From Odontesthes bonariensis (Eukaryota; Chordata; Actinopteri; Atheriniformes; Atherinopsidae), in contig NC_134526.1 of NCBI RefSeq assembly GCF_027942865.1, positions 11,936,284 through 12,000,283 of the forward strand: a DNA stretch of 64,000 nucleotides. The letters are read 5' to 3'. Made by a program: the position numbers and the translations under genes. Below, in pieces: positions 1 through 64,000 of this stretch. The notes beneath the pieces were generated by a model that had not been told where the DNA came from, ran no database searches, and saw only the letters and a program-made list of their open reading frames with translations. How positions within the stretch are numbered: position 1 is the stretch's first letter; each line of letters starts with the position of its first letter.

Positions 1-2959
1 AAAGAATATCCCACAGTGAACCTCTGAAATCAACAAATGTCAGCATTTTAACAAAAACTGTTGTTAGAAGACCAGATGGATGATGTTCTTCATGGTGAAT
101 ATAAAGCCAAATATCAGCCTGGCACAAAGATGGAAAACAGGAGGAAGTAACTAGCAAGTTCCTGTCTAAGGAAATAAGATCTGTCTATCAGTAGGTTTAA
201 GTCTTGGTGACCACATGTCAGATCTTGTTTGTTTAACATGTACAAAACATGAAGTATGTTTTTGGGTGCGTAAGGTCCAGGAAGCGAAGAAGTTTCATCT
301 TTACCGAGAAGACATTTACATGGAATCAATCCTCAATAACTCTGTGAATGTTAGTAAATGAATGCTTGCTTAAATATTTTTGCTCCACCATCAATGAGTC
401 TCTGTTGCAGTTTTATCAGATAAGGAAATCTCATCAGGCCTGGTTGTGGTAGGAAAAAAAAAAAGTTTTATGTGAGTTGAGGGAGAAAAAGCAAAGAGGT
501 GGGGTTGTTCTGCCCCATTAAGACCTGCACCAGTAGGTATGCATATCCACCATGAAGGCTCCTGCCAACTTTCCCTCTCCTTAAAAAATGCTCACCTTTC
601 ATCACGCTTCAAATGTTTGGCTACACATAAATACAGAGGTCAATAGCTAGGAGATAGCAGAGCGCCCAGGCACTTGGATGTATTTTGAGTGAGACATGTA
701 AATGTTATTAAGTTATTCAGGGGTCTGAAAATATGTTGAGAAAAGAATTTTCAGACTGAATGTGATACAGGAACGTTGTGGCTTTGGAAACTAAGGAATA
801 AATTAAGAGCAGACAGTTGGTGCTCTTCAATTCTGATACAGAGCCTTTGAATCTCTGTGATTTCTCATCTCCGCTTGTCTAGAAAAAGGCCTTTTGATGT
901 CAACCCTCCTAAGACACTCACTTAGTGTAACTAAATCATGCCAAAGGTTATGTGCATCTATCAACCTGAAGATATATGTCCTGTTTATTGCCCATAAAGA
1001 TCATTAGCATTTCCTCCCCTGCTGTCTTCCCTTCACTTGTACAAACATCCCCACCAATTCAATTCTCCAGGCTGGCCTGATTCACAGCCAGAGACTCACA
1101 CAGCCCAGCAGCAGAGACAAACTCCATGCATAGATCAAGGGTCATAAACACAGAGGTCCATGGGCTCTTTGTTCCATATTCAAAGAGATCCCGACACTGT
1201 TCACTTCCTTTCTCTATTCAAATCAGTCCCTGCACTGCCCCTGTGTCGTAGGTTCACTTCTTCGAGAAATGTTTTGCATCTACCCTACCCTATCAACTTT
1301 AAACACTATTGCTGTTTCATGTTCACAGTCTGGATGTGCAAGTGCAGTGTGAAGTATCTAATTAACTCCTGCAGGAATTTCTTGATCTCTCAAATCCATG
1401 ATTTTATGTAATCAATCCCATGAGAGTAGGCTGTTGAGCTTTATATTTGGACAGGAAACAGCTGGCAGGATGCTGGAGGGAGAGTGGTTCACAATCAGAC
1501 CAATGCATCAGATTGCTCTTTATTTAGTGGCCATTTGTTTGTCCAGACAAAAAGGATCTCACTTCAATGGTGTTATTTTCTGCTCTTTTGTCAGGACCCC
1601 TGGTGTAAGAAATCAACACAGAATCACAAAGACACTATGAAATAGAAACTGAGACTGGAACAGCAAATTAATGAAAATAAGGGAGTGGAATATTTCTTTT
1701 CCAGAGACTTTATCAAAGTTCATCCTCACATTTGTTATTCCTGTGACTTTCTCTCTCCTCCCATCAGGTCATAAGTAAGCACTCTGGAGTGACATAGCTG
1801 CATTTGCTGTCAGCATCTACATTGCTACAACAGTTTTGTGGAAGCCAGGGGCTTTAAAGGGGACATATTATGAAATATTCTTTATTCTGTTCTTGAGAGC
1901 ACATATTTGATGTCTGAAGTCACTACCAAAAGTAGTCTTGGAGTTGTTGCTGTACTGTTTGTATTTGTTAGTATTGTCGTTACAAGATTACTTTTTTAAA
2001 TTAAGGTGTATCACAAGGTTCCCTTTTTCCTCGTGCTCATAAGCTTCGTTGAATGCCATGTACTGCTCTTGGTGGATTATAGTATATGTAGTTTATTGGC
2101 ATGATTTAAAAAAAAGATGTGTCCAAGTACAATTATTCTACGTGTTAATATATGCAAAATGTTTAGATAATATATGCTAGGTATGTGCCACCATGAGTTG
2201 TACTGTGTACATCTCTTGCTTGGTCCGTCAGTGTTAATGAGAAATAATTCCTAGCTGGTACCAACTAGATTGTTAAACAATTTCCCTTGCAGTATCAATA
2301 AAGTAACTTAATCGATATATCAAGAGAGAGCTTGAGTGTTGTTGGTATGACTGGAGGTAAAGCTTCATGCTGTGTTTATTGTATTAAGCTGCACACCAGC
2401 GGCTCAGTTTTTGATAGCAAGTGACTTAATTAAACACAAAGTATAATGTAAACTCGAATCACTTGCAGTCAATTGTAAAGCATTCAGCCCAACAGTGTCT
2501 CTTTAGCCAACATACGAACATACAAAAACAAACCATTGACCTACGTCTTGTTGAAGGCCTTTAAGGTAAAAGGATGGTCTTCAGGAGCTTCTTCTTGTTC
2601 TCTGCTACACACAAGGCATATCCAAAAAACACTCTACATGTATGCAATGTGCGTTGTGTATAATGTTGATTTAAACACAGTCATGTTGCTGATTAGCTGT
2701 GATATCTCCTGTAAATGTACGCTTATTGTTTTTTCCCCAAAACTTTTAAAGGTTTTTTAAGATTTTTTGCTTGTGCCTGGAATATGTATACCTATATTTC
2801 TAATTGTTACTGGCTTAAAATGTATATATTCTACATAAAGGGATCCATTCCATATTGAAACAGTGTAGACCCATTACAACAACATTGAGCAACCAGAGTG
2901 TAGCACTCGACATTTTGATATCAGAAAAAGAGACATAAGCAGAAATATGATTCTTAATA
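1..2959. other. Non-coding stretch with no recognised gene
   Basis: I see no open frame with recognisable family similarity on either strand. The sequence is AT-rich with short homopolymers. The only repeat hint is at about 2270-2310, where an AATTTCCC...ATCAATAAAGTA segment resembles the 3' end of fish non-LTR retrotransposons. The segment from 1855 (AGGGGACATATTATG) also resembles sequence scattered through fish genomes, but I cannot assign it. Confidence 0.4.
2240..2312 (+). repeat. Possible non-LTR retrotransposon 3' tail fragment
   Basis: The segment reads AATTTCCC..., then ATCAATAAAGTAACTT. This resembles the terminal phrase of several fish LINEs (AATTTCCCC...GGGATCAATAAAGTATCT). A related phrase is present at about 5190-5220. 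It is short and diverged, with no flanking duplication seen. Confidence 0.35.
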
Positions 2960-2965
2960 TTTATT
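2960..2965 (-). promoter_or_regulatory. Candidate poly(A) signal of the coiled-coil gene
   Basis: AATAAA on the minus strand (TTTATT on the plus strand) lies about 345 nt past the stop codon of the minus-strand coiled-coil gene. If used, the 52-bp tandem repeats would fall inside its 3' UTR. The surroundings are very AT-rich, so chance occurrence is likely and the assignment is weak. Confidence 0.3.
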
Positions 2966-3002
2966 TATGTTTAGAATCATTTTGTTTTTTAAATTTTTGT
3001 AT

Positions 3003-3195
3003 AAAAATAATTTATATAAAAATATAATATAATAATAAACATGATTATAAATATAAAAATAATTTATATAAAAATATAATATAATAATAAATATGATTAT
3101 AAATATAAAAATAATTTATATAAAAATATAATATAATAATAAACATGATTATAAATATAAAAATAATTTATATAAAAATATAATATAATAATGAA
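3003..3195. repeat. 52-bp AT-only tandem repeat, about 3.7 copies
   Basis: The phrase AAAAATAATTTATATAAAAA recurs at 3003, 3055, 3107 and 3159, an exact 52-bp period. Copies differ at only a few positions (AAACATGATT versus AAATATGATT) and the last copy is truncated. The unit is nearly pure A/T. It lies directly 3' of the minus-strand coiled-coil gene. Confidence 0.95.
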
Positions 3196-3308
3196 TATAA
3201 AAATAATAATACATATGAATATAAATATTACAAAAATAATTCAATTAATAGTTTAAAAATAATGATAATATATATAGATAATCGAAATATAAAGTTATGT
3301 ATAGTAAT

Positions 3309-4550
3309 CTATACATAATATGGTGTATGCATGGGTGGATTCATGCATACAAAGAAAGGAGAAAGTTCCTCAGATGGATAAAAGGGAGAATAGGTCCCAT
3401 GCATATAAAAGTCTGAGCAATAATCAATTGCTGGTGAAGTATAGATTCCCAAAGTTGAGGGATCTTCAGGCAGGTGTAGGGACGGTACTGAATATCCGAG
3501 GGGTTCGGGCTCATAGAAGTCGGTAGGGTCAGAGGAGAGTTGCAGGGATGAATAAGCATCATGTTCAATATAATCAGGATAGTCAAATGGCTGAAAATAT
3601 GTGCATGAAGCGTCAGTGGAGGGATGGAGCGATGTTTGATCTTCATATGCTTCAAATTGGTCTTCTTGAAAAGTGCCAATTGATGGATGAAGAACATCCT
3701 CCATTTCCTTTGTCTTTTCCTCAAACTCTCTTTTGTCCTCTTCCAGCTGCTGTATTTCCAGCTCCAGATCTTTTCTGTCTTTCTGCAGTTGTGTCTTCTC
3801 TTGTTCAAAGCTCTTCTTCTCTTCCTCTACTTCTCTTTTTTCCTCCTCCACTTTTGCTTTCTCCTCCTCTAAATCCTTCTTTTCTGCGTCCAGATTATGC
3901 TTCTGACGTTTCATCTCTCTCTCTAGCTCTTCCAGGATTTCACTCTCTTTCCTCGACTTTAAGGTGGCTTCTTCTAGCCTTTGCAAATCCTGCCTGTGTT
4001 GTCTTTTTTCCTCCTCCATCTTCTTCTTCTCATCTTTTAGTTCCCTCCAAGCTTCTTCTAAATCTTTCCTCTGTGTTGCCAGATCTTCTCTTTCTTTTTC
4101 CACCTCAGCGATGGTCTCTTTCACTCTTCTGGTTTCATCCAGCATTTCTTTTCTCGCCTTCTGAAAATCAAGGTGCATTTTCATTCTTTCTTCATCCAGC
4201 CTTTTCTCTGTGTCCCACATCTTCCTCTTTATCATCTCCATCTTGGTCTTTTCTTCCTGAAAGTACTTTCTTTCCTCTTCCATGATTTTCATGCCGTCCC
4301 TGAGCATGTAGACTTCGAATACGAGTTGTTTTTCGGTCTGGGCTTTGTATTCGATGGTCTGATTGAGCTGTTTCTTGTCAGCCTTCAGGTCCTCGATGTG
4401 ACTCCTCAAACCACCGATGAATTCTCGGAGGTTTTTATTTTGGTGCTCTAAGGCTTCATTGGCTCTTTTGGTGTCATTGAGCTGCCTAACAATGTTTTGA
4501 ACACCCTGGGTAGGGATGTTCACACGTCCCCAGCTGTTTTGCAGTGACAT
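3309..4550 (-). CDS. Intronless coiled-coil protein with Tyr-rich tail, unknown function
   Basis: I do not recognise this gene. It is a single uninterrupted frame of 413 codons, from ATG at 4550 (G at -3, a fair Kozak context) to TAG at 3309. The same frame stays open upstream to 4580, but the codon there is TTG, so the internal ATG is the sensible start. Residues about 12-283 are charged and heptad-like, dominated by E, K, R, L and Q, with phrases such as EEEKAKVEEEKREVEEEKKS: a long coiled coil. The last 130 residues change completely to an acidic region rich in Pro, Ser and Tyr (14 Tyr), containing two LHPS motifs (LHPSIG, LHPSTD) and ending TPYYV. No signal peptide or membrane segment is visible. 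Automatic annotation would probably call it golgin-like or trichohyalin-like, but coiled-coil similarity says little about function. A frame this long in AT-rich DNA, with a composition switch at protein level, argues for a real gene; a young retrogene is possible. Confidence 0.7.
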   Translation of the reverse strand: MSLQNSWGRVNIPTQGVQNIVRQLNDTKRANEALEHQNKNLREFIGGLRSHIEDLKADKKQLNQTIEYKAQTEKQLVFEVYMLRDGMKIMEEERKYFQEEKTKMEMIKRKMWDTEKRLDEERMKMHLDFQKARKEMLDETRRVKETIAEVEKEREDLATQRKDLEEAWRELKDEKKKMEEEKRQHRQDLQRLEEATLKSRKESEILEELEREMKRQKHNLDAEKKDLEEEKAKVEEEKREVEEEKKSFEQEKTQLQKDRKDLELEIQQLEEDKREFEEKTKEMEDVLHPSIGTFQEDQFEAYEDQTSLHPSTDASCTYFQPFDYPDYIEHDAYSSLQLSSDPTDFYEPEPLGYSVPSLHLPEDPSTLGIYTSPAIDYCSDFYMHGTYSPFYPSEELSPFFVCMNPPMHTPYYV

Positions 4551-5120
4551 TGCAATAACAGTTGAGTAAGGTTTGTTCAATTTTAGCTTTTGATGGAAAC
4601 TTGTTGCTGCTTGTTGTAAAGCGGTTTCCTTTAAGGTTTTGTTAAGTGTCTTTTTAAGACTTGTCGTTCACTGTCATAGACTGTATTTCTCTGACGGTAA
4701 TTCTCAAATTGATCGTACTTGTCTGCACTCGGCTGAAGTCGATAAATTCTGGTCCTGTTTGGTCCAGGGTATTACATATACCCTGAAATTCTGGAGTGAC
4801 ATCATCAAAGGAACATTCCGTCATCAAGCTCCACCCACAATAAGTTCTTTGAAGTTACAATCATGCCCCGCCCACCACTAACATGCCCCTCCCACACACA
4901 AGACTCCAATGATAAACAATAATAAACAACAGTAACAGTAAAACAATAACAGTGATAAAGATATATATTAATAGTAGAAAGTTATATATAGTAATATTAT
5001 AATTACTCTTATTTTTTAATTTTATTTTTAAATTTTTTTTTATTATTTTTTTATTTATTTGTTTATTTTGTCATTTAGTCATTTATTATTATTTAGTTAG
5101 TAGTAGTATTATTATTGTTG
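4551..5120. other. 5' flank of the coiled-coil gene, then AT-rich spacer
   Basis: On the minus strand, roughly 220 nt upstream of the coiled-coil ATG, there is a TATA-like GGGTATATGTAATA (plus 4769-4782) with GATGATGTCACTCC just upstream of it (CRE-like half-sites). This could be the promoter, but no experimental marker is visible. From about 4910 the sequence turns into simple AT-rich DNA. Confidence 0.3.
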
Positions 5121-5275
5121 TTTTATTGTTGTTAATACAATCATTGTAAATATTTAAAAAAATGTTGAGCTACTTGACAAATTTGAATTTCCCCCATTGA
5201 GGGATAAATAAAGTATTTCTCTATTCTATTCTATTCTATTCTATTCTATTCTATTCTATTCTATTCTATTCTATT
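5120..5275 (+). repeat. Non-LTR retrotransposon 3' end with (CTATT)n tail
   Basis: AATTTCCCCCATTGAGGGAT followed by AAATAAAGTATTTCT is the kind of 3' terminus seen on fish LINEs, which commonly end in a simple repeat. Here it runs straight into about eleven perfect CTATT units (5219-5275). The 5' boundary is a guess. Confidence 0.55.
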
Positions 5276-6102
5276 ATTTGGGTGGCAGAAGCTGGCCAGA
5301 AAGAGGAAGGGTCAGGGAATTATTCATGGCTGACTACTTACATTAGAGTCATGAACGCAGAACCACTTTTTAATGTTTTTTTACTGTGCGACCCAGTTAT
5401 CTGCAACTTTGGTACAGTGCAGACTTGTTTCTTTTTATAACTGATTTGCCAGATTAAACTTTCACCAGATGTAGACATTTTTAAATCCAGGTTTCTTTTC
5501 TCGTGTTTTCTCAGGTACTTTTTTTCCTTATTTTAACAAACTTGGCCCTATAAGTAGACTATTCTGATGACACAAAACTGGGAAATGTTTACATCTATTT
5601 CTGAAGAAACACTTGAAATTTGGGTGTGCCAAGAATTTTGACCGTGACTGTACAGTCTCAGGGCATGTCATAAAAAAAACAAGTTTTGGATGCAAGTGTG
5701 TGAGATAAGAAGAGTTTTGTGTGCCGCTTCAGAATTTTTTTGTTTTTTAGTTTTGTGTGCCACTTCAGATACAGATTTCCCCTCACAGGAGTATGCATAT
5801 TTTCTTCCAGGCAGGAAGCCTCTTATTTCTATCCTTCTGATTGTTCTTATTTTGTTTAATTTTACTGCATTGTGATATCTAGATAGTCATTATCATTTCT
5901 TCTAACTTTTGTTTAGAGCCAATCAGGTTTCAGCCACAGTCAGACTCCGCTCCTAAGTTGACTGAGCCAGTCAGATTTCAGCAGAATTTGTCTCCTTCCT
6001 CTTTGACCCCAACGTCAGTTTATCTGAATGCCATATTGTTTCATTGCTTGCTCTCAGGTTGTCTTTTTTATATGGAGACCCTGAATTTTGACTTGAGGAT
6101 AG
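5276..6102. other. Spacer without recognised gene
   Basis: No supported coding region. AGCCAATCAGGTTTCAGC and AGCCAGTCAGATTTCAGC occur about 50 bp apart (5918-5990), a short imperfect direct repeat of unknown meaning. Confidence 0.4.
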
Positions 6103-6337
6103 CAGTGCGTGAATCAGTTCAAAAGAACGCGTTCATTGAACACGCTCTTTTTTTCGTGAACGTTGAACTGAACGCAACACATTTTTTAATAAAGAACTTG
6201 AACGTGAATTAGTTCACATTATGTGTCATGAACGTTGGAATTTGTTTTCCATTGAAAACTGAGTGACATCTGTTTTCTCTTTTGAAACGTAACGAGAGAA
6301 AGTTCCTCCCTCCTGTATTCTCGCTGGTGCCGCTTAA

Positions 6338-6998
6338 AGGCTCTAGCATGGTTGCCGCGTCTGCTAGCGCGAGCGGTGTTGATGACGTCACGATTTCGTG
6401 CCCGCAATATATAGTGGCGCAAGTCGATGCGCCAGTAGTTGCAATTTTCTCCGTCACAGAGGTGGCGCTGCTACGTGAAGGTTACCGCTACTCTACAACC
6501 ACGAAAGTGGAGAAGAAAACAATGCCGCTGTCAAGAGCAGGAATACTGTAATTAATGATACTGCTGCAGTATTCGGATCATTTTAATTTTTTAATTCAGT
6601 TAATAGAGGTGAAGGTTTGAAGCCCCCGGCATCAACAGAGTCTCTGCCCTCTTCTTTGCCTTCACGAATCTGTCCCAGAGCTTCTTCCACACATTCTTAC
6701 AGAACTCTCCCTCTTTCCCCAAAGTTCTGCCCATCTCTGTCCACCAGTTTTGGGAGTTTACGTGCTCCCTGTGCTGTTTCACTGCAGTTTCGTACAGCTG
6801 CCTGTACAAACGCACCTCCTCACTGAGCCTGGTGTCACAACGGTCCATCCGGTTTTTCGTTACAAAAAGTTACAAAAATCGACTGGTGCACGACAACGCG
6901 CTGTGCCGTCTTTTCAAGGGAAGCGCCATGCCTGAAACGTCATTTTGACGTCACGGTCCGCCACCGCCGTGACAGACGCGTCAACCATGCTAGCGCCT
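6338..6998. mobile_element. PIF-Harbinger-like element nested in the hAT copy
   Basis: A 661-bp unit has 26-bp terminal inverted repeats matching at 24 positions: AGGCTCTAGCATGGTTGCCG on the left and, read in reverse from 6998, AGGCGCTAGCATGGTTGACG. It is flanked on both sides by TAA (6335-6337 and 6999-7001), the 3-bp target duplication typical of PIF-Harbinger. It carries one open MADF-domain frame on the minus strand, fitting the accessory DNA-binding protein that Harbinger elements encode beside their transposase. The transposase gene itself is missing. It lies wholly within the hAT element, so it inserted later. Confidence 0.75.
6600..6848 (-). CDS. MADF/SANT-like DNA-binding fragment of a Harbinger element
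   Basis: This 82-codon frame begins with a real ATG in good context (ACCGGATGG). It shows a MADF-type helix-turn-helix pattern: an N-terminal LYRQLYETAVKQH helix, a central NWWTEMGRTL helix with paired tryptophans, then CKNVWKKLWDRFVKAKKR, the conserved C-x2-W-x3-L-x-D/R-[FY] recognition helix. The domain covers about residues 5-70; the last dozen residues look like read-through into former intron or element sequence. In Harbinger transposons a Myb/SANT/MADF protein accompanies the transposase and assists its nuclear entry and DNA recognition. The frame has no stop or frameshift, although the element has lost its transposase. It could instead be a captured host MADF exon, but its position between Harbinger-like termini favours transposon origin. 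Confidence 0.6.
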   Translation of the reverse strand: MDRCDTRLSEEVRLYRQLYETAVKQHREHVNSQNWWTEMGRTLGKEGEFCKNVWKKLWDRFVKAKKRAETLLMPGASNLHLY

Positions 6999-7192
6999 TA
7001 AATCATGTATCACCAGACAGAAATGGTTTTGACATTGTGTGCGCAATGCATTGCGGGCAACGTAGTGTCCGGCTGAGAATAGTTGAATAACATACTGGCT
7101 TCCGCACAAAGTTACCCGTGATGAATTGCAGCAGAGCGGGGTAGGCATAGCAACGCCGCGTAGCAGGCAACGACGAGAGCGCGGAGGGCTGG

Positions 7193-7229
<37 letters not shown>
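7193..7229. repeat. (GA)n microsatellite
   Basis: About 18 GA units lie inside the hAT element, upstream of the BED-finger frame. Confidence 0.9.
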
Positions 7230-7233
<4 letters not shown>

Positions 7234-7274
7234 CAATGACGAGAGTGAGAGAAAGCGCTGCAATTTAAAAAAAA

Positions 7275-7707
7275 ATGGCTAGTGGAAGTGATGGCACGGA
7301 GACAGACACCGATGCTCCTTATGAACATTTAAAACAATTTTACACTCTTGCAAACCAAGACCCCGACTGCAAAAATCTTACCTTTCTGTGTAAGATATGT
7401 CCACCTGCGCAGCAAAAACAAGTTAGGACATCAACAACGTCCTTCTCGAATTCGAAACGGCACATTGAGTTAAAACATCCATCCAGTGTGAATGCATATA
7501 TGCACGCCCTCGAGGGTCATAAGGGAGGAAAGGGAAAAAAGACCCCCTGCCAACCCCAAACGCAAATGACACTGCCAAGCAGCCTTCAAGAGGTCCGTGG
7601 TGGTCTCACAGGAGCAGGTAGATAAACTGATTATCGACTACATTGTGGAAGATTTACAACCTCTAAGCAAAGTTGAAAAACCCTCGTTCATCAAATGTCT
7701 ACAATGA
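7275..7707 (+). pseudogene. hAT transposase N-terminal remnant (BED zinc finger)
   Basis: From ATG 7275 the frame contains FLCKICPP near residue 38 and, about 20 residues later, NSKRHIELKHP: the C-x2-C...H-x4-H pattern of a BED finger, the usual N-terminal DNA-binding domain of hAT transposases. This frame stops at 7625. A shifted frame overlapping its end reads QVDKLIIDYIVEDLQPLSKV, the conserved segment that follows the BED finger in hAT proteins, and stops at 7707. The two parts are therefore separated by a frameshift, or by a cryptic splice site near CAGGTAGAT. The RNase-H catalytic core and the dimerisation region are absent, so no active transposase can be made from this copy. Confidence 0.75.
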
Positions 7708-7913
7708 GCAGTTTCAAAGAACGTATAGTGATTTCTAGCTCGTAGTGTGAAAAAAAGTATTTATTTGAATATCTCACGAAAAAAGTAAAATGAACTGAAC
7801 TTTGAACTAGTTCAGAATTAAAATTGTGAACTTTGAACGTGAACTGTTCACTTTGAGCATGTATGAACTGAACTTGAACTAGTTCAGAAAAGCTGTGAAC
7901 TGGCACAACACTG

Positions 7914-8473
7914 CAGATATGGTTGCATGGTTCTGTCAGAGACAGTTGTGTTCTGATCAGCAAACTTTCTATCTCCCCAGTTTTGCTCAGCAGTTGCCAC
8001 ATTAAGAAGGAGTGCACCCCCAGGAAGAGGGGTGCAGAGCATGAGCTGGAGTGAGGGGCCGCTCACTTCTCCATTCCCCACCCCAACTCATGCTGGGATG
8101 TTTTTTCAATAGGGGTGAGAGGATAGCTGGTGTGCTCAAGTAAAAGGATATTTTGACCAAAGCATGTCTCATAAATTTTAATAGAACCTCACAAAATTGT
8201 GCCAAACGGTAAACAAAGGGCAGCCGTATTTAATTTTCTGGAAATGAGAATAGATTGGTATGAAATATTGTTTTATCATTTGGGGTCTTTGTGTTTTTAG
8301 TTTGGATCGATTTCATGTTTCATTATAATGTTCTCAAATGTTCTTATATTACTTTCAAATGCTTTTTATGCCTCAGGGAGTATTTCTGCTGAATGTTTTC
8401 AATAGAACTACCACTAACATCATGGTATGTTTTGAAAACATAAAATATGCTATCTGTCTCTAAAATTGTCCTT
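7914..8473. other. Spacer without recognised feature
   Basis: I see no supported gene, repeat or structured element here on either strand. Confidence 0.4.
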
Positions 8474-8657
8474 AGGAGTGAGTGTGAGCGTGTCTGGTTG
8501 TTTGTCTCGTTTGTCTCTGTGTGGCCCTGTGATGGACGGGCGGCCTGTCCAGGGTGTACCCCGCCTCTCACCCATTGACCGCTGGGATAGGCTCCAGCCC
8601 CCCCGCGACCCGACCAACGGATTCAGCGGTATAGAAAATGGATGGATGGAAAATATG
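8474..8657 (+). mobile_element. L2-type LINE/SINE 3' module, copy A
   Basis: Contains the hallmark phrases GTGTGGCCCTGTGATGGACG, CCTGTCCAGGGTGTACCCCG, GCTGGGATAGGCTCCAGC and the terminal ATGGATGGATGG. This is the 3' module of an abundant fish L2-clade (Maui-type) LINE and the SINEs that share its tail. Only the 3' part is present, as expected for 5'-truncated retroposition. It is the best preserved of three copies in the window, and the adjacent (CTAT)n array probably grew from its tail. Confidence 0.75.

Positions 8658-8752
<95 letters not shown>
8658..8752. repeat. (CTAT)n microsatellite
   Basis: About 23 perfect CTAT units directly follow the L2-type 3' module. Confidence 0.98.
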
Positions 8753-11700
8753 ATTAATGGTGCACAATGGTTTAGTGCTGCCTGAAGAGATGGATATGCA
8801 CTTAATTCTTATGTTTTTTTAAAACAGTATGCTATAGTGTGACAGTGTGACATAAAATGAGTACTTTGCCCTTTTTTAGTTGCCCCAAAAAGAGGCCATC
8901 AGTATGTACACATTGTCACATATCTTCTACCTTCTGAAAAAAAACTAGAACTACCCAGCAATAGGAAGAGATGGGCAGCTCATGTCTTTGCTTTACTTGA
9001 AACATAAAAATGACTGAATGTGATGCATTAAAAAAAGAAGAGATTTAACAGTAGGTTTATTTTTTTAATTATATGACTCAAGCCCTGAACGCCTAACCCT
9101 AACCATTCAAAGGCGGGAGCACAGTACAAAAAATAAGGAATCATGAGTGAGAGGAAAGTCAAAAAATAAAAGACAGTTGAAAACATAAACCACATTCCAC
9201 AATCCCCCTCCTTGCTCTGCATAAGGTATGTGTGTATCCACACCTCTGGCCTTCCTGTTGTAGCGCCACTGAGGTGCAATAACTCCCTACACAACGTTTT
9301 TTAGACAGAGCATGTATCTTGTAATGGCAGTAAATACACAGCGTTCTGCGTATTCCATAGTTGATGTGACTCAAAAAATGAAGACATGGAAGATACCAGC
9401 TGTAACTTAGACACAGTCACATTCAGTTGCTGAAATAAACTGAAAATACTCTCTAAACGGTGAAATACATCATGTTTTGCTGCTACAAAGTCAATAATAA
9501 CCAACAAATGTTTTTCACTGTGTATTTTGTTGAGAATCTTTTCCATGACGCACTTTCTGGATCATTATTTTGAAACCGCAACATTTAGATCCGTGGACCA
9601 ACATAGCAGCTCACATTCTGTCATGGGATTGGGGGCAGGTTTTCCTCCTGTTATCCAGGAAAGGTGATGTGTCTGTTTCCAATCACAACCAGGATTTCCT
9701 CAGCAAAGCACTGGATCCAACGAGTAATGTCAATAACATTTACCACATTTCCACTAAAGCTGAAGTGTTCTAATTGAGTAATACAAAAACCAGAAAGACT
9801 GAGCGTAAATCTGGTCACCCCCTTAATCATTTTCTCATACTTTAAGGCCTTCCTGTTGCAGCTATTTTGAATTTTAAAGAAGTCACTTTTATAAAGGCTT
9901 ATCTGTTCCTGGATAGCATCAAGGATGTGATGCAAAATTTACTTAATTTGAGTGGAAAACGCTTAACATAATGCACTTCAATGAGAAGTATGTACAGAAT
10001 CTTTTGTGATCAAACATGATCCTTTTTATTCAAAGGTCAAAGGTAATGTGCACACCTCATGCCTTTATTAACAGGTTTATGAGATGACTGTAATAAATCT
10101 ATACAAAGGAATGATGAGTCGTTGAAAACATCAGCAGACCAGAGATTGTTTTTTGGTTTTTAGCAGCCAGAGGATCTTCTCTGTGGTTCACCTGCATTTC
10201 CAGACTAAACAAGTCTAGTCTGCATATAGAACATATAACATAGTAGGGTGAGTTTATTATGGGATTTACAGTGGTGGTACACATGAAAATATACTGTTCT
10301 GAGACACATACAAACATGCACAGACACACACATATGCACACACACATGCACACACAGGCAGCTGTTGTAGTGGATGGTAGACCACAGGGTGTAGGCAGAC
10401 AGCCAGTGAGTCAAATTGAGGCCCAAAGTAACCACTTTGAAATGAACACTTTAGAGGACAGCCAAACCACGACATCAAACACGCACACACAGAGTGAGAG
10501 GACAGAGAGGCTGAAGCCAAAGAATTGTTAGCAATGTTGAGTGCAGACCAAGGCCTTCTAGAAAAGGTTTAAAAGGACAGCAAAGTCTTTGAGGAAAAGT
10601 GTTTGAAGAGAACAATTCAGGTAAAACTCACAACTCTGGATCACGAAAGAAATTAGATGAGACAGCTTTGACAAGATTTTAATTTGCTGTTGTTTTTTAT
10701 AGTTTTTATGTTGTTTTTTTGGTGCGGTCAAAAAAAACATTTATTTTTTTCCCCCTATTTTTTGGCTTGGTTAGGTCAAGTTAAACCTTTGAGAAAATCC
10801 ATCCACCATAACATCAAAAACAGTTCATTTTCACATACCACAACTGTGAGAGCACAGTTGCTATCTCCAAAAATGACACCAGTGCTTTTTAACAACTTTT
10901 CCACAATGATGTGACTGATTTGGAATATTCTTGTTTCCAACCCAAGCAAAGCTTGGGTTTTAAATCACACTTTTTTTTCCATGTGACATTTATCATCTGA
11001 TACTTTCCACCAACTCTTTGTCCATGGGGATTGTTTTCTGTAAATAGAGACTGTCACCAGCTAACAGTTGCTGCTGGGTACATGAAATGTGACCACAGTT
11101 ACTGAAAGGGAAGAAACACAACTCGTCTTGACCAGCACAGAAACAATTGTCTGTGCCAAAAAGGATACAAGTTGTATATATAGGTGTAGTCAATACAATT
11201 TTTTTTCTGTATGAGAGGATTGGCCAAGTGCTGCCTTAACACGTAACACGTGGCACGTAACTTTTGTCATGATATTTCTTTCCAGATCTTTTTCATGTCA
11301 AATCCTTGAGATATTTGCAAATCTGTATAAATCTTAAGGAGTGTGGCCACTGCAAAAAAGGGCTACACTTTCAGATGATAATGTCTGTCTAAGCACTTTC
11401 CTCCCACAATTCATCAGGAGGAATCATGTTTCTTTGAAAGCTTTCATGTCGCTCCAGATATTCAGGAGTTCCCGCTGCTTGCAGTCCACAAGCTCCCTGA
11501 GCTGTAAGGTTAGAGGGAGGGAAAGGTATTGGAGCCAAAGCCAGAGAGACCAACCAGAGGCTAGAGCATTATGAAACACACAAACACACAGCTGTGTGTG
11601 GACAGCCTCCCACTGTTCTTGCCAATCCACCACAACAGCCCACTAATCCCTCTTAGACCTGCTCATCAGGACCAGACAGCGCTCATCCAGTGCCGCTGCT

Positions 11701-14700
11701 GCATATGGTGGAACCAAACAGCGGAATAATCTTAGCTTACAACGACAGTAGAATGCGCTATGGGGCCCATGAGGCAGGAGTCCTGGGGGCCCTCGCTGGA
11801 TGCTTTTCTGGCCCATACCAATCTTTTTTGTCCCACTGAAAAACCATAAAAAGGAAAGATATCAAGAGCATGAACCTAACCGGTCAATTATTTTTTTAAA
11901 TTTTTTTACAGTTAATTCCTTACCCAAATAATAACTATTTTGCATGTATAAAAGCAATTTAAAAGTCTTTAAATCCAATAAATTCTTCAGTAGATTAGGT
12001 GCAATAGGATTTTCATGGCCTTCATAAACTCAGCAGTTCTGATAAAAGCGAACAGCTGAATAAAACAGCACAGTTTATTAAGAAATACTGGGAACTATGA
12101 TGTGTTTACATGCTGACATTAAGTGTCTTTTTGAAAGTTTCACAAATAACATATATAAATATGCTTCTCACCTAAATAACCAAAGTTATGAGATGAAAGG
12201 ACTAGTCATGCTTATATATGAGCAGTGACTGTTAAACACAGATCTCATTGTGATGAACTCTTTTTTTTTTGTTTCAGCAACACATTTCTATAAATGGGAC
12301 ATTCACATGGACGACAAAACAAACAACAGGATTGGATATTTTTGTGTAAACTGCAAGCAACCAAAAACATATCTGTTTAGTTCACATTCCTACAAACGTT
12401 GATTTCCACAGTTCTGAAAGCAAAGCCAGTGCGATGTTTAATTTGTTGGAAACAGACAGAGCAAATTATTTAGAGGTTCTTTAATCACTAACATTCCTTA
12501 TGTAGGTCACCCCAGTCGACTGGATTTTATTTACACTGAAAGGTTTACACAATCCGACCTGATCTGGACTCCTATGACAAAAGGCAACAGATGAATTTCC
12601 CTTGAGAGACCAAGAAAATCCAAGGAACGTGCCGTAAAACTACTGCTAAAGCATATGGCTGAGGTGGATGTTATTGAAAAGGATACATTACAACGTTGAC
12701 CTGAGGTCAGTGCTCATTCAGTCACAAGGGACAAGCCAGCGGCAGAGCAGCGGGGAGCAGCAGCTGTCTGCATGTTTTTTTCTCTGCCTGCACTTGAGCA
12801 ACACCTCAGTTACCTTGCATCGCCTTTTTAAACACGCCCACCGACCAATCATAAGTCCTCTGCACTTACTTCAGGAATGTTAAGCTATGTAGGCCTCTTA
12901 GCAGCTATGTAATGCAATGTCATAATACAGTATCCACCTGCTGATATGTTCATGGTCAAAGTCATGACTACAGTATTAAACTTCCGAGAGCAAATCGCAG
13001 ACTCTATGGATTTTAAAGTACAGTGGGGAAGAGGAGTATTATACAGGCTTTAACTTGAATTCATGGTCAACCAATACATCTGGATCAGAAAATATGAAGA
13101 TGTTACAAAGAGCTCACCATGTACACCATTATCAAGAAAGATACACATAATTACAGATCATGACCCAAAGACATTATCTCAACTATGGAAAAATCCTCTT
13201 TCACACAACTGGGACAAGTTAGTTCGTTAGCCTTAATTAAGAGTTATAAATGGATGCAAAAGCTTTAAATAGTTGGATGTTATCTGCATGGCATTTGCCA
13301 TAGAGATATGTAGATACTGATCAAACTGACAAAAAAAAAAAAAAAACAGAAAGGGGGGAGTCTGCATTGCCTCATACTCCTGTTCTGCTGCAGCTCGCTT
13401 TTCAGAATGAATTCACATGCATACAGAGACACATGGAACATTCCTGGAAAATAATACTACACGTGTTGACATACCTCCTGTGGATAAAGACTATAGCTTT
13501 TACAAATATATATGTTTTTATAGCAACATAAGTCTCACGTATGTGTGCATATGTTCAGCTATCAAAGTACTTCTCAAGATCTACATTAATGGTAGTGGCA
13601 GAGTGTTCTAAGTTTCCGAAGATGATCTATCATAGTTATTGTGGTACATTTAACATTCTCTAAAGTAAAATAAGTTGGTTTGGTTTTGCAGATGTAATAT
13701 TTACCATCTTCTGCCAAGTTGTACTTCTCATTTGAACGTAAACAATATGCAGAGCCAGAGTCAAGAAAGAATCACCACTGGATAAGACATTATTTGGCTC
13801 ATAGGTCCAAAAGGTTCATGGAACTTCGGACGAATGGGAAAAACTATTTAAAACAAAAAAGAAAAACTTCCAAAAGCATAATTTATCTCAGCAGGAAAAT
13901 ACTCACAGACATCAGTTTAAGGAACAGCCTCATGTGGAGTTTCACTAATCCAGATTACTATTTCAGCAACAAAATCATATGTATTCTCCTGCAAAGACTA
14001 CTGTTCACATATTACTTTATTCATATTCCCATTTCAAGCAGTAAAGCACCTAGAGCGCACATACACACAAACACACGCACACCCTCCCCCAGTCAAGCCT
14101 GGTGACAGAAACACATCTTGCCACTTGGGAAGCCTTTTTTCCAGGAAGCCATCTGACAGGATGACAGACCTCAGTGTGGAACAGAATCAGTTGTGACTGC
14201 AAAACAAAAACAAGCTGCAGGGCCCATACTAATGTTTATATGATGAACTTGCTTTGGATTATAATGAAAAGCCAGTGCATCTTCCTGTACATTTAAGAAA
14301 TTATTCAAAGTATTTCATTTGTTTGTTTGCAGTAATCTGGGTGTGTGCTCTCGTGTTTTTTTGCCAGCTTTTACATTATTGATACATGAATGTTTCAAAT
14401 CGGATTAGCTATGTAGGCTATACCTTCTCGCAGTATCATTTTATAGGTTAGCACAGTGGCTTCAGTCAGCCTTCTGTCTGAATTGGAAATGTTGACTGGA
14501 TTGTGAATAAAAGGAGCTCTTCCACTCTAATCTATCCACTTCCTCGCTTCCCAATGAAAATGATTAGACACCCAAACTCCCGGATGCTGGTGCCCGGCCT
14601 ACAACACTCCATAATCTCCACCACAGACTTAATGAGCTTAATGCGCACTCCCAGGCCACTGAGCTTAAAGGCATGCACTGTAATGTAGTGTTACACAGAG

Positions 14701-17700
14701 AAATCAGCTTTTAGGTGTGTCTACTGCTGAAATCAGTCATAATAAAAACACAATATCTCAGTAACTGTACTAATATTGTGCAAGTTCTTTGTTAGAAAAT
14801 AATGTCAGTGTGCCCATATGCTATGATTTATTCATTATCTTTCGACTCACATTAAGTGTCTGTAACCATATGGTGCTAAAGTGAGAGTACAAACAGCAGA
14901 CGTTCATCTGGTCATTTGTAAACAAGCCATATGCTGTTATTCAGTCTTAATTCCTCAGAGGAAAGTAAATGCAGACCAGAGCTTTACAGCAGTGCTGACA
15001 CTTCTAGGAATATAGCACAGATTTCTGAGCTTGATTGGGGATAAACTGTGATTTAGTTCTCAAACCCAGTACCCACTCTGTCTCTAACTATTAACACACA
15101 CTCTCTCCCCTGCAGCAGTACGTGTCTGCATCACAGTCACTCCCATGCAAACCAATGCTAAACAGCATGTGTCCCTGTTTAAACTTGCAATCTGGAATCT
15201 TTAGATGATAGACCACAATCTAAAAAAACGAAAACCTACGAATGCAAAAAGAATACTCAAATCATACAGAAAGCAAACCAAAGTTATCAATGCCAATAAC
15301 AGAAAGAAATACAGGTTGTATGATGGTAGGATTAAACTTTCTAAGTCACTTCAAATGCCCAAATAAGTACATTTTATGTTTTAAAATGGCCCCTTTTAAG
15401 TTCTTTCTCATTGTCTTTGTTGTGCAATACCATCATGCCTGGCTGTCTCAGGTTATGTGAGTGTAATGCTATGCAACAATAGCTAACAAAATACAGGAAA
15501 TTTTGAATTATATTATAACTCTACAAAGGCTAAACCTGGTCAGCATGTTGGAGCCCAAATGTCACTAAAGCTAAAGAAAACATTAAGCTGTGCATAGGCA
15601 CACAAACAATAAAATTGGACAAATGTAGTCAAACACCAGAGACTGAATTTAAGTGATTATTTCATTCATTTTAAACCTTCACACTTCAATGAGTCTGACT
15701 AAGCCTCAAACTTGGACTGATGGGCCTTTGTTGTGCATCATATCATGTCTGAAAGTGCTGAGGCATCAACCCGGGGTCCCATATTGTTCTTATAATTCCC
15801 ACATGCCAAACAGAAGCGGCTCAGCTTCTGAGGTGGGTCCATTTCATCTCTGTACTACCTCCCTTGCTGACTCAGAGGCGTATCAGCGACAGATCAACCT
15901 TAACCCGGCGACATGTTTTTTTTCACCTATAAGGCGCAAGTGATATGTGAACGAGGCTTGAGATAAGAAAAAAGACAAGATTACAAAATTAACAATGATA
16001 GCACTGTATTCTTACAACATTTGGTAAATTAAGCATTGATTCAGTCTGCAAGGTAACCATAAGAAGAATATTTTTCCCGTTCCAGGCCAAGTGCCCTTGA
16101 CGTCTTAGCTTTTCAATAAGCTGAGGTGCAGCAGTGGAACAGGACACACTGTACCTCTTATGAAAGCATTACCCTGGAGACAGAGATGCTGTTCAGCTGA
16201 CTGTGTTAATTTATCAGATAAGACATTTCACTTCCAGTACCATTCAGAATTTGTCAAGTTGGTGGTAGAATACAAAGTGCTCATTTATGTTTACTGTGAC
16301 CGCCTGCTTTTGAAAGATAATAAAGACTTGTTCTCTTGTGTCTTATACCCATAGAAAATGAACACATTAGATCCCAGATTGTTAGTGTGTTTCTTGTCAT
16401 GAAAACACATAATTGTTGCTAAATTAAACATATATTATTCATGTCTGCTTACTCCTATATAAAATTACAAGAGAAAGTTCCCTGGATCCCCAAGGTCTTT
16501 AAACCTCAAAGATCATTCAAACTTGGGTCTAGGCCTTGAGACTTATGCACTCAATCAAATGGACTGATTTTCACTAGAAGTAACTACAAAATTAACTTAA
16601 AACAGGTACAGGATGTACTATTGCTCTTGTCAAAAGATTTATTTTGTCCAGTACTGTCAAGTCTAGGCTGACCTTTCTAATCAGAAAAAAGACTGTTTTT
16701 TTAGTGCCTAAACCTAACCATTTTTAATAGATACTGAAGTAGAAATTGAAAGAATTTCTAAAAATGTTGTGTCAGATGGAGCTGAAACATGTCAGTCTGT
16801 ACATAAATGCCACCTACAATCCTTTCCTACATCCTTCTCATAGTGTTTTTGGGTAATAAGCATTCTTTATGTGGCAGTCATTCAAAGCGTGGGCATGTCA
16901 TTATTTTTCAGAGCATAATGCAAAACAAAAGCAGAGCACAAGTTCCACTGTGAGAGGTAATTGTACATACACATGTTAAAAGTGACACATACTTCCCTTA
17001 CGATTTCTAAATCACTTATCTTGACTGTCCAAAGGAGTTTGCTGTTATCGAGGATCTCTCGGAAATAGTGTTGCTAAAAATTCTGTCTGAGATCTAATAG
17101 GTGAACTGTGTTGTCTCAAATGATTCCACTTTACCGCCTTACAGTGAAATAAAACATACACATAATTCTGACTAAGTAAGTCTTTCCTTAATCACAATGG
17201 AAAACTTAAATCCACTGTCGTCATTGACGAACGACACATAGCCTAATCAACAAAACCAGGACAGTCTGATGATTGCTATGTCAACTTTGGCACAGGCACT
17301 GACAGGACAATATGTGATCTGTTACAGATCAAACAATGTCCTGGAGCCAACCACTCCAAATGCACAAAAAAATGAGGAAGTGACAAAAAGCTCTTCCTGA
17401 AAAAAACATGTCCCTGCAACAGTTTTGGGTCAGTTAATGTGATTGTGAATGGTAAGAAACAGCCAAAATGGCAGAATAAGAATTGTATACAGATGTTTTG
17501 AATTTGAAGTATGAAGAACCATGATATGTTATGATATGTAGGCCTACAGCTTTTATATTTGGTGTGAGATGAGAAGGTTCCTTGAAAATCTAGCATTAAT
17601 GGGTACGTGGCCTGAAAAACACAGTCCACGTATCTCCTGTTAACACCACTGGAGCGACTCATTCTATAAAGCACTGGTTTAAATTTTTCCTTTGCGCTTT

Positions 17701-18411
17701 TTTGTGGAATTTTTTAACATAAAGCGACACGGTTAATGCATTTCTTATTTCACACTTAGAGCAAAGAGTTTGCAATTACTTCTGACTGATTAAGTTCAGA
17801 GATTGAAAAGATAAATAGTGGGTCTCATAATCTTTCTCCATGAGGTCAGTTTTCAGTCCCCCCCCCCAGGTGCTGGGCAGGAAATTAAAGCATGGATCTG
17901 TACACGGTGGAGCACTGATTAATACCTGATGTTACTATGCTGCATGCGTCACTCTTTTCGCTGACATTGGATGAAGTTCAGCGATCAAATGAAGCTTTAT
18001 AGGTTTTAATTTACAACTGCAATAAATAAAAATAGGACATTTACTTGCTGTGTATGACTCATCTGCATCAACGTAGAGTTGTGGTAATTCTCAACTTCAG
18101 ATGTTATGTATTGTTCTGAACTGTGACATCATTGTATTGTATCTGGGTTACAATGAAATGTAACATAATTACAAGTTTTTCATATTTGGTCATAAATCAT
18201 TATTGTCTGTGAATCACTAACTTGGCTTGGATCAAATAATGGATCATCAATTTATCTTAATCTAACTAGATTCTCTTTCAACAAGGCAGATTTATGGATG
18301 TGAACCTCCGGCTTGAAAACCATTTTTTTCGATGTCAGAATTATGTTATGTGCCGTTACTGTAATTCATTTGCACCACAATCCCTATTTTACGTTATTAA
18401 CATCATCTGCT
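8753..18411. other. Gene-poor 9.7-kb interval
   Basis: No frame here shows recognisable family similarity, and I found no convincing exon chain on either strand. Open frames at 9301-9546, 9651-9935, 13719-14105 and 17276-17674 are of a length expected by chance in AT-rich DNA. Minor items: an imperfect CA-rich tract at about 10303-10357, a 9-bp-arm hairpin AACCCAAGC/GCTTGGGTT at 10939-10959, and an oligo-A run at 13330-13346. It may contain distal regulatory DNA, but nothing in the sequence alone proves that. Confidence 0.45.
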
Positions 18412-18420
18412 CTAAAGACT

Positions 18421-19013
18421 TAGCCTGGGCGAAAGCCGACTGTTGACTCCGTCAAACAGTCTGGAAAAACCCAAGAGGAATCCGTTTCCATGGAGGGTGG
18501 GACCTTACTCAGCAACTTAAATTCATTGGAGTTCCCTTAACCAATCAGTAATGTTTAGAAAGGACGTAGGTTATGCGCCGAGGTTCATGCTTACTCTCGC
18601 GAGGCTCTAGCTCGCGAATCACGCTTCCCACATCCGCTTTCATTATACCGGTACCATTTGATAAATCAAACTTTTCCCAAAGCCAGTTAGAAGGAGAGCT
18701 ACGACATCCTTGTCACTAACAAAATTGACGAGGCATTCCTCTTGCTCTCGTTTTAATTGTGTAATGCTCTCCAGAGTTGAGACAACTTCATGGATAGCTT
18801 CTAGCGTTCTTCCGTCGCCATGTTTATTTCCGCTGCGGTTGAACTACAATTATATGGACTACAATGGACTCCGCGCGTGAGTTCTGCGTCACCACTCGCA
18901 ACTGTTTGCTGATTGGCAAAACACTGAGCGAACCGAGGTAGGGGGATTTGGCCAGACTATGTGCGGAGCCAAAATCTTTGGGCGGAAGTACGTAGGATGG
19001 CGTCGCCAGGCTA
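18421..19013 (-). mobile_element. 593-bp transposon with helicase remnant and 9-bp target duplication
   Basis: The same 9 bases, CTAAAGACT, flank the unit exactly at 18412-18420 and 19014-19022. The ends are inverted: TAGCCTGGGCGA on the left and, read in reverse, TAGCCTGGCGAC on the right. The interior is strikingly CpG-rich compared with its surroundings. On the minus strand it carries the start of a RecQ-like helicase frame (see 18646-18819). The precise flanking duplication shows a true transposition event. Similar helicase genes ride on some fish DNA transposons, but I cannot name the superfamily; a 9-bp duplication would suit Mutator-like elements. Confidence 0.75.
18646..18819 (-). pseudogene. 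RecQ/SF2-type helicase N-terminal fragment
   Basis: On the minus strand a short frame starts ATGGCGACGGAAGAACGC and hits a stop at once. One base shifted, the frame continues with LKREQEECLVNFVSDKDVV, then LLTGFGKSLIYQMVP, and stops at TAA. LKREQEECL resembles the Q motif and TGFGKS a Walker A (motif I) of RecQ-like superfamily 2 helicases. The rest of the helicase is absent, the start is frameshifted, and the P expected before TGFGKS is L, so this is a dead fragment. It lies inside the 593-bp transposon and appears to be its cargo rather than a host gene. Confidence 0.65.
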
Positions 19014-19354
19014 CTAAAGACTCCCTTCAAAAGAGAAATATCTAAACCAAATCAGCCTTTTTTACAAAATATGAGTCAAAACTAATTAAGCTGACTAAAC
19101 AGGAAGTATTTAATTGCACAAAATTGGGAATCCTTTTATTGGATGATTTGCTGTGTTGGTCTGCTGCAGAGCAATGCTCTGCAAGTTGGACATTGCAGAC
19201 GAGGAGCTATGATTAGACTTCTGATAGGACTGGGCAATTTATCAAATTCTAATTTAAATCCCATTTTTGGCTTCCTTCATTTCTGAAAAACAAGATAATT
19301 GAGATTAAATGATTACCATTCTGTTCCTCAAAGATGCTCTTGTTTTGTTGTCTT

Positions 19355-19592
19355 ATAAATCCAGCAAGGTGGTTAGGTCTGTTGAATCACAGCAAAGATG
19401 GTTCTGGTTCAAATCTCGAAAGGGGACTTTCTGTTTGGAGTGGACGTCCCCCCGTTTCTCTGAGTGTCTATGATATTTGTCATAGATTGGCTACCTGTCC
19501 AAGGTGTGCCTCTCTCCAAATAACAGCTGGGAAAGATTCCAGCCTCCCTGTGCCCCCAAACAGGATGATGAGAGTATAGATGGATGGTTGGG
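19355..19592 (+). mobile_element. L2-type LINE/SINE 3' module, copy C (old)
   Basis: A diverged copy: GGTTCAAATCTCG (B-box-like), TCTGTTTGGAGTGGACG, GGCTACCTGTCCAAGGTGTG, AACAGCTGGGAAAGATTCCA and a final ATAGATGGATGG follow the same order as the copy at 33500. The number of changes implies an old insertion. Confidence 0.6.
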
Positions 19593-19609
19593 TTCTATGC
19601 AGATTTCAA

Positions 19610-19630
19610 GGGGGGGGGGGGGGGGGGGGG
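19610..19630. repeat. G21 homopolymer
   Basis: Twenty-one consecutive G just downstream of the old L2-type copy. Assembly length uncertainty is likely here. Confidence 0.95.
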
Positions 19631-20207
19631 ACTAGAACCACTGGGGCTTCCTATCGACTCAGCAGATGCCCTTAAAAGGCAGGCATTGCAGCCAAACATC
19701 CACTCAATCCTAAACTGAAACTGACCACCTGATTCTTTGACACTGTATTTGTGCATCTATTAATTTCTTTCTTTTTAACTAAAATTTTGAACAAATCAAT
19801 GATATTTGAATAACACTATTGAAGGTTGAAGGAAAGCCACTGTTTAACAGACAAGACGTTTTTTGTTTAGTAATCACATTATGTGAAATTGACAAGAAGC
19901 CTTATTAGATAACCATGATGCCAGTATTGACCTACAGTGAAAATGTTGTTCTGATTGCTATCAAAATAAATAAGCCCCAAATATATGAATTCTGTTCCAG
20001 GAATGTGACGTGTACACAATGTGACTCGTGACACCTAAATCGAATTTTCAAGATGTTCATGGTAATGATGTATTTTTGAATACAAACAAATAAAAAAATG
20101 CCTATATGTCTATATACCACTAGTATAAATAGGATACTTTGCTATAACTTACCAACCTTTTTCACTAAATTAGGGAGCACTATACATCATTGTGTATTGT
20201 GGTCAAT
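19631..20207. other. Spacer without recognised feature
   Basis: AT-rich; no supported gene or repeat seen. Confidence 0.4.
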
Positions 20208-20259
20208 AATTTGGTCCTTAATAATGAATTGTGCTCAATTCATTATTAAGGACCAAATT
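20208..20259. repeat. Perfect 24-bp inverted repeat with 4-nt loop
   Basis: The arm AATTTGGTCCTTAATAATGA plus ATTG (20208-20231) is followed by TGCT and its exact reverse complement (20236-20259). All 24 pairs match. It sits about 30 bp before the CpG-richer, promoter-like block upstream of gpr146. Confidence 0.97.
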
Positions 20260-20289
20260 TGTGTTCCCTCGATCTCCCTCTTGCCCCAC

Positions 20290-20493
20290 CTCCCTACGTT
20301 CCGTCCAATCAGAGCACATAATGGTCGTTCGGGCCTCGCGACCAGGGAGCAACGGCAGCAGAAAGCAGAGTGAGGAGACAGTGGGGGAGGGTCACGTGTG
20401 TACACACTGTAGGACTCCGCAGCACTCCAGCAGTAGTAAAGTCTGTAACGGTCGGCCCCTTTTCAGACCAACCCTCGTACGAGAAGTGTATAG
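20290..20493 (+). promoter_or_regulatory. gpr146: Candidate promoter / 5' UTR exon of gpr146
   Basis: A locally GC- and CpG-richer block (TCGGGCCTCGCGACC...) contains an E-box GGTCACGTGTG and ends at a good splice donor, ATAG|GTGAGG, after 20493. Vertebrate gpr146 genes have a non-coding first exon and a single coding exon, and the coding exon at 26.2 kb is preceded by a clear acceptor, so a 5' UTR exon on this strand is needed. This is the best candidate I see, but no transcript evidence is available here. Confidence 0.35.
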
Positions 20494-23400
20494 GTGAGGA
20501 GCGACTTAACGGAAATCCTCTGCAACGGTCCTCCCCGCTTCCTTCTCGTTTGTGATGTTTTATGTACTAACGTAGAACCGGATATACTTTTTCATTCGCC
20601 GTTATTTTTCTAATGAAGCAACTGAGAAATGCCAGTGGAAATGCTACATCCAAACCCAATGCCTCCGTAGGTTTGTCACGGATCCAAACCTATACGTTTC
20701 TGGTGAGTTGTTTACGCTTTTCTGTCAATTCCTCCCGCATATACATAACGAGATATTTCACAGTTCGTATTTGTCCCCTGAAAAGAAGTAAAAGTGATTT
20801 TTGGCACAGCTGAGGATGCCTAGATGCGAGTGAAAGTCGCTTTAGTTGTGGCGCTGAAGTAGTAGGATGAACGGAAAGCCGTGACAGCCGTCGAGTCCTT
20901 TTACTTCGAAGTCAAGTGTGGTGGCATGGTTGTGTGCTTTGATAAAGATAAAATGACGTTTTTCTGAGCTTTGTTCAGCTTTAGAAGCAGGTTTTAACGA
21001 CTCGTTTACATATGGAAAGCAGCACCTGGAGATGTTTCTCACGGGATCAGCTTTCTCAAGCGCGATGAAAAAGTTAGTCTCCCAGGTAAACGGCTCTTCC
21101 ACTGGCCATAGAAAAAAAGTGTACATTTAAGGGAGACTGCTTTCTGTAGGAGTAATGCCCCATCCCTTGTTTACATGCAAACCTCCACTTGGAGCTGGAA
21201 CTAATGTGATGTCACAGTGAGTCTGTTTAGTGAACCACAGGCAGTGTGTTGGAGGCTCTAAGATGAAGACCTTTCTGTTAAATTGATCAAACAATCTCTG
21301 TATTTCTTTAAGTCACAGACTGCCAACAAGACAGCTGCTCCTTTTTTTATTTCCATATGTATAGCTTTGTGATGTTAAATCAGCCAAACACAAAGTTAAA
21401 CACGACCTACTTTCTTGTTTTGAATACAGATCTCAAAGCTCTTGATTGTTACAACTTAACTTTGATCACATTTGTGACTGGTTAATAGTCAGAAAATGAT
21501 CTAAAATAGGTTGTCCCGCTTACCATTGAAATGCTCCTTAATTAATTAATTAGGTTTTGCAATTGTTGTCCCCAACTTCATCCATGTGACCAAAGGGGAG
21601 ATGGGCATGCGTGCCCCGGCTTAGAGGCAGTAAGCCTGATTTGTGCTGACCATTGAACTCGGACTTTGTTGATGCCTGTCACAGTCGGACCTGTTGCCTG
21701 AAAGAAGCCAAAGAGGATGTCGAGACTGACTGTGACCCATGGTTCACCAGAGCCTATTAGGAACTGATAACAGGAAATACTGTTTCTCAAATACAAGCTG
21801 GCGTTGAACAACGCCACCTGTGTCGCACTGTCTTTCGAAAACATTTTGAACTTTTTCCGTTTTTCTGTTGTCACTTTGTCAAGTAAAACTAAATGATAGA
21901 TGTGTACGTATCGCTATGCTACAAAATCTGCAGTTTCAATCCATTTAAGTCAAAATCGGAGAGTATCATCTCACAGCCCTCACCTTTGACTCCACTGTAC
22001 TGTCACAACATGTTTAAAAGTGAGTCACGTCATCTTATTTTCTTTCTATAGTATTTTTGTTGCTGCTCCGCTGCAGACGCGGGTAGCAAATCATGTGACA
22101 TCATTCAGTACTTTCTGAGAAGGGCCTGTGAATTCCAGTAAGGATAGATGAGGGGTGTGGGCCGAGTATGTCACACTACTCCCATCAGCCTGCGAGATCT
22201 GGCTTCAAAACTCTGAGACGTCAAGCGCATGGGCGTCACTGTTAAGAGATCATGTTTGGTGGGGCTGAAGCGTGCTGAAGCTGCCCCCCCCCCCCTCTGG
22301 GAATCTTTAAGTTAACCGCTTTTGACATGGAGTCATCCAAGTCCACAACTGCAGTCAAAGTCATGTGCAGGACGAACTAGGAAAGTTGTCAGCGGGGGGG
22401 ATTTAAGGGCTTTCTTCTGGTTTGTTTCATCTATACATAAATCTGTAAAATGATAATCTCTCTAGTTATTAAGGGGATCTGTGAAATTAGTGCAGCTTTA
22501 AAGCAAAACGTCACAAAAAGAACACCTCAACACGAAAAGTTAGCGTGACTGACAGCTGGCAGAGACGGTGTCACACAATGTGGATATTTAATAAATGCGT
22601 TAATGTGAACAGGAAAAGCCTTTATGTTGCCACAGCAATTGAATGTAGAGCCGTATGTTTGTTTTCTGTCCTTTATGCAACCCCGGCAACATCCCCTTCA
22701 GCTTTAGCCTTGAAATGGGCTGGAAAATGGAGAATTCTCATTACCCTAAATTAAAGTAGACATAACTCATACAGCGTGAAGCTGCACTGCCACCACGTCA
22801 GGAGTAGGCATTTTGTTTTCTCACCTCGCCTGTTTTTTCCTCAGCTGAGAGGACAACTAAAGCTTTCATTATTATGGGCTGCTGCTGGCACAATGTGCAT
22901 AGCTGAAGAGCAGTGACTCTCACAAAACCCAAAAGTTATTGACGCCTGATGTTGGTGCCTGATGTGGACACTTGAGTTGACCAGTCAGAGCAAACTGTGC
23001 TTTTCCAGGAGAAGTTGCGGGGCGGGGGGGCTCTTTCAAAAGAAAGACATGTATATGTGGAAGCACACTCAGTAAGCTCTTTTATGTGGACTTTAATAGG
23101 AGAAAAAGTTGGTATTTGGTCAGATTTTAGCCATCTAATCTGCTTGTGTATGGTTATTAAAGCATCATGGGTTGCTGTACACCTGCTCACAACATCGACC
23201 ACATCTATGGCTTCCCCTACCCTATCTGCAAATAACGCCCCCATTAAAATACACTACTTTCATTTAAAAAAAAAAAAAAAAAAAAAGATAATTTTGTGCC
23301 TATTTCACATTACATTTTATTTTCTTCTTTTTCCTAAATCACACGCGGGAACACTGGTTCGTGTTAAAGTTTCTATCAGATCAGATATTTGTGTTTTATC

Positions 23401-25394
23401 TGAACTACCTCATCATCTTTCTGAAATGTGGACATACATGAAGACATTGATCTACTAACTGTAACAGCCGTTTCTTTCTTCTGTCATGTTTAATAATGTC
23501 ACTGTGAGACAACTGCACCTGGATTAGTTTAGCCTAGTTTAATGGAGGTTGAAGGTTCACCATGAAAGAAATTAATTAAGAAAAGCTTACTTTTTTCTCA
23601 CACAATTTGTAGAATAAAGGAAATGTCATGTCTCAATGTACACTATGTGCTCTCAGTCTATTTTGACATAAAAAAAGTACTGAATATACCTAGGATTATC
23701 TTCTAACTCACGCGTATGAGATGAGCTGTGAAGTTCTCGTCGGATTTGAAACGGTGGCACCTTTTTTAAAAGACACCCAGCAGCTATTTAAAGCTGCTGG
23801 GTGATCTAATGTGTTAATGAAAGGGTAGCAGAAACGCCTTTATACTGTAGGTGGTAATAAATGGGAACAGCCTGCCACAGTGCAGAGAGTCCTCTTTGAT
23901 AATCACCCTGAAGTTGTTTTCTTGTGAAGTGATGACAGAGGATATTGGGAGGGTGAGGGTGAGGGGTGAACAAACTGCATTTGATGCACTAAACATTTGG
24001 GAAAGAGCAGATCAATCAACATAAGATGATCATCGCTAAATGTCTGTTTACTCAATGAGTCACCGAGCTGCCGCTGCACAGAGCTGTGTTTCCAAGGAGG
24101 CTACCCAGTGCTCCTGTGGTGGTGACAAAAACCTTTTTTTTGTTTTAAAGAGTACCTCCACACTTTCCTCCTCCTGTTTCCGATCCACTTCTGATTTAGC
24201 TCACAGCTCCAGCCTCCTCTGTAGTCTCTTTCCAAGCAACTGGAGTAGCGTACTGTAGAGGAGGGACTGAGCCGTTGTGTTTATGTGTGTCTGAGGCTTA
24301 GGGCCAAAACAGCCCCTCTGTAGTGGTGTTGCATAAGTGAACGGAAGAATGTTTCCTTTTTACTGGCATCGTTACTTATCCTCCTGAAAACACAACTCCC
24401 ATCCTACTCCTTGTTCCAGGAAGAGGCTTCCAGAACGTTCTGCCCAGATCAGTGCGCATATTTTCATTATGAGATTTATTTTATCATCATTCTTTTTAAA
24501 AGCAGCCTTGGCGTGAAGTTGGACATGTGGAAGCATTTCAGCCAAATTCTGACTAATGAAATAAAATACAAAGCGCTTGGGTGACTTATCGCTGCTCTCC
24601 AGCAAAATATGTACTTTCTCCTTTTCCTTAAACAAACATCACTGAAAAATTCATTGAAAGCTGCCTGTGTTATTTATACAAGGAAGCACTATAAAAGCAT
24701 TGTGATTATTTGCAGCCTCATCAGGCTTAATTCCAAATACTGCTGACATGTGCTGTGAAAGGGTAGCAGGTCTTGTCTCTTTTTCTTTTTTCCCCGCAAC
24801 CTTTCACTGAACTCCAACCTACAACTCGCTCACTGACCCCATAACAGAGCCTGCCTCACATTTCACTCCTCAGAAATCTACCTATCACCTCGCGCCCAGC
24901 GAGTGAACTTGACAGCAACTTTAGCAGAAGATGACTCAAAGCAGCAGCACCCGATCAATCTGTGAAGCGCAGCACTTTATCTTGCTGCTCGACGGTATTA
25001 AGAGTGCAGGGCCGGCTCAGCACAGGCAGCAGTGCCCCTGCGTGGAACTGTGACGCCAGAGAAAGAGATGCAGAAGTAAAACTCGACACAGAAAGCCTGC
25101 CAGGGTGTCAGACAAACGCGGTTTTGTGTTCTTCCACAAGACAAGGGCTTGATTTGCCTCGGTCAGTGAGGAGAAGTGGTGGGGTTTGGAGGCTGAACAA
25201 GCAAATGAAACTTATTGTCAGGCGTTTGTATTCAGCCAGTCAGATGCAGTGAAGTGAAATTAACAGTGTTACCCAGGACATAATAGCCAAGCCGTGGCTA
25301 ACGTGTTGTTGTTGTTTTTTTTGTCAAAGCCTTTCCTGCTCCTCTAGCCAGCTCAGAAAACAATAATTCTGCTCATTAAATTAAAAAAAAATAG
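20494..25394. other. Probable gpr146 first intron, no recognised gene
   Basis: If the upstream exon is right, this is intron. I see no coding exons. There is a hairpin with 12-bp arms at 23774-23803 and an A-rich run at 23264-23286. G- and C-homopolymers occur near 22280-22300 and 23020. Confidence 0.35.
23774..23803. repeat. Perfect 12-bp inverted repeat, 6-nt loop
   Basis: CACCCAGCAGCT, ATTTAA, AGCTGCTGGGTG. The arms are exact complements. Confidence 0.95.
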
Positions 25395-26140
25395 TAGGCT
25401 ATCTGCTATTGAATGAAAACTTGCCAATTGTCTTGAATTTGATGGTAGCAACATCAAAAATGTTGGGACAAAGGGCAACAAAAGGCTGCAGAAGTAAGTG
25501 GTACTGAAAGCAAACAGCTGGAGGATGAGTTTTTCAACAGTCATTAACAAGTTTTTTTTGTGTTTTTTTTCATCTGTCTCCGGCCCAGAGCTCCTTTTAA
25601 AATGGAGTGACACAACCTGGAAAACTGTTGTGTGGTCAGACAAATTGAATTTTTTGATTATTTTGGGAAACAACATTTGCTCCCATTGAGATGTCTTTTC
25701 TTAGGGAAGGCTTAACCTCATCCTGCATCTATTACAACAGCATGGCTTAATAGTAGAAGAGTCTGGGTGCTGTCCAGACCGCTCACCAATTGAAAAGATT
25801 TGGTACACCCAGGACAAGACCCAGGACTGTGGAGCAGCTAGAATCCTCTTATCAGTCAAGAATAGGACAACATTCCTCTCTCAGAGGTCCAGCAGCTGGT
25901 CTCCTCAGTTCCCAGACACTTATGGACTGTTGTTAAAAGAGGAGGGGATGCCTCGCAGTGGTAAACATGGACCTGTCCCGACTTTTTTTTAGATGGGTTG
26001 CTGTCATCATCGCTAATATTTTTACGAAAAAACGTAAAATGTCTCACTTTCACGTTTGATGTTTTCTTTGGTGTTTTTTTTTTTTTTTTTTTTAATTGCC
26101 ATTTTGCTGTTATTCTCATTGCTATATTGCACTGACTCCT
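25395..26140 (+). mobile_element. Decayed, internally deleted Tc1/mariner element
   Basis: Plus-strand sequence follows a common fish Tc1/mariner family in order: ATGTTGGGACAAAGGGCAAC near the 5' side, a TGGAAAACTGTTGTGTGGTC stretch (transposase W-K-T-V-x-W-S-D), TTACAACAGCATGGCTTAAT, CCAGACCGCTCACCAATTGA (decayed S-P-D-L-S-P-I-E catalytic region), TCAGTTCCCAGACACTTATG, then GTAAACATGGACCTGTCCCG and CTAATATTTTTACG...AAAATGTCTCA of the 3' UTR. Stops, frameshifts and missing blocks rule out activity. Exact termini were not found. The right side ends close to the gpr146 splice acceptor. Confidence 0.7.
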
Positions 26141-26204
26141 TTCTCCTAACTCTCTGTCTGCAGTCGGTCTGTTGAGAGTGCTTTCCCAGCGTCCGAGCCC
26201 AGCG

Positions 26205-27206
26205 ATGTGGATCTGCATGGTCTACAATGAGACGGACACCAGCGTGGACTTCCGGCTCTGCCAGGACTTTGGCCTCATCCTGTCAGTCTTCTCCCTCATC
26301 TACCTCCTGGTGTGCTTCCCGTTGGGGCTGTGCTACAACGTGCTGCTGGTCGTGGTGAACCTCTCCAACAAAGTGTCCATGACCATGCCGGACGTCTATT
26401 TTGTCAACATGGCCATTGCAGGTCTTGTGCTTAACCTGGTGGCCCCTGTAGAGCTCCTGAGTTCTTCCTTCACCCGCTGGCATGCGTGGGAGTACGACAA
26501 CGAGGTCTACATCACCTTACTCATCCTCTTCAACATCTCATCTCTGGTCATCATGTATTCCACCACGCTGCTCAGTCTTGACTACTATATAGAACGGGCA
26601 CTGCCTCGTACGTACATGTCCAGCGTGTATAACACCAAACATGTGTGTGGGTTCATCTGGGGTGGCGCCGTACTGACCAGCTTCTCTTCGCTGCTGTTCT
26701 ATGTGTGCAACCACATCTCTACCAAGATGGTTGAGTGCTCCAAAATGCAGAACAAGGAGGCAGCAGATGCCATTATGATGTTCATCGGCTACGTGGTTCC
26801 AGCTGTGGCTGTTCTTTATGCTTTTGTGCTCATCTTGCGCATCAGGAAGGAGTCTACACCTCTGGATCAGGACTCCGCTCGATTGGACCCATCTATACAC
26901 AGGCTGCTGCTCGCCTCAGTCTGTGTGCAGTTTGTCCTATGGACCCCATATTACTTGACCCTTTTGGTGCACACAGTAGCTGGTGCACCGGGGTACATTA
27001 GCAATGAGTATTACTTTCCTACCCATTATTTCATGAGATGTTTTTCTAAACTGCTGGCTTTCTCCAGCAGCTTTGCAATGGCTCTCATGTACAGGCAGAT
27101 GAACAAGAACTTCTCCAACAAGCTTCAGCGGGTGCTCAGGAGGCTGCATTGCAGAGACCAGTCCTGCCCTCATGAACGCTCAAGAGTGCAGCAAGTGGTG
27201 ACGTGA
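26205..27206 (+). CDS. gpr146: Probable G-protein coupled receptor 146
   Basis: A 333-codon single-exon CDS, the same length as human GPR146. The frame is open further upstream, but the first ATG is at 26205 (AGCGATGTGG) and its product, beginning [10 protein letters not shown], aligns with the human start; a splice acceptor (TCTGTCTGCAG) ends at 26163, so the 5' UTR is spliced. Seven hydrophobic segments are visible. Diagnostic stretches shared with GPR146 include [19 protein letters not shown] (TM2), [19 protein letters not shown] after TM3, [20 protein letters not shown] (TM4), FIGYVVPA (TM5) and KLLAFSSSF (TM7). N8 lies in an N-E-T glycosylation site. The receptor acts at the plasma membrane; mammalian GPR146 has been linked to hepatic ERK/SREBP2 signalling and plasma cholesterol, with its ligand disputed. 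DRY is replaced by DYY and NPxxY is missing, as in the family. Identification is secure. Confidence 0.96.
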
Positions 27207-27414
27207 GATCACAAGTGCCCCTCCAACCCCCCAACCCCCCCTTCCTTCCTTCTCTTGGCCCAGCCAGCACTTATCCCCACCACTTGTGTACAGAGCCAGT
27301 ATCTGACTGGGCTTCCTCAAGACTCTGGACTGTGTTGAGTGCAACATAGCTGACTGTGGAATTTCCTGTCACTTTCCAGGGCTGGATCTGATCTGCCCAG
27401 CTCTGCAGTGATAG

Positions 27415-27420
27415 AATAAA
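27415..27420 (+). promoter_or_regulatory. gpr146: Poly(A) signal of gpr146
   Basis: AATAAA 209 nt after the gpr146 stop codon, giving a short 3' UTR. Confidence 0.6.
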
Positions 27421-30400
27421 CCAAGCGAAAACCACTAAGTGCTGCTTCTTTTCGTCAGCGAGTTAAGCTCTCCACTAAGACACTCGGGCTTCTGGTTCAA
27501 GGGTGGCGAAGTTGGTACAATCATCCAGTAACTAACAGTGTGGCATTATCTGAGTTTCATACAACAAAACAACCTGTTAAAAAGCCATCTCCGAGCACTT
27601 CATCATTGTAGTGGTTGCGGGGTTGTTTTATGAATTTAGTTTGCGATTTGACTAATGCAGGACTGCCCACTGTAAAGTCTAAATATGCTGTGATGTGATT
27701 TGATTTTAGATCTGTAGAGGGTTACAGCATGTTCCTTTTCACCTAACGCACAAGACGAAGCATTACGTGATAAGCTTTAATTATCAAGTGAAGCCAAGCC
27801 ATTTTGTTACTAACAGAGCACTCTGCGCCCCTGCATTGATGGATGATGATGAACCTCCAAACCAACTTTGTTTAATGCCTCCAAACTAGAGGCTTCGGTT
27901 ACTTGAATGAGAAGGTGGTTCTTCTCATTTTGTTCAGTTCAGCTCGGTTTTCTTTTCACCTCAATGTGTTGTGATTCCTGATCAGCAGATGAAATATTCA
28001 TCTGCAGTGAAATATAAATGGTCTTACAGAGAAACCGTTGCTATTTCTTTTTTTTTTTTATCAATACCAGAACTTCCCTGAAGCTATAAGTAAGCACTGT
28101 TATGAAAATATGTTCTCATTTCATTTTTTTTTTTTTTCGCAGTGTGGTTCTAATCCACTCACAGGCATAAAGAGATTATTCCCACATGTGTCAGGCTTCT
28201 CAGCAGATTTTCTCCAGTAAATTTATATGCATCCTCACCACTCTGAAACCACACAAAGAAAGACTGAAAGAAATGCTCTTAAAAAGCTTGCATCCGGGTT
28301 CAGATATGACCAGTATACCTCTTATTATCTCTGCTGAAATACCATTTTAGATCAACTCATTAACCTGAGCAGGCGGCCCAGTGTGGAATTTTCCTGAGAC
28401 TTGTTTCACTTCTGTGGGAATTATGCATGCAAAGCCTCACGCGGGGTCACGTTTGGGGCCTTGAGGAGGTGGCACCTGCATTCCCTCATGAGTGGTCGGA
28501 AGGTTTAGTTCAGGGAAGATATTCAGACTCTCCGTGCATACAACAGTTGCATTATCAAAAACCCTATTAAAATATGAAAAGCTCACATTCCTGTCACCTG
28601 TGAGCAATGTGTGTAACAAGTGTGAACCGTCATGCTGCTCCGATGCATTAAAGCTGCTTTGCTTTCTCGTCTGCCACTTAGTAAAGAATAAGCATGATCT
28701 CTCTTATAGTGATGAAATGAAACCCACTTATAAAATGCTAAATAAAAAGGTATTATTGCACAATGTCTTTTGCATCACTGTATTGATTATTTCTTATGAC
28801 CTGCTTTCTGAGCAAGAGGGCCAGTTTATTTTGAACCCTGCTAACGGATACATCTGTCAGGTGGGGCATTCACTCAAAGAGTGTCATTTAAGTTTGAAGA
28901 CGGCTTTAATGTATGCTTAAATCCATATTGATGATGGTAAAAACTCTTTGGAAAGCTTCCAAGAGTGTGCTTTCACTGTAAATTGGAAATGATTTCCAGA
29001 TTTGCAAACAATGCATACTTTCATGTGCGCGTTTCATCTAAAGAAAACAAAAAAACATTTTGCGTCCCATGTTGTCTCTGCAGGTTAGATATAAATCAGT
29101 CGCTGACATTTAACTTCACCATGGCATCTACAGTCAGTCAGTGGGAGATATTCTCGACTGAGACTGTGTTTAGTTACAGTATGGGCTGACCTATGAAAAT
29201 CTTGTGCAGATTGTGGCACAGTTAATCATTATTTGAGCTCAGCTCGAAGTCCTAGTGCTTACTTTTCATTTAGAAATAGAGGGCAACCTGTTGTGTACGG
29301 GCAGATAATAAGTGGTCTGAACCTTTTCTTGTAACAGTTGGATGTAGGACATTTATTTAGGTGGTTTTCATTTGTAGCCTTTGATGCTAAATGCTGTTGA
29401 ATATGGCATCTGTGGCATCATTTTCATAACCAAAGCTTCAGTTATTATTCAGTCAAACTTAAACTTTTTTTTACCTTAATTAGAATGAACTGAATACAAC
29501 ATGTTATCTCACTGTGTAACACTTGAAGATGTTTCCATTGATCTGTTCATAATATCCTCTTCACTGTGGACCCTCACCTGCACTAAACTATACAAAGTAT
29601 AGCAAATAAAAGATTGCTTGAAGCTGACCCGTGTGCATTCCATATAAATTTGATAACAATTACACGTGGAGTGATTTTTAACTGCAAAATATGAACAGTT
29701 TTCTTCAGCCATTCCCATAACATTGCTTTAACCCTGTCCCCCCCAGAGAAAAAGCAAAGGACAAATGTTTTCATTCCTTTTTTTTTATTCAGTTCATCAG
29801 GGCGTGTTAGTCTGAAATCACTTTTTTTTTTCTCTCACAAATTCTTGCTATGATACCTTATCATAAAATGTTACGGCATTATCTGTCATCACATAGCTAA
29901 ACGGCGTGGTAAAGATATGTTATATAGGTTTGCTTCCGCTACTTTTTGATAAGCAACCGTTTGGTCACTGAAACGTGTGCTGTTCAAAACAGTTGAGGAG
30001 GACAGTGAAGGGTTAAGCTGTTCTGCAACCAATTTGCTCAGAGACTAGACTTACAGAATTCTTGCCAGAGGTAATAATTGGCAATCACCACATGAACTTA
30101 ACTGCATGATGTTCACAACTGGAAAAGAAAGCGCGATCAAACCTCAAAATCACACCCAACTGAGACGACCGCTCGAATCAGCGGGTGGTTTATTATTTCA
30201 GAGGGGCCGAAATCTCGCATCAGTGCGCAGAAATCATTATCACTTAGTTCGCTCAGTGGCTGCAACAGACATGTTGAAACGCTCTCAAAGTTCTTTTGTG
30301 CTGAATATAAGCAGATGCATGTTGGCAAAACCAGCCCAGCTGTTCAGATAAATCCACTTTCACATGAGATGCTCATATCTGACTGTATACAGGTGTATAA

Positions 30401-33400
30401 TGTAAAGAAGTTAATGTATATGTTGGATGTAAAGATTTACAGGAGGATACCATGCTCGATCAAAAATACTGTATTATTTTTTGGTAAATGTATTCTGTAA
30501 ATAATCCACTGTCGGCTGAGTTTGATTAAACAAGAAACAAACATGAATATGACCATTTGTTCTTCCCAAAGAAGCCTGATAATACGAGTTGTGATGGAAC
30601 ATACAGTCCGTTGCATGAGAACAACGTGGTTAACTTGTTTTTTGTTAAATGTGTCATTTACACAGATACAGTCTCTGAAATGACTGAATGTTTGTACTTT
30701 TTTTCTTATTTGAAAAACATTACGTATGTTTGACTGCATGACTATATGTTTGATTACACAAAGTCAGACTTGTATTGATTCAAACCTTTATCAGTCAGGG
30801 AAATGTGCAAATTGTACAGATTGTTTCTTCCCCTGAGGTGCAGCAACCGTGGATGTGAGGATGGATGCCACAGCTTGTGGAAGGACCCATTATCACAACA
30901 CACCAAAACTGGGGAAAATAGCAGCATTCCAGACATTCAGGGAATTGTTTTTTTTTTTTCCTTGTGTGGGTATGACAGTTCGAGACTGCTGCCATTCTCA
31001 GTGTTAAAAAAAAATGTTGTGTTGGCTACATCTGATGCTGCACACTGAGAGCAGTGGGAATGCAAGCAAAAGCAGACAAAAGAGTTGCAGCGGTTAAGAT
31101 GATGAGAATTACACTGAGAAAATTCAAAATATTTACTGTTGTCATGATACACTGTTCGTATCGCAGTCAGACCCAGTAAAGTAACATTACACTGCACATA
31201 CTGTTCATTATTAATCTCAGGGGCCAAAACGAGGCAAACGTAAGAGCTGTGAAAAGAGCACTGGGAATTGAATTGGACTTGAATTGTGCCTTCCATATGT
31301 GGAAAGTTAAAGGTGAATTAAATTGAATAAAGTGAATTCCTTCTATGAGAAAATGGAATTTCAGAAGACTTTCAACACAAAGAACATAAACCAAACAAAT
31401 ATCAGTTGTCTGTATTAATGAGTTATTTTTCTTGAGGAATAGAAAGTGTATTGTACTGGATGGTTTCCTAATACAGACATATTAATCATACTCTTTACTA
31501 CAGACAAAAGAGTAAATTTACTGTGCCAGTGTCAGACGTTTTTATCCCTGCATTTATAGTTATTGGCCATCAGAAGATTTTGCCTGGATAAAAAAGAAAT
31601 TGGGAAAATACCAATCCTCTGCATATCAAGAAAAGGCCCTCAAGAGTGTGTGCACCAAAATGGTAACACTCAGTTCCCTGCGCTCTAAGGCTGTAACATT
31701 TTTTGTTATTTTGTTCATTTTATTTCTGGATTCAACAAAACACAAGTCGTTAATCTGTGTGTGAAATCCCAATCCTCATCTTGTAAATTGTACCAATTCG
31801 AGCTCTGGTCTTGAAATGGAGTAATGCTGACATAGCACAGTTTTTCTACTGTTGCATTAATCCTAATGTTGTTTTTCTCCTTAAGAGGTTCAGCCAGACC
31901 AAAACTATGAGGGTCAACTTCAGCAGTTAACGGCATCAGACCACCTAAGAAGACGGAGTATTTGGCTGGCAGCTTTATGTGTTTTGTTTGGCTGTCAAGC
32001 ACATTTCACACGCAACCTCAGACCACTGTTGTTTTTCTTAATGCGGCTCAAATTTGGGCTGCACGGTGTGACTGTTAGACAAGAACAAGACTGGGCAGGT
32101 TACTGTTACTATTTGATACAAAGTCAAAGAAACTTATTCAATATGTGAAAGATAGGCATCATAACTTAACATAATGTGACTCTAAAAAGATCAGCAATCA
32201 GAGATAAAAACATGTACAAAACAGTCTGAACTGATGATTATTCTGCATGAAATGCACGCTGCGGGTGAACAAAGCAAAATAATGAATCATACAGAGCAGA
32301 ACACATGCTTCAGGGAGGAGCCTTCATCTCTGACCCACCACATCACTTCAGCTCTGGGGAAACAAGTGGATAGGGGGGGCAGATGCTTGAAAAACAACCC
32401 ACCCTTCCTCTCTTTCCAGTCCTGGTCACTGCTTTTCCTCTTCAGAAATGAGACCAGGAAGTTGAAAAGAAAAATGGGTGAACAATAAAATACCAGCATC
32501 AGCTAAATGTCAAAAATATTACCCAGGAAGCAGGGCAGTGGAGCTGGAATGGGCAGGATGTTCCACTCAGAGTGTGTGGTTGTGGCTGCTGCAGGGCAGA
32601 GCAAGCAGCACGTCAGACTGGTAAGGCGAGGCAGACGATGGTGTTGTACCCTCCCTCTTTTAGACCTCCCACCTTCTCTCCCACGACCACAAGCAGCTGA
32701 ACTGCACAGCTTCCTATTAATAACACTACTAGGTACATCTTGTTCATCAGATGGTATTATAAAAGGAAGTAGTATTGTTGTTCTTTCTTCGGTCTTTGAC
32801 TTTTCAAGAACAAAAGAACAATGTGATCGCAGTGATATGTTTCCACAGTCATGCCTCGATTTCGTGGTTACAGTAAAAGAAAAAAATGGGACCGTAATAA
32901 ATGTGAAAACTGAATGGCCTTGCTCTTCACTATGATCATTTTCCCCGGTGCATGTTTTATAAAACACACTTTAACATCCCACCTGTTGATGCGCTTGGCT
33001 GAATGTTTATCTCTCGTAACCATCTCATCTGATTCAGTCAGGTCTGTGCTTGTGAAATCACACCTCACAGTTCCTTCATCTTGCTGAACACTGTCCACTT
33101 TTTATACAAGTGTGCCACCCTGTGGACATAAACGGGGAATGCTTTAAAGACAAGAAGAAGAATCAGCACCAATGTTTCAACACATTTATTTACATTTTAA
33201 AAGGTTCTTTTCAGTATATCCTACATCACACAATTTTGATCACTGTTAGCGCAACTGAGTGATGAGTCTCGCACGTTGCTAACTTTTAACCATCAGAACG
33301 GATGTGTTGTTTGTGTCACAGCTGCCCTTTTCAGCATTTTGTGTCTCTCTTCTGAGCCTCACTGGTGTGAAAAATGATTTAATTGACCTAAACTTGTGAT

Positions 33401-33498
33401 CTAATGGATAGATGATAGATCTGTGTTCATCAGAATGTATCAAGTCTAACCTGTTTGGGTTAATTTCTATGTTCACATATAGATATGTATACATATAC
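27421..33498. other. Intergenic 6-kb interval between gpr146 and the L2 copy
   Basis: I found no supported gene on either strand. Open frames up to 154 codons (for example 32503-32967 on the minus strand) show no family similarity or splice context. Simple T- and A-runs are scattered. Confidence 0.4.
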
Positions 33499-33797
33499 AC
33501 AGCAGGAGGGTTCCTGGTTCGAATCCCGGCTGCAGTCTTTCTGTGTGGAGTTTGCATGTTTTCCCCGTGTATGCGTGGGTTCTCTCTGAGTATTCCAGCT
33601 TCCTCCCACTGCCCAAAAACATGCATGTCAGGTTTATGGGTGACTTTAAATTGACCATAGTAGTAGTGTGAGCGTGGATGGTTGTTGGTCTTGTTTGTCC
33701 CTGTGTGGCCCTGTGATGGACTGGTGACCTGTCCAGGGTGTAATCTGCTTCTCGCCCAATGACAGCTGGGTTGGACTATAGAAAATGGATGGATGAA
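33499..33797 (+). mobile_element. L2-type LINE/SINE 3' module, copy B (longest)
   Basis: This copy begins with a tRNA-like B-box segment (CTGGTTCGAATCCCGGC) and continues with TCTGTGTGGAGTTTGCATGT, the CCCCGTGTATGCGTGGGTTC block, CCTCCCACTGCCCAAAAACA, TTAAATTGACCATAGTAGT, GGCCCTGTGATGGACTGGTG, ACCTGTCCAGGGTGTAATCT, CAATGACAGCTGGG and the tail AAAATGGATGGATGAA. This order is the widespread fish L2-derived module. The B-box-like start suggests a SINE using the L2 tail rather than a truncated LINE. Confidence 0.75.
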
Positions 33798-35459
33798 TAT
33801 GTACACCTTTTTTATAACTTGCTCTCACAATCACTTATCCTTCCTTATCTCCCCTGCCTTTTCTTTGACATTATGTGAAACCTTTCCACAAGAATAACTG
33901 CTATATTCCCACTTCATCCTTATCTGTGGGAGGTCATGTTGACTGAATAACTCAGCTTTTAGGTAACTAGGGGGAAATTGTGCAAATCTGGCTGACTGTG
34001 TGACCTTTCAGGCTTTTTTGCTCGTCTCATTCTTCACAGCAACAAAAACATCGGAAATCATCTTATTATCTGCAGAAACTCTCTGCTGTCATCTCCATTA
34101 TCAAAAGAACAAACTTCTTTGTGCCAGTTGAGCATCTAGCCATTGTACTGACCCTATGAGTAAGACTATCTCTGCTGTAGCATATCCCGACTACCAAAAT
34201 CAGCTACTTCAAGACACAAAAGTGTGTGCTACATTTACACAAAATGGCTACTATTTTCTAAAGAGAAGTGAACAAAAAGCCTATCTGCCCCTTATTCAGT
34301 CTTAATGAAATACACTCACTCATGCTGCTTTCTGTCGTTGCTCGGATCATATCGGTCACTGAAAGTGGAGTTAGTGCACAGCACTGCCACAGAAACTGCA
34401 ACAAAATACCTTCAGGCAATGTTCAGGACCTGGCCTTGACTGTGTCTGCCCTCTGCCTTTTGCAAAAGAAGTGACTTCCCATCCTGTAAGGACCTCAGAG
34501 TAAGATTCTGTCAGTTAGAGGCAAAATTAAACTTCTTTTTGCTGTGGAACATGGACCCCTTTCCACCTGTTTTCCTTCAATAAATCCTATTAAGTCTTTG
34601 TATTCCTGATTATAGGTTCTTCAGCTGCATACTGATTATATGAGAATATACATCTACCTGACCTTAACTATGGTAAGCTTAGGCTTATGCTAACAAAATA
34701 TTATGTGTATCAGTAGAATAAACTAACACGATTTACTGCTCTGTTATATGTCTAGCTCTATTGTGACAGATGGTAATTGTACATTTGTAATCACTGCATT
34801 CATCTGCAGTCAGTTCTTCCATGCTGTCAAAAAGACACCACTCTTGAGTCTGGATTCGATAATGTAGTTAGAATTATGTTATTATATCATGATGTTACTC
34901 CTTGACCAGGAGTAAAGAGTCTGTGCTTTGTGTTGCGCTTATTGAGAGTGAAGGCTCACACTTCTTTCTTCTTTTTTCTTTGCTTGATCTGAAACTAATC
35001 GTAGCTTTGGCAATACACATTAAATAAGCAAGGATCAATGTATTTTGCTATACTTGGCTGTTGTGTATCTATCTATTGCAGTAACATATTACTGTAATAA
35101 AAAAAGCAAGGTCATGAGCAATGTGTTTCAATGGCCCTTCAAACCAAAAGCTGAACAACCCAGGTGAACAAATACTGTGAAGAATATAAGTGGTTTCCAT
35201 AACAACCCAACCTCGGTACTTCACAACTCACTTATTTACTGTCCAGACTTTTCTCGGCATGAATAATCAACACTCCAGGGATTGAGTTCCTAAAAACTGT
35301 GTGGATGTTTGGCCAACCCCTCGAATCACAAGTAAAAAAATAAGATCAAGAAAGAAAATGAAAAAATGTAGCAGAGAAACCGATGAAGCATGGTGACAAA
35401 GCATGGGTGTCAGATCATATCTTGCCTCCGTGCATCCCCCGCCCTCCTCTCATCCCCAG
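33798..35459. other. Intergenic, no recognised gene
   Basis: No open frame with family similarity and no clear repeat. Confidence 0.4.
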
Positions 35460-35578
35460 ACAGGGTTGGGCCAAACAGCAGGTGGTGCAGAAGAGAAGCC
35501 TAGACATGGGATTTACAAATCTCTGGCTCTGAATCTGCACTGGACAAGCATGGAGGAGCAATAAATCCCAAATTCAAA
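35460..35578 (+). promoter_or_regulatory. gper1: Candidate 5' UTR exon of gper1
   Basis: The sequence ends at a strong donor, TTCAAA|GTAAGTG, after 35578. The gper1 coding exon has an acceptor at 36737/36738, so at least one upstream non-coding exon is expected, and this is the nearest plausible donor of that quality. The 5' boundary is arbitrary and no promoter motif is decisive. Confidence 0.3.
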
Positions 35579-36737
35579 GTAAGTGTTCACATCTGTATTA
35601 CAATTTGTGGATTAGAAATAGATGGGAGAGTGTCCTCGTGTTTTACAAATTCACTTGCATTAGTTGTATCTTACGTCATCAGTTAGCTCTTATTTTCTCT
35701 GTCACAAGTCCAGAGCGCTTGATTGTTTCCCAGATAGCACTTCTGTTATCGAGGTTTTTATTGATTTTAGTAGGACAGAGCATATGAAAACAATACAGCA
35801 CAAAAATACTTGTTTGAGTTTAAGAATTACAAATTCAAAACACTTTGAAAGACAAAGATCTCCTTCAAATAAATATTTCAATAAAAGTAGTGGTTAACCA
35901 AAATTTGGACCATGGACTGCTACTTTAATGAATGCTTTAGTTTCTTGTTCTTATCATTTTTCAAAGGATTGAATCAAAAAAGAAAATATGCTATTTATGA
36001 TAGAATATGCATTTTGTTTTTACAATGAAAGTTGAGATGTTTAAAGCAAGAAATGAAAAGTTCTGTTAAAATGTTTAGCCAATGCATTCATTTATTGAAT
36101 GTTAATGTTTTGAATTACTGTTTTTAGAAGTACTTTTTTGAGAGTGTATTGATTTTGTAAATAGTTTGCTCTGGTGGAAATAAAACCAGAAGAGTGCAAT
36201 TGTTATTTTCACCAAACAGAGGGTAGTATTTCAGTGAGAGTTTGGGGTCTGAACATGATTGTGTCTGTTTTTAATAAAGAACATAGATTTTCTATCACAT
36301 ATATTTGAAGTGAGAGTGATATTTGTTGATTGCAGTGATTTGAAAAATATATATATCAAAACAGAGGGTTTTTAAATGGTACTGGCAAATAATTCTTTTT
36401 ATCGCATTAATATTCATCAAGTCTGGACAAACCGGTTAGAGGGAGCTTCAGTTGTGTGATTTTCAAGGAGGATTTCAATGCATCTGTTTAAGTTTGAAGC
36501 ATGAATGTTAACATGCTTACATAGTCGTCTGACATCAGTTATATACCCTGTAAAAACTGGTCTTAAAAAATGTTCATCTTTTACTTTCATGAGTACTGAT
36601 TTGGAAATTAATAAAACACATCCTGCCTCCTCTGAATCATAAATAGAATTGTGACTGCTGTTTTTTTCGCGAGTTTTTCCCCCTTTAATTAACTTTCACA
36701 TGTTTTTTCTTTTTTTCTTCTCCTCTCACTTCCACAG

Positions 36738-37178
36738 CTCAGGTGTCACAGCAATAGCATCTCTGGTCAAAGCTCGCTGAATAAAAGATTCATGTGCACT
36801 TGGAGAGACAAAGCAGCACTCCAATCAAATGACTCAAAAGAGGAGAGAGAAAGCTACCCTCTAATCTCAGACCCACAGATTAGACCGTCAGAATAATGTG
36901 ACTCATGGAAGGAAAAGCCCAAAGGCGATTTTAAGACATGGAAGTGCTTCTGTTTTGCATCAAAAAGTTACTACCAGATGAAAGTTGATGTCATCATGGG
37001 GTCAAACATCCCATAAATGTTTCACTTCACTCCACTGGCATCTGTCAGCATGTCCGTACAGCATAGATGAATTTCATCTTACAAAGAAAAAACTGGGAAC
37101 CAACATGGTTTAACGATGTAGCAGCTACATTTAATTTACGTGTGGCCTATGATTTGAGACTGGTCAACAACAATCAGT
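36738..37178 (+). other. gper1: 5' UTR part of the gper1 coding exon
   Basis: A polypyrimidine tract, CTCTCACTTCCACAG, ends at 36737 and forms a good splice acceptor. The 441 nt up to the gper1 ATG contain several short upstream ATGs and would be the 5' UTR carried on the coding exon. Confidence 0.5.
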
Positions 37179-38243
37179 ATGGAAGGGCAGACATCTGCTT
37201 TGGTCTGGATATATGATAACACTACAGAGCAACTGAACACTTCACATGAGTACAACACTACAGATTTGAGTGAAAACTCTGACAAATACCAGTCTTACAT
37301 TATTGGTCTCTTTTTGTCCTGCTTGTACACTATCCTCCTTTTTCCTATTGGATTTATTGGTAACATCTTAATCCTGGTGGTGAACCTGAACCACAGAGAG
37401 AAGATGACCATCCCTGATCTCTACTTCGTTAATCTGGCTGTGGCAGACCTCATACTGGTGGCAGATTCCCTCATTGAGGTTTTCAATCTGAATGAAAAGT
37501 ATTATGACTACGCCGTCCTCTGCACCTTCATGTCTCTTTTCCTGCAGGTCAACATGTACAGCAGCATCTTCTTTCTCACATGGATGAGCTTTGACAGATA
37601 TATTGCCCTCGCTAGCTCCATGAGCAGCAGCCCACTGAGGACTATGCAGCATGCCAAGCTCAGCTGTGGCCTCATCTGGATGGCCTCCATCCTGGCCACC
37701 CTTCTGCCCTTCACTATTGTACAGACTCAGCACAGGGGTGAGGTGCACTTCTGCTTTGCCAACGTTTTTGAGATCCAGTGGCTTGAGGTGACCATTGGCT
37801 TTTTGGTGCCCTTCTCCATCATTGGTCTATGTTACTCTCTGATTGTGAGAATCCTCATGAAAGCCCAGAAGCACCGTGGACTGTGGCCACGGCGGCAGAA
37901 AGCCCTGCGCATGATTGTGGTGGTAGTTCTGGTGTTCTTCATCTGTTGGCTGCCAGAGAATGTCTTCATCAGCATCCAGCTGCTGCAGGGCACAGCTGAC
38001 CCATCGCAGAGGACTGTTACCACCCTGTGGCATGACTACCCCCTCACAGGCCACATTGTTAACCTGGCAGCTTTCTCCAACAGCTGCCTCAACCCCATTA
38101 TCTACAGCTTTCTAGGGGAAACCTTCAGGGACAAGCTGCGTCTCTTCATTAAACAGAAAGCCAGCTGGTCAGTAGTAAACCGTTTCTGCCACCATGGCCT
38201 CGATCTACACCTCCCTGTCGGGAGCAAAGTGTCAGAGGTGTGA
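37179..38243 (+). CDS. gper1: G-protein coupled estrogen receptor 1
   Basis: A 354-codon, single-exon class A GPCR closely matching vertebrate GPER1 (375 residues in human; the difference is mostly in the N-terminus). The extracellular N-terminus has three NTT/NTS glycosylation sites. TM1 reads [22 protein letters not shown]2 follows [22 protein letters not shown]3 ends in an intact DRY (FDRYIALA); TM6 contains [15 protein letters not shown]7 carries [20 protein letters not shown] with the NPxxY motif. The C-terminus ends VSEV, keeping the type I PDZ-binding pattern S-x-V (SAV in human). GPER1 mediates rapid, non-genomic estrogen signalling through Gs/cAMP and EGFR transactivation, at plasma and internal membranes; in fish oocytes it maintains meiotic arrest. 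The start is the first ATG of the frame. It follows gpr146 about 10 kb away on the same strand, as in the mammalian 7p22.3-type cluster. Confidence 0.98.
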
Positions 38244-41200
38244 CTGCAATAAGAAAAACTATTTCTATTAAAACATCTCCGCAAGCTTCTTCGCATAAAA
38301 GTTATCAGTTTTCTTCAACTGTTTATCAGCTCGCCTCATGCCATAGTTATAACAGTGTCTCAGTTAACTCGCTGACTTTCTGATCAAAAAACCCCCAAAA
38401 CCACCAAGGATGTATCCCCAAAGAGGAATGAAAAGGACTTGATGTATCCTTTGAGTAGACGACAAATACAAGGTACATAAAGGCTATTTTCATGTTATCT
38501 GCACATTCAACTGTCTTTTTTTTTTTTTCATACTTTGTGTATATCAGAAAGCCTCAGTAAATGAAAAGCTGAGTCATCTAAGAATGAGTCTCAAAGTAGT
38601 AGACAGCTTTTGTACAGCAAAGTTAACAATGTGTGAGAGCGGCAATGTGAGGGATCACCTGAAGAAATACAAACGCTGCACTGGAGGGAAAGCAGCCACG
38701 TGGAGGAAGTGCTTTGTCACACTTAATGTAATCAGACTACCTGTCTGAGCTACAATGTAAAAATGGCCTTCATCAAAAAGCTCACACATGTCCATTAACA
38801 ATGTAATACTAACCAGGCATCACCACACTTCAGCTCAGCTCTTTTGTTTGATATTTCATCCGCTGACAGAAAATGTAAGTTAATATAAAGTTAATCATTC
38901 AATGGATTATGCAAGCAAATGTTCACAAACATGTTTCATTTTCAGATTTAATGACTGTATCATGGAAGTTGTTGATCAGCTTGATGAATACAAAACAAGA
39001 TTTTTTGAACGTGTCTTCAGTTTCAGTTTTCTATTTACACAAATACCAATATTTTGGCATTTGTTTGAAGTGAGTCCACTCATTAGGACTGTCATGGCTG
39101 GAGGATGCATTAGATCAGAATGTTTAAGTTGCAAGTTAAGTGGGTTTGAAATACAAAAATAGCTGAAATATGTTGAAACGTAAGAATCCCTGCGAGTGCT
39201 CAGTTCAAAGACGGATGCAGGTCATATGATTATTAGCCCTCTTGTCAGATCTTGTTAACATGACGGTGGAGCAAAGAAGCAGGTCCTTTTTTGCAAGACT
39301 GAGACATAGTAGACATACAACACGCTTGACAATATGGAGCCACATTATACTTTTATTCTTTAACATATCAAACAGCAACAACCAACATCAGATAAGACCA
39401 ATGATGTTTCATACACAGTATCTTTTATTTTATCTGACCACATGTTGCCTGTTGATCTATCGTTTTCTGTTTATGAGCTAAATCTATTGTTTTTTTCATT
39501 AACTTTCAAAAAGTACAAATACTTAAACATCTAGAGCAGCTGCAGTATAAGATGTTCAGTCGCACCTAACTTCATCTCAGGCTTCTGTTTCCCATCTCTT
39601 AAAAACCATCATTGATTAGAGATTGATAAAGGGCTCTCTGTAGAATAAAAGTGCACATTAAGACATTAATCAAAGTTAATGTAATGCACATTATCATGTG
39701 CATACATATTTTCAGATATATCCTACCAGAGGCTAGATACAAGAGGTGCCATTAAATGTGTCTTAGTTTTACAGCCCCTTTTGTTATTCTCTCACAACAA
39801 ATGCATTTTTTTTCAAGAGTACTTCAATGGTCTTTTACTGACATCTGTCCTCAAATGAATATCACAGGTTCAAAGATTTATTCACCTTTTTAACTATATT
39901 TTCTCAAAAAGAAAAAAAATGACCACTCGTGTGCAGGTTCTATGCATTAAAAATGTTACGGATGTCTTGGTGTGTTACATACCAAAAACGAAGAAAGAAC
40001 AGGAATCGCTGTCACACCTAGATTGAAGATCATACACGGGCATAAACAAGTCTGTTTATGCATGAGGCAGCTAGAGATAATGGTGTGACTGGAAAAAATA
40101 GATGTCCAAACCACGAACTGTTATTGCAGCTGTAACCATCCTGGGAAAGCAGCTCTGAGGATTATTTCAGCAAATGTTTATTGGAGGTCTACAAAAACGC
40201 AAAACTCGGTGCAGTGCATGCTGCAGCAAATTCTTTAGCCTGATGTTTCCATTGTACCAATTTTTGTTCTTTCCACTCAAATTATGCAGGAAGGCACTCT
40301 GCCTTTCATACCTTTGTAATTACTAACATTACAAAATCGGTTTCAAATATGGCTTGTATAGTTATAATTTAGACGTGAATTTAGACGGGTTTGAAGGCTT
40401 CGTAAACAGTTTCGTAAACAGTCCGTGGCTCTATCGTTTCTATGGAGGGCAAAAAACAGGCCGACACTGAGTAATAGTGACATGTGAGTTGTCAGGTTCA
40501 TTGTTATAAACAGGACCCTCTCTGAGGAGAGGCAAAACACTATTTTACATCAGTCATACACACACATCTGCACACACACAAACTCCCTCATCTGACATAC
40601 TGTGAGAAGAGCTTGACAGTAAACTGTATGAACAGCTGAGACTACTGACCAGGGTTAAAGGTTTGTGATGACTGACGTCACAGAAGGAAAAGGGTGTGAC
40701 TTTTCCCCTCACCATATTCACTACTTCCTCTGGACGATCTTGTATCAAACAATGAGTTTAAAAGGAAAAATGCATCTGGACATAAGAGCAAAATACAACA
40801 TTTTCTAGTTTGTTAGGTCCCACCCTAAAGGGGAGATTAAAATACGCATCCAGGCAAATAATTATGAATGTATTGTGAAGAAAGACCAGGAGCTTCTTAG
40901 TCACTAAATTCCAATGACAAAAACTTTCAAGATAAAGTAGTTTTGTAGGTAGCTTTTTCAGACTTTACCTGTCATAAACATATAAATCCACATATAAAAT
41001 GTTTATTAGATGCAAAAATCGGATCAAAGAAAAACCTCTCCCAACAGGTGTAATAATTTTGTTTAGCTTTGTAATAAACATAGACGCCATAATGTCGGTG
41101 TTTTTCCTCTGAATCTTAATGAGAATCGATAAAACTTGAAACACATATTTCACAATAGAATAGTCATGACAAAGCTGCTTCAGCAACTCTTTGTCACAAT

Positions 41201-42879
41201 AATTCTTCACTATATTTGAACTTATAGGAGATATTGCATGTGAAAAGTTTGAGGACTCTGGTCAATTAAATTTAGGACCGTGCCATTCTCTGCCATGAGG
41301 AGCCTAAGTTATAAAGTAAATAAAACCAGTGAAGCGTGGTTTTACATGAAGGGGAGATCCTTAAATGTTTTCTTATCTAAGGAAGATGCTGGACATTGTC
41401 TAAGTGTAAACTGAGTGTAGGTGGGGCATTTTGAAGTAATTACAACTGGATAAGCCAAGGCTTATGTATACTTATAAGACTGTGCACTCAATGGACTTCA
41501 ACGGCTGAATAATGGATTAGACATTTAATTGCATTTGTACATTAAAATCCCTTGCAGTGACAAAAGGGGAGCTGAAGAGAACAGATTAGCCTCCTGGATA
41601 CAGAGACAAAGAAAAGGGATTGGAGGTTTAGATGCCATCATGTGACAAATGCTTCAAATAGCTTATTGTTAATATATAATAATATGTTAAGTGAGTAGCA
41701 TTGTAAATTTGATGATAATATGAAATGATATAGAAGATCCTCAAAGATCTCCGAAGTTTAGCTCATATTTCTCAAGGGTAGAACGTGGGTCTTATGGCCT
41801 GATAAAGGTAAATGTGGGTTCTCTGTGGCGAGCTAAGCTGAATTTCTAATCTCAAAACAAGATGTGAGAAACTGTCTGTCATTTCAAATCATGACCTAAA
41901 GCGCTGTGTGGTTTCCATATTCCCCCCACAACACGGACCTTTGCCTGAATTAAAGCTGTGAATTTTTACAAGTATAGTGTTCAGATGTTAATGTGCCGCA
42001 GTCAAGGATTCTGCCATATATGTCTCAGTCTACTGCAGCATGCGAAGGTGGCTCCACACTTTATTCTATTTCTGTCGTCTATACAAATGTGTTTTAGATT
42101 AATTTGATAAAGCTTCTATTTATAAAGTAAAACTGTTACATGGACACATTGCAAAAATATGTCACAAATAGCGGCCATTTGGCTAAAACACAAATTCTGT
42201 CCAGCGTTAGGCATTTTAAATTTGGCTAAAACAAGAGAACCAATTAGAGGATAAAAAAGATTCAAGTTAGAAGAGCAGAACAGTGTGTGTATTTGTTACA
42301 TGTGTACAAACTCTGCATACACTGACAAAGTGTGATATTGTGACTGTCAGGGAGTATAGGTGGAAAGGCAAGTGACAAGTGATTTATTTCAAACACGTGA
42401 CAGTTGTTTTTGGGCAAGTTAGTGCCTCACTTGTTCAGGAAAGTCTTAAAGGCTCTGAAATTGCAAGTTTTATAAAACAAAATCTGACAAAAAATAAGTC
42501 TTGCCTTGACTTTACCACTTGTTGTTCCATTGTTGAGACTTGCATTTTGATCAGCTTACAAATTGCATCAGAAATTACACCATTTATCAAACCAAATATT
42601 GTTTATATAATTTCTGAAACGTGAGATGACACTTGAGCTTTAGGTACAAAATTATTTTAGTCTCTTAATATTTTTTTCTTTGAACTTTTCTTTGAATCTA
42701 ACGGCAGAAATTCCTCATTACCTTTCTAGTATGTTTTTTTTTCTGGGGAAACATTCTAAAATGTTTCACAAATAAAAAAAAACCCCAACAACTTGAATTT
42801 AGACTTTCAGACAAAAGGCGATTCTCTTTGAAACGACAGAGGACGTAAACAGTCTGGAAAATATGCCACTGTCTGCCAG
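38244..42879. other. gper1 3' flank and intergenic DNA
   Basis: The first part should hold the gper1 3' UTR; ATTAAA at 38267-38272 is a weak early poly(A) candidate, and stronger AATAAA words occur further on (for example near 39644 and 41315). No other gene is supported. A CA-rich short tract is at 40555-40582. Confidence 0.4.
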
Positions 42880-43016
42880 TGTCTCGTTGTTCCAGCGCCC
42901 CCCCTGTAAGCGCGTGTACAATCTTTGGTGTTTGCAGAGCGTTCTCGTGCGGGCGGACGTGCCTGCACGCAAGCAACAGATTCGAGCGCAGGCGCAATTC
43001 ATTGTTTTGACTGAAA
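42880..43016 (+). promoter_or_regulatory. unkl: CpG-rich promoter and 5' UTR of unkl
   Basis: The bases before the unkl ATG are clearly richer in CpG than the flanks (AAGCGCGTGTAC, CGTGCGGGCGGACGTG, TCGAGCGCAGGCGC), which suits a TATA-less housekeeping promoter and untranslated leader. No TATA box is seen. The transcription start cannot be placed from sequence. Confidence 0.55.
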
Positions 43017-46000
43017 ATGCCGTCGGTTTCGAAAACGGCGGCCAATGCGTCTCCTCAAACCGAGAAACCTACCCACTATACGTGAGTAACGCTGCTGCCA
43101 AGAATCAACAAAACTTCTTGTTGCCCAAAACACTACTTGGATGTGCACTTTTGTGCATTTGCATTCGTAGCGTTTTTCAACTCTTGTGTGTGCGTTGAAA
43201 ACATGGTGCTTTTCCTGGCTTTGTGACTACCTTACGTTACATGGCAAACATCGACTGCTAACATCAGCGCCAAGGCAGGAAATACGGACATCTTAAATCA
43301 CCCGTTTACCAAACCATTCGTTATCGGAATTGTTTAAAAAAATTTTCATGGAGTTGAAGAACGGTTTTGAACCGTCTTTTTAACATTGTATCGTCATTTT
43401 GGTCCGCTAAATGATTAGCCAGGAACTCGCTAACCAGTCTGCTTGTAAATAGCTCGGCCTTATTTTGAGTTCCCTCTTACTACGCACATTTATAAACGTA
43501 CGCTCAGATGTTTTAGCAAGTGTTACGACGGATTTTGTGCGTAGTGTGCACCCAGAATAGCAAGCTAACGTTAATGACCCAAAAATCTACTTGTGTACAA
43601 GGCTGCAGTCGAACCAGCTGAGCACGACACCGAACCGTGCTCTTTTAGTTGCTTTGGGTTCACTCTTCTGCGTTTAGCCATTTCAAAACTCGGCTCACGA
43701 CACGAGATTTTTGTTTTTTCCTCACTGTTTCAGATACTTGAAGGAGTTCAGGACAGAGCAGTGCCCGTTGTTCCTCCAGCACAAGTGTACACAGCACAGA
43801 CCCTTTACTTGCTTTCATTGGCATTTTCTTAACCAGCGAAGAAGGCGACCCATAAGAAGGAGAGACGGAACCTTCAACTACAGCCCCGACGTGTACTGCA
43901 CGAAGTACGATGAGACCACAGGCATTTGCCCAGATGGAGATGAGTAAGTCCCCGTTACACTCAGTGCCGTGTTGCATCTTTATGGGCGCGCAGCAGCTCA
44001 GAAGATGACAGGTTTGCGATGAATTGATCAGTCATGGTTAGTGTTTGTGTCTTTGCCAAGCAGCCTGTGTTGGGTCATGATCCGGCACAATGCCGTGGCT
44101 ATGCTGCTGCTTTCTGCAGCACTTTGTCGTTGTGTAGTCCAATAAAGTAGAATAATCTAAGGGTTGTTTATTAACTTTCCTTAAGAAGAAAGAGCTTTTT
44201 TTTTTTTTTTTTTTTAATTTGTTACGAGTTCTTATTTGTGTAAAAACGACAATGAAAGCTAATTTGATGCATTAATGTTTACTTCACAAAGGTAGTGATG
44301 TGTGTTCGTGTTATAAAGATAAACTCTACAGTTCTGCTGGGGTTTTTTTTGTTACATTGGAAGAGAATTTTCCGATGCATGATTGCATGATGATCTGCAT
44401 GATTGAACCTCTTTTTCTAGTTGATTGGCTATTTAAAAGCTTGTCTCTTCTCTCCTGTTATTCATTTGAGGCAGAATGTATCGTGACACAGACATTTTCG
44501 TCCAAAAACGTAACATTTTCAGGAATGCCAGTCTCCCACGGTGTCCCGTTCACAATCAGATTCCATTGTGTTTTTCTGAATGTGTAATTATCAGCTGTAA
44601 TGCGGACGGGATATGTGCAAAGCAGTTCCTAAACATTTTCGCGAGGGCTGTTGGTGTCGGAGGACGGGACCATTTATGTATTGACTGTCTGATACAGAGC
44701 CTAAACACGGGGATTGTCAAAAAGAGGCGGTGGCGGCACCCTCAGGAACACCGCCACAGTGTGTGACGGCTAATTTAAAATGACAAAGCATTTGAGTGAG
44801 TAAAAATAAGGCTTAGAAAAAGAGAAATGGAATTATTAAACTATTGGAAGATGCACACTGCAGTCCTTACAATTTCTCCTCTTCTAATGGCAGCTATTTT
44901 TGTATGACCTTGTGTGTTGCTATAGCAACTGTTGCTGCTCAAGAAGGGAAATTTTGGTTTATTCAAGAGGCTTATTGGCTGTACATTTCTTGAGGCATTG
45001 CTGTTGTGTTAGGCCTGCAAACATGCTAGAATCCCCCTTTTAATTAAATGTTTAATCCTCATGTTTTTATAATAATATTATTAAAATTTTAGGTTTAAGT
45101 CGTGCTCGACAACGATATTTTATGCTTTAAAAGTGACGCTCCCATTCTAAATGTGGAAAAATGTTACGATTGGTCAGGCCTTTATGTAGATTACTACAAT
45201 GAGATGCCAAGTTGTTTTTAATAATTCATTTTATTTGGGCCAATTCATGAGATATCTTCATTTTGTGTGCCTGTTCCCACAGCTGCCCTTATCTGCACCG
45301 GACGACTGGTGACACAGAGCGCAAATACCATCTACGGTATTACAAGACTGGCACTTGTATCCATGAGACGGATGCTCGAGGGCATTGTGTGAAGAATGGC
45401 CTCCACTGTGCTTTTGCTCACGGGCCACATGATCTCCGACCTCCAGTCTATGATATCAGGTGACATGCAAAGCAAATTGTTGCTATTCTTATTCCTGGCA
45501 AGCTTTTTTCCCCAACGATTCACAATGTAACAGGCAAATCAGCCTATTTAGGCGTACATCAGCCCCATATGATAGGGAATAGCTCTGTTATGTGGGTTTG
45601 GAATAATTGTTTTGTTTGTACTGGGGTTTTGAGGACTCTATGCATTTAAAAAAGTTGATAACCCCCCTGTAAATAATAACTTATTACAATTGGTTCTCAG
45701 GGAGATCCAAGCACAAGAGGCCCTCCAGAACGGTCAGTTGGGATCTGGGGAAGGTATTCCTGATTTGCAGCCTGGCGTACTAGCCAGCCAAGCTATGATT
45801 GAGAAAACTCTAACAGAGGATCCCCGATGGCAAGGTGAGTAAATCCCACTTAAAGCCTGAGAAGGTGTGTTTATGATCAAACAAAGCATACTTCAGTTAC
45901 AGAGGAAACGACGTAATACTCTGTGACTCTTTCTGCAGATACCAACTTTGTTTTAGCCAATTATAAAACAGATCAGTGTACTAAGCCCCCAAGACTATGC

Positions 46001-49000
46001 AGACAGGGCTATGCGTGCCCCCACTACCACAACAGTAGGGATCGAAGGCGAAATCCACGAAAGTTTAAGTACAGGTGAGCCACATTTCGGTTCAAGTGAA
46101 AGATTATTGTGTGATTTTCCTAAGAATGAAAGGGTTGAAGGTTTTGACTCTTTGAATGCAGGTCAACTCCTTGTCCGAGTGTGAAACACGGCGATGAGTG
46201 GGGTGAACCCTCCAAGTGTGACAGTGGAGACAGTTGCCAGTATTGTCACTCTCGCACTGAACAGCAGTTTCATCCAGAGGTGAGCAAAATTTCGTAAAGT
46301 CGCTCTTGCCTCCTTAAAGCATTTGTCGTCTTCTTTTTCTTTGTAAAACACTGTTAAAATGCAGTGAGCAAAATTGTTAACTTCCAAGTAAGTTTGAGAT
46401 GGAAGGAAACAGCAGGAATAAGCTTTGGTTGACTTGGACGTATATTCTGAATTATTGTCATGTTCAAGGTGATTGCCAGGCTTTGACTTAAGAAAATTAA
46501 GTGCTCCAAGATTTTTGGGCATAAAGTTCATACTTGGTTTGAAATGATGTTTTGGTCCTGCCTTCCTCGGGTCCTCAGATGTTTTTAAATGAGTTCACTT
46601 TATCTTAGTAAACAATTAAACGGCTATACTGACTGCAGGCAGAGTAGAACTGGCGTGGCTGTGATTCCAAAACATAACACGTCAGTCTCTGTTTCATTTT
46701 GCCACTTAACTCAATATATGCATCTAATTAACTTGTGATTTGTTTTTTCTTCCTCCCAGATCTACAAATCAACCAAATGTAATGACATGCGACAAACAGG
46801 ATACTGTCCCCGAGGGCCGTTCTGTGCGTTTGCACATGTAGAAAGTGAGTGGAGAACTATAAAATGATAGATTTTACTTTAAAAACACTCTGGTGAAAAG
46901 ACTTTCTCGGTTTTCCCTCATTTTAAAAACAGGACTGTTTACCTTCTGATATTATTGATCGGAACGTTAATGTTCTCGCTCCTTTTGGGTGTTTGTAAAC
47001 TGAATGAAAACCTAATATTTGTTTGAACGCTTTCAGGAATCACCTCTGCAGACGAGACAATGAACTCACTGCTAACAGTGATGCAATCCAGTTCACAGTC
47101 CCAGCTGGGCTCTCAGCAGTATTCCGAGTGTCCAGTTTCTGAGTGGAACAGTGGAGGAAACTCCACCACCAGCACAAACAGTAGCAACGGACAAATAGAA
47201 AGTGTATGTTGTCTCCTCTTTTTTTCCTTCTCTGGGTTTTTTTTTATCAGAACCAACACAGTCCAAGAGCTGCATTTCAAGAGTAGTCACACAGTTACAG
47301 TCACACCATGCTCTCATTTTTCTGTTCGTATTTTTCTACATTTGTCATGAATAAGTTATTAGTAGATTATTTTTAAAAGAACAGAGGCGGCCTCTTTGAC
47401 TGCTGCTCTTATTTAATTGTTGTGTGTTCAGTGTCGTCCATCACTTTCACAGTTTCACATCACTTTTCACAATTATGGTTTTGGCTTTATTTTTTTTTTG
47501 TTTTTTTTTTTTGATTGAGATCATGTGCACTTCTCTTTCTCAGGTTTCATGTTCTAATAACTCAGCTGTAACACCAAGCTCAGGAAGCGACAGTTTGTTA
47601 TCCCCAGTGGGATCCATCAGCAGGCGCATGTCCCTAACTAATAGTAGTTTATGCTCAGAGTCCATCACATCCAGTGTGTCATCTCTGACGTCTAACTATC
47701 CCAAAGCTCCGGGGTTTGAACGTGAGGATCAGGTACAAAGACTGCACTCTTTAGATTTAGGAAGAATAAAAATCAAACGCTTCACACAAAATGTACAGCC
47801 GGCATTCATTTTTAGTCCATATTTCTTCATTTTTCATTTTAATTTTAATTTGATCACTTATAGCCACACATTCCATAGAATTTTGGTCATTTCATGTGTC
47901 ATAATCTCACTAGAATGTTGCAGATTCGGCTCTTGTGATACTGCATCATTTTCAGAGCTGTCAGGGATGTATTTATGGTCAATGTTTGCATCTTTTGTAT
48001 TCGAGAGGTATAGTTTTGTTAAATAAATGACTAACTTTCCTATCAGGATGATTTCTGATGTTCTTACAGAAGAATTTGTCTCACTTGCAGTAAAATCTGA
48101 CTGTGTCAATAGTTTATTTTATTACGTCATCATTTCTGGAGCTACAACAGGTCACAGTTGGCTCTGTCAGTGGAAGTGAAATATATAATAAATATATATT
48201 ATTTTTGTCAGCCTGTGACTAACGTCAGTATCAAAATGCTTGTTTTTTTTATGAATCTGGGTGATTGCATGTACAAGGTTTGTCGCTGAAATGTGCTGTT
48301 GTTTTGTGACATTTGTAGATTAAGATCAAAGGGCAAATGGATCAAAAGTTTATGGACCAAGAAAAACAGGTTTGTGAATACATTATTTTTTTTATTTGGG
48401 TCAAAACCTGTCGCTAACAACATGAGGATTCAACGCCTCTCTCTGCTTTCCCTTTAGACCCAACATACTGTATTCTCTGCAGTGAATCCTTTGGCAACAA
48501 GCTTTACCTCCAGCATAACATCAAGCTTGGCCTCTAGCATTGGTTCAGACAGTTCTTCACCCACCACCTTATCAACAATGAATGCAAAAGCCACTCCGTT
48601 CTATCCAGGGAGCAATACAGTGGAGTCTGTTATAGGTAAGTCCTTGTTGAAGTTGAATGGGTTATGCTTTGAACCCCCCCTTCTCTGAATTCTGTGGTCA
48701 AACATCAGATGTATTTTGTTTCCCATCAGGATCTGCACTGGACCTCAACTTTAGTGACATCAATGTTGCATCTCTTGATAAGGAGCTAGAGGAGCAAGAT
48801 AACAGTTTAGGATTGGCAAGTAAGGAGCTCCTTTATAACCGCTCAGTCATTTGATTTGTTGATGATGCAAGTTGTTTTTCATAGTTTGTGTATTTCTAAG
48901 GAACAGCTGCTTGTGCTTTGTCTCTCAGGTCAAAGGGTGCTAAGTGGATCTGCTCCTGTTAACATTCCTGGCTCCTTGGCACGATCATCCTCTTTTAATT

Positions 49001-50297
49001 CCTCGTCATCGCTCTCCACTTCCCCGCTAAGCTCCCTCTCCCAGTCTCTGTCGCAGTCCCTGCTGTCTGGGACAATGTCTCAGCAAAATCATCATCCAAA
49101 CATGTTAGCCAAGCAAGAGCATGGCCTCCTGGGAACACCCACCTCTTCTTCACAAAACTCTCTGGGTAAGCCGGCGGCATCGGACATTTTGTCCCAAGTG
49201 AACTTAAGAGCATTTGTTTTATAGTATATACTTGAGTAGATACCTTTTGTATCCACCACTTTGTTTAGCTTAACTCAAAAGTTCAATTAGAATTATGATA
49301 TGTTAAACCTTGAATGTTTGATCATTTTTAATTCAATTGCGATTCACAGTTTTCCAGTTTTACTTGGGAGTAATTAACAAAAAAAACTTTGTGTTCGGTC
49401 TTGAACTCATTCATGTAGGCTTGAATGGAGGAGCTAGCAACATTTGGGACTTTGTTAGTGGCAGCTTTTCACCAAGTCCATCTCCAGTTTTCAGCAGCCT
49501 AACCTCCACAACCAGCAGTGCTGATCTGACCCGCCTTTTTAGAGAGTTGGATGAAGCCAAGAGGAAGATCAAACAATGGGAGGAGGCCTGGCATCAGGTC
49601 AAACAGGTCAGTGTTCTTAAATGAACTCGCACTGTAATATATATACCTCAGTGTATCAAAGCAGTCTCCGTTTCGTTGCTCGGAGTTGTTCAAACACAAC
49701 ACTGACTTTTGTTCCAGGCCTGTGAAGCTTGCCAGAAAGACGCACGTGAGGCAAAGGAGCAAGCAAAGACGGCCGAGGCAGAGCGGCAGCTGGCTGAACA
49801 GAAATGGGAAGAAACTGAGCGCAAGCTGAAAGAGCTCCAGGGGGACTTTGATGTGCTTTGTCGCACCCCTGGAACACCTCTTCTTCGTAGCTATGGAGAG
49901 CTGGACCAGCTCCCTCTGTCAAAGCTTCACTCCATCCAGAGTCAGCTGCGTAATGACCTAGACCTTATAGATGGGGTAAGAAAACCTAGATCTCTCAAAT
50001 TTCGTTTCTAGCTCCTGCATATTTCTATAGACGGTTGTATTATTCACATCCATGTTTGCCATCAAGCATGCTTATTGAGAAGTCTGCATGAACTGTGCTT
50101 TCCTAGGATGCAGCTGATTCGTTCTTTTCTTCCCTCAACAGGTAATATATCAGCTTCAGTCAAAGAAATGTATAGTTTGCCAAAAGCATGATCGTTGCGT
50201 TGTTCTGCAACCTTGCCAACATTATGTACTATGTGAGAACTGTGCACCTAGCAAAACAGAATGTCCCTACTGTAGAACAAAAATATTGAAGTGGTGA
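43017..50297 (+). CDS. unkl: Unkempt-like CCCH zinc-finger / RING protein
   Basis: I rebuilt 16 coding exons: 43017-43081, 43734-43943, 45283-45459, 45701-45834, 45939-46074, 46162-46279, 46760-46844, 47037-47203, 47544-47732, 48319-48369, 48458-48635, 48730-48819, 48929-49165, 49419-49606, 49718-49975 and 50142-50297. All junctions are GT-AG and all phases agree, giving 812 residues. The start MPSVSKTAA matches UNKL rather than its paralogue UNK. Six CCCH fingers lie in residues ~30-308 (examples: HCAFAHGPHDLR, FCAFAHVE), then a Ser-rich linker with APGFERED and NIWDFVSGSFSPSPSP, a short coiled coil (~660-735), and a C-terminal RING-type finger with C771, C774, C786, H788, C792, C795, C802 and C805. 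Unkempt proteins bind UAG/U-rich mRNA sites through the CCCH clusters and repress translation; UNKL has also been described as a Rac-linked RING protein. It acts in the cytoplasm. Exon 10 (51 nt) is a possible optional cassette. Confidence 0.95.
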
Positions 50298-50435
50298 TGT
50301 ACAGTTATTCGAGGTACTATTTAAAGAATTAGCCCTTTGAAAAACTACTAACAGATGATTGATTTTCTACAACAGAAATGTCTGTTTCTTTCAGTGATCG
50401 AATTACTTCGGATAAAATGATGTTTGACTGAGGAA

Positions 50436-50441
50436 AATAAA
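50436..50441 (+). promoter_or_regulatory. unkl: Proximal poly(A) signal of unkl
   Basis: AATAAA (GAGGAAAATAAATAG) 139 nt past the stop; it would give a short 3' UTR isoform. Confidence 0.45.
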
Positions 50442-53400
50442 TAGTTTTATGAATCAGATTGCATAAAGGGGATTCAGTCATTGTTTTTGCTCATTTTATG
50501 CTCATGTTACACTAGTCACAGCGATTTGTTTCTCTAAAAAAAGCCATGCACTTGGATAAGAAAACGAATTGCCCAATGAGACCTTGTCTCATCCTTCAGA
50601 CATTCTAAACGAACATATGGGTTCAAGTTGACATATTCGATCATCCGTCTTATGTGGCTGCATATGAACTTTACGATGCACTTAAAGTTGTCCCAGAGGA
50701 ACTTTGAAGGCATTTCAACACCAGTTTCTCAAAGGAAATACTGTAGAATCTGTAAAAAAAAAAAAAAGAAAGTTTTCTTTTTAATCTGTTGCTTTATCAT
50801 CAACAGTTATACGTATATATAGTTCTTTAAAAAAAAAAAACTGCAGTATTTGTCACATACTTTCTTATTGTCGGTCACACAGTTTTATAGCAAAGTAAAG
50901 ATAAAAATGTTCTGCTCGTGTTGATCAGAGAGAGCAGGCGCACTTCATAACGCAGAAACAAAACCATCCAGGAAAAGAATCTATCCATTTCACACATAAA
51001 ATGGGCAAAACTGGGAGCGGAGTTTAACAAAAGAGGAATACACGTAAATTTAAAAATAAAAAAGCTAAGTTGAGAGCAAATCAAGGAAACGGATGCCTCG
51101 TCGACCTGAATGTGACGTTTAATTCAGGAATATTGTATTTATTTAGCCTAATAACTCTTGAGCTCACCATTTCATAAAGCTTCTGAAACTGCTGGGTGAA
51201 GAGAGTTATTGACCTGCTTCTGAGCGGCAGTGATTAAAATCCACGCTTTGGAGAACAGCCCTTCTAAATGGGTTAGAGCCGACATTTCCGGGAGCGTTTG
51301 ATGGGCAAATGTTTCATTTTGGTGAAAGCTCTCTGCAACAGCAGAAAAAAGTCTCTAACAATGACGCATTTGCGTAAGCAGCAGTGAATCAGACTAACAG
51401 ACAACACCATCAGAGATGAATGTTGTGAATTTACTGTGTTCCTCTTTAATTAAACCAAATTTTCCAAAAAACAAATAGAATTTCATGGCCGATAAGTTTT
51501 TTTTTAATGCAAACAGTCAAACGTCATTCTTTTTGACCAACCTTCTGAGAAAGTTTGATTTCTTATTAAAAGCACTTTGTTGACACGGGGCTTTATTAAT
51601 GGGTATATAGACATTTGCTTTAAGCTGCTTTGTAGTTATTCTTTTGTGTCTCTTTTTTAGATTTATACTTGTTTTTTTTTTCCCCTACATAAGCTAATGT
51701 CTGAAGCTTCTGTGTGTACTGTGAAACATAATTTGAATATTTCATGTTTCCTATTGTTAAGTCACGGCATGGTTCTACATCTTAGGATTTCATAGAAAAA
51801 GTACTTAATAGTTTCTACTTTCATAGTTAGATTTATACAATTCAATCAAACAAGTGCAAATTTAAACTGCGTCGTAGGTGTAACCAGCAGCTGTAATATC
51901 AGTAAGGCACATGCTACATGTTAAGGCTGTTTTTCTTTCAGTTAGTTTTGTTATGTAGAAAAGTATATAGCTTAGCCATTAGAAGAGCATGTATTGTATT
52001 TGCTATAAGCCTGAAAATGGTGATTTGATTTCTTTCTTTTTTTTTTGTAGGAATCTAGCCTCTTGACCTTGTCTAGAACATATCGGCCTCTTAACTCTAA
52101 GTGCCTTGCCTTAGTTGAAAAGGTTACGTGTAGAATTGTCAGAGCAAACACAAGTAGTTAAAGCTTGTGCACAGGTTTCTGCGTATTTAACTCGGCAAAA
52201 GCATCATTATGTGCGTTTGACTATATGTGTATACGAGTATATTCCAATTGTATTCGGCCAAATTCCATGAAGTATTTCTGCTGAAAGTAATTGTAGGTTA
52301 ATATTGTCAGTGCCTGTGTCCTGACTTGGCCCAGAGAAATTGACCCTACTCCCCGGCTAACCACCCACACACTCATTCCTTGGTTGAGGTGCTCTTTTGG
52401 TGCAGGTTCACTCTTGAAAAATGAGGTTTTTCCAACCTTACATTTGGGAGTATGCAAACGTTGGACACATGAAATTTGTATAGCAACATACAAAAATGCT
52501 TTTTAAACAGTTCAGTTTCTTGTTTTCTTGTAAAAAAAAAAAATTGAATGAAGAATTCTGTAGTTTACTCGTAGGGTGGATTTTGCATAGGATTTATGCG
52601 TAGGTTCCTCTAATGGAAATGACCTTCTACTGTGTTTTAAAAGAAAAACAACATACAAACAAAAAAAAAAAACAAGAAAAGAAAAAGAAAAAAAATCCTT
52701 TTTATTCTTGCTTTAAAATCAGTAGAAAATCATGTATCCAGGTACACTTTTTGCTACTTATGAATATGGGATAATGCATTGTTTACATTCTCACAAATGA
52801 CAATTAAGCAACTCAGAGGACAATATCAAAAAGGTTGTGGTATTTTAGCATTTTCATGACTATATTACAGCATAAAAGGCAGGCTGAACACGTCTGGTAT
52901 TGCATGTCATGCGATATAGTAACCAGCTACAAAAAGAAAAAAAAAATGTTCGCACTGTGTCACACTGCCAGAATATTTGTATTGACTTATTTTTACGTAG
53001 GTAAGGCTTAATAACTTCTGCAAGCTTCGCTGCTACTGGAAAAAGGTATTAATGTAGTTTCTTGTTATACATTTAGATGTTTGAATGTTGTTGTGCATCC
53101 ACAGCTCAAATCATAAACTATGAAAGAATTTGTCTTATGCATCTAACTTGACTTAATCTTTTTCTTTTCTTTTTTTTTTTTTTTTTTGATTGAACTGTTC
53201 GTTTGTAAATCCATTTGAGTCAAGGTTTCAGTACTTTTGTAAATCACTTAATATGATGTCCCGGGCCTGTACTATTATAGATTGTCTTTTCTTTAAATAG
53301 ATGGAAGGTTAACACTTGTCAGCTTTCTATTCCTCTGGACACTGGATAGTGGTGTACGACGCAGCTAATTCAGAGTCTTTTGGGTTATTTTTGTTTTTGC

Positions 53401-55415
53401 CTGTGAAGCCAACTAAATTTATGATGTCTGGTGTGAAATGTTAACCGAACCAAAGTGTCGTTCTAGTAGCTGTCCAAATAAGTGTTGTAAAGGGAAAATT
53501 GACCCTTTGGCAGAATTCAGATAACTCGCCTAAAGTATCGGCCCGATCAGCCTGTCGTTTTTAACTCAGCCAAGTCTCGCCCGAAGCTATAAACGACAGT
53601 CCAAAACACCGAGGTTGTCTAGATGAACCCGAGACTAAGTTCAACGTTGTGAACGGAGGGATTTTCTCTTTTTCTTTTTCTGCTTTAACGTTTCGTTCAG
53701 AAGGACATAAATCCTCATAAGCGAGTCAACAACAGGACTTGCATCATTGCTTACATCAATAATGGACTTGTGCCCATTCTTTTGCAGTTTAACCAAAGAC
53801 CTGTCCTGGTATTGCTTTGCTTTTCGAGTACATTTCAGAATTTGTTTTGCTTCAGTAAGAACTCTAAATTGATGAAAAAGACAACAACAAGGAAATCACC
53901 TATTACCTTAAAAGGTTAAAGTTCCCTTAGAGGTAATCAATGGCATCTTTTTCTATCTACGGTTAGGTATAGTTGACTATCAGAAATGCATGGGTCAGAT
54001 CTTTACGAAATGTGTATTTGTACTTTTGGATTTGTGTTAAGTATACGTTTATGGCAGATTGTGCAATAATGGCTCGCACATGCTGACCTTAAGCGAGGAT
54101 TCAATGTTAGTTTAAATGTTGTCTACAGTGAAGGAATGTCTTGATTAATGACATTTGTGCTTCTGAAGTGGCCATATAAACTTCACTACAGTACTGTTTA
54201 AAGTAAATTTAGTTTGATTTTTGCTTGATGGTTTGGAAAGTGATAGGTATGCATTATGTATTGTTATGGTAGGCCTACAGTGACTGTAAGGTGCTTTCTT
54301 TCTATCAGTCTGTTTTCTATTTCTTAAGCCGTGGTCTGAATACGTTTTTTTTGTTATTCCAGGGACAGAAAAATGATTGTGAAGCATCGATGGCAGACAC
54401 ATTTGCAGCTGAGTTGTTAGGGTTATTTGTTTGTGGGCCCTCAGTCTGGAGAAAAATCTTCTTGGCCAAGTTTTCTAAAAAAAAAAAAAAAGGAAAAAAA
54501 AGACATTAAACATTCGTTTGGTAAGCACAGCTTAAAGTTATATGCATTTCTTCAGATTGTTTAAATTGTCTCTTAAACGGACCAATTACTTTGGAATAAA
54601 TCTGTGCCTTTAATAATTGCATAATGTGGATTGACTGAAAATAAAATCTATAACATGGTTAATCGGAATCAAAATTCCAGTGCCTTACGATAATTTTGTG
54701 GACCATGATGTGATTGCTAAAGGCCCTTTGCATTCAGCCACCTTCACTGATTGGAAAACTGCGAACCCTAATGAGATCTGCTTCACCGTTGTGGAGAGAA
54801 CGAGACACAGGTTAGAGCTTAGTGATGATTGTCTTTCTCAGTCTGTATTAGCCCGACAGTTCAAGAAAACACAGCAATACCTAACCACTGAATACGCCGA
54901 TTCATGATCTTAATTAGCCATTCAGCACCAAAACGTAATTTATTTGTGAGAAAAAGCACCAAATAGGAAGAATCTTGTCAATGAACAGTGGTAAATGCAC
55001 CATGCTCTGCTCTGCATCGGAATGGTTTCATCTGTTTTGCATTATTGTTAGTTGTTGTCTTCTTTCTTTTTTTTTTTTTTTTTTGCTTTGTTTGTTTGTT
55101 TTTAACTTTATGAAAATGGAGCCAGAAGATTTATGCAATCTTGTACATGTTTTATGAATATGATGTATGGAGCTGTTCAAATTAAGTAAACATATTAGTA
55201 CACGGTCAAAAGTAATTCATCTGAATGTGGAACCAGTTGGTCCATGTACATTTTCTTTTTTTCTTTTTATTTTAGTGGAAATGTTATTTGAATATCAGAA
55301 ACCTGAAATATTGAATGTATTGTTCTAAATTAGATATTCAACTAATAGGTCACTGGATATTATGGAGCACAGTTAATTGATAATGATGTAGCATCTAGTT
55401 GTGAAATTGCTATTC

Positions 55416-55421
55416 AATAAA
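55416..55421 (+). promoter_or_regulatory. unkl: Distal poly(A) signal of unkl
   Basis: AATAAA in TTCAATAAAAATTTATTAG. It is the last strong plus-strand signal before the tail of the convergent dnaaf8-like gene. Confidence 0.5.
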
Positions 55422-56007
55422 AATTTATTAGAACTTAAACGAATGCAAGTTTCTATTTGTCAGTGTAACGGGACAAAATAAGGAAAGAAATGTGGTTTTC
55501 TCAGGGTAAAATAATTTGAATGGAGAACGTGTTGAATCTGAGGAAAATGCATTTCATGGAAGTATTCACTCATAGTCAGTGGGTGTAGGCATTATTTATA
55601 GATATAAAAAACAAACAAACATGTCCCTTTGTGACAAGGTGTATGAACATGTAGGACATTCTATATTGATAATTGTAGAAATTATTCTGTTGGTATATTG
55701 ATATTTTTGTGTTGTGAACACAAAAACCGGTGCAAGTCTTAGAATACTAGATGTTTCTTTTCTACATGGAAGATTGTGTACCGCATATTTACTGTAGTGT
55801 ATTACTAGTTTGTTAACACTTGTTTAAATGGTTACACTACAGTTATGCAATGGTTTACAGAGTTCACAAATTATTTTTATCATCTTGAAAATTAAAACAA
55901 TTTTTCATCTGAAACGTGTGAATACTTTTTGTCTCAATCCTGATCAACAACGGCAAAAAAAACAACAAATTGCACATGAAAAATCGACCATTCTTTTCAT
56001 AGAAATA
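55422..56007. other. Intergenic gap between two convergent genes
   Basis: About 590 bp lie between the facing poly(A) signals of unkl and the dnaaf8-like gene. Nothing else is seen. Confidence 0.45.
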
Positions 56008-56013
56008 TTTATT
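56008..56013 (-). promoter_or_regulatory. dnaaf8: Poly(A) signal of the dnaaf8-like gene
   Basis: AATAAA on the minus strand (TCTAATAAATATT), 115 nt past the TAA at 56128-56130; this gives a short 3' UTR. Confidence 0.6.
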
Positions 56014-56127
56014 AGAGTACATTGACTAATTGAGTCAGAATTGGTTCATCTAAAAGCAGCAGACGAGGAGCCGTGTCGTTGCAGAGAAATGTTGCATTAT
56101 CTTTGGAAAAGGCGCTAAATGGCACAT

Positions 56128-59100
56128 TTACGGCGCTGCGGTGTCGCAGCTCTCAGGAGACGAGGCATCGAATAGGTAACGTATCAGTTGTTTGGCCTGG
56201 AGGAAGAAAAGATTGTAATTAAGACACTGATTCTAGTTAGTTCAAGACACACTTTGTTCATCTTTTTAAGAATAAACACAAACCTAAAACCAAAACTTGA
56301 ACTCTGAAACATGTCATTATGTATGATCATTTACCAGTATGTAAGTATTTTACCTCGTTTTCACTTTCTGGGTAGACGACCTTTTTCCCCACTTGTTCTG
56401 ACAGGTCTGGCCTGTCCTGGTAAATTCTGCAGTGGTGGTGAAAGACAAAAGGGGGGAAAGTCACACGTTGAAATTCTAAACAAAGCAAAAAAGATTTGAG
56501 CTGTCTTTTTCTGTACCTTTCGAGCATCGGCCTAAGGCCAGCCACAATCATTTCCCCTTGAAGAGCCACGATGAGGCACCAGGCGGTGTAAGCATAAGCC
56601 ATCTTTTAACAACACAGGAGCAGTGAAAATTAACGGCTGACAACACTGTTTGTGGAAAGAAGCGCCGACCACATGACTCACCTTCGCTCTTCCACCTAAC
56701 GACACTGTGAGTATCTCAGCGATATGTTTCCGCTGCTCGTTGTCCAGTATGCTCATTCTTCCTGCCACCAGATGGCAGCCTGACCTCAGCAGCTGCTCCA
56801 CAATCTCCAGCTGGGAATGCGTTTGGCTGTGTGGTGGAGCTTTTAAAGGTACCAGTAAGCAGGTTGTCTGCCACAGGGCTCTGTGTATCAGGGACCCTGG
56901 TACCAAAAAACAAACAAACAGCCAGGACATTTATTTTATGCACAGAGGTCACTTGGAATAGAGTAATATTTCAACATCATTTCTCGGAGATCCACTGCCC
57001 AAACCCAATAAATGATTAAATAAGATGCAAAGTTCAGTGTTTGACTCTAAAGTAAATTGTAATGCCAGAATGAGGAATATTTGCATGATTATGTCTACAT
57101 CACTAAAGCATAGCGGCTCTCAACTGAATGAATGAATGAGTTAATTTAAAGGACAGCAGGCAATACCATAAATCATTGCCATTTCATGAACAACAACAAC
57201 AAGATGGTTACATCGGATTTAGCAGAAGTGCTATTTTCCATCCGTAGTCCTGAATGGGGGATGGGGTAAGGAGTACAATTATGTATTTTTTCTTTTCTTT
57301 ATTTAAAAAAACAACATAATTACCAGTGGGTCTATTTTAATCATTTTAATTTCTTCATTTCCGAATTATACATTTTGACTAATATTTTATTTAATATTTT
57401 CTTTAACAAAAAGTCTTTAAGAAGCCTGATTAAAAGAAAAGATAAATAAAATAAAATAAAAAACCGAGTTGTTAAAAATTACCCAACAGCCTCGTGAACA
57501 AAACTAGAAAAGTAACCCACACCTCCATGTGGTCGCAGTGCCGACAGACTGTCCTGTGCCACATTCAGCGTGCAGCTCTGTTTGCGCTCCGCAGATGCCA
57601 CAGGGTCTGAACACAAAATCGGTATCTGGAAAAAGAGCAGAAACTGTATTCTATCCATAAAAAGTGTAACCAAAGTTCTAAAAATAGTGTAACTTTGAGA
57701 CCTTGTCACTGTCGGTCATATGCTTAATATGCTTACCTGTTCCTGTCTCATGGTGCTGGTCTCAGTACAGCAGAGCCCCTCGGGGAAAAGGGCCTTCACA
57801 TCCTTGATTGCTTGTTGATATGATCTTGATCCTGTAAAATGAGTGGCTGACCTTTTAAACGTGCAGTAACGTTAGCGTATGTGTACTAATGTGCTGCTAA
57901 GGCCACTGTTAACAGGTGCTGTAACTAGGTCGTACCATAACAGGTCAACCATAGGGATGCGTCCTCTTGGCGCAGCACGTCCAGCAGCCTCTTCACAGCG
58001 TTTTCTCCCCGGAGGCAGAGAGCAAGGGAGCCGGAGCGCAGGTACTGCTCACTTTCTGCCAGCAAGTGTGAAGTGGCATCACTTTTGTTCTGGGTCACTA
58101 CCCGCAGGCCCGCCATTGTGAGGCCACTCTGCTGGAGCTCGCAGAATATTTCTGCCAGAGCGTGATTCCAGACTCTCGGTTTGAACAGGCACACTGTGAA
58201 CAACACCTGTCGGTCTGAAAGAAAAAGCACCGACGCTCTAAAGTATCTCAAGCAATACCAGCATTTCAATAACATCCCTCAAGAGATGGGGACTCTGATT
58301 GCATGTATTTGCACAGCAGAGCAAACTTACCAAGAATTATTTCATGATCAAAAAAAAGGAGTGAGGCCTGTCTGAGGGCCACCTCTGGTGTGGGTGACAT
58401 CAGGACGGTGAGATTGTGAGGGTAGCTGAGCAGCAGACGCTTCCTCGTTGAAGAAAAAGCATCTATCGCTCTCAGAGCACACACTAGAGCAGACGTTGAC
58501 ATCAGATCTTCCACGCTTTTCTGGAAAAGCTGCTCTCCCACCTCGTAAGGACTCAGCTCCTGGGCCTGATGTCGGGTCAACACAGGCAGCCATTTCAGGC
58601 CAAGAAGCTCCAATCCAGCATGTCGCGTATCACCTAGAGTACAGAGTAACAAAGCATTGCAAACAACGAAAAGTAAGGAAGGGGTTACATTTACTGCTAA
58701 TCTGTTCATTCATTAAACCATGCATGTTTTTACATTTGTTGGACTGTTTGGAATTGGTGGGAGCAGTAAACAAAATCAAGGACAGGCTGCATTCTCAGAA
58801 ATTCCACCCACCCTCTGATCCTTGGGTAAGAACTCTGTGTAAAAGGTTCAGATTTTGGCTCATGTCCTTCCCACACAGGGTCAAAGTCAGCACCTGTTCC
58901 GCGTCAGACTCGGGTGAACACTTACGATGTGATAGTATCACACCGGATGGATTTGGCACAGCCCACATACGCCTAACTAAAAAGAAAACGTCTCTTAAAC
59001 ACAGACAACGATAATAGTGGATCATTGCTGGGACACCGTATACATTGTGCTTACCAAAGATGTTGAACATGTTCTTGTTGTATGGAGCGGTGTGGAAGCA

Positions 59101-62100
59101 TAAGCTCAGCTCTGCTGAGTCGAGGCAACCCAGTAACTTTTGAGCCCTGAATTCTCTCATTAGGGCTGAAGCAATATAACATAAGATCATGGTTAAACGT
59201 GGAAATAACAAGAGTCTCGCTGTATCTTTTCAAATGTAATTTGACAGAAGTCATTTTTGTTCCCTGTAAAACATTAACATGGAATTTGAGACCTGATGGC
59301 AGAGTAACACTGTGGCGGGACATGTTCTCTTTCCGCAGTAGTAGCACAAGGCAGTGTGAGGGCTTCAGCTCTGCCTGATCTGGAATGGAAGGAGGTGGAC
59401 TGCAGAATACAGTCACCTGCAAGGATGTAAAGAAACCATCAAGACATAAACAAGTATAGGAAGCGATTTCTGTTGTTTCTATTGTGACAGTAGGTTAAAA
59501 AAAAAGCCTTATATCATCTTCTTGCTGTTTCCCTCGAGACACAGTCCTTCTGACACGACTGAGTGAATGGTTCTACCTGTTGGCCGGTGAGTCCCAGGAC
59601 AGTGGCTGCATTGCTCTGAAGCTGCAGCCTCTGCAGCCCCATGAGGCTGAAACCCCTGCGTTCACATGTAACCAGCACTTGTCCATAGAAACGTGGAGGC
59701 ACAACAGGTGAAACTACGAGGAGTAAGTCCGCTATCAGAGAGGAGGGAAGGATTAACAGTTCGCCCAAAGGGAATATCCATTTTCAGTGCATTGAATGAA
59801 ATGTTGATAAATAAAAAATTCACTCACTAAGGATCATAAAAATTCAAAGTTAAAGATTAAACGTGGACAGAAGCTACTTTGCCCTGAAGGTAATTTTGCC
59901 TTGCTGAAATATACCTTTTGTTGTGGCACACAGCAGAGAAGAAGACCTGCTAATAGTAAACTGACTCCCTCTGATTCTGTCATCTGAAGGTTCAACTCTG
60001 CAAGGAAAATGAGAATGTCTAACATCATTAGACCAAAAATAGGTGACAATATAAAAGAGGCTAAAACTTGTTTTTTTTCTGCTTCTTTGTCCTGTTATAG
60101 TACTGGTTAAAGTCTAAATCTAAAAGTTGATGAGTAAAATTCTGCTCTGTCTGTAAAATGGCCTTCACAGTGCCTGACTTAAGCGTCACTGGAAATCTGT
60201 GGAGACCTCATAAAGGCTATAGATGAAATAACTTGTATCTTCTAAAGCTCGTTTGTTGCAGTGGTTAGACTTAAATTGCCAACACAAATGTAACGTTGTT
60301 GAATGACTTTTGCTCCTGTTTGCTACATTCACAGCAGACCTGCTCAGGTGCCGGTTGGGATTCTGTGCACTTCCTCCTTGAAGTCTTCCTGAAAACCACA
60401 AGCACAGCTCCCTGTGGACCTGACCGGTCAGCTGAGAGCAGTGAATAAGGGAAGGCTCTTGATTTCTGACGCCCCGAAAGTCGACAGAAGTTTCCTCCGT
60501 CTTCTTGAGCAGCAGAGGACGTAAAGCGGCAGTTATATTCTTCAGCGATGAATGGGCATGAGGACCCCGAACAGCAAGGGCAAGGACGGGCTGGCAGGGC
60601 TCATCGGCCCTCTGGTTAACTGGCAGAAGACCTGAAAAAGAGAAAGAGTTTTCAAACATCATTTTCATATAGTGAGAACACTGATCTAGCTATCATTGAG
60701 CAATGACCAAAAATAGAGATACTGAATCATTTTGAGAACATATGGCATTAGTTGTGTGGTACCACTTTCACGCAGGAGCCGCTGGGGTGGATAAAGCAGC
60801 CGCAGACCACACACGTCAAGCCCCGAGTCAAGGAGCAGATGGAGGGTGTAGTGTGTTATTAAAGGATTTTGGAAGAAGCCACTGCACCCCAGAGCCACTG
60901 ATACCTGCTCCAACATTGAAGGGAAAGATAAGTTCAGTTGCTACTAAGCCTAAGCCTCTTACACTAAAAAAAAAAAGAACAAATGTTATTGCAAACAGTC
61001 AACTTTACTGTGGAGGAGCACACACTCACCTCTGTGTGGAGCTCTTGTTTGCTTTCTTTCCCCTTAAAAAACAGTTCCTGAGTTTCAGCTGTCAGCCAGT
61101 AAAACCCTGGACTGAGACCAAATGTTTTATCTATAACCTAAAGTACAAAGCCACAGGAACAAAATCCAGTCAACAAAACAAGGACGACTATGAGCTATGA
61201 GAAAGCTCATTCACTGACTCGTTGACTCACCTTTTTGCTGAAAGTGGTAGAGATAAAACAATTTAAAGAGGATGAAGGTAGGCAGATAGGTGAGGTGAAG
61301 GGTTGCTGATCCAGCAGGCTTTTGAACTGAGGTAACCAGCTGGCAATTGCAGTTAGTGAGGTATCTGACAGAAATCTGCAGACATGGTTGTAGGAGGGTG
61401 CATTGATGTTTAAATCCCTTTTCTATAAAAAGAAAAAAACAGAATGTGTTAAAACGTCAGACTTCTGACAGAACACGTCAAATGTTTTTTAAACTTTCTC
61501 TTCACTTTTGATGTGTAACAGTGATGAGCCACAGCTAAGACATGCAAAGCCAGTCCATTCTCTGTCCTCAACTGCTGAAGTCCTGCAACCCGGAACGGGA
61601 CCTTTGCACCAACCGTATCCTCAGTGTGACACGAGTCTGGGCCAGCCTGACAAACATAAACAAGTCACCAGTAAACTCAGGGTCACGCATGACAAACTAT
61701 TGCCTGCATTAGGGGAGAGAAGCCACTGCCCACTCACCAAAGACAAAAACCAAGCAACTAAAGTGTTGTAGATGTGTGATTTAGTCTCAGCTGAATGCAA
61801 ATGTTTTCTTTTTCCACTAGCAGCTTTCATGCATCCAACCATACCAGGACTGGAAAGGCTGACACTCAGTAGCATCCATCCCTGACTTTCAATGTTTTCT
61901 GGTAGCGTGCTTATTGACTCTTGATGAGAAACCTCCTAAAAAACAAGTTATAGTAAGTATAGGCAAATGTACTGGGCATTAATCTTTAATTCTCTCATTG
62001 TGTGACACTTACAAACTCATACAGAACATCCGTCCTTTCAGCAGCTGGCTGCTGCAGATACACAGATTTGGCTGGACGATGACTTTCCAGCTGCTTAAGG

Positions 62101-63982
62101 ATCTCTTGGTCTTGTTCAGGATGCTTAATGGGTCTCTTCTGTTGGTCACTAACAGATTCAACATCGCAAATAAGATATTTGTCTTTTGTTAATGATGTGC
62201 TAAATAAATATAGACATATTTCACACCTCTGCTGTTGTGGTTCCTGAAAAGAAATGCCCTGAGCGTATAGTGGGCTTTCCATTTTTGGTTTCCTGGACTG
62301 CAGAGGTGAAAACTGCTGATCTTCCCACAGATGGCGTGAGTCATGGCCACATATAGACTCCACAGTGAGAGGTGGCTTCCCCTTCATTTCCTCTGCTTTT
62401 GGACGAACTGTACATTTGTCAGGATGTTTATTCCCATTTCTACTCATCTCCCGCAGTTTTTGAAGTAATACGCTCTTGCCAGTCACTTCCCTGTGAGCAG
62501 AGACGACAACATGAACTGTAACAAAATGAGCTGAAGCCAGGCATGACAAATGTTTTCTAATGCAGTTTTCTATGCTTACCTGCCATTCATTTGGGATCCT
62601 GCGTGATCTTTAAGATTGTGTTTCTTTGCAGTTGTTTTTTCCTTTGGACTGTTGTGTTTGCCAGCCAATTTGAACTCTGATGAAAGATTTGGGGATGTCC
62701 TTACTGGTTTTAATGAAGGATCAGGACATCGCAGGTCAATATAAACAGTTGGATGTTCCTGGTGACTCGTCGGCAGCTCTGCTCCCATCTTTGCCAGTGA
62801 TTTGTTCCACACATTATCTTGTCTGCCAGAAACAAGTGATTACCCTTATCAATTACTATCATCTTACCGTTGTGGTCACAAAACAGTAAGATGACTTTGG
62901 ATGTGACTTTAAGTACCTCACGCAGTTTGGATTTTCCGCAGGCTCCGACACAGACTGGTTATTGCAGAAAGCAGAAAGTCTATGCAGGATATTAGTCACC
63001 TTAGACTGGCTTTCTTCAGCATCTATGAACAGAGAGTGGATTGAAAGTACAGCACGTTTATCCAAAACATTCTGTATGGATGTCAGAATGACTTACCTGC
63101 ATGTGATTTCACAGTTTCAACTGATATACACCGCGGCATTGACAGTCTGTCGAACTTCATGTTCTTGAGGACATCATCCAGATCCCACTGGTCGAGTCTC
63201 TGAATGTACAGATCACAAGTGGAAATTTTTTCGTGTTTATAAAAAAGCAAAGGAATACATTTATCTGCATCATCAGTGACTTCTGAATTCATACGCCAGT
63301 TTCACTGAGCACACTCACTGCAAATGAGAGGATGGGGGCATTGGATTTTGTGTTGTCTGGTTTTAACGAGGCATCAGTCACCACCATACATTTGCTCTCA
63401 CCTGCCTGTAAGGGTTAAGAGAGGGGAAAGGATATTTTCATGCGTCTTGATTCTATTGCACTTTAATCAGGAAGGTGAAAGTTAAACCCACCACAACGGC
63501 AGCGTCAGAGCATTGTGTATACCACTGAGGAGTATCTTCTACAGTTTCAGCATCATCCAACTGTTTTAAAATATCATCTGGCCTGCTTGTCTGTGCTATT
63601 GGTTTCAACTGTTCCTGATTGAGAAAACACACACACACACACATTAAAAAATATCAACTGATTAACATTGTTTGTTTGCGCTTCATGACATCAGCGTCCG
63701 TCTTGGTGGAAGTATATTTCACAAACCTCTAGTTCAGGATATTCTAAAGAAAAACTGAAGTCTTCAGGGACCTCCAGTGAAAGACCAGCTGGTCTTTGAT
63801 GTATGGCGACAATCTCTTGAGTTTCAGGCTGTAATTTCAGAAGAATGCATTATTGGATGGTTTATATGCAATCAAATGTTATTTTTTTTGTTGCGTAGGT
63901 CTTTGTCAGTTAGCAGAAATCACTGCACTTTTAGAATAATAAAAAAAAAAAAAAAGCTTACTGCGGAAAAGTCCATGTCCAT
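56128..63982 (-). CDS. dnaaf8: Dynein axonemal assembly factor 8-like protein with five NDPK-like modules
   Basis: I rebuilt 27 coding exons on the minus strand: 63982-63962, 63828-63727, 63614-63492, 63405-63319, 63199-63097, 63022-62917, 62822-62580, 62490-62013, 61935-61738, 61646-61506, 61422-61231, 61137-61030, 60904-60763, 60631-60340, 59997-59915, 59731-59577, 59416-59293, 59165-59055, 58976-58926, 58633-58331, 58214-57936, 57831-57737, 57625-57523, 56896-56682, 56602-56517, 56426-56354 and 56196-56128. All introns are GT-AG, all phases fit, and the 1360-residue frame is unbroken. ATG 63982 has a good Kozak context (CTACCATGG). Residues 1-421 match DNAAF8/C16orf71 at QWDLDDVL (about 115-122), HPTVYIDLR and GKSVLLQKLR. 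Residues 422-634 are unassigned. Five NDPK-like modules follow (about 635-780, 807-935, 937-1054, 1055-1179, 1214-1360). DNAAF8/Daap1 works with outer-arm dyneins in cytoplasmic assembly foci (DynAPs) of multiciliated cells. Identity rests on remembered motifs. Confidence 0.8.
57737..58214 (-). other. dnaaf8: NDPK-like module 4 (clearest of the five)
   Basis: Residues 1055-1179, two exons. It starts QVLFTVCLFKP (compare TFIAIKPD in kinases, with the lysine kept), then GLTMAGLRVV at 1085-1094 (the G-F-x-[IV]-x-G-L-[KR] strand), SGSLALCLRGENAVKRLLDV (the GPVVAMVWEGxNVV...  strand and helix) and the closing YQQAIKDVKALFPEGL helix. At the place of the catalytic histidine the sequence reads CYGS, so Tyr1147 replaces His and phosphotransfer by the normal mechanism is not expected. 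It probably serves as a folding or docking module. Confidence 0.7.
60340..60904 (-). other. dnaaf8: NDPK-like module 1 (His retained)
   Basis: Residues about 635-779 in two exons. Visible are GLDVCGLRLL (662-671), PVLALAVRGPHAHSSLKNI (kinase strand and helix) and FRGVRNQEPSLIHCSQLTG, which lines up with the kinase G-x-[IF]-R-G...N-x-x-H-G-S-D segment; His745 is in the catalytic position but the following GSD is CSQ. An REL-x-LWF helix closes the module as in true NDPKs. The first strand lacks the usual K-P-D, so activity is doubtful. Confidence 0.65.
63627..63642. repeat. Short (CA)n tract in a dnaaf8 intron
   Basis: Eight CA units just upstream, on the minus strand, of the third coding exon. 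Confidence 0.9.
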
Positions 63983-64000
63983 GGTAGGTGTGTTTTGTTT

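Follow-up and report, generated by a model that had tools for sequence, protein, structure and literature searches.

A fish dnaaf8 gene very probably encodes the long form of a dynein assembly factor, with a tail of likely NDPK-like modules

Introduction

Is the unexpectedly long dnaaf8 gene of a fish a flaw of the gene model or a full-length dynein assembly factor, and what would its long tail do? Human DNAAF8 is a tailless protein of 520 residues (PMC12633730, PMC7785291), in line with the figure of about 520 residues without NDPK modules given in a preliminary description of the locus studied here. Unlike mammalian DNAAF8, the protein predicted in the present window (the whole 64,000-nucleotide stretch of Odontesthes bonariensis contig NC_134526.1 that was analyzed) continues into a long C-terminal tail.

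Lee et al. (2020, PMC7785291) describe mammalian Daap1 orthologs as consisting of DUF4701 alone, whereas in all non-mammalian vertebrate orthologs DUF4701 is continued by a long C-terminal extension that carries an NDK domain resembling Nme8/Nme9. That the long NDK-tailed architecture exists, and that mammals are without it, was thus already published in 2020. In Xenopus, Daap1 is cytoplasmic and resides in the outer dynein arm (ODA) part of dynein axonemal particles, its N-terminal part alone localizes and is retained like the full-length protein, and its knockdown causes loss of ODA proteins from axonemes (PMC7785291). Tagged Xenopus Daap1 pulled down Dnai2, Dnai1, Dnah9, Nme9, and Ruvbl1; one methods passage counts an N-terminal C16orf71 construct among the pull-down constructs, and the results and another methods passage give just GFP-C16orf71 (PMC7785291). 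Had the N-terminal part served as bait, these partners would be independent of the tail. The authors speculate on a function comparable to the one of an NDK protein in Tetrahymena (PMC7785291). In PMC12633730, human DNAAF8 appears as a largely disordered protein for which few interactions are known, so that the tail it lacks would be the folded part, with a function testable in fish or frog. Judged by titles and abstract openings, no other publication was found that seemed to treat an NDK-bearing DNAAF8 tail.

The gene model

The coding region starts at 63982 and runs on the minus strand to 56128.

56128..63982, minus strand: dnaaf8 coding region, 27 exons, 1395 aa plus stop

In the curated model, built on the genomic sequence of one fish, the 27 exons join into one open frame, and all introns (26/26) are GT-AG and phase consistent throughout, bearing out the preliminary description of 27 GT-AG exons in a single frame. 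That frame is indeed open, but the 1360 codons given for it were slightly too few: the curated model has 1395 residues. A 78-nt stretch inside exon 8 is in frame, AT-rich, and bounded by GT-AG ends; it may be an intron, which would give 1369 residues instead. The coding frame is open in 27/27 exons, and each alternative frame contains stops in 20 of the 27. At the exon 13 donor, an in-phase alternative lies two codons off and leaves the result unaffected. Automatic exon chaining passed over short exons and yielded 22 exons with 1297 codons (stop included), so the curated model was preferred. G+C at codon position 3 was 0.557 in residues 604 to 1395, 0.397 in residues 1 to 421, and 0.423 in residues 422 to 603 (introns, 0.36). 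Because the latter two values lie near that of the introns, this measure is informative for the tail only.

Identity of the N-terminal part and the middle region

The gene had been called dnaaf8 on the strength of motifs in its N-terminal part, and a Pfam match supports the name.

62415..63512, minus strand: match to Pfam DAAP1, residues 76-287 (44.6 bits, cut-off 27)

In the 1369-residue form, the match to DAAP1 (PF15773) covers profile positions 204 to 436 of 505, and the same protein also matches NDK (PF00334) at 34.3 bits (cut-off 27). The motifs WDLDDVL, VYIDLR, and GKSVLLQKLR are all present and lie inside the DAAP1 match. The limit of 421 residues set for the DNAAF8-like part likewise stands, as exon 8 of the curated model ends at residue 421. 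With a DAAP1 (DUF4701) domain above the curated cut-off and a C-terminal NDK-bearing extension present, the gene is almost certainly the DNAAF8/Daap1/C16orf71 ortholog of this fish and has the long form that non-mammalian vertebrates are reported to carry. An exon-by-exon search of the genome with DAAP1 returned one match elsewhere, far below the cut-off; since this search missed dnaaf8 itself, it leaves room for a second copy of the N-terminal part.

The DAAP1-bearing part is followed by a middle region.

61123..61935, minus strand: residues 422-603 (exons 9-12), in frame and free of stops, without a Pfam match

As judged by profile comparison, this region is not NDPK-like. Its probability of 0.3 to 0.4% ruled it out as a further NDPK module.

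The NDPK-like modules of the tail

The preliminary description had divided the tail into five NDPK modules by their signature motifs, all five of which are present.

60378..61044, minus strand: NDPK-like module 1, residues 630-763, GLDVCGLRLL (15% probability, 0/60 shuffles)
58969..59918, minus strand: NDPK-like module 2, residues 803-936, GFSLMGLQRL, the weakest (2.9%; shuffles 0/60 and 3/100)
58335..58899, minus strand: NDPK-like module 3, residues 960-1088, GLELLGLKWL (42%; shuffles 0/60 and 1/100)
57755..58331, minus strand: NDPK-like module 4, residues 1090-1208, GLTMAGLRVV (90% probability)
56131..56879, minus strand: NDPK-like module 5, residues 1255-1395, GCHLVAGRMS (87% probability)

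The whole protein passes the NDK cut-off of Pfam, but the excised modules do not: an NDK signal appeared in 2/5, at 17.7 bits for module 4 and at 11.9 bits for module 1, neither of which attains the cut-off. That there are five modules is hence argued from profile-profile comparison. The NDK profile comprised 30 bacterial NDKs (L100-L129), loci retained from 56 genomes searched (52 with a match), and 4 fish NDK composites, to which 10 fish NDK exon fragments were later added. The probabilities listed above (15, 2.9, 42, 90, and 87% for modules 1 to 5) were obtained with these fish ciliary-type exons included, and for each module 0/60 shuffles reached its score. Without the added exons, the probabilities were 5.1, 1.9, 20, 59.5, and 71%, and 0, 3, 1, 0, and 0 of 100 shuffles reached the scores of modules 1 to 5, respectively. 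Control pieces of the same protein (n = 5, from residues 1 to 405 and 422 to 629) scored 0.1 to 0.4% against the NDK profile. A comparison with an incomplete template row, which missed the end of the fold (for modules 1 to 5, the scores were reached by 29, 4, 1, 0, and 0 of 100 shuffles), was superseded.

These comparisons suggest that modules 4 and 5 are secure and module 3 is likely. Modules 1 and 2 are weak when taken alone, and their order together with a weak signal above most shuffles argues for them. The NDPK-like tail of the preliminary description is supported, and we consider it likely that the tail consists of five diverged NDPK-like modules. Against solved structures, phmmer returned marginal NDK matches only (best E value, 0.0088 for module 4 and 0.14 for the whole protein), and these were interspersed with unrelated proteins that scored alike, as did a lipoprotein (0.07) and a DNA repair protein (0.14) in the module 4 search. 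The modules have very low similarity to one another and to NDK. A profile built from the other four modules recognized only module 4 well (4, 12, 5, 0, and 1 of 60 shuffles for modules 1 to 5, respectively). A recent tandem duplication of the modules is unsupported, given the weakness of this other-modules profile on modules 1, 2, 3, and 5.

Active-site residues

The catalytic set of NDPKs consists of Lys, Tyr, Arg, Thr, Arg, Asn, and His. In alignments of the modules with one bacterial NDK and one fish NME, the complete set was found in 0/5. Only module 1 has a His aligned at the catalytic position (SLIHCSQ, 60432-60452), and it lacks the Lys, the Tyr, the Arg residues, and the Asn. In module 2 the program left the His column unaligned; by eye, the His of LCFHTAPYN could fit. 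Module 3 has Leu at the His position, and the preceding loop is missing in the alignment. Module 4, the only one with the first-strand Lys, keeps the KP of that strand and has Tyr at the His position, again with the preceding loop missing in the alignment. Module 5 keeps both aligned Arg and has Tyr at the His position. Because the catalytic set is incomplete in all five modules, the tail is probably not a working NDP kinase.

Other NDK genes in the genome

In the 945-Mb genome, a module 4 query recovered its own locus in two exons (E values, 1.6e-58 and 1.8e-8); the next best match had an E value of 1.9, and no other match to this query was significant. NDK itself gave at least 22 exon matches at an E value of 0.001 or better. 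On C17, several NDK exons lie downstream of a WCGPC thioredoxin-like exon (L130) and share its strand, an arrangement by which we assign the cluster to an Nme8-type gene. NME8, with its thioredoxin and NDK domains, shares with the fish protein the presence of NDK domains in an outer-dynein-arm-linked protein. It differs in that dnaaf8 has no thioredoxin match in Pfam, its modules are far more diverged, and the Nme8-type gene is a separate one here. A scan of viral contigs found no NDK relatives.

Alternative explanations

The junction between the DNAAF8-like part and the rest is a single short intron.

61936..62012, minus strand: intron 8, 77 bp, GT-AG

If dnaaf8 stopped after exon 8 and the NDPK half were a separate, adjacent gene, the fish protein would resemble the tailless human protein of 520 residues (PMC12633730, PMC7785291), and the unlike base composition of the two halves at codon position 3 would fit as well. 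However, intron 8 is phase consistent and introns 9 to 13 measure only 83 to 140 bp, so that a polyadenylation site and a promoter would hardly fit, and the non-mammalian orthologs have been published as one protein (PMC7785291). Two genes are accordingly highly improbable. The preliminary description offered either loss of the array in mammals or a fusion of two genes in fish. As every non-mammalian vertebrate ortholog is reported to have the tail (PMC7785291), loss is supported and a fish-only fusion is not; mammals are most simply without the tail by loss. The tail could also be a decaying relic, translated under relaxed constraint as a step toward a mammal-like loss. That the modules resemble each other and NDK so little is consistent with decay, as is the report that the N-terminal part suffices for localization in Xenopus (PMC7785291). 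Nevertheless, all 27 exons are open, the splice borders are intact, and the tail recurs in all non-mammalian vertebrate orthologs (PMC7785291), and we regard a relic as rather doubtful.

An enzymatic tail, in which at least module 1 would transfer phosphate and supply or sense nucleotides in ODA assembly, draws on the likeness of SLIHCSQ...ELCLWF in module 1 to HGSD...EI.WF of active NDPKs, on the KP retained in module 4, and on the two Arg retained in module 5. Set against this, Lys, Tyr, both Arg, Asn, and His occur together in no module, and as aligned here modules 3 and 4 are without the loop that precedes the His position; an enzyme is thus unlikely. Lee et al. speculate that the tail takes the place of an Nme8 or Nme9 subunit, speaking of the lack of either Nme8 or Nme9, and Nme9 is among the Xenopus Daap1 partners (PMC7785291). 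An Nme8-type gene, however, is found on C17 of this same genome. Since the long DNAAF8 and an Nme8-type gene coexist, simple replacement of Nme8 by the tail is not favored, and a stand-in seems quite improbable.

Proposed role of the long form

We prefer, with a probability of roughly 0.55, a reading in which this long-form ortholog, composed of DAAP1, the middle region, and the five-module tail, is targeted by its N-terminal part and uses its tail as a scaffold. The N-terminal part would bring the protein into the ODA compartment of cytoplasmic dynein assembly particles, as shown in Xenopus (PMC7785291). The tail would form a non-catalytic array to which ODA subunits or other NDPK-type chains bind, and would hold pre-assembled arms until delivery. 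Counting against a need for the tail, the N-terminal part alone localizes and is retained in Xenopus and may have been the pull-down bait (PMC7785291). Such a non-catalytic scaffold mechanism for outer-arm dynein is the likeliest role that we can propose for the tail, at somewhat short of even odds. Extending it to non-mammalian DNAAF8 as a whole, which would then end in five dead NDPK modules serving as an ODA scaffold that mammals discarded, performing the step otherwise, is a more tentative proposal.

Besides NME8, the architecture recalls two known systems. As in the DNAAF8/Daap1/C16orf71 orthologs of non-mammalian vertebrates, an N-terminal DUF4701/DAAP1 region is followed by a long NDK-like extension (PMC7785291); the text of Lee et al. 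has "an NDK domain," whereas we describe five modules with incomplete active sites. Relative to that text, the count of five and the degenerate active sites may be new. In Tetrahymena, the NDK-domain protein Q22MS1, which is termed Tetrahymena-specific, may have a part in assembling or transporting dynein arms (PMC12633730); its likeness to the fish protein is taken from that description. The claim that the tail would change how this factor is thought to work was overstated, given that the architecture was published in 2020 and that the N-terminal part suffices for localization (PMC7785291). What appeared to be a surprise of the gene model is instead a real full-length dynein assembly factor, and the question is sharpened to the role of the tail, scaffold or enzyme, and to why mammals manage without it.

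Neighboring genes

In the window, no Rfam family passed its threshold. At 37158-38243 lies a rhodopsin-family receptor that looks to us like gper1. Upstream of dnaaf8, on the same strand, lies a long leucine-rich repeat frame, which we take to be igfals. Another neighbor is an Unkempt-type zinc finger exon (Pfam zf_CCCH_5). In human, UNKL, IGFALS, and C16orf71 presumably all lie in 16p13.3.

The protein encoded by dnaaf8 contains a middle region, between its N-terminal DAAP1 part and its NDPK-like tail, that was without a match to any Pfam family and showed no NDPK likeness:

61123-61935, minus strand, dnaaf8 residues 422-603

Within exon 8, an AT-rich stretch of 78 nt (62149-62226) is in frame and has GT-AG ends; it may represent a short intron or one that is alternatively spliced, and its removal would leave a protein of 1369 residues instead of 1395.

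The same Odontesthes bonariensis genome holds, besides the long dnaaf8, an Nme8-type gene on C17, with a thioredoxin-like exon carrying WCGPC and several NDK exons:

L130 8276-8620 and L011 2071-6257 (C17 loci), Nme8-type gene

Neighboring features were as follows:

L010 2616-4373 (locus upstream of dnaaf8), minus strand, long leucine-rich repeat reading frame, presumably igfals
37158-38243, plus strand, rhodopsin-family 7TM receptor, which we take to resemble gper1
43678-43947, plus strand, Unkempt-type zinc finger exon
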